NCBI GenBank assembly: GCA_016235065.1
Contig: JACRMB010000002.1
Span: 62,001 to 126,000 of the forward strand
DNA length: 64,000 bases
Reading direction: 5' to 3'
Source: Actinomycetota bacterium
GTDB taxonomy: Bacteria; Actinomycetota; Thermoleophilia; BMS3ABIN01
Below the pieces are notes generated by a model. The model was not told the DNA's origin, did no database searches, and saw only the letters and a program-made list of their open reading frames with translations. Position 1 is the first letter of the stretch, and each line of letters opens with the position of its first letter. The position numbers and the translations under genes are program-made. Positions 1 to 64,000 of this stretch are shown here, piece after piece.

Positions 1-1
1 T

Positions 2-112
2 GCGCTTTCGCAATCACTTTCCGCTCCGCTGGTCACAGCCGACCTGATGCTCCATGAAAAGTGCGGCAAGGATCACGCGGTCATGTTGCTGTCCCGGCTG
101 GAGGGAGTATAG
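2..112 (+). CDS. C-terminal end of a PIN-domain protein (VapC-like), partial
   Basis: The window opens inside a reading frame that runs 36 codons to a TAG at 110-112. The visible end contains SAPLVTADLML, which resembles the last beta-strand and acidic motif of PIN-domain ribonucleases (often A-P-L-V-T-A-D). These are usually toxins of VapBC type. The catalytic N-terminal part and any antitoxin lie outside the window, so the toxin role is inference. The gene is followed by an 85-base gap before ligA on the same strand. Confidence 0.5.
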   Translation, partial: ALSQSLSAPLVTADLMLHEKCGKDHAVMLLSRLEGV

Positions 113-173
113 GGAAGAAGCGCTGCCATCGTTCAGGTGAGCGACGAATCAAGACCGTGATGGGGTAGAATAA

Positions 174-2300
<2,127 letters not shown>

Positions 2301-2359
2301 GCGCTGCCCACCGCGACTGAAGTTCGGAGCCAGGATGGCAGCAAGCGCGGCGTTATTAG

Positions 2360-2887
2360 TTAATCTTCCTCGGGGTCGAACTCGGCCTCGGTATTGATCC
2401 CGTACTGGCCATACTTGTCCAGGACCATATCCCTTATCTCTTCAGTCTCAAGACCTTCAGAGTGCCACCGGATCACGTCCAGTGCGGTGTCGATGCATGT
2501 CGTTCAGGTCGAGCCGTGATCGTTGAACTCGATCCTGTCGCTGGTCCTGTATTTGACGAAGCAATCCAGGCTGCTGTGATGCTTGCCCGTCAGGGAGCAG
2601 CCGCAAAAGCAGGGAACCCTGCTGAACAGCTCCGGCATCTCTGCGGCGCTTCGGTAGGCGAGCTCTGATCCATTCAGGGCGTCGGCATCGTTTACAAAGT
2701 CAGGCAGCTGGAACTCAGGCTGCCTGCTGGCGGCGCTACTGAGGGATGTGAATACCGTGTAGCCGCCGAGTGCCAGTGTCATGAACAACAGGGTGCAGAT
2801 GATGGTGAAGAAAGTGGAGAAACCGGAAGAGCAGGATGATTCACATGAGGCGTGGGAGCCCTTTTGGTTCGTCTGATTGAGTACCAT
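2360..2887 (-). CDS. PCYCGC-family membrane protein A, putative selenoprotein with UxxC motif
   Basis: The family is unknown in function; the fold carries PCYCGC and a downstream CxxC, likely for metal or redox chemistry on the outer face of the membrane. The ATG at 2887 sits six bases after GGGAGAG. Residues 24-48 form one membrane segment, PCFCGC is at 92-97 and SLDCF at 107-111. At codon 128 the frame meets TGA (2504-2506) in HGST-U-TTC, where relatives have C-x-x-C. It then continues for 47 recognisable residues (IDTALDVIRWHSEG, EEIRDMVLDKYG) to TAA at 2360-2362, giving 175 residues. A hairpin lies 22 bases after the TGA. I recall the RefSeq product name 'CYCXC family (seleno)protein', which fits. 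Stopping at the TGA would remove the conserved tail. Confidence 0.82.
2466..2489 (-). promoter_or_regulatory. SECIS-like hairpin for selenoprotein A
   Basis: In the mRNA, CACCG-CAC (2489-2482) pairs with GTG (2476-2474) and CGGTG (2470-2466). There is a three-base ATC bulge on the 3' side and a five-base loop TGGAC (2481-2477). The loop begins 22 bases after the UGA and has G at its second position. This matches the known bacterial SECIS pattern: a short upper stem, a loop G near the start, and a loop 16-37 bases from the UGA. It was identified by eye; no folding energy was calculated. Confidence 0.6.
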
Positions 2888-2989
2888 CCGCAACTCTCCC
2901 AGTGCGGCCCGAAAATATTTTCCGGACCTTCGTCAAAACGCAGCTTAAAACCGCAGCTGTAATTCATAATCGACTCCCCGTAAATAAAT

Positions 2990-3016
2990 AAAAGCTCCGG
3001 GAGACCCGGAGCTTTT
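2990..3016 (-). terminator. Rho-independent terminator after the selenoprotein B operon
   Basis: A perfect 12-base inverted repeat, AAAAGCTCCGGG and CCCGGAGCTTTT, flanks the loop AGA. On the minus strand it is followed by TTTATTTATTT. It lies 72 bases beyond the stop of selenoprotein B and should end the arsR–cdf–cdf–selenoprotein B transcript, so gene A would need its own promoter. Confidence 0.85.
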
Positions 3017-3088
3017 ATGTAACTCTTGCCCGATGTGGCGGAGTGGCGGAACTGGAAACTCCCCCACAGGGGTGATGCCTGACCGGCG

Positions 3089-3610
3089 CTAGGGCACCGG
3101 TGGTGTGGGCGTCGGTTTGTAGCCGAGCTTTGAATACTCGGCGTCGATCCTCGCCCTTATCTCCTTAAGTGGAACTCCTTCTTTTTGCCACTGGCTCACG
3201 GCCAGTGCGATATCCACTCATATGTCTCAACCGGCGGCGTGCTTGTCGAAGACGATGTTGTCGCCGCTACCCGACTTGATGAAGCAGTCGAGGTTGCTGT
3301 CGTGCCCGTCAAGCTCGCCACAACCACAGTAACAGGGGATGTATTTCAGGACGTCCTGGTTATCCACTGCGAACTGATAAGCTTCCGCGGTTCCCTTGGG
3401 CACAGTCGGACCGTTTACATAGTCCGGGAGCTTAACCCCACCAGAGCCGGAGTCGGCGCCACCACGGGTCATTACCCAGCCCATGATCCCGCCTACCAAT
3501 CCGACAAGGATGACTACTGCAGCAAAGATGCCTATCGACATAGAAGAACCAGACGATCCGCCCTTGCCTGCAACTTTGCCACCTGCTGGTTTTTTCTTGC
3601 TCTTGGCCAA
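3089..3610 (-). CDS. PCYCGC-family membrane protein B, putative selenoprotein with UxxU motif
   Basis: This is a paralogue of the gene at 2360-2887. A TTG at 3610 follows GGTGGTGAG. A lysine-rich N-terminus precedes one membrane segment (about 25-48), PCYCGC is at 92-97 and NLDCF at 106-110. The frame meets two TGA codons, at 3227-3229 (codon 128) and 3218-3220 (codon 131), reading HAAG-U-DI-U-VDIALAV. These fall exactly at the two positions of the family CxxC. Translation then continues through GVPLKEIRARIDAEYSKLG to TAG at 3089-3091, 173 residues in all. A 7-bp hairpin follows the second TGA. The gene starts 25 bases after the CDF transporter stop, so it is probably the last gene of the metal-efflux operon. 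Its exact role is unknown. Confidence 0.82.
3189..3207 (-). promoter_or_regulatory. SECIS-like hairpin for selenoprotein B
   Basis: In the mRNA, CACTGGC (3207-3201) pairs perfectly with GCCAGTG (3195-3189) around the loop CGTGA. The loop begins 17 bases after the second UGA and 26 after the first, both within the 16-37 base range known for bacterial SECIS elements. The loop has G at its second position. It was identified by eye. Confidence 0.62.
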
Positions 3611-3635
3611 TTCTCACCACCTTCCGGGAAATCTT

Positions 3636-4655
3636 CTACACATGATTGATGTTGCAATAAGGCCCCACGACATCACAGGGCTCAGTCTCGAATTCCAGCG
3701 TAGAGTGCACGATCCCAAAATCCCGCGCGAGCATCTTCTTCAGGTCCGACAGGATGCGGCTGCTTTCACTAAGCATCACATCCTCGACCACCACATGGCA
3801 GCTGAGCGCGTATATCTCGGAGCCCAGCGTCCAGACATGGATATCGTGGATATCCAGAACGCCGTCTTCTTCCTTCATCTCGAGGACCAGCTGGTCCACA
3901 TCGATGGCCCTCGGCGAGCTCTCGAGGAAGATCTCCAGGGTCTCCCGGATTATCTGCCAGGCGCCCCAGAGGATGGCCAGACCCAGGCCGACGCTGATCA
4001 ACGGATCGACGACATACCAGCCTGTAGCCAGGATGATTGCACCGGCCACGATAACAGCTGCTGAAGCCGCCGCGTCACCCAGTAGATGCAGGATGGCACT
4101 GCGGATGTTGATGTCGCCCGAAGACCTCTTCCTCAGCACTACGACTATTAGTAGATTAGCACAGAGTGCCAGCATGGCAGTAATCATCACGATGGCGCCA
4201 CTGACCGGCTGGGGATCCAAAAACCGCTGGTAAGCCTCATAAAAGATCCAGAGGGTGACAGCGACCATGGCCAGCGAGTTAATCAGGGCGGTGAGTATCC
4301 CGGTGCGGTGGAACCCGAAGGTCTTGGACGCGGTCGGCGGCTTCCTGGCCTGCTCGATTGCATACCAGGTTATGCCCAGTGCCGCGATGTCGGTGAAGTT
4401 ATGGACGGCGTCGCTGAGCAGGCCCAGGCTGTCCGCCGCGAACCCGGCGACAACCTCGGCCACCACGATCAGGAGGTTGAGGGCGATGCCGGCGATCAGG
4501 CCGCGTTTGATGCCGCCCGCCGGTCCTTCTGCGCTGCCACTGGCGCCATGGCTCAGTCCACCATGGCTGTGTCCGCCATGTCGTCCGCCGCCGATCCCAT
4601 GGCCGTGGCCGCCCAGGCCGTGCCCTTCGTGGCCGTGTGGATGAGAGTCCTTCAT
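3636..4655 (-). CDS. CDF-family metal cation efflux protein (CzcD/ZitB-like)
   Basis: Exports divalent cations such as Zn, Cd or Co from the cytoplasm, probably in exchange for protons. The ATG at 4655 begins a His/Gly-rich cytosolic tail (HPHGHEGHG and further HGH clusters). Six membrane segments follow, carrying the metal-site motifs SDAVHNFTD and HLLGDAAAS. The cytosolic C-terminal domain holds DIHVWTLGS and NINHV. The length is 339 residues. A longer frame back to 4961 only overlaps the upstream gene out of frame and was not used. The start lies two bases after the stop of the preceding cation transporter, so the two are coupled. The arsR gene of the operon suggests induction by metal. 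Confidence 0.93.
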   Translation of the reverse strand: MKDSHPHGHEGHGLGGHGHGIGGGRHGGHSHGGLSHGASGSAEGPAGGIKRGLIAGIALNLLIVVAEVVAGFAADSLGLLSDAVHNFTDIAALGITWYAIEQARKPPTASKTFGFHRTGILTALINSLAMVAVTLWIFYEAYQRFLDPQPVSGAIVMITAMLALCANLLIVVVLRKRSSGDINIRSAILHLLGDAAASAAVIVAGAIILATGWYVVDPLISVGLGLAILWGAWQIIRETLEIFLESSPRAIDVDQLVLEMKEEDGVLDIHDIHVWTLGSEIYALSCHVVVEDVMLSESSRILSDLKKMLARDFGIVHSTLEFETEPCDVVGPYCNINHV

Positions 4656-4657
4656 GC

Positions 4658-5332
4658 TCACTCTTCCCTCGACTCCTCGATCGCTTCCCAGCCTTCCCTG
4701 ATGACCAGCGGCAACATGGCCAGCGCGGCCAGCGGATCGGCCCAGCCCCAGCCGAAGGCGGCGTTGAGCCCGAGTCCCGCGAGCAGGACCAGGGAAAGGT
4801 AAGAGCAGACCCAGGTCTCCATGGCGTCCGCCGCCAGCGCCTTGCTGCCCAGTCCGCGCGCCGTCCGCTGTTTCAGGAGCGCGAGCAGCGGCATTATCAC
4901 CAGCGAGGCTACGGCAAGAATGATGCCGGCCGGGCTTTCTTCGGCGCTGCCCCCGGTCCACAGCTTGTAAACGGCTTCAACCGTTATATACGCCGAGAGC
5001 GCGAGGAAGGTCAAGCCGATGATCAGCAGGGCACGGCGTTCCAGGGAGGAATGTTCGTCTTCGGAGATGGCGGATCCGATGCTGGTCTCCCGTTTCAGCC
5101 TCCACAAAAGGGTCATGCCGGCAGCTATCTCGATGACGCTGTCGAGGCCGAAAGCGACCAGGGCGACGCTGCCCGCTAGCACACCCGCCACGATCGCGAC
5201 CAGAGCTTCAATGGCGTTGTAGCCGACAGTGAAATATTCGAGGATCACGCCCCGGGCGAGGAGGGACTGGCGGTTGCGTGCGGCCGTGCCGGTGTCGGGA
5301 GTCGGCGGGCTGTTGTCGGGAGCTGGATTCAA
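4658..5332 (-). CDS. Cation efflux family membrane protein without the cytosolic domain
   Basis: A second, shorter cation-efflux protein (224 residues) that ends right after its sixth membrane segment and lacks the C-terminal cytosolic domain of ordinary CDF proteins. Visible motifs are FGLDSVIE in segment 2 and ALAADAMETWVCSYLS in segment 5, the equivalents of the CDF metal-site residues. I chose the TTG at 5332, four bases after the arsR stop and behind GGGATGAG. Starts further upstream would overlap arsR and cannot be excluded. With its neighbour it could form a heteromeric transporter or serve a different metal; that is inference. Confidence 0.85.
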   Translation of the reverse strand: MNPAPDNSPPTPDTGTAARNRQSLLARGVILEYFTVGYNAIEALVAIVAGVLAGSVALVAFGLDSVIEIAAGMTLLWRLKRETSIGSAISEDEHSSLERRALLIIGLTFLALSAYITVEAVYKLWTGGSAEESPAGIILAVASLVIMPLLALLKQRTARGLGSKALAADAMETWVCSYLSLVLLAGLGLNAAFGWGWADPLAALAMLPLVIREGWEAIEESREE

Positions 5333-5336
5333 AGGC

Positions 5337-5792
5337 TCATCCCGAAGTTGTGCCGCTGTCAGTTTCCGGCATGTTTCCGCTGACATGGCCGATATGGCCG
5401 ACTCCCTGCTCGAAAAGCTTCTCCACATGGTCGTCGTCCAGGGAGTACCAGGCGATGCGCCCCTCCTTGCGGAACTTCACCAGGCCAGCCATGCGCAGCA
5501 CCCGCAGCTGGTGTGATATGGCCGACTGGGTCATGTTCAGGGCAGCGGCTATATCGCAGACGCAAAGTTCGTGCTGCGCCAGGAGGGAGATGATGCGCAG
5601 CCTGGTGGGATCAGACATCACCTGGAAGATCTCGGAAAGCCGCGAGGCCGTCTCCCAGTCGATTGAAGAATCCTCGAGCTGATCCACGAGTTCCGGATGG
5701 ATGCATTCCACGTCGCATACATATTCGTGGGATGTTTTTGGCCGCTCAGCCGGATTCCCCGCAGGATGCTTTCTATGAATAGATGAACGCAT
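5337..5792 (-). CDS. ArsR/SmtB-family metal-responsive repressor, CadC-like
   Basis: Winged-helix repressor expected to release DNA on binding a soft metal. The alpha-3 motif ELCVCD and an N-terminal pair of cysteines (YVCDVEC) are the ligands of the CadC type (Cd/Pb/Zn/Bi). The recognition helix MTQSAISHQLRVLR and the wing FRKEGRIAWYSLDD are clear. There are two ATGs, at 5798 and 5792. I chose 5792 because a strong promoter places the transcription start exactly on its A. The gene heads the operon with two cation transporters and selenoprotein B, and probably represses it. Confidence 0.93.
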   Translation of the reverse strand: MRSSIHRKHPAGNPAERPKTSHEYVCDVECIHPELVDQLEDSSIDWETASRLSEIFQVMSDPTRLRIISLLAQHELCVCDIAAALNMTQSAISHQLRVLRMAGLVKFRKEGRIAWYSLDDDHVEKLFEQGVGHIGHVSGNMPETDSGTTSG

Positions 5793-5827
5793 ACTCATAT
5801 ATTAGGCCGGCAGGGGGATTTCGTCAA
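5783..5827 (-). promoter_or_regulatory. Sigma-70-type promoter for arsR, predicted leaderless
   Basis: TTGACG (5827-5822), 17 bases, then TAATAT (5804-5799). The predicted transcription start, seven bases after the -10, is 5792, the A of the arsR ATG, so the mRNA would have no leader. An imperfect repeat ATGA-N8-TCAT (5798-5783) overlaps the start and could be the ArsR operator, but it is weak. Confidence 0.7.
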
Positions 5828-5851
5828 TGGATCTAGCCAGCCAATAAAAAA

Positions 5852-5880
5852 GAGGCCGGGGTGTCCGGCCTCTCAAATAA
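5852..5880 (-). terminator. Terminator of the 3D-domain gene
   Basis: GAGGCCGG and CCGGCCTC (5852-5872) flank a five-base loop. On the minus strand the stem is followed by TTTTTATTGG. It lies 64 bases after the stop of the 3D-domain gene, between that gene and the arsR promoter. Confidence 0.85.
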
Positions 5881-5935
5881 TGCTCTGTGTTGGCTGATAG
5901 TCGGTTTTAGTGCCGATCCAGCCCGCGCTATGTGC

Positions 5936-7036
5936 TTAGTATATGGTGACCGTCACGGTCCTGCGGCCCCAGGCATATGCTTCGCCACAGGGCAGCCAGA
6001 CATCGACTATATTGCCCTGGATCGCGCCGCCGGTGTCAGCGGCGATTGCATCGCCATAACCGGAGACGTGCACCCGGCTGCCCAGCGGGATCACGCTCGG
6101 ATCCACGGCGATGATGCCGCGTCCCACCGGCATGCCGGTGGCCGTGGTGCCGCCGAGGCAATATGCGGTCGACTCCGCCGTGAAGCTGGTGCCGCCGCCA
6201 TGAGGCGCTGAATTATCCTCGGTATACTCGCCGCCGCCGGACTGGCTCTCCGAGGCTGACTGGATCTGGTTCATGCTACTCTCGATGCTGGCCGCCTGCG
6301 CCTGAAGCTGAGCGAGCTGCTCGTCGGTCAGCTGCTTCTCGCTCTCCAGTGAGCTCACAAAACTCTGCTGGCGGCTGTGGGCGTCCAGCAGGCCTGCCTG
6401 TGCGGAACTCAGTTCGTCGATAGAGGCCGCAAGCTGGTTCTGCATGTCCGAAAGGCTGGCGATCTTGTCCTCGATGCCACGCTTGGCATCCTGCACCGAT
6501 ACGATAAGTTCCCGGTCCTCGTCGGCGATGTAATTGATCATATCGACGCGATTGAGGAAATCAGAGAAATCGCCGGCGCCCATCACGACTTCCAGGTAGC
6601 CGACGTCATTGCTCTTGTAAGTACCGCGAAGCCGCTTTTCAAGGGCTCCCTGGCGCTGGTTCAGACTGGCCTGGAATTCGTTGAGGCGCTGCTGCTCGGC
6701 CTCGATCGCAGCCTGGGTGTCGGCGCGCCGCTGAGTGATCTCTGAGATATCGCTGCTGTAGCGGCCGACTTCGCTGTCTACAGCCACCAGTTCGGAGAGC
6801 GCCTGCTGGTAATCCGCGTCGAGTTCCTGAGACCTGGCTTCCAGGTCGCCTATCTGCTGGCTGGTCGTGCCCAGCTCATCAGCAGGAGTTGCCAGCGCGG
6901 AAGGAATGGCGAGAAGCGGAATGAGTAGAGCAGGAAGTAAGAAGAAAAGTTTTGGCAGGATAGATGATTTATGTTTGCCTGAGTGTTTAATAAAACCCGC
7001 TAGGATAACATCCTCCAATATTTGATGACGGTACAC
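5936..7036 (-). CDS. Exported coiled-coil protein with C-terminal 3D domain (cell-wall associated)
   Basis: Likely a peptidoglycan-acting or resuscitation-type protein outside the membrane. The 366 residues begin with a basic segment and a hydrophobic signal (LFFLLPALLIPLLAIPSALA). A long PcsB/CwlO-like coiled coil occupies residues 55-265. A Ser/Gly linker and a C-terminal 3D domain follow, with its three aspartates in AVDPSVIPLG, GDAIAADTGG and IVDVWLP. The 3D fold is shared with MltA and Sps/YocH-type proteins. The GTG at 7036 gives this length. GGAGG lies 25 bases downstream without a usable start codon nearby, so the true start is uncertain. A good promoter lies at 7175-7203. Confidence 0.85.
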   Translation of the reverse strand: MYRHQILEDVILAGFIKHSGKHKSSILPKLFFLLPALLIPLLAIPSALATPADELGTTSQQIGDLEARSQELDADYQQALSELVAVDSEVGRYSSDISEITQRRADTQAAIEAEQQRLNEFQASLNQRQGALEKRLRGTYKSNDVGYLEVVMGAGDFSDFLNRVDMINYIADEDRELIVSVQDAKRGIEDKIASLSDMQNQLAASIDELSSAQAGLLDAHSRQQSFVSSLESEKQLTDEQLAQLQAQAASIESSMNQIQSASESQSGGGEYTEDNSAPHGGGTSFTAESTAYCLGGTTATGMPVGRGIIAVDPSVIPLGSRVHVSGYGDAIAADTGGAIQGNIVDVWLPCGEAYAWGRRTVTVTIY

Positions 7037-7174
7037 CCCGGGAGGCCCTAATCCCCACTACAGAGCCAAAAATGCCCGCAAAAAACGGCCGTGGTTTCCA
7101 GAAAATGTCGCTATTTCCGCTATTTTCCCCACTTTTACGTTGACCATTGGGTTCTGGAACCCGGCCGAAGTGCG

Positions 7175-7203
7175 ACTATAGCATCCCCTAAAATGACATG
7201 CAA
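7175..7203 (-). promoter_or_regulatory. Sigma-70-type promoter for the 3D-domain gene
   Basis: TTGCAT (7203-7198), 17 bases, then TATAGT (7180-7175). The predicted start at 7168 leaves a 132-base leader before the GTG at 7036. Confidence 0.65.
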
Positions 7204-7225
7204 GCGATATAGTGACTATTGTCGC
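7204..7225. promoter_or_regulatory. Imperfect palindrome, possible operator
   Basis: An ATAGT-G-ACTAT palindrome is extended outward by GCGA and TCGC with a one-base offset. It lies immediately upstream of the -35 box of the 3D-domain gene and upstream of marC, a typical operator position. No regulator is assigned. Confidence 0.35.
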
Positions 7226-7339
7226 AAGCCCAGGAACAGGGGTTTCGGATAGCAGGGGAAGTGGCATTCGGCTAGAAACCGGTATGCGAGCGGGATGGAA
7301 GCAGGTAGGTCAAATCACATTATGTAATGGAGTCGCGAG

Positions 7340-7945
7340 ATGGATTGGAAACTTCTTATCACTACATTCATCACCATGGTGGTGATCATCGATCCCGTGG
7401 GTAACACCCCGGTATTCCTGGTGCTGACCGCGGACGAGAGCCCGGGGCACCGGCGCCGCTTCGCACTCCAGGCAGTGCTGGCAGCGGCGGCGGTAATCTT
7501 CCTGTTCGCATTCTTCGGTCAGTATGTGCTCGATTATCTGGGCATATCGGTGGAGAGTCTCACTATTGCCGGCGGCATCCTCCTGGGCATCGTCGCGCTC
7601 GATATGATGAAGGGCAAGCTGGACTCGAACCAGCAGGTGCGCCGGGGCGCTAATGCGGCGCTGGTCCCCCTGGGGACGCCTCTGCTGGCTGGTCCGGGTG
7701 CGGTGGTAGGCGCGATGCTGCTGATGGAGCGTTCTGAAGGCACGGACGGCAAGGCTCTGGTAGCGGGTGGCATCGTGGCAGCGCTGGCAGTCGTGCTGCT
7801 GGCGCTACTCGCTGCCGGCTGGCTCGTACGGATATTAAAGGACACGGGCGTCGATCTGCTCACCCGTGTCATGGGCATCCTTCTGGCCGCAATAGCTGTT
7901 GAGTTCATCCATCAGGGGATAGCCAGCTGGGTAAACGGCAGCTGA
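7340..7945 (+). CDS. MarC-family integral membrane protein
   Basis: A 201-residue membrane protein with six predicted helices and the family signatures IIDPVGNTPVFL near the N-terminus and PLGTPLLAGPGAV in the middle. The family (also called UPF0056/SNG1-like) has no firmly proven substrate. Some relatives are implicated in amino-acid export. The ATG at 7340 follows GGAG at nine bases. The stop codon lies inside the first copy of a short tandem repeat. It stands alone on this strand, divergent from the 3D-domain gene. Confidence 0.9.
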   Translation: MDWKLLITTFITMVVIIDPVGNTPVFLVLTADESPGHRRRFALQAVLAAAAVIFLFAFFGQYVLDYLGISVESLTIAGGILLGIVALDMMKGKLDSNQQVRRGANAALVPLGTPLLAGPGAVVGAMLLMERSEGTDGKALVAGGIVAALAVVLLALLAAGWLVRILKDTGVDLLTRVMGILLAAIAVEFIHQGIASWVNGS

Positions 7946-7999
7946 CAGGCACAAGGGATGCGCTGACTGGCACAAGGGATGCGCTGACTGGCAGACAGG
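7942..7999 (+). repeat. Short tandem repeat over the marC stop codon
   Basis: A 21-base unit, CTGACTGGCACAAGGGATGCG, occurs as copies at 7942-7962 (one mismatch) and 7963-7983, with a partial copy at 7984-7999. The first copy contains the TGA of marC, so expansion would not alter the protein. Confidence 0.8.
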
Positions 8000-8110
8000 A
8001 TTTTTCTGGTTCAAGATTGAAACCGTCCGCAATCGGGCAGAATTTCAGAAGTCCAGAGTAAAACTTGTGGGATCGATGGTTCCAGCACTGAAAAGAAGGA
8101 GGAGCAAAGA

Positions 8111-8218
8111 ATGGCTATTTTCAAATGCGACGAATGCGGATCGTCCAAAGAGGGAAGGTGCAAGCCGAAGAAATGCCCCGATTGTGGCGCTGAAGGCACC
8201 ATGACCAAGCAGGGATGA
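8111..8218 (+). CDS. RCKP-type rubredoxin-like zinc ribbon protein
   Basis: A 35-residue protein with CDEC near the start and CKPKKCPDCG in the middle, ending GTMTKQG. It matches the small 'RCKP-type rubredoxin-like' family, in which two cysteine pairs bind one iron or zinc. It is preceded by AAGGAGG eight bases before the ATG, so it is well translated. It leads the oxygen-defence cluster by 56 bases and may act as a small electron carrier for the next protein. That role is inferred from position only. Confidence 0.8.
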   Translation: MAIFKCDECGSSKEGRCKPKKCPDCGAEGTMTKQG

Positions 8219-8274
8219 AACGGCAGCCCTGAACGGGCTGTCAGCATAAAAAAGGCACGCGCGAAAGGAACTAT

Positions 8275-9492
8275 ATGAAGGGTGTTGAGATCAAGCCGGA
8301 TATACACTGGGTCGGGGCGGTAGACTGGCCGGTCAGGGATTTCCATGGGTATGTCACTCCCAAGGGAACGACTTACAACAACTACCTTATCAACGACGAG
8401 GATATAACGCTGGTCGATACGGTGAAGCACGACTTCGCCGAGGTGTCGTTGCGTAATATCGCCAGCATCGTCGATCCGGCGAAGATCAAAAACATCGTCA
8501 TCAACCACGTGGAGAACGACCATGTGAGCTCGCTGGGGCAGTTCATGCATATCATCCCGTCCGCGCATATATATATAAGCGAGCGCGGCCGGCAGGTCAT
8601 CGAGCGGTTTTTCGATACTTCAGCATGGGACATAACCGTGGTCAAGACCGGGGACGAGCTGAAATGTGGCAGATACACGCTGCAGTTCATCGAGACGCCC
8701 ATGCTCCACTGGCCGGACTCGATCATGACCTATGTGAAAGAGGCCAGCCTCCTGATATCCCAGGATGCGTTCGGGCAGCATCTCGCCACGAGCGTCAGGT
8801 TTGACGACGATTTCATAACCTGTGCCTCTCACTCGCAGCTGGACGAGGCGGTCATCGACTACTACGCCAATATCCTCATGCCCTTCGGGGCCCTGATCAA
8901 GTCGAAGATCAAGGCGATACAGGAGATGGGGATCCCGATCGACATGATCGCCCCGGATCATGGCCTGATCTGGCGCGGAGCCCCGGAACACGTGCTCGAC
9001 ATGTATATGGGCATGGCCAACGGCAGGGCCGACCTTTCCATCGCCATCATCTACGACACCATGTGGAAAAGCACCGAGATAATGACCGAACCGCTGGTCC
9101 AGGGAATCACAGACGAAGGCGTCGACTGCAAGGTGATAAAGCTGCGCGAGACCCCGATGAGCTTCGCTATCACGGACTTCTGGAAGTCCCGCGGGTGTCT
9201 GGTGGGTTCGCCCACGCTCAACAACGAGGTCTTCCCGTCGATGGCGCAGTTCATGACCCATCTCAGGGGTCTGCGTCCGAAGGACCGGATGGTGGGAGCG
9301 TTCGGCAGTTATGGCTGGGGTGGCGGCGCGGTCAAATGGCTCTACGGCCAGTTCGAGGAGATGAAGCTCAAGGCTGTAGAAGGTGGCCCTGAGGTCAAGT
9401 ACAAGCCGTCTTCCGAAGAGTTCCAGCAGTGCTACGAGTTCGGCCGGGAGTTCGCCAGACAGGTGCGGGAGTATCACCAGCAATACGAATAG
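8275..9492 (+). CDS. A-type flavodiiron protein (FprA/rubredoxin:oxygen oxidoreductase)
   Basis: Cytoplasmic enzyme that reduces O2 to water (and in some relatives NO to N2O) with electrons from rubredoxin or F420H2. The 405 residues comprise a metallo-beta-lactamase-like di-iron domain with H78-x-E80-x-D82-H83. Further ligands lie in [14 protein letters not shown] and APDHGLIW. A flavodoxin domain from about residue 255 has the FMN loop YDTMWKSTE and [21 protein letters not shown] precedes the ATG. The following rubredoxin gene supplies the probable electron donor. Confidence 0.95.
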
Positions 9493-9595
9493 CGGTCAGA
9501 GCGGCTCGAGCGTTCCGCCAAGACCTCGAGCGCATTCGTTTTCTCAGGATACCCAGGCACAGATACCCCAGGCATCGATACAAAGGAGAGCAGGA

Positions 9596-9730
9596 ATGCA
9601 ATTCGAGTGCAGCGTGTGCGGATATATATATGACGAAGCTGTCGAGGACGTGCCGTTCGCTGATCTTTCCGACGACTGGACCTGCCCCGTCTGTGGCGCG
9701 CCCAAGGAAGCCTTCGAACTGGTCGAATAG
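9596..9730 (+). CDS. Rubredoxin
   Basis: A 44-residue one-iron electron carrier with the two CxxC knuckles CSVCGYIYD and CPVCGAPK. The length is slightly shorter than the usual 52 residues because the loop between the knuckles is reduced. GGAGAG stands five bases before the ATG. The stop is followed directly by the ATG of the next gene, with no spacer, so the two are certainly co-translated. It probably carries electrons to the flavodiiron protein or the superoxide reductase. Confidence 0.95.
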
Positions 9731-10210
9731 ATGGCGGTCAGGATAGAGAAGATTCCGGGAGGTTTTGAAGTCGACGGCCTGCAGCTGCTCAAAGGCCGGT
9801 GCGGCTGCACCTCCCTGGCGAAGTGCTGTTATTCGTGGTCGAAGGTCAAGCACAAGGGAGACATCATCAGCTTCGAGGCCAAGCTCTCCGCCCCCGACAC
9901 GAAAGACAACTATTCTTGGGGCTACACGGCGACGAAGGACGGCATCACGGTGACCGTCACCGTCGAGGATGCAAGGGACAAGGAGATTTATTCGGGATTC
10001 ATTCCGCCGGCCGCCGGCGAATGGGAGAGCCGCGGCTGGGAGATCACCGAAAAGACCGGCGACCGCGAAGACGGCGTCGTCTGGCGCTGCGCCATGTGCA
10101 AGTGGCTGTACAGGGAGAATGAGGAAGGGACTCCGTTCGAGCAGCTTCCCGATAGCTGGAAGTGCCCCATCTGCGGGGCGCCGAAAGCCGAATTCGAACG
10201 GATAGGCTGA
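9731..10210 (+). CDS. Unknown cysteine-containing domain fused to a C-terminal rubredoxin domain
   Basis: A 159-residue two-part protein. Residues 112-159 form a typical rubredoxin (WRCAMCKWLYREN ... WKCPICGAPKAEF). Residues 1-105 are a domain I do not recognise. It carries a cysteine cluster RCGCTSLAKCCYSW and beta-strand-rich sequence (ISFEAKLS, GITVTVTVEDA). The cluster could bind a metal or form a redox site that exchanges electrons with the fused rubredoxin. The gene begins at the base after the preceding rubredoxin stop and precedes superoxide reductase by 67 bases, so a part in oxygen or superoxide defence is likely but unproven. Confidence 0.8.
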   Translation: MAVRIEKIPGGFEVDGLQLLKGRCGCTSLAKCCYSWSKVKHKGDIISFEAKLSAPDTKDNYSWGYTATKDGITVTVTVEDARDKEIYSGFIPPAAGEWESRGWEITEKTGDREDGVVWRCAMCKWLYRENEEGTPFEQLPDSWKCPICGAPKAEFERIG

Positions 10211-10277
10211 ACGCGAGGCCGGATGCGCGGGATCGAATCACGCGTGGCCTCCATAAATAAACAGGAGAGGAATCAAG

Positions 10278-10652
10278 ATGGCTGAAAAAGGACTGTTCTG
10301 CGGTATCAACGAGCCGGCGGACCCGGCGAACCTGACCGAGATGGAGAAGAAGCATATCCCGGTGATCGACTGTCCCGAGACGGTCAAGGGGGGCGAGCCG
10401 TTCCAGGTGACGATCAAAGTCGGCGAGTTGCCCCACGTTATGGAGGAAGCCCATCATATCCAGTGGCTCGAAGTCTGGTTCAGCACCAATTTCAACGCCC
10501 GGATCGACCTGACACCGGTGTTCACCCGGCCGGAAGTCACGATAACCCTGGTCAAGGGCCGTCTGCATAAGACCTCGACACTGAGAGTGGTGCAGCGCTG
10601 TAACATCCACGGTCAGTGGGAAGCGACGAGGGATGTGACGGTAACGGAATAA
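10278..10652 (+). CDS. Superoxide reductase (neelaredoxin/desulfoferrodoxin family)
   Basis: Reduces superoxide to hydrogen peroxide at a mononuclear iron without making O2, using rubredoxin electrons; typical of anaerobes. All five iron ligands can be placed: H26 (KKHIPVI), H53 and H59 (PHVMEEAHHIQW), C108 and H111 (CNIHGQW). The N-terminal desulforedoxin domain is absent, as in class II enzymes. The usual Glu-Lys-His motif reads Lys-Lys-His, so the glutamate that normally caps the iron is displaced. AGGAGAGG precedes the ATG. It is the last gene of the oxygen-defence cluster. Confidence 0.92.
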   Translation: MAEKGLFCGINEPADPANLTEMEKKHIPVIDCPETVKGGEPFQVTIKVGELPHVMEEAHHIQWLEVWFSTNFNARIDLTPVFTRPEVTITLVKGRLHKTSTLRVVQRCNIHGQWEATRDVTVTE

Positions 10653-10859
10653 GCAGTTACGGGAAAAGGCCGTCTCAGGATGCGGCCAGGCAGGCTTCAG
10701 GATGCAGCCAGGAAAATATGGTGGCATCACAAGAGGCAGCTTAGAAAAACCACCTCCCGGGCTTTCCTAAAACCGCCTCTCGGGGAATACAATCCCCCAG
10801 ACGGGGAAACTTTAACTCCGAGAAAACCCTTATATATGAGCCAGGAACTGGAGGAGCGG

Positions 10860-11363
10860 ATGTCCATTTCCCTGAGAGGCCGTGAATATTGCCCAGGCGG
10901 CGGGCAATCCCCTCACGGGCGGATTACCGGCTGGCGGGCGATAATGCTGGGATTGGCTGCCCTGATGCTGTTTTTAATGCCGATATCAGCGTTTTCAGGT
11001 GGCTGCGGCGAGGAGAAGAATGCCGGACCAGTCGGTGCCGTGGAGGACCTGGTGCACCTGCTCAACGCCCGCGACTTCGGCCCGGCATACGACTCACTTG
11101 CGGAATCCTCTCCTTACCGGAATATGACAAAGAACGAGTTCATCCAGGAGAACGAGAGATTCTTTCCTTCGAATTCCATGGCTTTCCGGCTCTCCGACCT
11201 CACTGCCAGCGAGATCGTCATCGACGGGGAAACGGCCACGGTTTCATGGTCAGGTACCTGGGCGTATGGGATGAAGGGCGAGACCGGGGACACGATCACG
11301 GTCGATTCCACTGTGGTGAACGAGAGCGGCGTCTGGAAGGTCGAGGATCTCTGGGGGGACTGA
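10860..11363 (+). CDS. Small exported or membrane-anchored protein, NTF2-like fold suspected
   Basis: Not confidently assigned. The 167-residue product starts at the ATG at 10860, five bases after GGAGGAG; an in-frame ATG at 10836 has no ribosome-binding site. A hydrophobic segment (IMLGLAALMLFLMPISAFS) is followed by GGC, which may be a weak lipobox. The rest (VEDLVHLLNARDFGPAYDSLAE and DTITVDSTVVNESGVWKVEDLWG) resembles small NTF2-like/DUF4878 exported domains. It converges on the permease gene with only six bases between the stops. Confidence 0.65.
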   Translation: MSISLRGREYCPGGGQSPHGRITGWRAIMLGLAALMLFLMPISAFSGGCGEEKNAGPVGAVEDLVHLLNARDFGPAYDSLAESSPYRNMTKNEFIQENERFFPSNSMAFRLSDLTASEIVIDGETATVSWSGTWAYGMKGETGDTITVDSTVVNESGVWKVEDLWGD

Positions 11364-11369
11364 CGGGGC

Positions 11370-12602
11370 CTAATTATGGTGATGTCCGTGCTGTTTATCT
11401 TCCGGTTCTGCGTGCGTGTGCCCGTGCATTTTCACAGAAGCGGTATCCAAGTCTGAAACTTTCTCGGCGTCCTGCTCCGGCTGGTTCATCATCTTCAGCA
11501 TGGAGACTCCGCCAGTGCGGATGAATCTTGCAAGGAGGATAGCTCCACCGATCAGGAAGATAATGTTGAGGACCGTGGTGTAGCTCAGGCTTGCACCGCT
11601 CAGTTCTGACTCCAGGTCCCGCCTTTCAGGAATCAGGCCCAGCGCGCCAAACAGTACCTCGACCACGATTCCTGCCGCTACCATCGCTGCATATGAAGTG
11701 GCCAGCAGAAACAGGCTCATCCGGGCGCCATAATACTTCCTGTAGATATTAAGTATAGGCAGGACGATCAGATCGGCAAAGATGAAAGATATTACTCCAC
11801 CGAAACTGATACCACCATTCCAGAGGACGACTGCCAGGGGCACGTTGCCTATGGAGCAGACGAAAGAGATTATGGCAACCAGTGGTCCTGCGATCGGCCC
11901 CCAGATCATCGCGAAGGTCCCGCTATCGGTGAAAAATATGTTTTGCCAGAATGTCTCGGGAACCCATGCTGCCAGAGCGCCGGCGATGACCAGCCCCAAT
12001 GCTATATCTCTCCAGATGGCAGCCCAGTCCATAATGAAATAATGGCTGGTCGCGGTGAAGCCGCGGCTTGAGAAGATCCTCCTGCGCAGCGGGCCTTCCG
12101 TGACTGACATGTCCATGCGGGCGTGGCCTTCCATCGATCCGGGGATGCCCTTGTTCGCCTGCTCCCGCGCCTTCTCGACCATGTTCTTCTTGAGGAAAAT
12201 CCTGAAGAGGATGGCAAGCATGATGATCATCAGCGGCCCGCCGATGAACTCCGCCAGGGTGAACTGCCAGCCCAGGAGCAGCAGCATGATGATCCCCAGC
12301 TCGATAACAAGATTGGTCGATGCGAACTCAAATACGATGGCCGCGGTGAAGTCACCGCCCTTTCTGAAGATCGACCGGGCGATCGCAACTGATGCGTAGG
12401 AGCAGGAGGATGAGGCGACACCCAGGCTGGTGGAGATGGCGAGCGAGCGGGGCGAATTATCCGGGAGCAGTCTTGCCATTTCCCGGTGTGAGACGACTCC
12501 CTGGATTACCGCCGAGATCGCGAAACCAAGGATCAGTGCCCAGAGGATCTCCCAGAGCATGTGGAAGGAAGTGATAAGGGCGTCTGTGATGAAAGCTGGC
12601 AT
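11370..12602 (-). CDS. Permease of the ArsP_1/DUF318 (YraQ-like) family
   Basis: A 410-residue membrane protein with about ten helices. The family signatures LGVASSSCSYASVAIARSIF and a second copy VCSIGNVPLAVVLW are clear. Relatives export organoarsenicals or are linked to metals, but most have no known substrate. The C-terminal tail is histidine-rich (HGHTHAEPEDKQHGHHH), which suggests metal binding. It starts 31 bases after the clpB stop on the same strand and could be read through from it. No good ribosome-binding site precedes the ATG at 12602. Confidence 0.85.
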   Translation of the reverse strand: MPAFITDALITSFHMLWEILWALILGFAISAVIQGVVSHREMARLLPDNSPRSLAISTSLGVASSSCSYASVAIARSIFRKGGDFTAAIVFEFASTNLVIELGIIMLLLLGWQFTLAEFIGGPLMIIMLAILFRIFLKKNMVEKAREQANKGIPGSMEGHARMDMSVTEGPLRRRIFSSRGFTATSHYFIMDWAAIWRDIALGLVIAGALAAWVPETFWQNIFFTDSGTFAMIWGPIAGPLVAIISFVCSIGNVPLAVVLWNGGISFGGVISFIFADLIVLPILNIYRKYYGARMSLFLLATSYAAMVAAGIVVEVLFGALGLIPERRDLESELSGASLSYTTVLNIIFLIGGAILLARFIRTGGVSMLKMMNQPEQDAEKVSDLDTASVKMHGHTHAEPEDKQHGHHHN

Positions 12603-12633
12603 ATTGACAGCCTATGCCGGCGGCGTTTTCATT

Positions 12634-15273
<2,640 letters not shown>

Positions 15274-15357
15274 TTATTCCCTTGGTCGCGTTTTCGTATG
15301 AGCCCTGCCGCGGGAGTACAGTTCCCGTCGGCCTTGTTATACCCGGGCCCGGCGGTT

Positions 15358-15792
15358 TTACTCGCCAGTGCGTATCTCGATGCGCTTTGGTACCTCTTCA
15401 ACGATGTCCATGCTGACCTGCAGCACGCCGTCCTCGTATGTGGCCTCAGCATTTTCCCAGACCACCGAACGGGGAAGGTCCAGGCTGTGGCTGAAGCTGC
15501 TCCGGCTGATCTCACGCCATTCGTAGCCGCGACGCTCGATCCTGCGCTCCTGACGGAGTTCTCTCCTGATTGTGATCGCATCTTTGCTGATGCTCACATC
15601 AAGGTCCTCCGGATTCGCGCCGTCGACGTCGACGGCGTAAACCAGCCTGCCATCTTTCTTCCTTACCGTGACTTCCGGTTTCCACTGGTTCCCCGCAGGC
15701 CCGCGTCCATCTGTGCGAGCCTCGAACCAGGCCTGTGGCTTGCCATGATATCGCCAGAATCGGTGCGATGGGGTTCTCAGGACTAGTGCCAT
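15358..15792 (-). CDS. Small heat-shock protein, Hsp20/alpha-crystallin family
   Basis: ATP-independent holdase that binds unfolding proteins and passes them to ClpB/DnaK. The 144 residues carry an alpha-crystallin domain in the C-terminal two thirds (YAVDVDGANPEDLDVSI, SFSHSLDLPRSVVWENAEATYEDGVLQV). The C-terminal extension ends VPKRIEIRTGE, with an I-x-I-type anchoring motif. I chose the ATG at 15792 because GAGGAG lies eight bases before it; the longer frame to 15867 would run into the promoter. It precedes clpB. Confidence 0.93.
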   Translation of the reverse strand: MALVLRTPSHRFWRYHGKPQAWFEARTDGRGPAGNQWKPEVTVRKKDGRLVYAVDVDGANPEDLDVSISKDAITIRRELRQERRIERRGYEWREISRSSFSHSLDLPRSVVWENAEATYEDGVLQVSMDIVEEVPKRIEIRTGE

Positions 15793-15838
15793 TTGTATCG
15801 CTCCTCTCCGAATCGTCATAAACAGGACTAATAGCCCT

Positions 15839-15867
15839 ATTTTAAAAGGGATTAATAAATCTGTCAA
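15839..15867 (-). promoter_or_regulatory. Near-consensus promoter of hsp20
   Basis: TTGACA (15867-15862), 17 bases, then TAAAAT (15844-15839). The predicted start at 15832 gives a 40-base leader with the ribosome-binding site. This is one of the best sigma-70-type promoters in the window and fits a repressor-controlled stress gene. Confidence 0.8.
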
Positions 15868-15884
15868 TTTCCTACACAGGAAAT
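15867..15884. promoter_or_regulatory. Inverted repeat upstream of the hsp20 promoter
   Basis: ATTTCC-TACACA-GGAAAT, perfect 6-base arms, directly abuts the -35 box of hsp20. It matches neither CIRCE (TTAGCACTC) nor HAIR (CTTGAGT), so if it is an operator the repressor is a different one. Confidence 0.4.
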
Positions 15885-15965
15885 CTTATACTCTTAGACT
15901 TAGAAAAGTGTGAAAGGATTCAGCATCAGAAAAACCGGGGCTGGCTGAAAATAGGAACTTCAGGC

Positions 15966-15995
15966 AAAAAAAAGCGGACGGCAAATGCCGCCCGC
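15966..15995 (-). terminator. Terminator of the baeRF-type gene
   Basis: On the minus strand GCGGGCGGCA pairs with TGCCGTCCGC (one G-T wobble) around TT, followed by eight T. It lies 41 bases beyond the stop of the gene at 16037-17173. Confidence 0.85.
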
Positions 15996-16036
15996 CTGAA
16001 TGGATCCGGACCCACGTCAGGTAGAGACCGTTACCG

Positions 16037-17173
16037 TCAGTAACGCAGCCTCGCCGCAATATGCCCGGCGTCGACGATAGCCGGATTGCCTGTTTCGACA
16101 CTCATGACCCGGGCGTCCTGGCGGATCGCCAGGTCGCGGGCTTCCGCGACCACGTCGTTGACGATCCTTGCCTGACTGCCGCAAGCTGGGCAGGTCTGTT
16201 CCGCGAACTCCAGCGTCTGGCAGTCCGGGCAGTATTTCCCTGGCTGGGTGAAACCGCTCTCCACCAGAAGCAGATCGACCCGGCGCTGGTTGAGGACCGC
16301 CAGGACATCGTCGAGACCGCCGACGAAGGTCCTACCGGAACCCAGTTCGGGTCCCAGCGAATCCATGAGTGAAGTCTCTTCCTGCATCCTCTGCTTTTCC
16401 TCGATCGCAGTCACCTTGGCGAGTATCTCCTCGGGCGAGTCGTTGATGCTCGCGTTGAAACGTCCGGCCAGCCTTTCCAGCAGATAGGGATGCAGCACCC
16501 GCTCCAGCTCCGGCCACAGCTCGTCGGCCACGCCCACCATGAGCCGGTCGAAGTGCTCCTTACGGAAATATTCCAGAGATGCTTCCGTCGCCTTCTTGAG
16601 ATGGTTGCGTACCTGGAGTTCGTGTTTGCGCTGAAACTTGGACTGCTCCCAGCCGCCCTGGTTGTGCCGCTTGAGGACCCGGTCGAGAATCTCGGTCTGC
16701 TCGCTGATCTCACCGGCTCGTACCTGGAAGATCCTGGCTGTCTCCTTGCTTGTGACCAGAACGCATATCTGCTCGTAACCTGAGAGTGTCTCCACCAGCG
16801 GCGCCACCTGTGGTTTCCAGTCGACGAAGATGCGGTTCGCCACCGGGACCTTCAGCGGGTCCACCTGCCAGAGCCCCTCGGCGGCGCAGGCGAAGATGAC
16901 CAGGCCGCGGGCGCCGTTGCGCCGGTATTCCAGGCTGATATACTCGCCGATCGACCGCAGGTCCGCGTCGAGGCTGCCCTCCTGGTCGCGGGTCAGGCCC
17001 AGCTCCTCGGCAGCCGCCTTGCGGCTCATGCTGATGAGGCTGCTGAGCTCGGTCTCATAGTCGGCTCGTGAAGGATAAGTGGAACTGTCCAGGTTCAGAT
17101 AGAGGCTTACGACCGGGTGCCGGTCATGGCTGTCGAAACCTTTCAGGGAAGAGATCTCAGATGCACTTAGCAT
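16037..17173 (-). CDS. Bacterial archaeo-eukaryotic release-factor-like protein (baeRF/Vms1 type)
   Basis: A 378-residue cytoplasmic protein related to eukaryotic release factor 1 and Vms1, a family thought to release peptidyl-tRNA from stalled ribosomes; the bacterial members are little studied. Visible parts are an N-terminal domain (VVSLYLNLDSSTYPSR), a central RNase H-like eRF1 domain 2 (GYEQICVLVTSKETARIFQV and HFDRLMVGVADELWPELERVL) and an L7Ae-like domain. A zinc ribbon YCPDCQTL...QTCPACG is followed by VMSVETG near the end. The ATG at 17173 follows GGTGGTG. No invariant GGQ is evident, so the catalytic mode is unclear. It is monocistronic with its own terminator. Confidence 0.75.
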   Translation of the reverse strand: MLSASEISSLKGFDSHDRHPVVSLYLNLDSSTYPSRADYETELSSLISMSRKAAAEELGLTRDQEGSLDADLRSIGEYISLEYRRNGARGLVIFACAAEGLWQVDPLKVPVANRIFVDWKPQVAPLVETLSGYEQICVLVTSKETARIFQVRAGEISEQTEILDRVLKRHNQGGWEQSKFQRKHELQVRNHLKKATEASLEYFRKEHFDRLMVGVADELWPELERVLHPYLLERLAGRFNASINDSPEEILAKVTAIEEKQRMQEETSLMDSLGPELGSGRTFVGGLDDVLAVLNQRRVDLLLVESGFTQPGKYCPDCQTLEFAEQTCPACGSQARIVNDVVAEARDLAIRQDARVMSVETGNPAIVDAGHIAARLRY

Positions 17174-17356
17174 TTTCCGCACCACCTTGATTCTCGGGAT
17201 TTCATAGCTGGGGGTTATTAAGTCATACCCGGTTGAAGGAAAAAATATCCTGAGGGTTTTGGAGGAAATTCGGGATGAATTTCCGTCAGCCATATCCGGG
17301 CTTTGCCCCGGATCAGACTGGGCTTAGACTGGGATCAAGCAGGGATCAATCCGGGC

Positions 17357-18205
17357 TCAGGCTGCGGTACCGTCGGCGGTGTCGAGCGCCCCTTCGAGAC
17401 GCAGGAGTTCCCTGAGAGCAGCCAGGCCGACTGCGAGTTCGCCCTCGGTCGGCTCAGAGGTCGTCACCAGATGCTGCAGCTCTCCGCCCGGGCGGGTCAA
17501 GGCCTTGGACCAGAGGCTGGCGGGGTTTCGGGCGGCCCACTGCACCAGTTCCACGGCGCCTGAGAGGCTGAGGACGCTGACTCCCAGGCGAGCCATGTTG
17601 CTGCGCCTTCCCAAGGCGTGCTGGGCCAGGGTGTTGCCGACGGTCATCAGCGCCATCGCCGGACCGATGATGTTGGAGCCGCATCTGGGATGCTCTGCCT
17701 GGGCCTGCCGCGCCTTTTCAGCGTCGACCTGTCCCGAAGCCTCGTAGGCGTTGATTGACTTGTGTTCCGCGGCGTGGTACTCGATCGCCCGGGAGCGCCG
17801 TAGCGCCACCAGAGATGGCAGCACCGCCAGCGCCGCCATGACCAGCTCTTCAGCGAAAGCCGGAAGCTTGCGCTTTGGATTCTTCACGACGATCGCGCCG
17901 ACGACGCTGACGATCATGGAAGCCACGACCTCGGGTGAGTGGGACATGATCGGCAGCCGGCCGCCATGGGCGCTCGCCTTGGGGATCACCAGCGCTGACT
18001 CGGCCAGGCTGACCAGCCCTCTGAGCATCGGGATCTTCCGCATGCCGGAAAGCCCTACGCGCATCTTGTCGCCGGAAGCGATCCTGATCTCACCGCCGGC
18101 TTCGCGCACGGCCATCGACCAGTGGCGTTCGGTCTGGAACATGACTCCGTTTTCCAGTGCCATGCCGCCGATTTTCAGGTGTGGTTTTATCCCGGCTGCC
18201 TCCAT
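17357..18205 (-). CDS. DUF1385 family membrane protein, divergent paralogue
   Basis: A 282-residue protein with the DUF1385 signatures IGGMALENGVMFQ near the N-terminus, EYHAAEHKSINAYE in the middle and HPRCGSN, plus three or four membrane segments. The family has no proven function; the conserved histidines and cysteine suggest metal binding. A second, more typical member lies at 24411-25364. The ATG at 18205 is 27 bases from the divergent malic enzyme start, with an A+T-rich shared promoter between them. Confidence 0.85.
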   Translation of the reverse strand: MEAAGIKPHLKIGGMALENGVMFQTERHWSMAVREAGGEIRIASGDKMRVGLSGMRKIPMLRGLVSLAESALVIPKASAHGGRLPIMSHSPEVVASMIVSVVGAIVVKNPKRKLPAFAEELVMAALAVLPSLVALRRSRAIEYHAAEHKSINAYEASGQVDAEKARQAQAEHPRCGSNIIGPAMALMTVGNTLAQHALGRRSNMARLGVSVLSLSGAVELVQWAARNPASLWSKALTRPGGELQHLVTTSEPTEGELAVGLAALRELLRLEGALDTADGTAA

Positions 18206-18218
18206 GATGCTAACTATA

Positions 18219-18224
18219 TATAAT
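18219..18224 (+). promoter_or_regulatory. TATAAT -10 box for malic enzyme, near-leaderless
   Basis: A perfect TATAAT at 18219-18224 would start transcription at about 18231, two bases before the ATG of malic enzyme. No good -35 box is seen 17 bases upstream. The same A+T stretch also serves the divergent DUF1385 gene. Confidence 0.45.
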
Positions 18225-18232
18225 AAAAGACC

Positions 18233-19480
18233 ATGGCGGACAACGACCGACTGAAATCTCTCCAGGAAGAAGCGCTTACCCTGCACGAACAGTGGCGGGG
18301 CAAGCTATCCATCGACAGCAAGGTATCGGTAGCCGACAAGCACGCGCTATCCATCGCCTATACGCCCGGTGTCGCTGAACCCTGCCTGCGCATCGCTGAC
18401 GACCCTTCGCTGGTAGATCTCTACACCGGCCGCTGGAACACGGTGGCGGTGGTCAGCGACGGCTCGGCGGTTCTAGGGCTGGGCAACATCGGCGCCCGCG
18501 CCGCTCTGCCGGTGATGGAGGGCAAGTCGGTCCTGTTCAAGGCCTTCGGGGCGGTCGACGCTTTTCCCATCTGCCTGGACAGCCAGGACCCCGACGACAT
18601 CGTGCGCACGGTGAAGCTGCTGGAGCCCAGTTTTGGCGGCATCAACCTGGAAGACATATCGGCGCCCAACTGCTTTGAAGTGGAGCGCCGTCTGATCGAG
18701 GAATGTGACATCCCCATTTTCCACGATGACCAGCATGGCACGGCAGTCGTGGTGATCGCGGCGGCGATGAATTCCTGCAAGGTGACCGGCCGGGCGATGA
18801 CCGATCTCAAGGTGGTCATGAACGGCGCCGGCGCCGCCGGCATCGCCATAGCCCGGATGTTCCAGTCGGTGGGGGTCACCGAGATAATCCTCTGCGATAC
18901 CAAGGGCATCATCGGAAAGCATCGGGATGACCTCACTCCGGTGAAGCATGAACTCACGGAATGGACCAATCCGGGTTGCCGCGAGGGAGACCTTGCAGCG
19001 GCGATGGATAACGCCAACCTGTTCGTCGGCGTCTCGGTCAAGGGAGCTGTTTCCCCGGAGATGGTGGCATCCATGGAAAAGGACGCAATCGTCATGGCCA
19101 TGGCCAATCCCGACCCGGAGATACTGCCCGATGAGGCCCGGAAGGCCGGCGCGGCAGTCGTCGCCACCGGTCGCAGCGATTTCCCCAATCAGGTCAACAA
19201 CGTGCTCGGTTTCCCCGGGATCTTCCGCGGTACCCTGGACGTCCGTGCCAGCGTCATCAACCAGGAGATGAAGATAGCCGCGGCGAAGGCGCTTGCGGAC
19301 CTGGTCGACGATGGCCTGAGTGCCGAATGCATCATCCCTGAGGCTTTCGATCTTCGTGTAGCGCCTGCAGTGGCCGCAGCGGTCGCCGGAGCCGCGGTTG
19401 AGAGCGGCGTCGCCCGCGATCCCAAGTCGCCTGAAGAAGTAGCCGCCTCGACCCGGCAGATGCTGGGGATCGAGGGATAA
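18233..19480 (+). CDS. Malic enzyme (NAD(P)-dependent, oxaloacetate-decarboxylating)
   Basis: Converts malate to pyruvate and CO2 with reduction of NAD(P)+. The 415 residues match the short bacterial form. The active-site tyrosine is in SIAYTPGVAEPC and the catalytic lysine in EGKSVLFKAFG. Metal-binding acidic residues lie in FHDDQHGTA, and the Rossmann motif is NGAGAAGIAIARM. It is followed by the two fumarase subunits, so the three enzymes link fumarate, malate and pyruvate. Cofactor preference cannot be read safely from sequence. Confidence 0.93.
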   Translation: MADNDRLKSLQEEALTLHEQWRGKLSIDSKVSVADKHALSIAYTPGVAEPCLRIADDPSLVDLYTGRWNTVAVVSDGSAVLGLGNIGARAALPVMEGKSVLFKAFGAVDAFPICLDSQDPDDIVRTVKLLEPSFGGINLEDISAPNCFEVERRLIEECDIPIFHDDQHGTAVVVIAAAMNSCKVTGRAMTDLKVVMNGAGAAGIAIARMFQSVGVTEIILCDTKGIIGKHRDDLTPVKHELTEWTNPGCREGDLAAAMDNANLFVGVSVKGAVSPEMVASMEKDAIVMAMANPDPEILPDEARKAGAAVVATGRSDFPNQVNNVLGFPGIFRGTLDVRASVINQEMKIAAAKALADLVDDGLSAECIIPEAFDLRVAPAVAAAVAGAAVESGVARDPKSPEEVAASTRQMLGIEG

Positions 19481-19535
19481 GGCCATGCCTGGGACCAGCA
19501 GATCATCGATGCCGGAAACCAGAGGGAACTAGGGG

Positions 19536-20381
19536 ATGCGGGAGATCGATGTCAGCGAAGTCACGGCGCTGGTCTCCCGGCTCTACCAGGAAGCCAACAC
19601 CGTCCTGCCGGCCGATGTGACTGCGGCTCTCCAGGAAGCTTTATCCCGCGAAGAATCTCCCATCGGTCGCGAGGTCATCGAAACCCTTTTGAAGAACGCC
19701 GCTATCGCCGGGCGTGAGCGCGTCCCCCTTTGCCAGGACACCGGTATCGCTGCCGTATTCGCCGAGGTGGGGCAGGAGGCGGTATTGACTGGCGGCTCTT
19801 TTGCGGCTGCGGTGGACGCGGGTATAGCTCGGGCCAGGGAAGAGGGATACCTGCGGGCATCTGTCGTGCGCGGTCCCTGTTTTGACCGTGCCAACACCGG
19901 CGACAACACACCGGCGATGCTGCATACTGAACTGGTCGAAGGCGACGGCATCAGCATCACGGTCCTCCCCAAAGGCGCCGGCAGCGAGAACATGAGCCGG
20001 CTGGCCATGCTCAAGCCTGCTGACGGTGTCGAGGGACTCGTCGATTTCGTGGTAGAGACCGTCGAACTCGCGGGCGGCAATCCCTGTCCCCCGATCTTTC
20101 TGGGCATCGGAGTCGGCGGGACCATGGACCGGGCGGCGCTGCTGGCGAAGATGGCGCTCCTGCGTCCTGCGGGGACCCCGAGTAGCGACCCCAGGCTGGC
20201 TGCGCTCGAAGCGGACATCCTCGATGCGGTCAACCGGCTCGGCATAGGCCCGGGCGGTTTTGGCGGCACGGTCACCTGCCTGGGGGTGGCTCTGGAGGAA
20301 ACCCCCTGCCATATCGCCTCACTGCCGGTCGCGGTCAACATCCAGTGCAATTCAGCCCGCCGGGCTTCAGGGAGCATCTGA
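19536..20381 (+). CDS. Class I fumarate hydratase, alpha subunit
   Basis: Forms, with the next gene product, the oxygen-sensitive [4Fe-4S] fumarase that interconverts fumarate and malate (L-tartrate dehydratase TtdA is a close relative and cannot be excluded). Cluster-ligand cysteines are visible in PLCQDTG, GPCFDRANTGDNTP and GGNPCPP, with GIGVGGTMDRA following. The length of 281 residues is normal for the two-subunit type. It begins 55 bases after malic enzyme, which supports fumarase over tartrate dehydratase. Five bases separate it from the beta subunit. Confidence 0.9.
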   Translation: MREIDVSEVTALVSRLYQEANTVLPADVTAALQEALSREESPIGREVIETLLKNAAIAGRERVPLCQDTGIAAVFAEVGQEAVLTGGSFAAAVDAGIARAREEGYLRASVVRGPCFDRANTGDNTPAMLHTELVEGDGISITVLPKGAGSENMSRLAMLKPADGVEGLVDFVVETVELAGGNPCPPIFLGIGVGGTMDRAALLAKMALLRPAGTPSSDPRLAALEADILDAVNRLGIGPGGFGGTVTCLGVALEETPCHIASLPVAVNIQCNSARRASGSI

Positions 20382-20386
20382 CTGCC

Positions 20387-20950
20387 ATGAGCGATAAGCC
20401 CATCATCCTGACGCCGCCGGTGGATCCCGGCACAGTCAGCACATTGAAGGCCGGCGACCGGATCCTGATAACCGGTTCCATCTATACCGCGCGGGATGCC
20501 GCGCACCGGAGAATGATCGAACTCATCGAACGGGGTGAAACCTTGCCCGTGGAGCTGGAAGGCGCGGTGCTCTATTACGTCGGGCCGACACCCTCCTCAC
20601 CCGGGAGGCCTACCGGCTCAGCAGGTCCGACGACCAGCTCCCGCGTCGACCGCTACACTCCCGAACTGCTGGCCCGTGGCCTCAGGGTCGTGATCGGCAA
20701 GGGCGACCGGAGTCCGGAAGTCGCAGCCGCTCTGCAGGAACATGGAGCAGTGTATCTCGCTGCCGTCGGCGGCGCCGGGGCGCTGCTCGCCGAGAGGGTG
20801 GCGTCGGCTGAAGTAGTCGCATGGCCGGAACTGGGAACCGAAGCCATCCACCACTTCGAAGTGAACGGGTTCCCGGCGATCGTGGTGATGGACGCCCATG
20901 GCGGCAATCTTTACCAGTCGGGCCGGGCCCGGTATCGTCGACAGCCCTGA
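20387..20950 (+). CDS. Class I fumarate hydratase, beta subunit
   Basis: Small subunit of the Fe-S fumarase. The 187 residues start at the ATG at 20387 and show the family motifs LKAGDRILITGSIYTARDAAH and YYVGPTPSSPGRPTGSAGPTTSSRVD. Later ones are VIGKGDRSPEV and the C-terminal VMDAHGGNLYQ. The active form needs the alpha subunit encoded five bases upstream. Confidence 0.92.
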   Translation: MSDKPIILTPPVDPGTVSTLKAGDRILITGSIYTARDAAHRRMIELIERGETLPVELEGAVLYYVGPTPSSPGRPTGSAGPTTSSRVDRYTPELLARGLRVVIGKGDRSPEVAAALQEHGAVYLAAVGGAGALLAERVASAEVVAWPELGTEAIHHFEVNGFPAIVVMDAHGGNLYQSGRARYRRQP

Positions 20951-21076
20951 AGCTGCTTTAGCCCGCAAAAGCCCGTATTCATCACCTTTTCATCCGCCCG
21001 GCGCTGTCTGAGTCACATTTACCAGTTTATGGTGAAAATAAATTATCGCTGCCAAACTGGAAAATCCTGAGTATAT

Positions 21077-21085
21077 TGGTATACT
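21077..21085 (+). promoter_or_regulatory. Extended -10 promoter for the response regulator
   Basis: TG-G-TATACT (TG at 21077-21078, hexamer 21080-21085) is an extended -10 element 46 bases before the ATG. Only a weak -35 is visible, as expected for that promoter class. Confidence 0.5.
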
Positions 21086-21130
21086 ATTTGGACTTCTCCG
21101 ATGAGATTTGTTTGAAAGCGGGTGCGAGAT

Positions 21131-21853
21131 ATGCCGAACGAAACCGTACTGATCGTGGATGACGACCCGGATGTTCTCCACAACACCAAGGAAAGCCTCT
21201 CTAAGGCAGGTTACCGGGTGCTGACGGCCGTTGACGGCTCCGCCGCCCGGCAGATCTCCCGTGACGAACATCCCGATGTCATACTCCTCGATGTAGACAT
21301 GCCCGTGACCAGCGGCCACGATGTATGCAAGTCCATCAAGGGCGACGCCAGCCTCAAGCATATCCCCATCATCTTCCTTGATGAGAAGCCCACGGCCGAA
21401 CACCTCGTCGCCGGTTTCGATGTTGGAGCTCACGATTACATGGCCAAGCCTTTCGACAGGGAAGAGCTTGTCGCCAGAGTGGGCGCCGCGGCGCGGCTCA
21501 AGGTGAACCAGGATCGCCTCCGTCACAAGAACGCCAAGCTCGAAGCGCTGGCCAAACACGTTCGGGCTGCGGTACAGCACTACGAACAGCCCAGCGGCCA
21601 GGGCGCTGGCAATTATGAGGAAGTCGAGGAAGAGAGCGGCAAGGCCATGGTCAGGCTTACCCGCCGGGAGCTGGAGATCCTGCAGCTGCTGGCCCGGGGA
21701 CTGAACAACGACGTCATTTCGAGGCAGCTTTACATCAGCCCCACGACAACCCGTAATCACATCCAGAATATCCTGGGGAAACTGGGAGTGCACAGTAAAC
21801 TGGAAGCGGTCGCCTATGCGGTCCGTGCTGGATATGTAGACTTTGTAGGCTAG
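21131..21853 (+). CDS. Orphan response regulator, NarL/FixJ type
   Basis: Receiver domain joined to a LuxR-type helix-turn-helix. The acidic pocket D10-D11-D12, phosphoacceptor D54 (VILLDVDMP) and K106 (AKPFD) are present. The switch Thr/Ser that usually follows beta-4 is Asp here (PIIFLDEKP), which may alter phosphorylation switching. A coiled, charged linker leads to the DNA-binding domain at about 170-235 (LTRRELEILQLLARGLNNDVISRQL in two blocks). The ATG at 21131 was preferred to an in-frame GTG at 21122. No kinase gene is adjacent; a terminator follows at 22010. Confidence 0.9.
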   Translation: MPNETVLIVDDDPDVLHNTKESLSKAGYRVLTAVDGSAARQISRDEHPDVILLDVDMPVTSGHDVCKSIKGDASLKHIPIIFLDEKPTAEHLVAGFDVGAHDYMAKPFDREELVARVGAAARLKVNQDRLRHKNAKLEALAKHVRAAVQHYEQPSGQGAGNYEEVEEESGKAMVRLTRRELEILQLLARGLNNDVISRQLYISPTTTRNHIQNILGKLGVHSKLEAVAYAVRAGYVDFVG

Positions 21854-22184
21854 TGAGGTTTACGTAAAAGCCGTAAATAACGACTATACTGATTATTTTG
21901 AATCAATTATTTAGACAAAAAGTACTATAGACTGCTAACTTACTAGAAGCTATCATACTAACCAACATACTTATCTTAGTGTCATGGGCTTGATCGCCCC
22001 CCTTGGAAGGCCCCGAATCTATTCGGGGCTTTCTCCTTTTCGGGACACTCGTGGGGCGACAGACAGCACCAGTCGCTAATACATTAATAAAGCCAGGAAA
22101 GGTCCAGTTGATAAAAGGAATACTGGTGAGCCGCGGGGCGAGGGGTCAATAAGAGGAATGCCTGCGAACGCGGAGCGGGGAAGG
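21854..22184. other. A+T-rich intergenic region between the response regulator and the tRNA genes
   Basis: No protein gene is visible in these 331 bases. An A+T-rich block at 21880-21980, unlike the surrounding G+C-rich DNA, precedes the terminator at 22010-22034. I see nothing else with support. Confidence 0.5.
22010..22034 (+). terminator. Rho-independent terminator after the response regulator
   Basis: GCCCCGAAT and ATTCGGGGC flank CT (22010-22029), followed by TTTCTCCTTTT. The long 157-base distance from the stop codon leaves room for a 3' untranslated region. Confidence 0.85.
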
Positions 22185-22260
22185 TGGTGGAGGATAGGGG
22201 ACTCGAACCCCTGACCTCCTGGATGCAAACCAGGCGCTCTCCCAACTGAGCTAATCCCCC
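22185..22260 (-). tRNA. tRNA-Ala (anticodon TGC)
   Basis: Full cloverleaf on the minus strand: acceptor GGGGGAT/ATCCTCC with one G-T pair, D-arm GCTCAGTTGGGAGAGC, anticodon loop TTTGCAT, T-loop GGTTCGAGTCC, and an encoded CCA. It is the first of three closely spaced tRNA genes in the same orientation. Confidence 0.95.
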
Positions 22261-22326
22261 ACGAAAAAATCCCGCTGCAAACCCCAGTCTTCGAACCGGA
22301 TGCCGGCAATCATCAGCCAGGGTTAT

Positions 22327-22402
22327 TGGTGGAGGATACCGGACTTGAACCGGTGACCTCCTGCATGCGAAGCAGGCGCTCTCCCAACTGAGCTAATCCC
22401 CC
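22327..22402 (-). tRNA. tRNA-Ala (anticodon CGC)
   Basis: Almost the same body as the TGC alanine tRNA 66 bases away, but the anticodon stem is CCTGC/GCAGG with loop TTCGCAT, which reads GCG codons. CCA is encoded. It is a dedicated GCG decoder and fits the high G+C content; a duplication of the neighbour is likely. Confidence 0.93.
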
Positions 22403-22447
22403 ACGCGGGCGCCGCGGCTTGATCGAACGCCGGCAGCGAGAAAAAAG

Positions 22448-22524
22448 TGGTGGGCGATACTGGACTCGAACCAGTGACCTCCGCCATGTGAGGACGGCGC
22501 TCTAACCAGCTGAGCTAATCGCCC
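22448..22524 (-). tRNA. tRNA-Val (anticodon CAC)
   Basis: Cloverleaf with acceptor GGGCGAT/ATCGCCC, D-arm GCTCAGCTGGTTAGAGC, anticodon loop CTCACAT (reads GTG), T-loop GGTTCGAGTCC and encoded CCA. It is the most upstream of the three-gene tRNA cluster. Confidence 0.93.
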
Positions 22525-22639
22525 GCGTGAATTCCACCACAGGTATTGTAGGTATGCGGGCCGCGCAAGGCAAGAAGCAGGCCGGGCTCCCGCAAGATAA
22601 TGCTGCAGGACGCCAGCTCGACTCCTCAATGGCATCCGG

Positions 22640-23272
22640 TTATTTCCCGAAATCCTTCGGATTATCCTTACGGATCTGCTCGGCCCTGTTCCGTAATAGC
22701 TCAGACTCGGCGTTCAGCAACTCTATCCGGTCCTGCATGGAATAGATCTGGCTGACGACCACCTGGGTCCTGATCTCGTCCCAGCCGGCCAGGGAATACT
22801 GTTCCTTCTCCAGCAGCCTGGGTATCTGCAGCGCTGCGTTGACGGTCTCGGTCAGTTTATCATTGCTCTCCCGCATCAGCTTCAGGTATTCCTGATAGTT
22901 GTCGTTGAGCTGCATCTCGCTGGCGGAGCGGAGGCTCTGGTCCCTGGCGGTCAGGTCGGCCAGGGCATTGTTCAGGTCCTGGACTGCGGTGGTCGCGGTG
23001 GACCTGGTCTGGGTGGCTGGCAGCGTCTGCCCGGCGGCGGCGCTGCTCACAAGGCTGTCGATCGCGCCTGTGGACATCCTCAGCTTGTCGACCGCCGAGT
23101 TCCTGAGAGAATCGCTCTCGTCAACCAGCTTGTCGGCGGCTGAAGTGTCAGTGCCGCAGCCGGTGGTCGCGAGGGAGAGAAGTGCGGCTGCCAGAAGCGC
23201 CACCAGGAGTTTCAGCAATATCGAGGGCCTGGCTGTGGCAGAGGTTATATATCCTGATCCCGATGATTTCAT
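22640..23272 (-). CDS. Putative lipoprotein with helical coiled-coil body
   Basis: A 210-residue exported protein of unknown function. The N-terminus has a hydrophobic signal ([22 protein letters not shown]) with a plausible though not perfect lipobox before C39. The mature part is almost wholly helical and charged, with heptad-like stretches ([21 protein letters not shown]). TATTCT at 23284-23279 would place the transcription start on the A of the ATG. It lies upstream of the tRNA genes, on their strand. Confidence 0.7.
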
Positions 23273-23448
23273 ATATAAAGAATATCAGAGTTAGGCGGCA
23301 GCCTCGTGCGATGCCGGGCGGCTGCCGGTGCCAGGAGGGACGTCAGACGAAGGCCGGCCGGGCTGACAGGCACAATCGCTGCCCGCTACCATCTACCATC
23401 CACTCGTGCTATCATTTCTTGTTCACTGAGACGGACGAGGAAACTGAC

Positions 23449-23658
23449 ATGAAAAAAGACATCCATCCGGAATACATGGAGACCAAGGTGCGCTGCTCCT
23501 GCGGCGAGGATTTCACCACCCGTTCGACCGTGCCGGAGATCCACGTGGAGATCTGTTCCAAGTGCCACCCCTTCTACACCGGCAAGCGCAAGCTCGTTGA
23601 TACCGGTGGCCGCGTGGAGAGATTCAAGCGCAAGTACGCCAAGAGGCAAACCTCCTAG
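23449..23658 (+). CDS. rpmE: Ribosomal protein L31, zinc-binding (C+) form
   Basis: Large-subunit protein at the central protuberance. The 69 residues keep four zinc ligands: C16, C18, C36 and C39 (RCSCG and [12 protein letters not shown]). This makes it the zinc-containing type rather than the zinc-free type used in starvation. It leads the thyX–DUF1385–prfA–prmC group, a common actinobacterial order. Confidence 0.96.
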
Positions 23659-23671
23659 CCGGTCCTGACCG

Positions 23672-24421
23672 GTGCCGGCTACTCTCAACGTAACCCTTCT
23701 TACTCATACCCCTGAGCCCGAGCGCGCCGTTGCGGCCGCGGGCCGGCTCTGCTATTCGTCATCGACGGCGGCGGAGCTGAAGGAGAAGATGACCGTCGAG
23801 GAAGTCGAGCGGCTGGTCACCCTGCTGGTGAGATCAGGGCACCTGAGCGCCCTTGAGCACGCTTCCTTCACTTTCGGCATCGACGGCATCTCCCGAGCCT
23901 GTTCGCACCAGCTGGTGCGGCATCGCCTGGCATCCTATTCGCAGCAGTCCCAGCGCTATGTGCACTTTTCCGGGGAGGACGGTTTTATCGTCCCGCCGAA
24001 GATCGCGGAGGATCCCGAAGCGCTTGCAGTGTTCGAAGAGGCCATGGAGAACGCCACGCGCGCCTACGACCGGCTGGTCGAACTGGGCACCGAGAAGGGC
24101 CTCGCAAAGGAGACCATCCAGGAGGATGCCCGTTTTGTGCTCCCCAACGCTGCTGAGACCCGCATCGTAGTCACCATGAATGCCCGTGAGCTGCGGCACT
24201 TCTTCCGCATCCGCTGTTGCCGGCGGGCTCAGTGGGAGATAAACGCACTAGCCTGGAAAATGCGCTCGCTGGTCATGAACATGGCGCCGCATGTCTTCCG
24301 CAAATGCGGCCCCGACTGCCTTTACGGCAAGTGTCATGAAGGCAAGATGTATTGCGGACAGATATATACCCTCGAGGAAGTCGCCGAGATGGAAGAGTGG
24401 ATGGAAAGCATTGAGTGGTAA
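23672..24421 (+). CDS. thyX: FAD-dependent thymidylate synthase ThyX
   Basis: Makes dTMP from dUMP with methylene-tetrahydrofolate as carbon donor and FAD/NADPH as reductant, releasing tetrahydrofolate rather than dihydrofolate. The ThyX signature RHRLASYSQQSQR is at about residues 88-100, and the C-terminal region with a CC pair (RIRCCRRAQWEI) is typical. The GTG at 23672 lies 13 bases after rpmE. An unusual Cys-rich tail (KCGPDCLYGKCHEGKMYC) could bind metal. It pairs functionally with glyA and the dCMP deaminase elsewhere in the window. Confidence 0.95.
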   Translation: MPATLNVTLLTHTPEPERAVAAAGRLCYSSSTAAELKEKMTVEEVERLVTLLVRSGHLSALEHASFTFGIDGISRACSHQLVRHRLASYSQQSQRYVHFSGEDGFIVPPKIAEDPEALAVFEEAMENATRAYDRLVELGTEKGLAKETIQEDARFVLPNAAETRIVVTMNARELRHFFRIRCCRRAQWEINALAWKMRSLVMNMAPHVFRKCGPDCLYGKCHEGKMYCGQIYTLEEVAEMEEWMESIEW

Positions 24422-25364
24422 ACACCCCGGCCACCCGGCTGCGTCAGTAGGCGGGCAGGCTGTAATCGAAGGCGTGATGATGCGGGGCAAGCGGCACTGG
24501 GCTCTAGCCTGCCGCCGTCCTGACGGCACCATCAGCCTGCATTCCGAAGCCCTGACCCCTTTGGCCGACCGCTATCCGATTTTGAGGCGGCCGATCTTGC
24601 GGGGCGTCATCGGCCTCTGGGAATCCATGTCGCTGGGAATCAAGACCCTGAGCATGTCAGCCAACGAGTCCATGGGCGAGGAAGAACGTGACATCAGCAA
24701 GAAGGAGATGGCGCTGAGCCTCACCATCGGCATCCTGATGGCGGTGGGCCTTTTTGTCGTACTGCCGCTGTTCGCCATCGGTTCGGTGCGCGAATGGTTC
24801 CCGAACTCGTCGGCGTTCGTTGCCGCTGAGGGCGTCATGCGCATCGTCATCCTGGTGCTATATATAGTGGTGGTCTCACGCATCAAGCAGATGCGGCGGG
24901 TCTTTGAATACCACGGGGCGGAGCACAAAACCATCCACGCGCTGGAGTCAGGGCTGGAACTGACGCCGGCCAACGTCCACGGGTTCTCACCGGTGCATCC
25001 CCGTTGCGGCACCAGTTTTCTACTGATAGTCATGGTGCTGGCGATCATCGTCTTTTCCTTCGTGCCGATCCCTGATGACTGGACCAATGTCGTCTATGTG
25101 ACCCTGTTCATCCTCTCGCGCATAATCGGCATCCCCCTCGTTGTTGGCCTTTCTTACGAGGTGATAAAATATGCGGGAAGGCACAAGAACAGCACCTTCA
25201 TGAAAGTAGTCATGTACCCGGGGCTCCTCCTGCAGAAGCTGACCACTAAAGAGCCCGACGAATCCCAGATCGAGGTGGCGATCGCCGCTCTCGAGGGTGT
25301 CGCAGCGCTGGAGCCTATCGAGATGGACCACGGAGGCCGAGCTGATGTGGAAGTCATGGCATGA
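24411..25364 (+). CDS. DUF1385 family membrane protein (typical member)
   Basis: A 317-residue membrane protein with the family motifs GGQAVIEGVMMRG, FEYHGAEHKTIHALE and HPRCGTSF, and about four helices. It sits between thyX and prfA as in many Gram-positive genomes, but its function is unknown. The TTG at 24411 overlaps the end of thyX by 11 bases and is preceded by GGATGGAAAG; no ATG or GTG upstream of the conserved N-terminal motif serves as well. Confidence 0.87.
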   Translation: MSGKHPGHPAASVGGQAVIEGVMMRGKRHWALACRRPDGTISLHSEALTPLADRYPILRRPILRGVIGLWESMSLGIKTLSMSANESMGEEERDISKKEMALSLTIGILMAVGLFVVLPLFAIGSVREWFPNSSAFVAAEGVMRIVILVLYIVVVSRIKQMRRVFEYHGAEHKTIHALESGLELTPANVHGFSPVHPRCGTSFLLIVMVLAIIVFSFVPIPDDWTNVVYVTLFILSRIIGIPLVVGLSYEVIKYAGRHKNSTFMKVVMYPGLLLQKLTTKEPDESQIEVAIAALEGVAALEPIEMDHGGRADVEVMA

Positions 25365-25391
25365 GTGGAGCGAATCTCCCGCGCTGGTCGT

Positions 25392-25430
25392 TAATGTGTC
25401 CCTTTATCTGGCAATTAAGTAATGTGTCCC
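25392..25430 (+). repeat. Pair of 11-base direct repeats upstream of prfA
   Basis: TAATGTGTCCC occurs at 25392-25402 and 25420-25430, with a 28-base period, in the short gap before prfA. The second copy ends ten bases before the prfA ATG, where a ribosome-binding site would be expected but is lacking. Confidence 0.6.
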
Positions 25431-25440
25431 CCTGGTTTTT

Positions 25441-26517
25441 ATGCTAGATAAACTCATAACAGAGATTGAAGAAAAATATAATCAGCTCAACGACGAGCTG
25501 AGCGAGCCGGGCGTCCACGACGACCGGCAGCGTTACGCCGAGCTGGCCAAAGCCCATTCCGACCTGCAGCCCGCCTATGACCTGGTGCGGCAGTACCGCG
25601 AGGCTGAGACCAGCCTGGCTGAAGCCGAGGAGATGCTCGGTGGCGATGGCGAGGTAGAGCAGGAGATGCGTGAGTTCCTCAAGGAGGAGATCCACAGCTC
25701 CCGTGAGGCCATCGAGCGGCTAGCCGAGGAGATCCGTGTCTCGATGCTCGAGGCCGATCCCAACGACGACAAGGATGTCATCATCGAGATCCGCGGCGGC
25801 GCCGGTGGCGACGAGGCTTCGCTCTTCGCTGGCGAGCTTCTGCGCATGTACGCCAAGCACGCCGAGAACAAGAAATTCAAGACCGAGATCCTCTCCTCCA
25901 GCCCCACCGAGATGGGCGGTTTCAAGGAAGCAATCATGGAGGTCACCGGCAGGGGCGCCTACAGTGTCTTCAAGTACGAGAGCGGCGTCCACAGGGTGCA
26001 GCGCATACCGGTGACCGAGTCTGGTGGCCGAATCCATACCTCGACGGCGACCGTGGCGGTCCTTCCTGAGGTCGAGGAGGTCGAGGTCGATATCGATCCC
26101 AACGAAGTCCGTGTCGACATCTTCCGCTCCAGCGGTCCCGGCGGCCAGTCGGTCAACACGACAGACTCAGCGGTGCGGCTGACCCACGAGCCTACCGGCC
26201 TGGTAGTTTCGATGCAGGACGAGAAATCCCAGCTGCAGAACAAGATCGCTGCGATGAAGGTGTTGCGGGCCCGGCTCTACGAGATGAAACTGGCCGAGCA
26301 GCAGAAGGAGCTTGCCGACCAGCGCAAGTCGCAGGTGGGCACAGGCGACCGCAGCCAGAAGATCCGCACCTATAATTTTCCCCAGGGAAGGGTGACCGAC
26401 CACCGCGTCGGCCTGACCCTGCACAAGCTGGAGGCTATCCTCCAGGGTGACATCGACGATTTCACCGAGGCGCTCGCCGCCCAGGACCGGGCCGAGCAGC
26501 TCAAGGCCGGGGTCTGA
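25441..26517 (+). CDS. prfA: Peptide chain release factor 1
   Basis: Recognises UAA and UAG stop codons and triggers peptide release. The 358 residues include the codon-recognition region and the catalytic GGQ in SSGPGGQSVNTTDSAVR. RF1 does not read UGA, which is relevant to the UGA-containing selenoprotein genes in this window. It forms a pair with prmC, which methylates the GGQ glutamine, 11 bases downstream. Confidence 0.97.
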   Translation: MLDKLITEIEEKYNQLNDELSEPGVHDDRQRYAELAKAHSDLQPAYDLVRQYREAETSLAEAEEMLGGDGEVEQEMREFLKEEIHSSREAIERLAEEIRVSMLEADPNDDKDVIIEIRGGAGGDEASLFAGELLRMYAKHAENKKFKTEILSSSPTEMGGFKEAIMEVTGRGAYSVFKYESGVHRVQRIPVTESGGRIHTSTATVAVLPEVEEVEVDIDPNEVRVDIFRSSGPGGQSVNTTDSAVRLTHEPTGLVVSMQDEKSQLQNKIAAMKVLRARLYEMKLAEQQKELADQRKSQVGTGDRSQKIRTYNFPQGRVTDHRVGLTLHKLEAILQGDIDDFTEALAAQDRAEQLKAGV

Positions 26518-26528
26518 GGGCAGCGGCC

Positions 26529-27401
26529 GTGGGGGCGCCGCCGACTATCACCGACCTTCTTGGCAAGTCGACCGCCTGGCTGAAGGAGAGGGGCTCCACC
26601 TCGCCGCGGCTCGATGCCGAGCTGCTCCTCGCGGAAGTCCTGGGGATGAACCGGGTCGAACTGTATGTCCACTTCGAGCAGCCTCTGAACCCTGACGAGG
26701 TGGACCGCTATCGCGAACTCGTCCGCAGGCGGGGTGAAGCCGAGCCGGTCGCTTACATCCTCGGACGCGGATTCTTCCGAAGTCATGAACTGAAGCTCGA
26801 CAGCTCCGTGCTCATCCCCCGGCCCGAGACGGAACATGTGGTTGATGCCGCCCTGGATTTCCTCATGGAGGGTGAATGGGCAGCGCCGCCAGCAGTGCTC
26901 GACCTGGGTACCGGCAGCGGCGCCATCGCCATATCCCTGGCGGCGGGATTCCCAGAAGCAGCCATCATCGCTTCTGACGCCAGCGCCGAAGCCATCGAGC
27001 TTGCCCGGCAGAACGCTGACGCCGCGGGAGTGGGGCCGAGGATAGAGTTCGTCCACTCGGACATGTTCGAAGACCTCGATCCTGTCGCCACCTATGACCT
27101 GATCGTCTCCAACCCGCCTTATATCTCCAGGGACGAATGGGAGACGTTGCCGCGGGACGTGCGTGATTACGAACCCCGCGAAGCGCTGTACGGCGGCGAT
27201 GACGGACTCGACTACTACCGGGTGCTGGCAGACCAGGCTCCCCAGTTCCTCAAGCCGCGAGGCGGCCTGATCCTTGAGATCGGCGCCGGCCAGGGCAAGG
27301 CGGTCACGGAAATGCTGGCGGCGACTGGAAAATTCCGGGCAGCCGGAGTATTGCAGGACTATGCCGGGCTGGACCGCGTCGTGGCGGCCCAGCGGATGTG
27401 A
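26529..27401 (+). CDS. prmC: Release factor glutamine methyltransferase PrmC
   Basis: Methylates the GGQ glutamine of release factors with S-adenosylmethionine. An N-terminal helical domain precedes the Rossmann fold with the SAM motif VLDLGTGSGAIAISLA and the hallmark SNPPYI. The GTG at 26529 gives 290 residues, the usual size. It is co-transcribed with prfA. Confidence 0.95.
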   Translation: MGAPPTITDLLGKSTAWLKERGSTSPRLDAELLLAEVLGMNRVELYVHFEQPLNPDEVDRYRELVRRRGEAEPVAYILGRGFFRSHELKLDSSVLIPRPETEHVVDAALDFLMEGEWAAPPAVLDLGTGSGAIAISLAAGFPEAAIIASDASAEAIELARQNADAAGVGPRIEFVHSDMFEDLDPVATYDLIVSNPPYISRDEWETLPRDVRDYEPREALYGGDDGLDYYRVLADQAPQFLKPRGGLILEIGAGQGKAVTEMLAATGKFRAAGVLQDYAGLDRVVAAQRM

Positions 27402-27409
27402 GCAGTTTC

Positions 27410-27438
27410 TTGACTCTCAACGGAGGCAATAACATAAT
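27410..27438 (+). promoter_or_regulatory. Sigma-70-type promoter for the giant TPR gene
   Basis: TTGACT (27410-27415), 17 bases, CATAAT (27433-27438). The predicted start near 27445 gives a leader of about 150 bases before the ATG at 27594. The -35 begins nine bases after the prmC stop. Confidence 0.6.
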
Positions 27439-27593
27439 TCAGGTCGTGGCCGGGTTCATGCCGCGGAGGGAACCAGCTTTCCTCTGTTTTATTGTGCCTG
27501 TAAAACCCGGTCCCGTATCAGCACATCTATTATTGAAAGGGGTTACTTTGCGCAGCTCTTCCCCGGAGATTCTCCCGATGCGCGAGGAGAAAC

Positions 27594-30500
27594 ATGGCTG
27601 CGTTTAACAAGGCCGCTGCCGGCAGGAATGCCCGTTCCCTGATTGAGAAGGGCGTCAGGCAGAACGAACAACGCAATTTTCAGCAGGCTCTCACTTCTTT
27701 CGACAAGGCGCTGGACGCCAGCGAGAAGGAGGTCGGCTCACTCCGCCGCAAAGAGGCAAAATACCGGGACGCAGGCCATCCCGAGAAAGCCATGCGCTGT
27801 TTCGACCGCATCCGTGAGATCGAGAAGCAGGATGCCATGGTCTGGTTTTACAAGGGCACGAGTTACAGGAACCTGAACCGTTTCACCGAGGCGCTGACCT
27901 GCTATGACAAGGCGCTCCAGTTCGATCCCTGGCACGCGGAGATCTGGTTCAACAAGGGAGTCAGCCTCCACAGCCTCGAGCGGTTCGAAGAAGCAGTCGC
28001 CGCCCTTGATGAGGCCATCGAACTAGATCCCCGCGATGCCGCCGCCTGGTTCAACAAGGGAGTCAGCCTCCACAACCTTGAGGATTTCCAGGGAGCCATC
28101 ACCTGCTACGAGAAGGCGATCTCCCTCGACCCCCGCGATGCCGCCGCCTGGTTCAACAAGGGAGTCAGCCTCCACAGCCTGGAGCGCTACAGGGCCGCCA
28201 TCGAATGCTACGAGAAAGCGATTGAACTGGACCCCCGGGATACTTTTGCCTGGTTCAACAAGGGGGTCTGCCTGTACAGCCTCAGCGAATTCGAGGAAGC
28301 GGTCGAGTGTTTCAGCACCATCCACGGCCTTGAACTCTGGGATCCGGCCGTCTGGTATTACAAGGGGATGAGCTATCACAATTCTGGCAAGTTCGAAGAA
28401 GCGCTTACCGCTTTCAAGAAAGCCCAGGAGCTGGCCCCCAAGATGGCGGCCAACTGGCTGAGCAGCGGCATGAGCCTGCACGGTCTGAAAAGGTATGAGG
28501 AGGCGGTCCAGGCTTTTGACAAGGCTATAGAGCTTGATCCGGAAGACGCCCGCCCCTGGAGCCAGAAGGGTCTAAGCATGATCCAGCTGGGTCGTTCCCA
28601 GGAGGCCATCGAGTGTTTCGACCGGGCGTTGCAGCTCGACCCGGAGGACGCATCGGCGCTGAGCCACAAGGGCGCCAGCCTCAGGTTGCTGGGCCGATTC
28701 CGCGAGGCCATCGAGTGTTTCGACCGCGCCGTGGAGATAGATCCGCTGGATGCCGAGGCCTGGTCTGAGCGGGGCGGCTGTATGCGTGAACTGGACCGGC
28801 TGGAAGAATCGGTTGCCAGTTTTGAAAGGGCTCTCGAGCTCGATTCGGAGAACGCGGCTATCTGGTTCGGCAAGGGACTGAGCCTGATGGGGCTGAAAGA
28901 TTCTGAGAAGGCCCTCGACAGTTTCGACCGCTCTCTCGATCTGGATCCCGCCGAGCCGCTGACAGCGAAGTATCGTGAGAATTGCCTCAAGGAATTCGAG
29001 GCTGCGCAGGAAGCCATGTTGGCTGGTCTGTCTGCAGCCGTAGTCGAGGGCCCGGCAGCCGAGGAGGCCGTCGAGGAACTAGCTGTTGAGGAAGCCGTCG
29101 AGGAAGCGACAGTCGAGGAGGCTGTCGAGGAAGTGGCAGTCGAGGACCCGGCAGTCGAGGAGGGCGTCGAGGATTTGATGGCAGAAGAACTGGCGGCCGG
29201 GGAACTGGCAGTTGAGGACGAAGCCATCGAAGACACAGCGGTTGAGGGTGAAGCTATCGAAGAAGCAGTGGTAGAAGAAGCTGCGGGCGAGGAAACCGCT
29301 GTTGAGGAAACTGCGGAAACGGCCGGGCTCGAAGCGATAGCGGCCAATCCAGTCGGCCGCGACGAATACGGGTCTGGTGAGGATTCTGAGGAAGAAGAAT
29401 TCCTGGCCGCGTCGGTGGATATTTCCGAGCCCGAGGATGAGATGGCCCGATCTGCTCCTGTCAGCGATGCTTTAGTAGAAGACGAAACTGCGCCTGCCGA
29501 ACTTGAAGCGATGGTCGGCGGGTTGAGGAAACTGGATAGTGGCATTGAAGATCCGGAAGAGTCAGACGCTGAGGCAGATCCTGTCGCAGTCGAGTCTGAA
29601 ACAGAAGTGGCGCCCGAGCTGGAAGCCGTAGAGGCAGCTGGACCTGAACCGGAGCCGGAACCGGACAAACCGGAAGAGGCTCCGGAATCTGAGCCAGAAT
29701 CGGAGCCAGAATCTGAGCCAGAGCAGGAGCCCGAACCGGAGCCAGAGCCTGAACCGATACTCGAGCCACAGCCGGAGCCGGAGCCGGAGCCAGAACCGGA
29801 ATCAGTAATAGAACCCGAACCAGAGCCGCTCGAAGTCGAATCCGTCTTTGCAGTCTCGACTGCTTCAAACACTGAGCGCGCCGAGGAGGCACTCGCCTGT
29901 TTCGACCGGGCGATCGAGCTTAATCCCGGCGACGCGGCCGCATGGCTCGATAAAGGTCTGACGCTGCAGACCCTTTCCCGTTTCGACGAGTCTCTGGCCA
30001 GTTTTGAGAAGGCGATCGACCTCGCTCCGAAGGATAGCGAAGCTTTTTATGGCAGGGGGGAGAGCCTCAGGAGCCTGGAGCGTTACGCGCAGGCTATCGA
30101 AGATTTTGATCGGGTTGCGAAACTGGATAAGCATCACGCGGGCGCCCGATTTGGCGCCGGACTGTGTTACCAGAGCCTGGGCCGCTTCGAGGAATCGCTG
30201 TCATCTTTCGACAGCGCTATCAAGCTTGATGCCCGCCTTGAGGAAGCCTGGTACAGCAAGGGGCTCAGCCTCGCCCGACTGTCGCGTTTCGATGAAGCCG
30301 TCCGCAGCTTCCAGCGGGCTGTCGACGTCGAACCCGGCCATGCCCAGGCCTGGAACGGTAAAGGTTCGAGCCTTCTCGGCCTCGGCCGTGAGGCTGAGGC
30401 GCTCGCAGATTTCGACAGCGCCATCAGGCTTGATTCGGGCAATCCTGAGTTTCATCTCGGGCGCGGCGAGAGCCTGCGCCGCCTCGGCCGCTACCGTGAA

Positions 30501-32741
30501 GCCCTCAGGAGTTTTGAGACTGTTTTGAAACTGGACGAATCAAGCGCCGCCGCCTGGTACGGCCATGGCGAGTGCCTGCGGAACCTGCGCCGCCTTGACG
30601 AAGCCATCGCCAGTATCGAAAGTTCGCTGGCTCTCGACGGCGCCTCGACGGCGGCATGGTTCAGCAAGGCCGAGAGCCTGCGCTCAAAAGCAGGTTACGA
30701 GGATGCAATCGTTTGCTATGACCGGGTGCTCGAGATCGAGAAGCAGGATGTGCTGGCATGGTTTGGCAAGGCTGAATGCCTCCGCCTCCTGGGAAGATTC
30801 GAGGAATCTCTGGCGCTGTACGACCGTGCCTGTGAACTCAGCTCTGAGGCGGGGACTGTCTACGGCAGGGCCGAGAGTCTTCGCGGACTGGAACGCTACG
30901 AAGAAGCCGTCAGCGATTTCAGCGGCGCGATCGCCCTCGAGCCGCGTCACCAGCCGGCATGGTCGGGCAAGGGCGATAGCCTGCGCCTGCTTGGCCGGTT
31001 CGAGGAAGCCATCATAGCCCTCGACCGGGCGCTTGATCTCGACGATCGCGATGCCGCAGCCTGGTACAGCAAGGCTGAAAGCCTCCGGTCGCTATCAAGA
31101 TTCGAGGATTCTGTCAATAGCTATGACAGGGCGCTCAAGCTACGGCCCGACGATCATGGTTCCTGGTATGGAAAGGGCGAGAGCCTTCGCCGGCTGGGGA
31201 TCTTCGAGCAGTCTGCAGCCGCGTTCGATAAAGCCCTGAAACAGGAGCCGCGTGATGCAGCCGCACTCTTCGGCAAGGGGATGAGCCTCCACAGCCTGGG
31301 CCGTTTCGAACGGGCGCTTGCCGCTTTTGACAAGGCTCTCAGGATTGATACAAGCCAGCCTGCTATCTGGGCGAGTAAGGGCATGAGCCTCCTGGCGCTC
31401 GAACGGTATGACAAGTCAGTCAGTGCCTTCGAAAAGGCGCTCGGCCTGGATGCGGCTGATGCTGGTCTGTGGCTCGGCAAGGGCCGGGCGCTTCACGGGC
31501 TGTCCCGTCATGACAAAGCTGTGGCCTGCTTCGACGAGGCTATCAAGCTCGATCCGCACCTGGCTGCGGCCTGGTTCAGCAGGGGAGAGAGCCTGCTCAG
31601 CTTCGACCGCTTCGAGGAAGCCATCGAGAGTTTCGACAAGACCATTGATCTGGAACCGCGTCACGAGCGTGCCTGGCATGGACGCGGCCTCGGATTCTAT
31701 GGACTCGGTGAGTTCTCAAAGGCGATCGAGAGTTTCGACAGGGCGCTGGCCATCGACCCGGATGACGGCGACGCCTGGTGCGGCCGCGGCCTGAGCCTCC
31801 ACAGCCTTACCCGCGACGAGGAGGCGGTGCGCAGTTATGACAAAGCCCTCACAGTGGACGACAGTTTCCAGCAGGCCTGGTTCGCCCGCGGCGAGAGCCT
31901 GCGGGCTCTCTGCCGCCAGGAAGACGCCATAAGCGCCTATGACCGTAGCCTCCGGCTGGACCCGCGCGACGCGGGCGCCTGGTTCGGCAAGGGTGTCAGC
32001 CTGAAGATCCTGGGCAGGCGCGATGAGGCGATCGCCAGCTTCGACAAGGCCGTCCAGCATGCACCGAAAGACTCACTCGCCTGGTATGTCCGGGGAATCT
32101 GCCTGCACGATAACGGCAGCTATCAGCGCGCGGTCAATAGCTTCGACAAGGGGCTTAAGGTCGATTCTAGGGATGCCGCCGCCTGGCTCGCCCGCGGCAT
32201 AAGCCTTCACCGGCTGGAGCGGTTCGAAGAGGCGATAAAGGATTTCAACCGGGCCATCCGCCTCGACGCCGGCTTTGCTGAAGCCTGGTTCAACAAGGGC
32301 TGGTCGCTCGAGAGCCTGGGCCGCCTGGACCGGGCCATAGAAAGTTTCGACCGCGCCATCGCCATCGACAGCCGTTACGCTGAGGCGATGTTCGACAAGG
32401 GGCGGGTACTCAACCGTCTCGAGCGTTTCAGCAAGGCCCTGGAAAGTTTCGATGCGGCGCTGGCCATCGATAGCCAGATGGCCCGGGCCTGGCGCCATCG
32501 TGGTGTCAGCCTGCACAATCTTGGCCGTTATGAAGAAGCTGTCTCCAGCTTTGACCGGGCCCTGGGTATCGATGCCAGGGATGAGCGCGGCTGGAACGGC
32601 AAGGGTCTGGCCCTGCATCATCTCGGCCGTTTTGACGAGGCCATACACTGCTTCGATACCGCGCTCGAACTGGCGCCCGATAATGCCGAAGCCTGGGCCA
32701 GCAAGGGCGTCAGTCTGCGCGAACTGGCCCGCAATCCCTGA
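27594..32741 (+). CDS. Giant tetratricopeptide-repeat protein with acidic Glu/Pro linker
   Basis: A 1715-residue cytoplasmic protein (no signal or membrane segment), probably a scaffold for other proteins. I count 13 TPRs of 34 residues in residues 1-465, then a low-complexity linker at about 480-759, then about 27 complete and two partial TPRs to the end. The repeats share a strong pattern, AWFNKGxSLHxLxRFEEAI..[12 protein letters not shown]. The linker begins with [11 protein letters not shown] runs and ends in EPEPEPE runs and is extremely acidic. The last TPR is incomplete, which suggests ongoing repeat gain or loss. GAGGAG precedes the ATG. Its partners are unknown. Confidence 0.9.
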
Positions 32742-32771
32742 TCAGGGCCAGGGGACATAGCTGAATTCCCC

Positions 32772-33410
32772 ATGACCGAGATCCTCCGCCAACAGGAGAT
32801 GAGACCCGCAGACCGGGACCGTCTCAGCGCTTCGCTGTACGAGGGAGAGCTGGTTGTCCTGCCGTCTGATACGGTATACGGACTCGGCTGCCTGGCGACG
32901 ATCCCTCATTCGGTCGAGCTTATCTATCAGGTCAAGCGTCGCCATCATGAGAAGCCCGTGGCGCTCGTCTTCACTGCGGTCGAGCAGATATTCAGGCTGA
33001 TCCCCGGCCTTCCCGGCACGATCTGCGAAGCCCTGACCCGCCTGCTTCCAGGACCGGTCACGGCTGTCATCCCCTTCGAGGAGGGCACCAGCGGCATCCG
33101 CGTCCACGGGGAAGGCAGCGTCGGCGTCCGTATCATCCCGCCGCCCGCCGGCGACCTGTATCTGGACCTTCCCGGGCCGCTGGCCATAACCAGCGCCAAC
33201 CTGTCAGGGGAGCCCGACGCAGTCAGCGTGGATGGGATAGATCGCGAGGTGCTCGCCGCCTGCAGTTTCGTCATCGATAACGGCACCTGCGGGATGGGTG
33301 TACCATCCACTGTGGTCGATCTGCGGCCGCTGATCGATGGAAAGCCGCCGGTCATTCTCAGGCAGGGAGCCATGGAAGCCGCCAGGATCAGGGAACGGTT
33401 GAGCCTGTGA
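32772..33410 (+). CDS. tsaC: L-threonylcarbamoyladenylate synthase (Sua5/YrdC/TsaC family)
   Basis: Makes threonylcarbamoyl-AMP from threonine, bicarbonate and ATP for the t6A modification at position 37 of ANN-decoding tRNAs. The 212 residues are a single YrdC domain without the Sua5 tail: PSDTVYGLGC near the N-terminus, KRRHHEKPVAL, RIIPPPAGD and TSANLSG. It starts 30 bases after the TPR gene and is followed by rpiB and glyA, the usual actinobacterial order. Confidence 0.93.
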   Translation: MTEILRQQEMRPADRDRLSASLYEGELVVLPSDTVYGLGCLATIPHSVELIYQVKRRHHEKPVALVFTAVEQIFRLIPGLPGTICEALTRLLPGPVTAVIPFEEGTSGIRVHGEGSVGVRIIPPPAGDLYLDLPGPLAITSANLSGEPDAVSVDGIDREVLAACSFVIDNGTCGMGVPSTVVDLRPLIDGKPPVILRQGAMEAARIRERLSL

Positions 33411-33444
33411 ACGCGGCCCCTGAACCGGCGATTTCATCCTTGCG

Positions 33445-33672
33445 ATGAATATCCGGCGTCACGAACGGCTGCTCCGGACGTTCCCGGAAAGCAAAAATAA
33501 GTTATACTTGGCTCTGTTGTTTCCGCGCCGCCTGGCGGGGGAATCTCCGGAAGTGGCCGATGCACCAGATCCCATGGGTGAGTCGGCCGTGTCTTGTCTG
33601 AAGGTGCTGGAGATGCTCCATCCGGCTCTGCCGGCAATCCCTGGCGGCGCCCTCAGGGAGGAGATCGTGTGA
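33445..33672 (+). CDS. Possible small open frame overlapping the rpiB start
   Basis: A 75-codon frame with no recognised domain. In favour: it fills the 258-base gap between tsaC and rpiB, and its TGA overlaps the rpiB GTG as GTGTGA, a coupling arrangement. Against: there is no ribosome-binding site, no conserved-looking motif, and a TATACT promoter-like box at about 33500 lies inside it. It may equally be untranslated leader for rpiB. Confidence 0.2.
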   Translation: MNIRRHERLLRTFPESKNKLYLALLFPRRLAGESPEVADAPDPMGESAVSCLKVLEMLHPALPAIPGGALREEIV

Positions 33673-34112
33673 AGATCGCCATAGCTGCAGACCACGCCGG
33701 ATTCCGGCTGAAGCAGACCATAATCCACCGCCTTGAAGCGGAAGGGCACCGGATCTTCGATATGGGCACCAACACCGAAGCCAGCTGCGACTATCCCCTT
33801 TACGCCGTGGAGGTCTCACGTTCGGTCGCGGCGGGTGACTCCGACCGTGGCATTCTCATCTGCGGGACCGGCCTTGGCATGTGTATCGCCGCCAACAAGG
33901 TCGCGGGCGTCCGGGCTGTCGGACCCTGCGACACAGTCCAGGCGGAGATGAGCCGGCGCCATAACGACGCCAATGTCCTCTGCCTGGGGGAGCGGACCAT
34001 GGGAGCGGACCAGGTCTTTGAGATCATGGAAGTCTGGCTGGCCACACCGTTCGACGGCGGCCGCCATGCCGAGCGCCTTGGCCTCATCTCGGAACTGGAA
34101 GCCGGTCGATGA
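33669..34112 (+). CDS. rpiB: Ribose-5-phosphate isomerase B
   Basis: Interconverts ribose 5-phosphate and ribulose 5-phosphate in the pentose phosphate pathway. The 147-residue protein has the RpiB/LacAB motifs AIAADHAGF at the start, DYPLYA and [18 protein letters not shown] with the active-site cysteine. [11 protein letters not shown] is near the end. The GTG at 33669 follows GAGGAGATC. It overlaps the ATG of glyA by four bases. Confidence 0.95.
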
Positions 34113-35392
34113 GCGGGCAGAAGTTCGAATCCAGGACACAGGAAGAGTTTCTTGCCCCTCTGAATGAGACCGATCCCGAACTAGCCGGGCTGATCGGCGA
34201 CGAGCTCAATCGCCAGCGGCAGACCGTCGAGCTGATCGCCTCGGAGAATTTCACCAGCCGCGCCGTTCTCGAAGCCGCGGGCACGATCCTCACCAACAAA
34301 TACGCGGAAGGCTATCCGCAGGCACGCTATTATGGCGGTTGTGAAGTCGTTGACAAGGTGGAGACCCTTGCCATAGAGCGCTGCAAGTCGCTTTTCGGCG
34401 CCGAGCACGTCAACGTGCAGCCCCACAGCGGTTCATCTGCCAACCAGGCCGTCTATTTTGCTGACCTGGCCCTGGGCGACAGCGTCCTGGCCATGAAGCT
34501 CGATCATGGCGGCCATCTCTCCCACGGCCTCAAGGTCAATTTCTCGGGCAGGATATATCATTTCCACAGTTATGGGCTCGACCGTGAGACCGGCCGTCTC
34601 GACTATGACGAGATCGAGCGCCTGGCCCAGGAGTTGAAGCCGGTACTGATCGTAGCTGGCGCGAGCGCTTATCCACGCCAGATCGACTTCGAACGCTTCG
34701 CGGCCATCGCCCGGGGTGTAGGAGCAAAATTGATGGTGGACATGGCCCATATAGCCGGGCTGATCGCCGCCGGCCTTCATCCGGATCCGGTCGGCCCCAG
34801 CGACTATGTCACGACTACCACGCACAAAACCCTCGCCGGGCCTCGTTCTGGCGTTATCATCTGCAAGGAAAAATACGCGAAGAGCATCGACAAGGCGATC
34901 TTCCCCGGCCTGCAGGGCGGCCCGCTTATGCATATCATCGCCGCCAAGGCGGCCTGTTTCAGGCTGGCGGCCACCGATGAGTTCCGCGAGCGCCAGAAGC
35001 AGACCATCGCCAATGCCGCCCGCCTGGCCGAGTGCCTCAAGGACGGCGGCATCAACCTGGTATCCGGCGGCACCGACAACCATCTGATGCTGGCGGACCT
35101 CACCAACATCGGGATCACCGGCATCGAGGCGGAGAACCGGCTCGAAGAGGTGGGCATCACCGTGAACAAGAACGCAGTACCCTACGACGAATTGCCGCCG
35201 ACCGTCACCAGCGGTATCCGCATTGGCACGCCCGCAGTGACCACCCGTGGCTTCCGCGAAGCGGAGATGGAACAGATCGCCGCTATAATGCTGGCGACTC
35301 TCAGCCCCCACGTGACTGCTGACGAGATCAAACGCCTGCGCCAGCAGACCGGCGAGCTGCTCGCCGGCTTCCCGCTTTATCCTCACCTGTAG
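34109..35392 (+). CDS. glyA: Serine hydroxymethyltransferase
   Basis: PLP enzyme that splits serine to glycine and methylene-tetrahydrofolate, the carbon donor used by ThyX. The 427 residues include [16 protein letters not shown], the glycine-rich region of the N-terminus, and the PLP-binding lysine in [13 protein letters not shown]. The start overlaps the rpiB stop by four bases (ATGA), so the two are translationally coupled. Confidence 0.97.
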
Positions 35393-35791
35393 AGATCCTG
35401 CTACAGCAATAATGCGGCTATTCGAATATATCCAGGCAATAATCCCTCCAAAATAAGTTGATACTGCTCCATGCAGGTGATATTTTTCGATCCCGGACTG
35501 ATTTGGAACAAATTAATTAAAAAAGATTATGTAAACAGTCTTTTTGCATCATGAATTTTTCCGACCAGAGGCTATAATGGACGAGCCTTGGTATCGTGCG
35601 AAGTCGAATTAGATTATTTTTGGGCGTTTCATTCGACTCACATGATCTGGAGTGAGAAAAGGGTAAGGGGTGAGGGCCTCATTCTTCTGGTTTCATGATC
35701 CCGGAATTTTTTGGGATATCCCGCGACCAGTTCGCCCCAACTGCGACACCAGCAAGCTATATTGTCGACTGAGAGAGGGCGGTGGGTCGGG
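35393..35791. other. Intergenic region upstream of the first surface-protein gene
   Basis: No gene is visible in these 399 bases. The first half is A+T-rich and holds a perfect TATAAT at 35573-35578 without a good -35 box. The presumed 200-base leader contains an 8-base inverted repeat, AGTCGAAT/ATTCGACT, around 35600-35640, and a second weak hairpin TCCCGG...TTGGGA near 35698-35720. No riboswitch class was recognised. Confidence 0.5.
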
Positions 35792-37900
35792 GTGAAGGTC
35801 TTCTTGCGTAGAATAATCGTGATGACTGTTTTTATGCTGGCAGTGTTTGTGCTGTCGGCATTTGTTTTTGGTAGCGGAGCCGGAGCATACGGCTGGTTTA
35901 TCCAGACGGTGGACTATGCTACCCAAGCGGGTGGCGATCTGAATGAACTGGGCTATGACACCTCTCTCGATTTCGGCCCCGGTGACGTACCTCACATCAG
36001 TTATTTCGATGAGGGAACCGACGACCTGAAATATGCCACCTGGGAACAATACGCGGATGGTAGCGGCCACTGGCTGATCCAGAAGGTCGATACCAAAGGC
36101 AAAGTCGGCAAGGATACCTCCATCGACGTCAGCGGCAACGTCTATATCAGTTACTACGATGAATCCAACAAGGACCTCAAGTTTGCCTGGAAAGCCGCGG
36201 GCGCAGCAACATGGCAGTACGAAGTAGCCGATAACGGCGGCGGCTCCTCCAGTTACGACAAGTATGATGTCGGCGAGGAGACATCAATGCGGATTGGATC
36301 TGACGGCAAGGCCCGCGTGAGCTATTACTCCGATGCCTATGATGATCTCAAGTACGCAGTCAGGGTCGGGACCGGCGGTAACTGCGGCAACAACAAGTGG
36401 CAGTGCACCACCATCGACGCGGGCGGCCAGGTCGGCCGATATACCTCTCTTGTGCTGGATTCCGCCAATAAGGCACACATCAGCTACTATGACAAAACCA
36501 ACGGCAACCTCAAATTCGCCCACGAAGTCGGCACTGGTGGCAATTGCGGTAGCGGCCTGTGGCAGTGCGACACTATCGATAACAGCAGCCACGACGTCGG
36601 CGAGCACACATCCATCGCTCTGGACGCCAGCGGTTATCCCCAGATCGCCTATGAGGATGAGACCTGGGGCGACCTCAAATACGCCTGCCTCACGGCGGCC
36701 GGCTGGTCCATCTATACGGTAGCCGGCGACGGCAGTGGCCCGATCCATACCGGCGAGGATACCTCGCTGGAGATCGGTTCCGACGGCAGGCCGCGCATCT
36801 CATATCACCAGGAGACTAATGAGGACCTCGATTATGCCATCAGGACAGATGTCTGCGGTGTTCCTGGTACCTGGGAGATCCAGCATGTCGATACCATCGG
36901 CGACCAGGGCGAGGATAATTCACTGGCCCTGAAGAGCGACGACACGCCATGTATCAGCTACCATGACGAGTCCAACGGTAACCTCAAATATGCCTGTCAG
37001 GCCAGTGCGCCTCCCACCGTTACTGTTATCGTGCCCAGTGGCTTGATCAACACGGACAGCACTACAATCAGCGCTGACTATCAAGACAACTCCGGTACGG
37101 GCATCGATCTGGCATCGGTAGCGGTCTACCTCGACGGAGTGCTGCGCACCGGCTGCACCGCGGGTGCGACTCATGTCAGTTGCCCGGCCAGCGGGCTGGC
37201 CCAGGGACTGCATTCGATCACGGTCAACCTGATGGATAACGCCGGCAACTCCGGCAGCGGTTTTGGCTCCTTCGGCGTCGACTCCATCGCACCCGCAGTC
37301 AGTAACGTACAGCCCAGCGGCAATATCGCTCCTGGTTCCGCGACCATAAGTGCTTACTATAGCGACAGCGGTTCCGGCATCGATGCAGGTACAGTCAGTG
37401 TTGCTCTTGACGGCAATCCGCTTGGCGGTTGCACGGTGACCGTGTCGGGCATCAGTTGTCCAGTCACAGGTCTGACTTCCGGTATTCATACGATCAGCGG
37501 TTCAGTATCTGACAATGTTGGCAATACCAGCCCGATAAGCGGAAGCTTCACCGTGGTCTGCGCTGCCGGCAAGCCGGATCTCAGCCTGATCTGTCCTACA
37601 CCAGGCAGCATCGCCTGGGCGAGCTATGGCGACTATCAGCTACGCTGGCTCTCGGTTACTTACATGATCAGCAACAACGGTAGCGGTACCGCCTACAATG
37701 TGAATATCACCGGTTCCGCTGCTACCGACGGAGTCACCCTCCATACATCAATGCCTTTCGGAGTCGGCAATATCAGCGGTGGCGGATCCTCGACGGTGAC
37801 TGTGAAATATGTCATACCGCCCGGTGTCACCGGATTCAGCACAAATACAACGGCCAGCGCATCTGATGAATGCGCCAATGGTTATAGCTATCCGACCTAG
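35792..37900 (+). CDS. Exported beta-propeller/Ig-like surface protein
   Basis: A 702-residue secreted protein of unknown function. The GTG at 35792 begins a basic N-terminus and signal peptide (IIVMTVFMLAVFVLSAFVFG). Seven repeats of about 45-55 residues follow, each with D/H-TSLxLxxxGxPxISYYDExxxDLKYA; seven copies suggest a seven-bladed propeller. Two Ig-like repeats come next (IPSGL/QPSGNI starts, each ending GNSGSG or GNTSPISGSF). The last 108 residues (37573-37897) are a domain shared with the next protein. No sorting motif or anchor is visible. A strong terminator follows. Confidence 0.8.
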   Translation: MKVFLRRIIVMTVFMLAVFVLSAFVFGSGAGAYGWFIQTVDYATQAGGDLNELGYDTSLDFGPGDVPHISYFDEGTDDLKYATWEQYADGSGHWLIQKVDTKGKVGKDTSIDVSGNVYISYYDESNKDLKFAWKAAGAATWQYEVADNGGGSSSYDKYDVGEETSMRIGSDGKARVSYYSDAYDDLKYAVRVGTGGNCGNNKWQCTTIDAGGQVGRYTSLVLDSANKAHISYYDKTNGNLKFAHEVGTGGNCGSGLWQCDTIDNSSHDVGEHTSIALDASGYPQIAYEDETWGDLKYACLTAAGWSIYTVAGDGSGPIHTGEDTSLEIGSDGRPRISYHQETNEDLDYAIRTDVCGVPGTWEIQHVDTIGDQGEDNSLALKSDDTPCISYHDESNGNLKYACQASAPPTVTVIVPSGLINTDSTTISADYQDNSGTGIDLASVAVYLDGVLRTGCTAGATHVSCPASGLAQGLHSITVNLMDNAGNSGSGFGSFGVDSIAPAVSNVQPSGNIAPGSATISAYYSDSGSGIDAGTVSVALDGNPLGGCTVTVSGISCPVTGLTSGIHTISGSVSDNVGNTSPISGSFTVVCAAGKPDLSLICPTPGSIAWASYGDYQLRWLSVTYMISNNGSGTAYNVNITGSAATDGVTLHTSMPFGVGNISGGGSSTVTVKYVIPPGVTGFSTNTTASASDECANGYSYPT

Positions 37901-37926
37901 GCCTCAGTACTAAGTCGGCAGCTGTG

Positions 37927-37956
37927 AACGCCCCCTCTTCGAGGGGGCGTTTCTTA
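37927..37956 (+). terminator. Rho-independent terminator of the first surface-protein gene
   Basis: AACGCCCCCTC and GAGGGGGCGTT, a perfect 11-base stem with loop TTC, followed by TCTTATT. It lies 27 bases after the stop codon. Confidence 0.9.
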
Positions 37957-37969
37957 TTCCTGACAAGTC

Positions 37970-37997
37970 TTGTAAGAAATACGATAATCTGTATACT
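37970..37997 (+). promoter_or_regulatory. Promoter of the second surface-protein gene
   Basis: TTGTAA (37970-37975), 16 bases, TATACT (37992-37997). The predicted start near 38004 leaves a leader of about 270 bases. Confidence 0.55.
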
Positions 37998-38170
37998 ATT
38001 TACGTGACATAAAAAGTTGCGGCTACCCTGACGGCTCTCGTCGCCGGGCGGCGGTAATTTTTGGAAGCGCCGGGGGGCGCTGTTGAAAGCACAGGGGGGC
38101 GGGTTGTTCCGCAGACTGGTAACCCCATTTCTGTTTCTGCAACTTACCCTGTGAATATGGCCCTGTATTG

Positions 38171-38226
38171 CTGCCTGACGCCGTCCTGACGGTGCCGGAA
38201 AGGCATCATGACGGCGTCGCAGGCAG
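38171..38226 (+). promoter_or_regulatory. Long hairpin in the leader of the second surface-protein gene
   Basis: CTGCCT-GACGCCGTC (38171-38185) pairs with GACGGCGTC-AGGCAG (38210-38226), fifteen base pairs with a two-base GC bulge on the 3' side. Inside is a small GCC-GGAAA-GGC stem-loop. The position, 50 bases before the start codon, suits control of translation or attenuation. It matches no riboswitch class I know. Confidence 0.5.
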
Positions 38227-38276
38227 ACTTATGGAACATACATCCTGCAGGTCAAGGTCACAACGGAGGAAGTTTT

Positions 38277-39983
38277 TTGAAAAAGTTGCTTGATTATTTA
38301 ATCCTTGTTGCAGCTATGACGGTCCTGGCCGCTTTCGGTACCCAGGCTTTTGCTGCATCTATTAACGGTTTGTCAGAAGCGCCTGTGAGCAGCGGTGTTC
38401 CCTCGTCGCCCGGAAGCCCCAAGACGTATTACTTCACCTGGTATGATTCCATGCCTGAGCATGGCATGGTGAGCGATTCCATCGTCATCGGCAACCTCGA
38501 GGATTACAGTGCCACAGCCATGGTGTATTTCGGCGATGAGGTCACACCGAGAGAGACCATATCACTTGCACCCAGGGACAGGCAGATAGTCTCATGGCCT
38601 GATACTATGGGCGGGCCGGTACGGGTATATTCCCCCGATGGCGCCACCATGGTCGTGACCCAGAGGGTCTTCTACGGTGACACATTCAACGAGGTCGGCG
38701 CCATCGAGGAGAAGAACCTCGACACCTCCTACAACTTCACCTGGTACGATTCCAAGCCGGAGAACGGCATGAAGGGCAACTGGATTCTGGTGGCCAACGC
38801 GGGTTCACAGACCGCCCAGGCGGACATCTTCATAGCCGGCAACAGGATGGGCTCCTATAGCATCCCCGCCGGCGAGAACGTGACTCCCCAGTTCCCGGAT
38901 CTGATGGATGGCCCCGTCCAGGTGGTCTCGACCAACGGACAGCCGATAATCGCCTCGCAGAGGGTCCTCTGGGGCGGCAGCTTCAACGAGGTCATGGGGA
39001 TGCCGACCAGCAGCCTCGACACCATCTATTACTTCACCTGGTATGACATGGTCAGGGCTTCAGGCATGAAGGGCAACTGGGTCCTGATGTCCAACCTCAG
39101 CGACACCACCGTGCACGCCCAGGTCTATATCGGCCAGGGAAGCACGCCACGTGGCACATACGCGATCGGGCCCCGCCAGAGCGTGACGCCCGTATATCCC
39201 GACCTCATCGACGGCCCCGTCAGGGTCGTCTGCACGGACTGCACCGCTGGCCAGAAACTCATGGTCAGCCAGCGTGTCCTCTACCGCGACAGCTTCGAAG
39301 AAGTTCAGGGAACACCGCCGGCAGGTCTGACTGAGCGGGAGTTCTTCGGCTGGTATGACTTCACTGCTGCCAGCGAGATGCGCGGCAACTGGCTGCTGAT
39401 CGCAAATCTTGGCGCCGGCACGACGACTGTGGATGTCTACATCGGCTCGTCGCCAACGCCCCTGGCAACCTATGACATCGGTGAAGGCGACCGGGTCACA
39501 CCCATGTTCCCGGAACTCCGGGATGGCCCCGTTCGGGTCACAAGCCGGAACAACCAGCCGCTGATGGTCAGCCAGCGGACCATCTACCGGAGCAGCTTCA
39601 ACGAGCTCCTGGGGCTGACCAAGTATGATGTCGGCCAGCCCGGCGCTCCCGGGCCGGATATGCGCCTCTACAAGCTCAACACCTACTGGAGGGATTACAG
39701 CGACTTCCAGAACAATCTGCTCTCGGTCGACCTGCGTGTGGCTAATCCCGGGCAGGGCAATGCGCTGGGGACCACGATCACCGGCATTCAGGCTACAAAC
39801 GGGGTAACCACTGCCACAGCGGTTCCCATCACCCTTGGCGATATCGCCGCCGGTGGCGGCTATTCAAACTTCACCGTCCGCTACAGCCTGCCCGCGAATG
39901 TGGCCGGATTTCAGACCCAGGTCTTCGCCAGCTGCCAGGATGCGGCCGGCGTCTGGTATTACTATCCGCAGGCGTCTCACTGA
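38277..39983 (+). CDS. Exported protein of four 'FTWYD' repeats with shared C-terminal domain
   Basis: A 568-residue secreted protein of unknown function. The TTG at 38277 lies eight bases after GGAGGAAG and begins a clean signal peptide (MKKLLDYLILVAAMTVLAAFG). Four modules of about 100 residues follow, beginning near 38427, 38728, 39027 and 39341. Each reads F-T-W-Y-D ... G-N-W-x-L-x-A-N ... G-P-V-x-V ... S-Q-R-V ... F-N/E-E-V-x-G. The last 108 residues match the end of the preceding surface protein. The same module occurs four times in the next gene. No membrane anchor or LPxTG motif is visible. Confidence 0.8.
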   Translation: MKKLLDYLILVAAMTVLAAFGTQAFAASINGLSEAPVSSGVPSSPGSPKTYYFTWYDSMPEHGMVSDSIVIGNLEDYSATAMVYFGDEVTPRETISLAPRDRQIVSWPDTMGGPVRVYSPDGATMVVTQRVFYGDTFNEVGAIEEKNLDTSYNFTWYDSKPENGMKGNWILVANAGSQTAQADIFIAGNRMGSYSIPAGENVTPQFPDLMDGPVQVVSTNGQPIIASQRVLWGGSFNEVMGMPTSSLDTIYYFTWYDMVRASGMKGNWVLMSNLSDTTVHAQVYIGQGSTPRGTYAIGPRQSVTPVYPDLIDGPVRVVCTDCTAGQKLMVSQRVLYRDSFEEVQGTPPAGLTEREFFGWYDFTAASEMRGNWLLIANLGAGTTTVDVYIGSSPTPLATYDIGEGDRVTPMFPELRDGPVRVTSRNNQPLMVSQRTIYRSSFNELLGLTKYDVGQPGAPGPDMRLYKLNTYWRDYSDFQNNLLSVDLRVANPGQGNALGTTITGIQATNGVTTATAVPITLGDIAAGGGYSNFTVRYSLPANVAGFQTQVFASCQDAAGVWYYYPQASH

Positions 39984-40259
39984 TCTATCCGCAGGTATTG
40001 CCCTGATCCTTGCTGAAGGGTAACAATTCCCAACATTTCCTAACCTCTGTCTAACTTGACTTAGTGCATGGCAGAGACTACCTTTAAATAACCCCAGAAG
40101 TTTACTCACCCCTGCAGGAATAAGGGTTTTCAGCACCACCAGGGAAACAGGTTTTAGCAGGCAAACGGCAGTCCGACTATTAATAGTGAAGGCATATTTA
40201 CAAGGTCATGACAGCGCCTGCCACATCACGGCAAATCATTCACCAGGAGAGATAAAAGC

Positions 40260-43200
40260 ATGAGGACACTACCGATGTTTATGAGGACATCCTTTAAGAG
40301 AACCGGATTGCCTTTTAGGGCCATCTTCTCGTTTATCATAACAACGATTATCTTGACTGCAACGATGATCCTTGTTATAGCAGCCCCGGCAAGTTCATCC
40401 GGGGTGGCTACCGGTGATGGCACCTGGCAGTGGATCAATCCCTCGGTGCAGGGCAACACGATAATGGGGATATCATTCATCGACGCTAACACCGGGTGGG
40501 CGGTCGGCTCTGCCGGAACAGTCCTCAAGACTGCTGACGGCGGCGCGACCTGGAGTCCGCAGATACCGTCTCCAAACACTTGTGCCGGTGTAACGCCGTA
40601 TGGCAACGGCTGCGGCCTGAAGGGTGTCTCATTCATCGACGCCAGCAATGGTTGGGTGGTCGGGGATTACGGGACCATCTGGCATACTGTCACGGGTGGC
40701 TCGTCGTGGACCTCCCAGTCATTGCCGGGCTCGGGATGTGGAGGCGGCAGCTGCATCTATGCGTCTTTACTGGGAGTCCATTTCATCGACAGCCAGGTGG
40801 GTGTCGCAGTCGGACCAAACTACGCTTTCGCGACCAGGGATGGCGGCGCCAGCTGGCAACAGGTCAGCGGAGTCAGTACAAGCCACAGTCTCAACGCGGT
40901 ACAGATGGTCAGCAGCACCACCGCTTATGCGGTCGGTGATAGCGGTGTTGTTTACCTGATCACCTGGAATGGCGCCACCTGGAGCGCTGTTTTGCAGGCC
41001 GGGGCCTCGACACAAAACCTGTACGATGTCTACTTCGCTGATGCCCAGCATGGTTTGGCAGTAGGTGGCGGCCGCGTCTGGCGTACTACTGACGGCACGA
41101 CCTGGAGCCAGAACTCCGCTGCTCGTTCCGAATCATTAAGAAGCGTCACCATGACCGGTAACACGCTGGTAGTCACTGGCGGAGTTCAGACAGTGGGCGA
41201 AAATCCGGGCAGCAGCGTCATCCTCAAGCGAACATCCCCGGGTAGCTGGCCAGGTACCTGGAGTGATCCGATAGATGCTGTCGCGGCTGGTCTGACGGCA
41301 GCGTCGAGTAATGGCACAACCGACCAGCTGTATACGGTCGCATTCCCGGGAGGCAGCAGTACGGGATTTGCGGCCGGTGAGGCCGGCGGAATCGTCAAGA
41401 CGACTGACACCGGTTCAAACTGGGCGCTCGTCGCAGGTGGAAATGCCAAGAAGATCACCGGCTCGAGTTTCATCAACGATACGACTGGCTGGATGGTTGC
41501 GATGGATGGATCGGTGATGAAGACGGTGAACGCCGGCGCCAGCTGGGCCTCTGACAGCAGCGGCATCGCTGCAGGAACAAAGCTGCGGGCAGTCTCATTC
41601 ATCAACGATACGACCGGATTTGCAGTCGGATACTCGGGAAGGCTGTTCGACGCCACCAATGCAGGCGTCGCTTACAAATATAACGGAACCAGCTGGTCCG
41701 CCATGTCCTTGCCTGCCGGGGTTGCGACTCTCGAGGCCATTCATATGACAAGCGCCACCAACGGTTGGGCTGTCGGGCGGGCGGGTGCTTCGGCGCCGAC
41801 CGGAGTCGCTCTGAAGACAACTGATGGATCGACATGGGTTTTTGATGGCGCAGGCATAGGCACGGATATCAAGCTTTATGGAGTCGACGCGACGGGCGCA
41901 AGCGATGGCTGGGCAGTAGGCGAGAACAGCACTTCAGGAAACGCAGTGCTGCTCAAGTACGCCAGCGGGGCGCCGGGAAGCTGGACGGTCACTGAAAAGT
42001 CAGACTCGACCGGTTTTCTGGGAATCGATATCGTCGACGGGACAACAGGTTACGCGGTAGGGTACAAGTCGCCATCAGCGACGCCCCCATACTGGCAGGA
42101 CAGCCGCATCTACAAGACGGGCGATGGGGGTACGACCTGGAACACGTCACTGTCGACGACATACCATAACTGGTTCTTAAGCGTTGCTTTCATCAATTCG
42201 ACTACCGGTTATGTCTCCGGCGGCAGCGCCGGCAGGGTGATCAAGACCACGGATGGTGGCACTACCTGGACGCCTGAAAGTGTCGGCGCCGGCTGGGACC
42301 TGAACACGATCACTGTTGTCCCATCCACCTGGGCCGCTTCAGGTTACGCGGCATTCGTGGGTGGCGACAATGCTGCAGCGCTTCGTTCTGCCAGACCGCC
42401 GGAGGTTGAGTCGGTGAACACGGCGGGTGTGAAGGTTGAGAGGTCATCGACTGTCTCAGCCACGTTTACAAAGGACCTCACTCCCGGGACTGTGACCGGC
42501 ACGAGCTTTACGGTAAAGAGGCACAGCGATTCTGCTCCCGTGACAGGGACGATCAGTTTCCCGAGCGGAAACCGGACCCCGGTGTTCACACCGGCTTCTC
42601 CACTTGATTATGCGACCCAGTATGACGCTACCTTCACCACGGTGGTGACTGATTCGAGCGGCAACCATCTCGTGGAAAACTATGACTGGAGCTTCTCGAC
42701 CAGCAGGGATTACTGGTGGACCTGGTACGACAACCTGAGCACCGGGGCGCAGAACTGGGTGCTAATGGCCAACCCGAGTTCCGCGGCAAACAACCTTACC
42801 TATAAGCTGAGTATAGGCGGCGTCACGCAGGATCTGACGCAGTGGAACAACGGTGTTGCTGCTCCGGGCGCGAGCCTGACGCCCCAGTATCCAGGTGTCC
42901 GCAATGGCCCGGTCAATGCGGCCTCGATCACCGGCGGATACAAGGGCATCGTCAGCCAGCGCGTCCTCTGGGGCCAGAACTCCCTTGAGGAAGTCCTCGG
43001 CACCGATGCCGAGAAGCTGTCGAACCACTTCTACTGGACCTGGTATGACGACCTGTCCTCAGGCTATACGAACTACGTGATGGTCGCCAATCCGGGCACG
43101 GCTAACGTGTTCTACCGCGTCAAGGTAGCCGGAGTATCCAGGTCGACAGGTGAGATCCTGCCGGGCCAGTCCGCTTTCTGGCGCGACGGTAGCCTGCAGG

Positions 43201-44030
43201 GTGGCCCGGTCGAGGTGGAGGGCTGTACCGTCGCCTTCGTGCCGATCGATATGACCTGCGGCTCGCCTGCCGATGTGCTGGCCTCCCAGCGAGTGCTTTC
43301 AAATGGCGACAGCGCTTTCAACGAAGTTCCGGGAATACCGGCGGCTGATTTGAGCTACCGTTATGTCTGGACCTGGTATGACAACCATACCGCCGGCGCG
43401 ACTGACTGGATCATGATCGCCAATCAGAACGCCGTTGACATGTCTTACGAGATCCTGATAGGCGGCGTGATAGTCCAGAGCGACACCGATCCCGGCGCCG
43501 GGCCTATTCCTCCGGGCGGCTATGTCGCGCCTGTCTTCAGGGCTCCCGATGTGCCGGCGGCCACTGGTCCGGTCGAGGTCAGGACGTATGACGCCACCGC
43601 GCCGGGACTGCCTCACACGACGCCCATGAATTCCATCGCCTCCCAGCGGGTAGTCTGGGGTCCGTCGTTCGAGGAGGTCCCGGGCTATCCATATTCGGCC
43701 CTCACCAACACCTATCACTGGACCTGGTATGACCAGTCCCAGGCGAACGTCTTCAACTGGGTGATGGTCGCCAAGCAGGACGAGACGTCGACTACCGTCT
43801 ACTACAAGGTCCTGGTCGGGGGCGTCGAGCGCAAGGCATGCACCCAGATATCCGACGCTGACAGGGACTATGCGTCCTTCCCGACCATCATCGGCGGGCC
43901 GGTGGAGGTCAGGTCGTACTCCGACGACACCTGCACCACGCCCTCCGCCCCGGGCAACGGCATCATGGCCTCCCAGCGCGTGCTCTGGAAGGGCTTCTTC
44001 AACGAGACCCTGGGGACGGTGCTCAACTAG
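40260..44030 (+). CDS. Large exported protein: Ycf48-like repeats, SbsA-like Ig domain and four 'WTWYD' modules
   Basis: A 1256-residue secreted protein. AGGAGAG precedes the ATG; the signal segment is FSFIITTIILTATMILVIAAPA. From about 40430 to 42390 there are many repeats of the Ycf48/BNR type (SFIDANTGWAVGSAGTVLKTADGGATW and variants), predicting a large propeller. An Ig-like domain of the Big_5/SbsA kind follows (ESVNTAGVKVERSSTVSATF, 42396-42710). Four modules of the WTWYD...SQRV...EEV type end the protein, starting near 42712, 43028, 43361 and 43712. It stops directly after the last module. The domain order suggests an adhesin or surface-display protein, by inference only. Confidence 0.82.
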   Translation: MRTLPMFMRTSFKRTGLPFRAIFSFIITTIILTATMILVIAAPASSSGVATGDGTWQWINPSVQGNTIMGISFIDANTGWAVGSAGTVLKTADGGATWSPQIPSPNTCAGVTPYGNGCGLKGVSFIDASNGWVVGDYGTIWHTVTGGSSWTSQSLPGSGCGGGSCIYASLLGVHFIDSQVGVAVGPNYAFATRDGGASWQQVSGVSTSHSLNAVQMVSSTTAYAVGDSGVVYLITWNGATWSAVLQAGASTQNLYDVYFADAQHGLAVGGGRVWRTTDGTTWSQNSAARSESLRSVTMTGNTLVVTGGVQTVGENPGSSVILKRTSPGSWPGTWSDPIDAVAAGLTAASSNGTTDQLYTVAFPGGSSTGFAAGEAGGIVKTTDTGSNWALVAGGNAKKITGSSFINDTTGWMVAMDGSVMKTVNAGASWASDSSGIAAGTKLRAVSFINDTTGFAVGYSGRLFDATNAGVAYKYNGTSWSAMSLPAGVATLEAIHMTSATNGWAVGRAGASAPTGVALKTTDGSTWVFDGAGIGTDIKLYGVDATGASDGWAVGENSTSGNAVLLKYASGAPGSWTVTEKSDSTGFLGIDIVDGTTGYAVGYKSPSATPPYWQDSRIYKTGDGGTTWNTSLSTTYHNWFLSVAFINSTTGYVSGGSAGRVIKTTDGGTTWTPESVGAGWDLNTITVVPSTWAASGYAAFVGGDNAAALRSARPPEVESVNTAGVKVERSSTVSATFTKDLTPGTVTGTSFTVKRHSDSAPVTGTISFPSGNRTPVFTPASPLDYATQYDATFTTVVTDSSGNHLVENYDWSFSTSRDYWWTWYDNLSTGAQNWVLMANPSSAANNLTYKLSIGGVTQDLTQWNNGVAAPGASLTPQYPGVRNGPVNAASITGGYKGIVSQRVLWGQNSLEEVLGTDAEKLSNHFYWTWYDDLSSGYTNYVMVANPGTANVFYRVKVAGVSRSTGEILPGQSAFWRDGSLQGGPVEVEGCTVAFVPIDMTCGSPADVLASQRVLSNGDSAFNEVPGIPAADLSYRYVWTWYDNHTAGATDWIMIANQNAVDMSYEILIGGVIVQSDTDPGAGPIPPGGYVAPVFRAPDVPAATGPVEVRTYDATAPGLPHTTPMNSIASQRVVWGPSFEEVPGYPYSALTNTYHWTWYDQSQANVFNWVMVAKQDETSTTVYYKVLVGGVERKACTQISDADRDYASFPTIIGGPVEVRSYSDDTCTTPSAPGNGIMASQRVLWKGFFNETLGTVLN

Positions 44031-44070
44031 CCATATCTGCAGGATAGTCCACCCCGGAAAAGAAATATGA

Positions 44071-44118
44071 GGGGACGTTGCTGAACTTCAGGGACTTCAG
44101 CAGCGTCCCCTGTCTTTG
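44071..44118 (+). terminator. Terminator of the third surface-protein gene
   Basis: GGGGACGTTGCTGAA pairs with TTCAGCAGCGTCCCC (15 base pairs, one wobble) around a ten-base loop, followed by TGTCTTTG. It ends the block of surface proteins before the housekeeping genes resume. Confidence 0.75.
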
Positions 44119-44177
44119 CCCGCCGGTTTGCAAAAAACAGGGACGGCGGATAGGCTATTAACGGTTTTTTCACCCAC

Positions 44178-44696
44178 ATGGGACCTGGCATCATGGAAAA
44201 CAAGAAGGAAAAGAAAGAAATGCTCGCCGCGGTTCCCCTTCCCCGAAAATCAGGCCGCCCCAGCTGGGATGAGTACTTCTTCCAGATAGCCAGACAGGTC
44301 GCCACGCGTTCGACCTGCATGCGCCGCCAGGTCGGGGCCGTGCTGGTCAAGGACAAGCGGCTGCTCTCCACCGGCTATAACGGCGCGCCACGTGATATCA
44401 GCCACTGCATCGATGTGGGCTGTCTTCGCGAGGAGTTGGGGGTCCCGTCAGGCGAGCGGCACGAACTGTGCCGTGCTCTCCATGCCGAACAGAATGCCAT
44501 CGCCCAGGCGGCGCTGCATGGGGTGAAGATCGAGGGTTCCACCCTCTACTGTACCCACCAGCCCTGTTCCCTGTGCGCCAAGATGATTATTAATGCCGGA
44601 ATCGTGGAAGTGTATTTCGACGAGGGCTATCCCGACGAGCTTGCGGCTGGTTTCTTTGCAGAAGCAGGCATAAAGCTGCACAAGATCGGAGGATGA
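44178..44696 (+). CDS. dCMP deaminase family protein (ComEB-like)
   Basis: Deaminates dCMP to dUMP, the substrate of ThyX. The 172-residue protein carries the zinc motifs [12 protein letters not shown] (His and catalytic Glu) and [15 protein letters not shown] (two Cys), and [14 protein letters not shown], which is typical of dCMP deaminases. The start is uncertain: ATG codons at 44178, 44193 and further on are all in frame, and none has a strong ribosome-binding site. It is followed by wecA, with TGA and TTG adjacent. Confidence 0.92.
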
Positions 44697-45776
44697 TTGC
44701 CGGATCTGGGCACCACACTGGAGTTCATTTTCCGCGATGAGGTCGCGGCGCTGGTCGCTTTCCTGATGGCGGCCACGATCGTCTTCGCGGTCACGCCCAC
44801 CGTCGGCAATATCGCCCGCAGGATGGGCGCCATGGATGAGCCCGACGACCGCAAGATCCATGACGATCCGACGCCACGGCTGGGTGGCCTGGCCATCTAT
44901 TTCGGCTTCATCATCCCGGCGCTGCTGTTCCTGCCTTTGACCAACGAGCTGAAGGGTGTCGTGGTCGGCGCTTCCGTCATCACCCTGTTCGGCGCCGTCG
45001 ACGATTTTCGTGGGACCACACCCCTGGTCAAGTTCGGAGGACAGTTCCTGGCCGCGGGCTGCCTGGTCTGGTACGGCGTACAGATCGACTATTTCAATCT
45101 GCCTTACTTCGGGACGGTCGAACTTTCCCCGGCTCTGGCGATCCCCCTGACCCTGATATGGGTCGTCACAGTCGTCAACATCTTCAACTTCATCGACGGC
45201 ATGGACGGCCTGGCCGCGGGGGTATGCACGATCGCCGCGGGGACCTTCGCCATCATCGCCATCTCCATGGGCAGGCCCGAGGCCGGCATCCTGGCGGCGA
45301 TTCTGGCCGGAACCACCCTGGGTTTCCTGCGCCATAACTTCTTCCCGGCGTCGATCTTCATGGGCGACTCGGGCTCGATGCTCCTGGGATTCGTGCTGGC
45401 CGCCGTGACCGTACACGGCGTGCTCAAGAGCGTCGCTGCTGTCACCCTGGTGATCCCGCTGCTGATCATGGGCGTGCCCATCTTCGACCTGTCGCTGACC
45501 ATCCTGCGGCGGATGAAGAATCACCAGAACATCTTCCAGCCGGACCGGGGCCACCTGCACCACCGGCTCTTCAACATCGGTTTTTCCCAGAGGAAGGCTG
45601 TGCTGGTCCTCTACGCCTGGTGCACCCTGATGAGTTCGCTGGCGCTTTCCATGAGGTTCGCTCCCGGATTCGTCACGGTGATACTGGCCGGGCTGGTCAT
45701 CGGCGTCAGTCTCTACCTGGTGTACCTGCTGGACATCCTGCAGGTCCGCAGCCGCCGGGGCATCGACACCCGCTGA
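44697..45776 (+). CDS. wecA: Undecaprenyl-phosphate N-acetylglucosamine-1-phosphate transferase (WecA/TagO type)
   Basis: Integral membrane enzyme that starts lipid-linked glycan (teichoic acid or polysaccharide) synthesis by moving GlcNAc-1-P to undecaprenyl phosphate. The 359 residues have about ten helices. Catalytic motifs are DDRKIHDDPTPRLGG, GAVDDFRG, NIFNFIDGMDGLAAG and FMGDSGSM. The cytoplasmic HLHHRLFNIG loop separates it from MraY. The TTG start directly follows the previous stop and lies four bases after GGAGGA. The gene stands immediately before the atp operon, as in many actinobacteria. Confidence 0.93.
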   Translation: MPDLGTTLEFIFRDEVAALVAFLMAATIVFAVTPTVGNIARRMGAMDEPDDRKIHDDPTPRLGGLAIYFGFIIPALLFLPLTNELKGVVVGASVITLFGAVDDFRGTTPLVKFGGQFLAAGCLVWYGVQIDYFNLPYFGTVELSPALAIPLTLIWVVTVVNIFNFIDGMDGLAAGVCTIAAGTFAIIAISMGRPEAGILAAILAGTTLGFLRHNFFPASIFMGDSGSMLLGFVLAAVTVHGVLKSVAAVTLVIPLLIMGVPIFDLSLTILRRMKNHQNIFQPDRGHLHHRLFNIGFSQRKAVLVLYAWCTLMSSLALSMRFAPGFVTVILAGLVIGVSLYLVYLLDILQVRSRRGIDTR

Positions 45777-45947
45777 CCGGATCCGGTTCGCTGCAAACCC
45801 CGCACCGAAGTCTCAAACAGCCGCCCGTCATCGCTTCGCTGCGCCTCAGCAATCGTTCCATGGCGCGGCTGTGGACGTCTCGCACCTCGCCCCACGGCCG
45901 CGTTTGACCCGTTTTCAGGCACTCCGAAAAAATACCCCCGGGGGCTC

Positions 45948-45976
45948 TTGACTAATTCCAGAAGCCGCGTTATGCT
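45948..45976 (+). promoter_or_regulatory. Promoter of the ATP synthase operon
   Basis: TTGACT (45948-45953), 17 bases, TATGCT (45971-45976). The predicted start near 45983 gives a nine-base leader before the TTG of the first gene. The -10 box forms the loop of a terminator hairpin. Confidence 0.7.
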
Positions 45977-45988
45977 TACGCGGTTTTT
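45965..45988 (+). terminator. Terminator hairpin between wecA and the atp operon
   Basis: CCGCGT (45965-45970) and ACGCGG (45978-45983) around TATGCTT, followed by TTTTT. It should stop transcripts arriving from wecA, while its loop contains the -10 box of the atp promoter. Confidence 0.7.
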
Positions 45989-45991
45989 AAT

Positions 45992-46207
45992 TTGCCTGAC
46001 AAGAAGAAGGCAAAATCGAATGGTGGTCGCGGGGGCAACCCTTTAGGCTGGGAATGGATCACTTCATACCTGGTCGGAGGGGTAGCGCTCGGCACCGCCA
46101 GCGGGCTGGGTCTGGACTACCTTCTCCACACCACACCGCTTTTCCTCATCGTAGGAGTGTTCGCGGGTTTCTTTGCCGGTTTGTACGGCATCTATAAGAG
46201 CCTGTGA
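45992..46207 (+). CDS. AtpZ/AtpI-family small membrane protein of the ATP synthase operon
   Basis: A 71-residue protein with a basic N-terminus (KKKAKSNGGRGG) and two membrane helices. The motif GLGLDYLLHTTPLFLIVGVFAGF is split across both and is typical of the AtpZ/AtpQ family, which assists assembly or Mg2+ supply of the F1Fo enzyme. The TTG at 45992 lacks a ribosome-binding site but would sit nine bases from the transcription start, close to leaderless. It is the first gene of the atp operon. Confidence 0.85.
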   Translation: MPDKKKAKSNGGRGGNPLGWEWITSYLVGGVALGTASGLGLDYLLHTTPLFLIVGVFAGFFAGLYGIYKSL

Positions 46208-46267
46208 CAGTAATGAACTATTCGATTAAAAAGGGAGGCAACGATAGTCGGGAAGCTCACAACCCTG

Positions 46268-46627
46268 ATGATGGTCTTTCTCGCCGCCGGTATTGTGGCG
46301 GGCATTATCGTCCGGCCGCTGCTGGTTCCGTGGCTGCTGGCTTCCTGCCTTTTCCTCGCTAACTATTCGATCTCTCTGCTCTTCATGAGGGCTATCCCCA
46401 GGCTTTCCAACGCGGCCGCGGCCGGAGTGGCGGTCACGAGTTTCTTCCTGCGTTTCGGTCTGCTGGGCCTGGCGCTCGTCGGTGTGGCCCTGGGTCTTCC
46501 CGAATATTTCCTGACGACGGCCATCTGTTTCCTGCTCGTCTATACCCTGTTCCTCGTTTTCGAGATCGCAGTCGGCGTCAAGGGGCGCCCGGTTTCGGAT
46601 TCACCCGCTGCGGGAGGTGAGGCATGA
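46268..46627 (+). CDS. atpI: ATP synthase subunit I (AtpI-like)
   Basis: A 119-residue protein with four hydrophobic segments, placed between AtpZ and subunit a; it probably helps assemble the c-ring. The ATG at 46268 has no ribosome-binding site. GGGAGG stands at the right distance (five bases) from an in-frame ATA at 46244, which would add eight residues (IVGKLTTL). A rare ATA start is therefore possible. The stop overlaps the atpB ATG by four bases. Confidence 0.82.
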   Translation: MMVFLAAGIVAGIIVRPLLVPWLLASCLFLANYSISLLFMRAIPRLSNAAAAGVAVTSFFLRFGLLGLALVGVALGLPEYFLTTAICFLLVYTLFLVFEIAVGVKGRPVSDSPAAGGEA

Positions 46628-47466
46628 GTTCCGGAGCTGAAGGTGAAGGCTTCCAGCCTACTGGTGAATTCGAGCACGCGGTAAAGCCGCTGGCTCCGTT
46701 CGGCCACGAGCTTTCTTTCCACATCGGGCCCATCGACATGTCGATCAGCATGGCTGTCGCCTATGTCTGGATCGCCGCTATCGTCGTGGCGATCGTCTGT
46801 ATCGGTATCGCCCGCGTCGCCAAGGTGCTGCCATCGAAGAAACAGGTCGCCTTCGAGGCGCTGTATGAATATGTCCGGGACAATCTCGTGGGCGCCGTGA
46901 TGCACGGCAAGATCGCCACAGCCTGGTTCCCTTACATCATGACGCTTTTCCTCTTCATCCTGTTCAGCAACCTGATCGGGCTGATACCGCTCTTCCTTGG
47001 CCGGGAGCCTGATAGCTGGATACCGGCGTTCAGGACCTACGCCGCCACCTCGAACATCAACGTCACCGTGGCGCTGGCTCTGATGACGTTCGTGCTCACG
47101 CACTTCTCGGGGATCAAGGCCAACGGCGCGATCGGCTATTTCAAGGGCTGGGTGCCCGGAACCGCTCCTGGTGTGCTCAAGCCGGTACTTTTCATCATCC
47201 ACTTTTTCAGCGAGATCTTCCGCCTGCTTTCTCTGGCGGTCAGGCTTTACGCCAACATGCTGGCGGGCCACATAATGATCCTGGTCTTCTATGCCCTGAT
47301 CTTCATGCTGCCGTCGGTCCTGATGATCGTAATCCTGGCGCCACTGATCGAAGCGGGCGTTCTCGCCGTCAGCGGCTTCGAGATCTTCGTGGCGGCGATC
47401 CAGTCGTACATCTTCGCGATCCTGTCGGCGGTGTACATCGGTGGAGCGATCCACCAGGAACACTAG
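46624..47466 (+). CDS. atpB: ATP synthase Fo subunit a
   Basis: Membrane stator subunit with the two proton half-channels. The 280 residues contain the essential arginine in SLAVRLYANMLAGH and the FSNLIGLIPLF segment. The C-terminal helices end IFAILSAVYIGGAI. An N-terminal extension of about 30 residues precedes the first helix. ATGA overlap with atpI indicates coupled translation. Confidence 0.96.
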   Translation: MSSGAEGEGFQPTGEFEHAVKPLAPFGHELSFHIGPIDMSISMAVAYVWIAAIVVAIVCIGIARVAKVLPSKKQVAFEALYEYVRDNLVGAVMHGKIATAWFPYIMTLFLFILFSNLIGLIPLFLGREPDSWIPAFRTYAATSNINVTVALALMTFVLTHFSGIKANGAIGYFKGWVPGTAPGVLKPVLFIIHFFSEIFRLLSLAVRLYANMLAGHIMILVFYALIFMLPSVLMIVILAPLIEAGVLAVSGFEIFVAAIQSYIFAILSAVYIGGAIHQEH

Positions 47467-47530
47467 AGCAGAGACCGCGGGCAGCTGGTTTATCCAGCTG
47501 CAGTCACCGCGTCTTGCAACTGTCATCTGA

Positions 47531-47782
<252 letters not shown>

Positions 47783-47890
47783 TAAATTGAGCGGCCGGGC
47801 TTTTTGCCAGCCGATGCGGGCCGCGGCGCATGTATTCCGCGCCGTAGCCCCAAGGCTAATGGCCGTCTCGGGAGGTGCTTACGTAACAAG

Positions 47891-48397
47891 ATGATAAATC
47901 CTGAACCCGGATTGGTAATTTGGACCCTGCTGACCTTCACGGTGCTGTTCTTCGCCCTGAGGAAATTCGCTTACGGTCCGATCCAGAACATGATCGACGC
48001 GCGCCGCGACGCCATCGAGCAGAGCATCAAGGCAGCGGAAGAAACGCGCCGCCAGGCTGAGCTCAAGTACGAGGAATATCTCGCGAGCATAGCCCAGGCC
48101 AAGCATGAGGCCGAGGAGATCATCGAGCGCGCCCACAAGGTGGGCGAAAGCACCAAATCCGAAATCGTCGACCAGGCTCGCGAGCAGGCTCAGAAAGAAG
48201 TCGAGGATGCCCGCGCCCAGATCCAGCGTGAGACCCGCAAGGCTGTCCAGGAGATCAAGGACCAGGTCGCTGACCTGACCATCCTGGCCGCCGGCAAGGT
48301 CACCGGTAAATCGATGAACAAAGAGGATCATCTGCGCCTGGTGGACGAAGCCCTGTCAGAAGTTGATTTCGAGCAGCTTGGCGCCGGAGGGAAGTAA
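47891..48397 (+). CDS. atpF: ATP synthase Fo subunit b
   Basis: Peripheral stalk subunit: one N-terminal membrane helix (LVIWTLLTFTVLFFALRKF) and a long charged coiled coil (AEETRRQAELKYEEYL onward). The 168-residue length is normal. The ATG at 47891 is 15 bases from GGGAGG, farther than ideal, but a longer frame to 47804 has no family-like sequence. Confidence 0.94.
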   Translation: MINPEPGLVIWTLLTFTVLFFALRKFAYGPIQNMIDARRDAIEQSIKAAEETRRQAELKYEEYLASIAQAKHEAEEIIERAHKVGESTKSEIVDQAREQAQKEVEDARAQIQRETRKAVQEIKDQVADLTILAAGKVTGKSMNKEDHLRLVDEALSEVDFEQLGAGGK

Positions 48398-48400
48398 GGC

Positions 48401-48954
48401 TTGGGCGATTCCAAAATAACGAATGTATATGCCCGGGCACTGTTCGAATCGGCGCGGGATGCCAATACCCTGGACGCCACTGCGGCCGACCTCGCGTCGT
48501 TCGCCGGCGCCATGGACGCATCTCCTGAGCTGACCGCGGTCATGTATAACCCCCGGATCGACACGGACACCAAAAAGAAGGTGGTGGCCCAGCTGACCGA
48601 GGGTGCGGACCGCATTTTCGTCAACGGTATCAACCTCCTGATCGACAAGCGCCACTCTGACCTGCTCTTCGATCTTAACGGGCAGTTCCAGAAGCTGCTC
48701 AAGACTGAGCAGAACGTGGTGGAGGTTGAAGTCACTTCGGCGGTGGATCTGCCGGAGGAGACCATGGCAGGCATTCGGAGGAGGATCGAGGAATCGACCG
48801 GCAGGAAGGTCGAGATCAAGGCCACAGTCCGTGAGGACATCATCGGTGGCCTCATCCTCAGATTTGGAGATGTAATCGTGGATAGTAGCCTGCAGGCGAA
48901 GCTCGAACAGCTGCGCTCGAGGCTATCTCAAGCCAACATAGGGAGTGAACAGCT

Positions 48955-48958
<4 letters not shown>
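48401..48958 (+). CDS. atpH: ATP synthase F1 subunit delta
   Basis: Links the peripheral stalk to the top of F1. The 185 residues have the family start [16 protein letters not shown] and the C-terminal motif [22 protein letters not shown]. The TTG at 48401 comes three bases after the atpF stop, with GGAGGG upstream. The stop overlaps the atpA start. Confidence 0.95.
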
Positions 48959-50499
<1,541 letters not shown>

Positions 50500-50520
50500 G
50501 CTGAGGAGTCAGACTACTAA

Positions 50521-51411
50521 ATGGCAAAGATAAAAGACATCGCTAGGCGGATCAGTTCCGTCAAGAATACGCGCAAGACCACCAAGGCGATGGAGATGGT
50601 GGCCGGCGCCCGCCTGCGGCGGGCCCAGTCGCGCATCGAAGCCCTGAGGCCCTACGCCGAACGCATGATGGAGCTGATGCAGGAAGTGTCCCGGGTCACC
50701 GAGCACACCAGCCAGTTCCCGCTGCTTGAAGTGCGCGAAGAAATAAGGACGGTCGCTATCGTCCTGCTCACCGGAGACCGCGGTCTGGCCGGCGCGTTCA
50801 ACGCCAATATCATCAGGCACGGCCTGACGCTGGCGGATGAGATGGAAGGCAAGGGCCGCCAGGTCAAATGGTTCGTCGTCGGCAAGAGGGGCATCGGTAC
50901 CATGCGCTTCCGCGGCATGGAGATCAAGGAGTCGATCCAGGGTATCACCGACCGGCCCAAGTACACTGATGCCGAGGATATGGCTCACCGCATCGTCTCT
51001 GCATATATAAACGGCGAAGTGGACCAGGTCCACCTGATCTATAACCATTTCAAGTCGGCGGTGGAGCAGACTGTGACCGAGCAGGTCATCCTGCCTCTTG
51101 GCAAGGAACTGGTTGAGACGGTTCCGGTCACGGAAGAAGAGCGCAAGCTTCAGGGTGATTTTATCTACGAGCCGGATTCGGCTTCGATTCTCTCTGACCT
51201 GCTGCCCAACTATGTCGATACCGGCATCTACCGGGCATTGCTGGAATCAACTGCAAGCGAACACGGGGCTCGCATGACCGCGATGCGCAACGCCTCCGAA
51301 GCGGCGGAAGAGATGGTGGACAAACTGACGCTCGACATGAACAAGGCGCGCCAGGCAGCCATCACCCAGGAGATCCTGGAAGTAGTCGGCGGCGCCGAGG
51401 CGCTCGCATAG
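50521..51411 (+). CDS. atpG: ATP synthase F1 subunit gamma
   Basis: Central rotor shaft. The 296 residues keep the N-terminal KDIARRISSVKNTRKTTKAM and C-terminal MRNASEAAEEMVDKL helices that form the coiled coil, and VLLTGDRGLAGAFN in the globular part. There is a 21-base gap from atpA. Confidence 0.96.
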   Translation: MAKIKDIARRISSVKNTRKTTKAMEMVAGARLRRAQSRIEALRPYAERMMELMQEVSRVTEHTSQFPLLEVREEIRTVAIVLLTGDRGLAGAFNANIIRHGLTLADEMEGKGRQVKWFVVGKRGIGTMRFRGMEIKESIQGITDRPKYTDAEDMAHRIVSAYINGEVDQVHLIYNHFKSAVEQTVTEQVILPLGKELVETVPVTEEERKLQGDFIYEPDSASILSDLLPNYVDTGIYRALLESTASEHGARMTAMRNASEAAEEMVDKLTLDMNKARQAAITQEILEVVGGAEALA

Positions 51412-51468
51412 AGCGGATATCGGCAAGGAAGGCCGCCGGCAAGCCTGGAAACGAAAGTTTATTGGTAA

Positions 51469-52941
<1,473 letters not shown>

Positions 52942-52982
52942 GCGGCGCCTCGCGCCAGATAGCCCCAGACGGCTGACAGTCA

Positions 52983-53408
52983 ATGGATGATACGAATACA
53001 CTAATCGGGTTCAAGTGCGAGATAGTCACTCCTGAGGGACTTATCTACGACGGGCCGTGTGACATGGTCATCGTCCCCGGAGAGATGGGCGAACTTGGCA
53101 TCCTGCCCCGGCACGCGCCGCTGGTTTCGCGCACTGTTATCGGTGAAGCGAGGTTCAAGGACCCGGTCAGCGGCTGGACTCTACTCGCGGTGGGTAACGG
53201 CTACGTCAAGATGCAGTTCGACCGGCTTCTGCTGCTGGTGGATACAGCTGAGAAAGCCGAAGACATCGATACCACTCGCGCCCGGGCTGCCCTGGAGCGC
53301 GCCGAGAGCTTCCTGGCCCGCGCCCAGGAGACCGGAATCGACCTCCATCGCGCCGAGCAATCCCGTCACCGGGCGGCAAATCGACTCAAGGTTGCAGGAA
53401 AAGTCTAA
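52983..53408 (+). CDS. atpC: ATP synthase F1 subunit epsilon
   Basis: Rotor-foot subunit that can inhibit ATP hydrolysis. The 141-residue protein has the beta-sandwich with VTPEGLIYDGPCDMVIVPGEMGELGILPRHAPLV and a C-terminal helical hairpin (ARAALERAESFLARAQE). It is the last gene of the operon; murA follows 71 bases later. Confidence 0.95.
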   Translation: MDDTNTLIGFKCEIVTPEGLIYDGPCDMVIVPGEMGELGILPRHAPLVSRTVIGEARFKDPVSGWTLLAVGNGYVKMQFDRLLLLVDTAEKAEDIDTTRARAALERAESFLARAQETGIDLHRAEQSRHRAANRLKVAGKV

Positions 53409-53479
53409 GTCCGCGTGGTAGAAGGTTATGGGCGGTGGGGTGGAAATTCCCTCCCAAAACCTCTAACCTCTAGGTAAGT

Positions 53480-54766
53480 ATGGCCAAATACGTAATCAAC
53501 GGTGGTTTCCCCCTCGTGGGCGCCGTCAGGATTTCAGGGGCCAAGAATTCGGCACTGAAACTGATGGCGGCCTCGCTGCTGACGACCGGTAAAGTCACTC
53601 TCCACAATGTTCCCCTGATCAAGGACGTCTTCACGATGGCGGACGTGCTCAGGGAGATCGGCGCCGATGTCACCATCGGCCCCGACAGTGTCGAGATCGA
53701 TGCTTCCGGCGAGCTTTCCCACACGACACCATATGAGCTGGTGCGCAAGATGCGTGCTTCCATCGTGGTCATGGGTCCGCTGCTTGCCCGGCTGCACCGC
53801 GCCCGGGTCGCCATGCCCGGCGGCTGCAACATCGGGCCCCGGCAGATCGACTTCCATCTGAGCAGTCTGGAAAAACTGGGCGCGCGCATCAACGCCGATC
53901 ACGGCTTCATCAATGTGGCCACCAACGGCCTGACCGGCGATGTCATCAGCCTCGATTATCCCAGTGTCGGCGCCACCGAGAACGTGATGATGGCCGCCTG
54001 CCTGGCCAGGGGCCGCACCGTCATCGAGAGCGCCGCCCGTGAGCCCGAGATCATCGACCTCGCCAAGTTCCTCACCTCCATGGGCGCTAATATCAGCGGC
54101 GCCGGTTCGGAGACCATTGTCATCGAGGGTGTAGAGGAACTGGAGGGCGCGACTCACACTGTCGTACCTGACCGGGTCGAGGCGGGGACATTCATGATCG
54201 CCGCCGCAGTCACCCGGGGTGATGTCGAAGTCGAGGGCATCAATCCGCTTCACCTGGAGATATTCATCAGCAAACTTCGCGCCATCGGCGTCGATATCAA
54301 GGAATTCGACAGCAGCGTACGCTGCCGGGGCGAGGGCGAGTATACGAGCACCGACATCGCGACCCTGCCCCATCCGGGCTTCCCAACCGACCTGCAGGCG
54401 CCGATGATCGTGCTCCTTTCTCTGGCTCGGGGTCACAGTATAGTCACCGAGAACGTCTTCGAGAACCGCTTCGGTTTCGTCGATGAGCTCAACCGCCTGG
54501 GCGCCAACGTGCGGGTCAGCGGCCATCACGCAGTCGTGCATGGCGGCAGCAGACTGGAGGGCACGATAGTCGAGGCTCCTGACCTCAGGGCAGGCGCCGC
54601 GCTGGTGCTGGCCGGCATGGCTGCTTCGGGCACCACCGAGATCGGCCGCATCGGCCACATCGACCGCGGCTACGAGAATTTCGAGCTGAAACTGCAGGCG
54701 CTCGGTGCTGATATCCAGCGGGTCGAGACCAGCGACCGCTCCCACTTTATCGCTCCCTTAAACTAG
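53480..54766 (+). CDS. murA: UDP-N-acetylglucosamine 1-carboxyvinyltransferase MurA
   Basis: First committed step of peptidoglycan synthesis, adding enolpyruvate to UDP-GlcNAc in the cytoplasm. The 428 residues include [16 protein letters not shown], the substrate loop with C116 ([15 protein letters not shown], the fosfomycin-target cysteine) and [11 protein letters not shown]. The loop cysteine is kept, so fosfomycin sensitivity is expected. AGGTAAG precedes the ATG. Its place after atpC is common in actinobacteria and firmicutes. Confidence 0.96.
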
Positions 54767-54820
54767 GTTGTCCGGTATGCTGTCCCTGTTTTCCGCTGTC
54801 AGAGCGAAGGAAGCCTAGCC

Positions 54821-55927
54821 CTGTCCAGGATCTTTGCAGTCAAGATCGGCAGCAACACCCTCACCGACGTGCAGGGTTGCCTTCGTGACGACACCCTCGC
54901 CGGACTCGTAGGCGAGATCGCGGCGCTGGCTAAGGGCGGCGACAAGGTCCTGCTGGTCTCTTCGGGGGCGATCTCCTGCGGCCTCGGCCTGATACCCATA
55001 GACGGCCGTCCAACAGAGACTGTGGAGCTGCAGGCAGCCTCCGCCATCGGCCAGGGCCGGCTCTTCCACCGCTACTACCGCCTCTTCGCCGACATGGGTG
55101 TGACCGCGGCGCAGGTCCTGCTGACATCGTTCGACATAGAAGCCCGCAGCCAGTATCTCAACGCCCGCAATACCCTGCTCAAGCTGCTGGAATGGGGGAT
55201 CGTCCCCATCGTCAACGAGAACGACACTACTTCCGCGGACGAGATCCGCTACGGCGACAACGACTTCCTGGCGGCCCAGGCTGCCATCCTGGTGAAGGCT
55301 GACCTGCTGATGTTGCTCACCGATACGGAGGGGTTATATACTAGTGACCCTTCCGAGGATTCCGGCGCCCAGCTGGTCGAAGAGGTGCGGGACTGGTCGG
55401 AGCTGGAGCGGATAGAGGCCGGTGGCACCGGCAGCGCTATCGGTTCGGGAGGTATGAAAAGCAAGATCGTTGCCGCGCAGATGGCGACCACGGCCAACAT
55501 CGAGACGGTCATCGCCAACGGCTCCCGTCCTGGCGTGGTGACAGCCATCGCCGCCGGAGAGAAAGTAGGGACCCGGTTCCATCCTCTCAAATCCTCCATG
55601 AGCAGTTTCAAGCTCTGGTTGAGGTATGGCCGGCCCAGCAGCGGCGCCCTGGTGGTCGACGAGGGCGCGGCCAACGCGCTCAGAAAGCGCGGCAAGAGCT
55701 TGCTGCCTGCAGGGATAACGCGGGTGGAGGGCCATTTTGCTGCCGGTGAGGCCGTCGACGTCTTCTTCCGTAAGGACGGCAGGCGCCTGATCGGTAAGGG
55801 AATCACGAATTTTTCCGCGGACGAACTGCGGCGCATCAAGGGCATGCAGAGCCGCCAGGTCATGAAACTGCTTCCCCATGGGGAAGAGGAAGTCATCCAC
55901 CGGGACTATTTCGTCCTGGCGGACTGA
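54821..55927 (+). CDS. proB: Glutamate 5-kinase ProB
   Basis: Phosphorylates glutamate in the first step of proline synthesis. The 368 residues have the kinase core (AVKIGSNTLT, LLVSSGAISCG, PIVNENDT, GTGSAIGSGGMKSKI) and a C-terminal PUA domain. The start is unusual: the conserved AVKIGSNTL begins before the first GTG (54869), and no ATG, GTG or TTG lies in frame between it and the upstream stop. A CTG at 54821, eight bases after GAAGGAAG, fits the family N-terminus. ProA follows after 16 bases. Confidence 0.93.
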   Translation: MSRIFAVKIGSNTLTDVQGCLRDDTLAGLVGEIAALAKGGDKVLLVSSGAISCGLGLIPIDGRPTETVELQAASAIGQGRLFHRYYRLFADMGVTAAQVLLTSFDIEARSQYLNARNTLLKLLEWGIVPIVNENDTTSADEIRYGDNDFLAAQAAILVKADLLMLLTDTEGLYTSDPSEDSGAQLVEEVRDWSELERIEAGGTGSAIGSGGMKSKIVAAQMATTANIETVIANGSRPGVVTAIAAGEKVGTRFHPLKSSMSSFKLWLRYGRPSSGALVVDEGAANALRKRGKSLLPAGITRVEGHFAAGEAVDVFFRKDGRRLIGKGITNFSADELRRIKGMQSRQVMKLLPHGEEEVIHRDYFVLAD

Positions 55928-55943
55928 AAGAACGGATGAACAG

Positions 55944-57200
55944 ATGAAGATCAAGGATATCTGCGTAAACGCCAGGCAGGCTTCACGCGAGCTGGCTTCA
56001 CTGCCCGCCGCCACCAAAAACAAGGCGCTCAACGAGATCGCCATGGCGCTGGAGCGGCGTACTCCCGAGATACTCCGCGAGAACCGCGACGACGTCAAGG
56101 AAGGCAAGGCGGCCCACCTATCCGGGGCGCTGCTGGACCGGCTCATGCTCGACGAGGACCGCATCCGCGAGATGGCCTGGAGCCTCAGGAGCATCGCCTC
56201 CCTGCCAGACCCCGTCGGCGAGGTCGTCGATGGCTGGCGGTTGCCCAACGGCATGCAGATCGAGAAGATCCGGGTCCCCTTCGGCGTGGTGGCGGTCATT
56301 TTTGAAGCCAGACCCAACGTCACTGTGGATGCCGCCGGACTCTGCCTCAAGACCGGCAACGCCGTCATCCTGCGCGGCGGCAGCGACGCACTGCATTCCA
56401 TCCGCATGCTCACTGAGGTCATCAATGGCGCTCTCACCGCAGCCGGGCTGCCTGCTAACGCCGTATCGCTGGTGGAATCACGCGACCGCAGCCATCTGAA
56501 GCAGCTGCTGCAGATGAGCGACTACATAGACCTGATAATTCCCCGCGGCGGCGAGTCGCTCAAGGAATATCTGGTAAAGCACTCCAAGATCCCCGTCATC
56601 TATGCCGCCGGCGGCAACTGCCATGTCTTCGTCGACGCCAGCGCCGACCTGGAAAAAGCGGCGAAGATCGTGCTCAACGCCAAATGCCAGCGCCCTGGTG
56701 TCTGCAACTCCGCTGAGACACTGCTTATCCACCAGGATATCGCGGCCGAATTCGTGCCGGTAATCGCCAAAGAACTACTCAAGCGCAAGGTCAAGCTGCA
56801 TGTGGACGAGGAAAGCCGCAGGCACATCAAGGGCAAGGCGGATGGCGTCACCGAAGCCACCAGCGAAGACTACGCCACCGAATACCTCGACCTGGAGATG
56901 GCTTTCAGGGTGGTGAGCGGCGTGGATGAAGCAATCGAGCACATCGCGACCTATGGCACCGGCCATTCCGAAGCGATACTCACCGGCGACCTGGAAAACT
57001 CCCGGGCGTTCACGGCCCGCGTTGACGCCGCCTGCGTCTATGTCAATGCCTCCACCCGCTTCACCGACGGAGGACAGTTCGGTATGGGCGCCGAAATCGG
57101 TATCAGCACCCAGAAGCTGCATGCCCGGGGTCCGCTGGGCCTCAGGGAGCTGACCTCGGTCAAGTATGTGATCACCGGGGACGGACAGGTTCGCAGCTAA
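55944..57200 (+). CDS. proA: Gamma-glutamyl phosphate reductase ProA
   Basis: Reduces glutamyl phosphate to glutamate semialdehyde, the second proline step. The 418 residues contain PFGVVAVIFEARPNVT, GNAVILRGGSDA and the active-site cysteine in QRPGVCNSAETLLIH. GGQFGMGAEIGISTQKLHARGP appears in blocks near the end. I chose the ATG at 55944; the longer frame overlaps proB. Confidence 0.96.
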   Translation: MKIKDICVNARQASRELASLPAATKNKALNEIAMALERRTPEILRENRDDVKEGKAAHLSGALLDRLMLDEDRIREMAWSLRSIASLPDPVGEVVDGWRLPNGMQIEKIRVPFGVVAVIFEARPNVTVDAAGLCLKTGNAVILRGGSDALHSIRMLTEVINGALTAAGLPANAVSLVESRDRSHLKQLLQMSDYIDLIIPRGGESLKEYLVKHSKIPVIYAAGGNCHVFVDASADLEKAAKIVLNAKCQRPGVCNSAETLLIHQDIAAEFVPVIAKELLKRKVKLHVDEESRRHIKGKADGVTEATSEDYATEYLDLEMAFRVVSGVDEAIEHIATYGTGHSEAILTGDLENSRAFTARVDAACVYVNASTRFTDGGQFGMGAEIGISTQKLHARGPLGLRELTSVKYVITGDGQVRS

Positions 57201-57282
57201 GCTGTCGCTGCGGATCCGGCGAAGCGCGCTGCGAGATCCGGAGGATGGCCCAAGTGCATCGACGCTACGCCGAACTGACATC

Positions 57283-57885
57283 ATGTCTTTGACAAAAATC
57301 GCCATCATGGGCGGCACCTTCAACCCGATCCATATCGGCCACCTCGTATGCGCTGAGGAGGCGGTATCCCAGTACGGGCTGGACCGGGTGTTGTTCATGC
57401 CCACCGGAACGCCGCCACACAAGGATATCGAGGCAGGCGTCAGCGCTGAAGACCGCTTCCGAATGACGGAAATCGCCACTGATAACAATCCGCGCTTCGA
57501 GGTCTCGCGTTACGAGATCAACAAACAGCAGGTGTGTTACACGGTTGACACGGTGAGGCATCTCCGGAAAGAAATGTCCGACGCGGAGCTTTTCTTCATA
57601 ACCGGAACCGATGCCGTGGTCGAGATCCTCGAATGGAAGGATCCGGAGGAGATCCTGCAGCTGGCGACACTTATCGCCGCGACCCGTCCCGGATTCCCCC
57701 TGGACCGGATCCCGGCAAGGATCCGGGAGCTGATGGATGAAGGCCGGGTCCGTGTCATGGAGATTCCCTGCATAGGGGTATCTTCGAGCCTGGTCAGGGA
57801 GAGGGTGGCAGCCGGCCGGTCCATTAGATATCTGGTCCCCGAGGGCGTCGAGAGATTCATTGAAAAAGAACGACTATACCTTTAA
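57283..57885 (+). CDS. nadD: Nicotinate-nucleotide adenylyltransferase NadD
   Basis: Makes deamido-NAD from nicotinate mononucleotide and ATP. The 200-residue protein has the nucleotidyltransferase motifs IMGGTFNPIHIGHL and GVSSSLVRERV, and MPTGTPPHK for the substrate. Its end overlaps the start of the LytR_C gene by 26 bases, and rsfS follows, the standard actinobacterial group. Confidence 0.95.
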   Translation: MSLTKIAIMGGTFNPIHIGHLVCAEEAVSQYGLDRVLFMPTGTPPHKDIEAGVSAEDRFRMTEIATDNNPRFEVSRYEINKQQVCYTVDTVRHLRKEMSDAELFFITGTDAVVEILEWKDPEEILQLATLIAATRPGFPLDRIPARIRELMDEGRVRVMEIPCIGVSSSLVRERVAAGRSIRYLVPEGVERFIEKERLYL

Positions 57886-59110
57886 AAGCAGCCCCAAGCG
57901 CAGCCAGCGGCGGCGGAGCAGCCGTTATGGAGCTGCGAGCGAATCGGGATACCGGCGCGCCCGGCTTTCGGCGAGGCAGCATGAAAAGCGCCGGCGCTCG
58001 ATCGCCATAATCATGATCTCCGGCCTGGTGGTCGCGGCTCTGGTCTTCGCCGGTGTCTTCCTGGCGATGCGCGCCGGCGATTCATCAGGGGCAGCTTCAG
58101 ACGAATCAGTCAGCAGCGGCAGTTCCGGCACAGTCATCATGACCGGCAGGGACGACGCCGGCAAACTGAGCCAGCTCGCGGTCCTGGTCCCGGACACCCA
58201 GGGTGGATACAGCTTCTACACGATCAATCCGCGTACAGTGGCAGATACTCCCGGTCATGGGTTCCAGCAGCTGGCGCAGGTGGCGGAACTTGGCGGCCAG
58301 GAACTCGTGGACCAGGCGGTCGCCAACCTCCTTCAGGTCCCTATCCAGTACCACGTGGATCTGGGATATCCGACCCTGGAGATAGCCGCCGAACAGGCAG
58401 GGATCATCGATTTTAAGACCGACCGGCCGCTCACCCTCAACGGCGCGGGTGAGGCTATCAGCTTCGCCGCCGGCGACAATCCAGCCTCAGCCCAGCGAGC
58501 CATCTTGAACCTCAAGGCGTCCATGGATGACGGCCAGGCCGGCCCCAGGGTGCAGGCGCTCTTCTACCAGGGACTGCGCGATGCCCTTGCCATGAAACCG
58601 GAACCGGAGCGCCGGGCGCTGGCGCAGCTGCTGTTGAAGCGGCTTGAGACTGATATGGACGAGGGCGATTTCGTAGACCTATTTGTGGCGATGACCACTT
58701 CGGGGCGCGCATTCGGCGCCTGGCCGCTGCCGGTCAGGCTGGCGGGTTCAGGACCTGACTGGTACCTGGAACCGGTCCCCGCAGAGGTGGAGATGCTGAT
58801 GACGGGCGATACCGGCGATTCCGGGATAATCCTGGAGATCCATAACGGAACCGAGGCCGTGGGCGTCGTCGAGGCGGCAGGGGAGCGGCTGGCGCCGCTG
58901 CGTTATGGCACCACCCTGCAGACGGATCCTTCGGGAGTCGATTTCGAGAATACCCAGATACGGGTGGGCAGCGAAGCTCTCGCTGCGGGCAACAGGATCC
59001 GCGATCTGCTCGGCAAGGGAACCATCATCAAGGATGAATACATGGAAAAGCAGCAAATCATTGTTATTATTGGTAGAGACCTGCCTCTGGCTGAGCTGGA
59101 GAAAAGATAA
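57860..59110 (+). CDS. Membrane-anchored LytR C-terminal-domain protein
   Basis: A 416-residue protein with a very basic cytoplasmic N-terminus, one membrane helix (IAIIMISGLVVAALVFAGVFLA in part) and an outer domain. The region after the helix (LAVLVPDTQGGYSFYTINPRT) resembles a degenerate LytR-CpsA-Psr fold. The C-terminal 85 residues match the LytR_C domain (ILEIHNGTEAVGVVEAAGERL). The catalytic arginines of LCP phosphotransferases are not obvious, so an enzymatic role is uncertain; a wall-polymer function is likely. The TTG at 57860 follows GAGAG and lies inside nadD. Confidence 0.8.
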   Translation: MKKNDYTFKSSPKRSQRRRSSRYGAASESGYRRARLSARQHEKRRRSIAIIMISGLVVAALVFAGVFLAMRAGDSSGAASDESVSSGSSGTVIMTGRDDAGKLSQLAVLVPDTQGGYSFYTINPRTVADTPGHGFQQLAQVAELGGQELVDQAVANLLQVPIQYHVDLGYPTLEIAAEQAGIIDFKTDRPLTLNGAGEAISFAAGDNPASAQRAILNLKASMDDGQAGPRVQALFYQGLRDALAMKPEPERRALAQLLLKRLETDMDEGDFVDLFVAMTTSGRAFGAWPLPVRLAGSGPDWYLEPVPAEVEMLMTGDTGDSGIILEIHNGTEAVGVVEAAGERLAPLRYGTTLQTDPSGVDFENTQIRVGSEALAAGNRIRDLLGKGTIIKDEYMEKQQIIVIIGRDLPLAELEKR

Positions 59111-59155
59111 GGCAGTACGATAAACGACAGGGCAAACAGGAGAATCAAAAGACGC

Positions 59156-59545
59156 ATGCAAAAAGAGACATACGAGAGGTCCCCGATCACTAAAGCACAA
59201 AGCAGCGAAAGCTTCGTCCAGGCGATAGCCCAGGCGGCGGCTGACAAGAAGGCAGAAGACATACTGATCCTCGATATGAGAGAGGTCTGCAGTTATACAG
59301 ACTTCTTCCTGATCTGCGAAGGCAGGTCATCCCGTCAGACAAAGGCCATCGCGGACGAGATCCGGCTCAAGATGAAATCTGAAGGCACGTTGCCGCTACG
59401 CGTCGAGGGCGAAGCCCGCGGCGACTGGGTGCTGATGGATTATCTGACTGTAGTCGTGCACATCTTCACTCCCGAAGCCCGCGACTTCTACCGGCTGGAA
59501 GTACTCTGGAAAGAAGCCCCCCGGGTCGAGGCTGCCGTTTCGTGA
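59156..59545 (+). CDS. rsfS: Ribosomal silencing factor RsfS
   Basis: Binds L14 on the large ribosomal subunit and blocks subunit joining in starvation. The 129 residues have the family motifs ADKKAEDILILDMREVCSYTDFFLICEG (in two blocks) and GDWVLMDYLTVVVHIFTPEARDFYRLE. AGGAGA precedes the ATG. It is the third gene of the nadD–LytR_C–rsfS set. Confidence 0.95.
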   Translation: MQKETYERSPITKAQSSESFVQAIAQAAADKKAEDILILDMREVCSYTDFFLICEGRSSRQTKAIADEIRLKMKSEGTLPLRVEGEARGDWVLMDYLTVVVHIFTPEARDFYRLEVLWKEAPRVEAAVS

Positions 59546-59615
59546 TGGCGGCTCTATCGCAGGTTTCGGCGGTGCGTATCGACCCGGTAGCGATTTCCTT
59601 CTGGCTGGAACGCCC

Positions 59616-60641
59616 GTGAATTCCCGCGAACGCTTCCTGGCGGTGCTGGCAGGAGAGACGCCCGACATGGTCCCCATCGTGCCGGTAGTAGACGGGTACT
59701 TTGCCCCGAAGATGATCGGCCGTGCCAACGACGAATGTTTTCTGGACGGGAACTGCCTGGCGGAGGCTCTCGCTGCCTCGCGGGAACGTTTCGGCTACGA
59801 CGGCGTGCTTGCCGAAATGGGACTCGGGCCGGAGCCGAACGTACTCGGCGCTCCGATGGAGGTCGAGGGCAACGACGTCCCCCTCGTTGTGGAGAGCATC
59901 ATCGGCGGCCGCGAGGATTTCGGGAACCTGAAGATTCCCGCCGATCCGGCGGCTGTAGGAGCCGGCGGCAAACTGGAGCCGGTGGAGAGGCTGGTCAGTG
60001 CTTCAAACGGTGAATATGCCGTCCTCGGCAGTGTCCGCTCTCCCTTCGAATACGCGGCGACCGTCCGTGGACTCATGGAATTCATGACCGATTTTTATCG
60101 CGATCCGGAGATGGTCCGCGACCTCATCGCCGCGGTGACGCCGGCTACTCTGACAGTCGGTCAGGCCCTGGCCGAGGCCGGCGTCGACGCCCTGGTGATG
60201 AAAGACTCTTTTGCATCCTCCAGCATGATCTCTCCCGACCATTACCGGGAGTTCGCTTATCCGGCCGAGTGTGAAGCCATAGCCGGCCTCAGCGCCAGGA
60301 TTCCGGTTATCCTCCACATCTGCCGAAATAGTATGCCTATCCTCGAGGATATGGCGAAGACGGGCGCCGCGGTGCTGGAGATCGACTCGCCGGTGAACCT
60401 GGCCGCTGCCAGGGAGGCGGTTGGCGACAGGGTAGTCCTCAAGGGCAACATCGATGCCGCCGCCGTGATCGAGAAGGGCAGCGTCGATGATGTGAAAGCA
60501 GCGGTGCGGGCGGCAATGGACGCAGCCAAGGAGGGTGGCCGGTTCATCCTCAGTACAGGAGATTCGCTATCCCTGGATGCCCCGGATGAGAATCTTGCGG
60601 CACTGGTCAGCTATGGTAGAGAATATGGAAGGTATCGATGA
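59616..60641 (+). CDS. Uroporphyrinogen decarboxylase-like methyltransferase (MtaA/CmuA family)
   Basis: A 341-residue TIM-barrel protein of the UroD/MtaA type, which moves methyl groups between a corrinoid protein and a thiol or other acceptor. The zinc motif H-x-C is present in VILHICRN, and the C-terminal cysteine of coenzyme M enzymes is replaced by serine/threonine residues in FILSTGDSLS. It is therefore probably not a coenzyme M methylase. GTG at 59616. The stop overlaps the corrinoid gene by four bases, which argues that the two proteins act together. The methyl donor cannot be deduced. Confidence 0.85.
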   Translation: MNSRERFLAVLAGETPDMVPIVPVVDGYFAPKMIGRANDECFLDGNCLAEALAASRERFGYDGVLAEMGLGPEPNVLGAPMEVEGNDVPLVVESIIGGREDFGNLKIPADPAAVGAGGKLEPVERLVSASNGEYAVLGSVRSPFEYAATVRGLMEFMTDFYRDPEMVRDLIAAVTPATLTVGQALAEAGVDALVMKDSFASSSMISPDHYREFAYPAECEAIAGLSARIPVILHICRNSMPILEDMAKTGAAVLEIDSPVNLAAAREAVGDRVVLKGNIDAAAVIEKGSVDDVKAAVRAAMDAAKEGGRFILSTGDSLSLDAPDENLAALVSYGREYGRYR

Positions 60642-61288
60642 GAGAATTACTGGAAAGATTCGAACACGCGATAATCAACGGTGACGCCGATGGCAGCGCC
60701 GACCTGGCCGACGCTATCGTCGTCCGGGGCCAGGCGACGCCTGATGATATCTTCGAACACCTGTCGAACGCCATGGAGGTTGTGGGTGGCAGGTATGAGA
60801 CCGGCGAATATTTCATCCCTGAGATGCTGCGATCGGCCGAGGCCGTTGAGAAGGCCATGGCCGTGCTCGAGCCATACCTTTTCGAGCATCGCCACGAGGA
60901 CGCCGGGGTCATCGTCATGGGAACGGTCAAGGGTGACATCCACAACATCGGCAAGAACATCATAGTCTCGGCCCTGAAGGCCACGGGCTATGACGTCCAT
61001 GACCTTGGAGTGAACGTCTCAACCGAAAAGTTCCTCAACGCTATAAGCGAGACCGACGCAGACCTGCTCCTGCTTTCAGCCTTCACGACTTCCACCAAGC
61101 AGGCGCTGCTCGACATAATCGCCGCGCTGGAAGCCGACGGCATGCGCGAGAAGGTCAAGGTTGTCTCCGGCGGAGCATCCCATTCAGAGGAATTCGCCCG
61201 CGAAGTCGGTGTTGACGGCTTCGCCACCGATGTGAAAAGCACACTGGCTCTATGTCATCGCCTCATGAATCCCATGGAATCACAATGA
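60638..61288 (+). CDS. Corrinoid (B12-binding) methyl carrier protein
   Basis: A 216-residue protein with an N-terminal helical cap (residues 1-88) and a Rossmann-like cobalamin domain. The cobalt-ligand motif is TVKGDIHNIGKNI (D-x-H-x-x-G), followed by ATGYDVHDLGVNV and a C-terminal GGASHSEEFAREVGVDGFATD. It belongs to the MtaC/MtbC/MttC family of methyl carriers. ATG overlaps with the upstream methyltransferase and the downstream radical SAM gene indicate one translation unit. Confidence 0.93.
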   Translation: MRELLERFEHAIINGDADGSADLADAIVVRGQATPDDIFEHLSNAMEVVGGRYETGEYFIPEMLRSAEAVEKAMAVLEPYLFEHRHEDAGVIVMGTVKGDIHNIGKNIIVSALKATGYDVHDLGVNVSTEKFLNAISETDADLLLLSAFTTSTKQALLDIIAALEADGMREKVKVVSGGASHSEEFAREVGVDGFATDVKSTLALCHRLMNPMESQ

Positions 61289-62715
61289 CAGAAAACCATA
61301 AACAGGATAAGGCTCAGGGGGAAGCCAGGGTCTTATTGATCACACCACCACAGGATCTGGGCCGGGGAGAGGTCAAAAGGCCCTGGATTACGACACAGCC
61401 GCTGGGGCTTGCCTATGTGGCTGCCGCAGTGCGGGACGCAGGCTTTGAGGTCAGGGTGATAGACGCCTACTCCAAAGGATTGCCTGGCGCGACTATCCGT
61501 GACGAGATCAAGTCTTACCAGCCGCAGATCGTTGGCATCTCGTCACTCACGCCTCAATGGGCTGATGCCATGCAGGTGGCTGCGATAGCCAAGTCGGTAT
61601 CAGGCAGCATACTGACTGTTGTGGGTGGACCACATGTCACAGCCCTGCCTGAACAGGCGGCAAGCGCAGACGGAATCGACCTGGCCGTTATCGCCGAGGG
61701 CGAGCAGGCGATGCCGGATATCTGCCGCGCGGTCTCGTCGGGCACTGGATTCGAAGCAATCGAAGGCATTGCCTACATGCGCGATGGCAAGGTTCACAGG
61801 ACGCCGCCGCGAGCATATATCACTGACCTGGACAGCCTTTCTTTTCCCGCACACGATCTGTTATGGGAACCCAAGCTTTACAACCCGTATCCCATGTGGG
61901 GCAAACGGGGCAACTTCTCCTGTATAATCAGCGGCCGCGGCTGCCCTTATAACTGCTCATTTTGTGATGTCACCAGCCAGCAGGGCAAGCGGTATCGTCT
62001 GCGCAGCGCCAGGAACATCGTCGACGAATTCATATGGCTGAACCGTGACTTTGGTGTTTCCATGTTTTCTTTCCGGGACCCCTCTATGATCTGTAACAGG
62101 CGCCGTCTTCTGGAAATCTGTGAACTGGTCGTTGCCAACGGTCTCGATATAGCCTGGACCTGTAGCGCCCGCGCTAACGAAGTGGATTCAGAAATGCTGG
62201 CAGCGATGAAGCGAGCCGGCTGCCGCGCCATACAGTATGGCATCGAGGTCGGCAACGCCGACATGCTCATGGAGATCAAGAACATCACCAGAGAGAAGGT
62301 AGCTGCTGCGGTGCAGGCGACTCGCAAGGCCGGTATCCATGCCCATGGCTATTTTCTTTTTGGTTTTATGAAAGAGACTCCGGAGACCATCGAGGACACT
62401 ATCGATTTCGCCTGTTCACTTTCTCTGGATAGCGCAGGTTTTGCGGTCATGGTGCCATTCCCAGGCACCAGGGAATTTGAGGACTTCAAGAGGGAAGGTC
62501 TGCTTCTGACTGAGGATTGGCAGGATTACAATGTCACTGCCAAACCTGTCTACCGTCATAAAAACCTGACTGACGAGCAGCTACGGGCGGCGCCCCGGCG
62601 CGCCTATCGTCGCTTCTACATGAGGCCGAGCATCATCCTGCGGCATGCGAAGTTGATCACATCTCCCAGGATTCTGATTAATTATCTGAAGAGCGCCCGG
62701 CTGATGTTCAGGTAG
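61285..62715 (+). CDS. B12-binding-domain radical SAM enzyme
   Basis: A 476-residue enzyme of the BchE/B12-rSAM class. The N-terminal cobalamin domain (residues 15-160) has VLLITPPQDLGRGE and VVGGPHVTALPE. The radical SAM core carries C220-x3-C224-x2-C227 in GRGCPYNCSFCD for the [4Fe-4S] cluster. Such enzymes perform methylations, cyclisations or ring openings. The ATG at 61285 overlaps the corrinoid gene stop by four bases; the longer frame to 61252 lies wholly inside it. The substrate is unknown; co-translation with a corrinoid carrier is unusual. Confidence 0.88.
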   Translation: MTENHKQDKAQGEARVLLITPPQDLGRGEVKRPWITTQPLGLAYVAAAVRDAGFEVRVIDAYSKGLPGATIRDEIKSYQPQIVGISSLTPQWADAMQVAAIAKSVSGSILTVVGGPHVTALPEQAASADGIDLAVIAEGEQAMPDICRAVSSGTGFEAIEGIAYMRDGKVHRTPPRAYITDLDSLSFPAHDLLWEPKLYNPYPMWGKRGNFSCIISGRGCPYNCSFCDVTSQQGKRYRLRSARNIVDEFIWLNRDFGVSMFSFRDPSMICNRRRLLEICELVVANGLDIAWTCSARANEVDSEMLAAMKRAGCRAIQYGIEVGNADMLMEIKNITREKVAAAVQATRKAGIHAHGYFLFGFMKETPETIEDTIDFACSLSLDSAGFAVMVPFPGTREFEDFKREGLLLTEDWQDYNVTAKPVYRHKNLTDEQLRAAPRRAYRRFYMRPSIILRHAKLITSPRILINYLKSARLMFR

Positions 62716-62763
62716 CAAGGTCTGTTTTCAGGCTGTCAGGCGCATCAGCAACTGCCGTCTTTC

Positions 62764-63999
62764 CTAAGAGCCTCCACCGGTCTCCACCCGATATACCCGA
62801 AACGTCTCGACGTCGCTGTTTGAGAAAGTAAAAGGCAGCTTGCCCCAATGGCTGCCGTAGAGGCCGGCATTGACCGCCATGTTCATCACCCGGATTGGAT
62901 CGTCAGACTTGATGCCGGTCGAATCCACCAGCTTCAGGCGCTCAACGACAGCATTATCAAGCGGCCAGTCCATCAGGCTGGCCCGCACAACCAGATCGCC
63001 ATCAGCCAGTTCTGTGTTCGCGGAAGTCAGATAGCTGTATCCCTCTGCTTCCATGTAATGCCGCAGACCCCATTCGCCTACGAACCAGACCTCGCCTTCG
63101 GGATGATAGCGTTCCTCGAATCCGGTGGAAAAATCCTTGTATGCCTGGGCCAGCCGGTTGTCCGCGGACGAGACGGCGATTCCAGTCATGAATGTCACAG
63201 CCACGATAACGGCTGCAACCAGGGAAACCGTCGCCGCCGATCTGATACCGGCCTCAAGCTCCCGAAAAACGAGCAACACCAGTGGCGCCAGGAATGGCAG
63301 GCTGTACTTGGCGGTCGCATGCGGCAGAAGCAGCATCACCACGCTTAACATCGCCAACAGCCAGAAAGCCAGAAAAACAAAATCAGAGTCTACCTGCCGC
63401 CGTTTGATCGCATTTGCCAGCTGCACCCACGACTCGCTGGAAATGGAAATGATCACCATGGCTGCAGCTGCCAGAAAGACCGCGAACAGGATCGCCGTTG
63501 CCAGCGGGAAAAACACGATGTGCGTGTAGTAATAATAAGACAGGGCAGCCGAGGCTGTGGCTATGGGTAAAAGCAACATCCAGCGACGGCGCTTCAGACA
63601 ATAAATGCCTGCTGCAAACAGGGGAAATACCGCTGCGCCGCCCATCTGCACGAGATTTCCTTCGACCCGATAAAGAACGCTTGAACCACCCAGGCTCAGA
63701 CCGCGGGCATGCTTGAACCGCGGCAGCGCTCCATAGCGGTAAAGGCTGTAGAGGGCATAGGCGGCAAAACCGGCTATTGGTAGCAGCAATGGCAAGGCGG
63801 TCTTCCAGGTCAGCTTCTGCTGCAGCCAGGCATAGGCCGGCAGCAGCAGGATGAGCACCAGGGCCTGGTATCCGGTAAATACAGCCAGGATCGCCGCGAT
63901 GCCGGCTAGCGCCAGCAAACGATCGTCATCGCGATCGACGCCAAAAATGTATGCGGCGACAGTAGCGAGCCAGAACGCCATCATCGGCAGATCGCCCAT
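62764..63999 (-). CDS. Multi-pass membrane glycosyltransferase (GT39/ArnT-like), partial
   Basis: C-terminal 411 residues of a membrane glycosyltransferase; the gene continues past the window end, so the ATG at 63999 is probably internal. At least eight hydrophobic segments precede a soluble tail (from about residue 280). The sequence MGDLPMMAFWLATVAAY at the visible start resembles the region after the first catalytic loop of dolichyl/polyprenyl-phosphate sugar transferases. The catalytic Asp lies upstream. The soluble tail contains GEVWFVGEWGLRHYMEAEG. It converges on the radical SAM gene with a 48-base gap and no clear terminator. Confidence 0.7.
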   Translation of the reverse strand: MGDLPMMAFWLATVAAYIFGVDRDDDRLLALAGIAAILAVFTGYQALVLILLLPAYAWLQQKLTWKTALPLLLPIAGFAAYALYSLYRYGALPRFKHARGLSLGGSSVLYRVEGNLVQMGGAAVFPLFAAGIYCLKRRRWMLLLPIATASAALSYYYYTHIVFFPLATAILFAVFLAAAAMVIISISSESWVQLANAIKRRQVDSDFVFLAFWLLAMLSVVMLLLPHATAKYSLPFLAPLVLLVFRELEAGIRSAATVSLVAAVIVAVTFMTGIAVSSADNRLAQAYKDFSTGFEERYHPEGEVWFVGEWGLRHYMEAEGYSYLTSANTELADGDLVVRASLMDWPLDNAVVERLKLVDSTGIKSDDPIRVMNMAVNAGLYGSHWGKLPFTFSNSDVETFRVYRVETGGGS

Positions 64000-64000
64000 G

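Follow-up and report, generated by a model that had tools for sequence, protein, structure and literature searches.

Two in-frame TGA codons three residues apart interrupt a small gene of an uncultured actinomycetotal bacterium, which raises the question of whether both are read as selenocysteine (Sec), by what signal, and to what end. The window, i.e., the whole stretch of 64,000 nucleotides analyzed here, carries this gene on the minus strand at 3089-3610 as a frame of 174 codons that opens with TTG at 3610, closes with TAG at 3089-3091, and encodes 173 amino acids. Read from 3610 to 3089 on the reverse strand, the translation is LAKSKKK...PCYCGCGELDGHDSNLDCFIKSGSGDNIVFDKHAAG-U-DI-U-VDIALAVSQWQKEGVPLKEIRARIDAEYSKLGYKPTPTPPVP-stop (TAG), with the first UGA (UGA1) at 3227-3229 and the second (UGA2) at 3218-3220, just where an earlier note on this DNA had placed them. 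With Sec read through, the product comprises a basic N-terminus, one hydrophobic helix at that end, and a Cys/Sec domain of 115 residues in which P-C-Y-C-G-C, one more Cys, and then U-D-I-U (a UxxU motif) follow in order. Standard gene calling stops such proteins at the first UGA and thereby loses the two Sec together with the 42 C-terminal residues.

The analysis of family membership places the product among the PCYCGC proteins, since the PF13798 profile, its sole Pfam match, scores 99.1 bits over residues 71-170 (curated cut-off 25) and runs through both TGA codons. In a 49-sequence alignment (domain numbering, Sec written as Cys), C35, C37, C39, and C51 are invariant together with the TGA positions 70 and 73, so that the product holds both the PCYCGC motif and the later Cys pair, here Sec/Sec; the proposal that both TGA fall on the family CxxC positions is thereby borne out. 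Classification of 163 distinct homologues yielded 93 CxxC, 56 UxxC, 14 UxxU, and no CxxU forms, the first position being Sec or Cys in all 163 and the second being Sec only in the host's own genome family (f1, uncultured Thermoleophilia, including bacterium BMS3Abin01) and Cys elsewhere. As UxxC occurs across phyla and CxxU not at all, the first position reads as a widespread Sec site and the second as an addition. The host genome itself contains four PF13798 genes, with UDIU (the gene at 3089-3610), UTTC (its tandem neighbor), UGLC, and CTTC at these positions. The tandem paralogue (2360..2893, minus strand, start codon uncertain) has a single UGA at 2504-2506, followed by its own bSECIS-like hairpin, CACUGGA-CGUGA-UCCGGUG (2466..2484, minus strand), with the loop 26 nt after that UGA; its orthologue in G005 (L042) is UPTU where the host has UTTC, which demonstrates that the second position does switch.

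The spread of the UxxU form was examined in the genomes of this and other phyla, with the scan of genome contigs for relatives taking in the best 80 of 296. PF13798 was found in all 19 f1 genomes searched and a UxxU gene in 11 of them, while no UxxU was present among the PF13798 matches in 396 genomes of the same phylum outside f1, or in the phyla of G424 (400 genomes), G426 (395), and G427 (95). Two-TGA matches beyond f1 (G858, G1187, G1234, G1300, G1309, and G1320; L211-L216) were all read out, and none is UxxU. UxxU thus appears, from comparison of sequences, to be a new variant of the PCYCGC protein that is confined to f1 in the genomes searched. On the protein tree, its distribution needs four label changes, two of them forced by well-supported branches; the phylogenetic independence of the occurrences is limited. 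Separately, in Methylomirabilota, the phylum of G427, PF13798 occurs in 70 of 95 genomes, nearly all with one TGA, and single-Sec PCYCGC proteins are near-universal there.

The capacity to decode UGA as Sec was examined in the host genome (2.37 Mb, 98.9% complete), where family searches recovered selA (575 bits), selB (325 bits, or 359 once its neighboring sequence is included), and a UCA-anticodon tRNA-Sec (67.8 bits) that ARAGORN confirmed, clustered within C3:294333-298125. selD (370 bits; G000:C3:16902-17834, L050) has its own in-frame TGA and is probably itself a selenoprotein; moreover, selA was found in all 19 genomes of f1 searched. The machinery of a bacterial selenoprotein gene is therefore in place, and both UGA codons align with conserved Cys. 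The absence of selABCD, which the earlier note had named as fatal to its reading, is thus not what the genome holds, and the other such outcome, homologues that end at the first UGA, was not seen among the TGA-bearing homologues read out, all of which keep the same tail. Genome-wide UGA recoding was considered and rejected because TGA ends 14 of the 32 long open reading frames in the window, in line with the note's own view. Its claim that coding sequence continues past UGA2 was further strengthened by substitution rates: in comparisons with six UxxU genes from the same genus, the 34-codon stretch that follows UGA2 gave dN/dS pairs of 0.013/0.26, 0.052/0.67, 0.052/0.67, 0.15/0.96, 0.29/1.76, and 0.27/1.21, i.e., dN far under dS and much like the stretch before UGA1. 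The tail is translated and under purifying selection.

The candidate decoding signal is a bSECIS-like hairpin, CACUGGC-CGUGA-GCCAGUG (3189..3207, minus strand), with a 7-bp stem pairing 3201-3207 with 3189-3195 and the CGUGA loop at 3196-3200. The earlier note had described this hairpin correctly and misstated its spacing, as it is the loop that starts 17 nt after UGA2 (26 nt after UGA1), the stem starting 10 nt after UGA2. By the published bSECIS model, the loop should have 3-9 nt with a G among its first two, the stem 4-16 bp, the UGA-loop distance should be 16-37 nt, and the folding energy at most -7.5 kcal/mol (PMC13188914). From both UGA codons, the hairpin agrees with the model in loop (5 nt), stem (7 bp), G (position 2), and spacing (26/17 nt), and folding of the 57 nt downstream of UGA1 gives -14.8 kcal/mol. 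Rfam returned no SECIS match near the UxxU gene, and on its own the hairpin is modestly unusual, being matched by about 3-4% of synonymous shuffles of the coding sequence. Across the family, a bSECIS-like hairpin occurs in all 70 TGA-containing homologues found; a stem of at least 5 bp with a loop start at 21-26 nt is present in 14/14 UxxU and 55/56 UxxC genes and in 5/93 CxxC genes. Within f1, 97.3% of alignment cells pair, 12 cells are changed on both sides, and the covariation score was matched by none of 500 shuffles. Other phyla have different stems (CAUCACG-CGUGA-CGUGAUG and UAGCC-CGUGA-GGCUA) in another register, which covary independently of the f1 set. It is this fixed position and covariation across homologues that set the hairpin beyond chance.

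Comparison of the hairpin register among these classes placed the loop start of each of the 14 UxxU genes 26 nt downstream of UGA1, hence 17 nt downstream of UGA2. In UxxC genes outside f1 (the Chloroflexi row L070 being counted here), the loop lies at 21-22 nt in 43 of 44 and at 16 nt in one, and within f1 UxxC genes have it at 22-26 nt, with 26 nt in 7 of 12. A loop at 21 nt would fall 12 nt after UGA2, outside the bSECIS model and too close for a second UGA. A second hairpin of at least 5 pairs for UGA2 was sought further downstream, and none was found. Given this and the published spacing rules, it is likely that a single hairpin would serve both codons, with distances to the loop of 26 nt (UGA1) and 17 nt (UGA2), and the simplest reading is that the shifted register would be a precondition for the second Sec.

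On the comparative genomic evidence, it is very likely that SelA, SelB, SelD, and tRNA-Sec would read both UGA1 and UGA2 as Sec to give a membrane-anchored Cys-x-Cys-x-Cys ... Cys ... Sec-x-x-Sec protein, and two other readings of the codons have to be weighed against this. One is that UGA1 is a normal stop, the remainder being untranslated or a pseudogene; standard annotation would close the gene at this codon, and many window genes do end in TGA; nevertheless, selection on the tail, the same UGA in homologues of several phyla with a covarying hairpin, and the complete Sec machinery leave this reading scarcely credible. Decoding of two successive UGA codons is expected to be inefficient, and UGA1 is, across phyla, the more ancient Sec position, so one may suppose that UGA1 alone is decoded, with UGA2 acting as a regulated or leaky stop and the product mostly ending right after the first Sec. 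This is rendered very improbable by the strong purifying selection after UGA2, by the location of UGA2 on a conserved Cys with which it alternates between orthologues (UTTC in the host, UPTU in G005), and by a UGA2-to-hairpin spacing inside the bSECIS model. Decoding of both codons as Sec therefore stands as the preferred reading, within which decoding of UGA2 could be partial.

The genomic context of the UxxU gene offers further insight into what such a protein might do. On the minus strand, the gene order is an ArsR/SmtB repressor (5337..5798; NF033788, 106.6 bits), a CDF-like transporter with the membrane part only (4658..5428; 69 bits, under the family cut-off of 82), a CDF-family cation efflux transporter with a His-rich N-terminus (3636..4655; TIGR01297, 250.8 bits; the open reading frame opens at 4961, the likely start Met being at 4655), the UxxU gene, a terminator-like hairpin (2988..3018, minus strand; 14 pairs and a T-rich tail, a match to the consensus only), and the UxxC paralogue, after which ligA lies on the opposite strand. 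The repressor appears, by alignment, to carry the four metal-binding cysteines of a CadC-type regulator: its C28, C32, C79, and C81 correspond to CadC C7, C11, C58, and C60 in an equal-length match (query 28-140 to 1u2w 7-119), are also placed by a residue-level alignment to the relative Lmo1102, and in CadC are the Cd/Pb/Zn ligands (PMC4287715). The same four cysteines are kept in most relatives, the N-termini of L067 and L069 having diverged. Two side observations concern this region. A promoter-like site, TTGACG-17-TAATAT (5799-5827, minus strand), ends one base ahead of the ArsR ATG, a position that would point to leaderless transcription or a later start; and near the 3' end of the UxxU gene, positions 3033-3090 of the plus strand look like the first part of a Leu/Ser-type tRNA (GCCCGATGTGGCGGAGTGGCGGAACTGG), although ARAGORN calls no tRNA there and the resemblance may reflect a remnant or chance.

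The association with metal transport was followed in the relatives. Each of the 13 loci that bear UxxU (L042 carries two such genes) has an adjoining CDF gene upstream. In genus g3 and in G012, UxxC genes occupy this same site, flanked by a 3D-domain hydrolase and ligA, and no CDF gene is there. A ligA tree leaves room for the CDF-UxxU state having arisen once, so that these loci amount to an association and not to repeated coupling, and the association may trace to one ancestral event. Farther afield, a UxxC gene in Caldilineae (L105, within 2739-8827) is flanked by two Zn/Cd/Hg/Pb-type P-ATPases, the PF13798 gene of L205 adjoins a CusA/CzcA pump, and a UxxC gene in Bacillus (L082) lies near CorA and a membrane protein that is ZIP-permease-like by eye and matches no family model. 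Many homologues have no metal transporter nearby, and the core role of the family may therefore be something else.

For the protein of the window, we infer from this context, at somewhat better than even odds, an outward soft-metal site next to CDF pumps in a metal-derepressed CadC-like operon. The outward-facing domain would bring together four Cys, two Sec, and near-invariant His residues as a soft-metal site, which would sequester or hand over Cd, Pb, Zn, or a similar metal beside the CDF efflux pumps, and the metal would derepress the operon through the CadC-like repressor. The earlier note had guessed at a soft-metal site without the CadC-like/CDF operon, and the guess gains support from that context. 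The structural model of the domain is confident (pLDDT 97.1, pTM 0.90) and mostly helical, with UxxU starting a long helix; no structural relative was found at E <= 0.001 in PDB or the viral library, and phmmer found no solved relative of the domain.

The main rival to a soft-metal role is selenol redox chemistry, in which UxxU would cycle between diselenide and selenols as in a thiol/selenol oxidoreductase or a peroxidase-like protein, and the metal pumps would reflect the redox stress that accompanies metal stress. A CxxC motif at the start of a helix is typical of thioredoxin-like proteins, and the CxxC-like UxxU is so placed here; in addition, L195 adjoins a DsbE/ResA-like thiol-disulfide protein, and most known selenoproteins are redox-active (PMC9312934). 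Against this, the domain model resembles no solved fold and, lacking a PDB match at E <= 0.001, gives no support for assignment to the thioredoxin fold, the four further invariant Cys resemble ligands or structural disulfides, and the CadC-like/CDF operon points to metals. A redox role seems to us rather unlikely, with the soft-metal role as the best inference. Overall, we put the whole explanation, a two-Sec membrane-anchored protein with one hairpin and a soft-metal role, at roughly 70%. The evolutionary chain in full, whereby one bSECIS would decode two UGA nine nt apart, the downstream displacement of the hairpin by about 5 nt relative to UxxC genes of other phyla would bring UGA2 within the permitted spacing, a one-base TGC-to-TGA change would then yield the second Sec, and the result would be an extra-membrane bis-selenolate soft-metal site working with CDF pumps, seems to us about evenly poised.

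Such findings provide a natural series of CxxC, UxxC, and UxxU forms, represented by paralogues in a single genome and by orthologues in different genera, along which the second Sec is gained or lost by codon change while the hairpin remains. The series opens two testable questions, namely the spacing range of one bacterial SECIS and the benefit of a second selenium to the protein. If the metal role is true, selenium would serve in extracytoplasmic heavy-metal handling, beyond redox catalysis alone, and the UxxU gene presents a rare, testable case of paired selenium in a metal-efflux operon.

Compared with known systems, PF13798 is already in selenoprotein lists as CYCXC/OS_HP4, a UxxC family with one Sec (Zhang and Gladyshev 2007, as listed in PMC13188914). 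The selenoprotein reading of the earlier note is thus supported and its novelty narrowed to the second Sec, as the one-Sec family was known (PMC13188914; NCBIfam NF041379). The window protein shares with CYCXC/OS_HP4 the Pfam domain, the PCYCGC motif, Sec at the first CxxC position, and a downstream hairpin, and differs in having two TGA where the listed form has one, and a hairpin loop at 26 nt where the UxxC genes of other phyla show 21-22 nt. NF041379, the sole NCBIfam match, scores 75.4 bits under a curated cut-off of 90, so the product is related to that model and not filed under it. Paired Sec had been called rare in bacteria, a view to be tempered by the UxxU already listed for Prx-like, FmdB-like, and NF041115 families. 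The Prx-like and FmdB-like proteins (PMC13188914) likewise place two bacterial Sec three residues apart, in unrelated domains. NF041115, a UxxU metal-binding (seleno)protein (putative mercuric reductase/MerP-like), is alike in having UxxU in a protein named metal-binding but is a different family, the window protein matching only PF13798 and NF041379. No description of UxxU in PF13798 was found in the literature searched; an earlier mention is possible, as the two primary accounts of this family and of recent selenoprotein neighborhoods lay outside that search. As far as this literature shows, the new elements are UxxU in PF13798, its restriction to a single lineage, the register of the hairpin, and the operon with a CadC-like repressor and CDF genes. 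That operon resembles CadC-type cadmium efflux operons in its repressor cysteines, matching CadC C7, C11, C58, and C60, and in its adjacent cation efflux genes, and differs from them in having CDF pumps instead of a P-type ATPase, together with selenoproteins.
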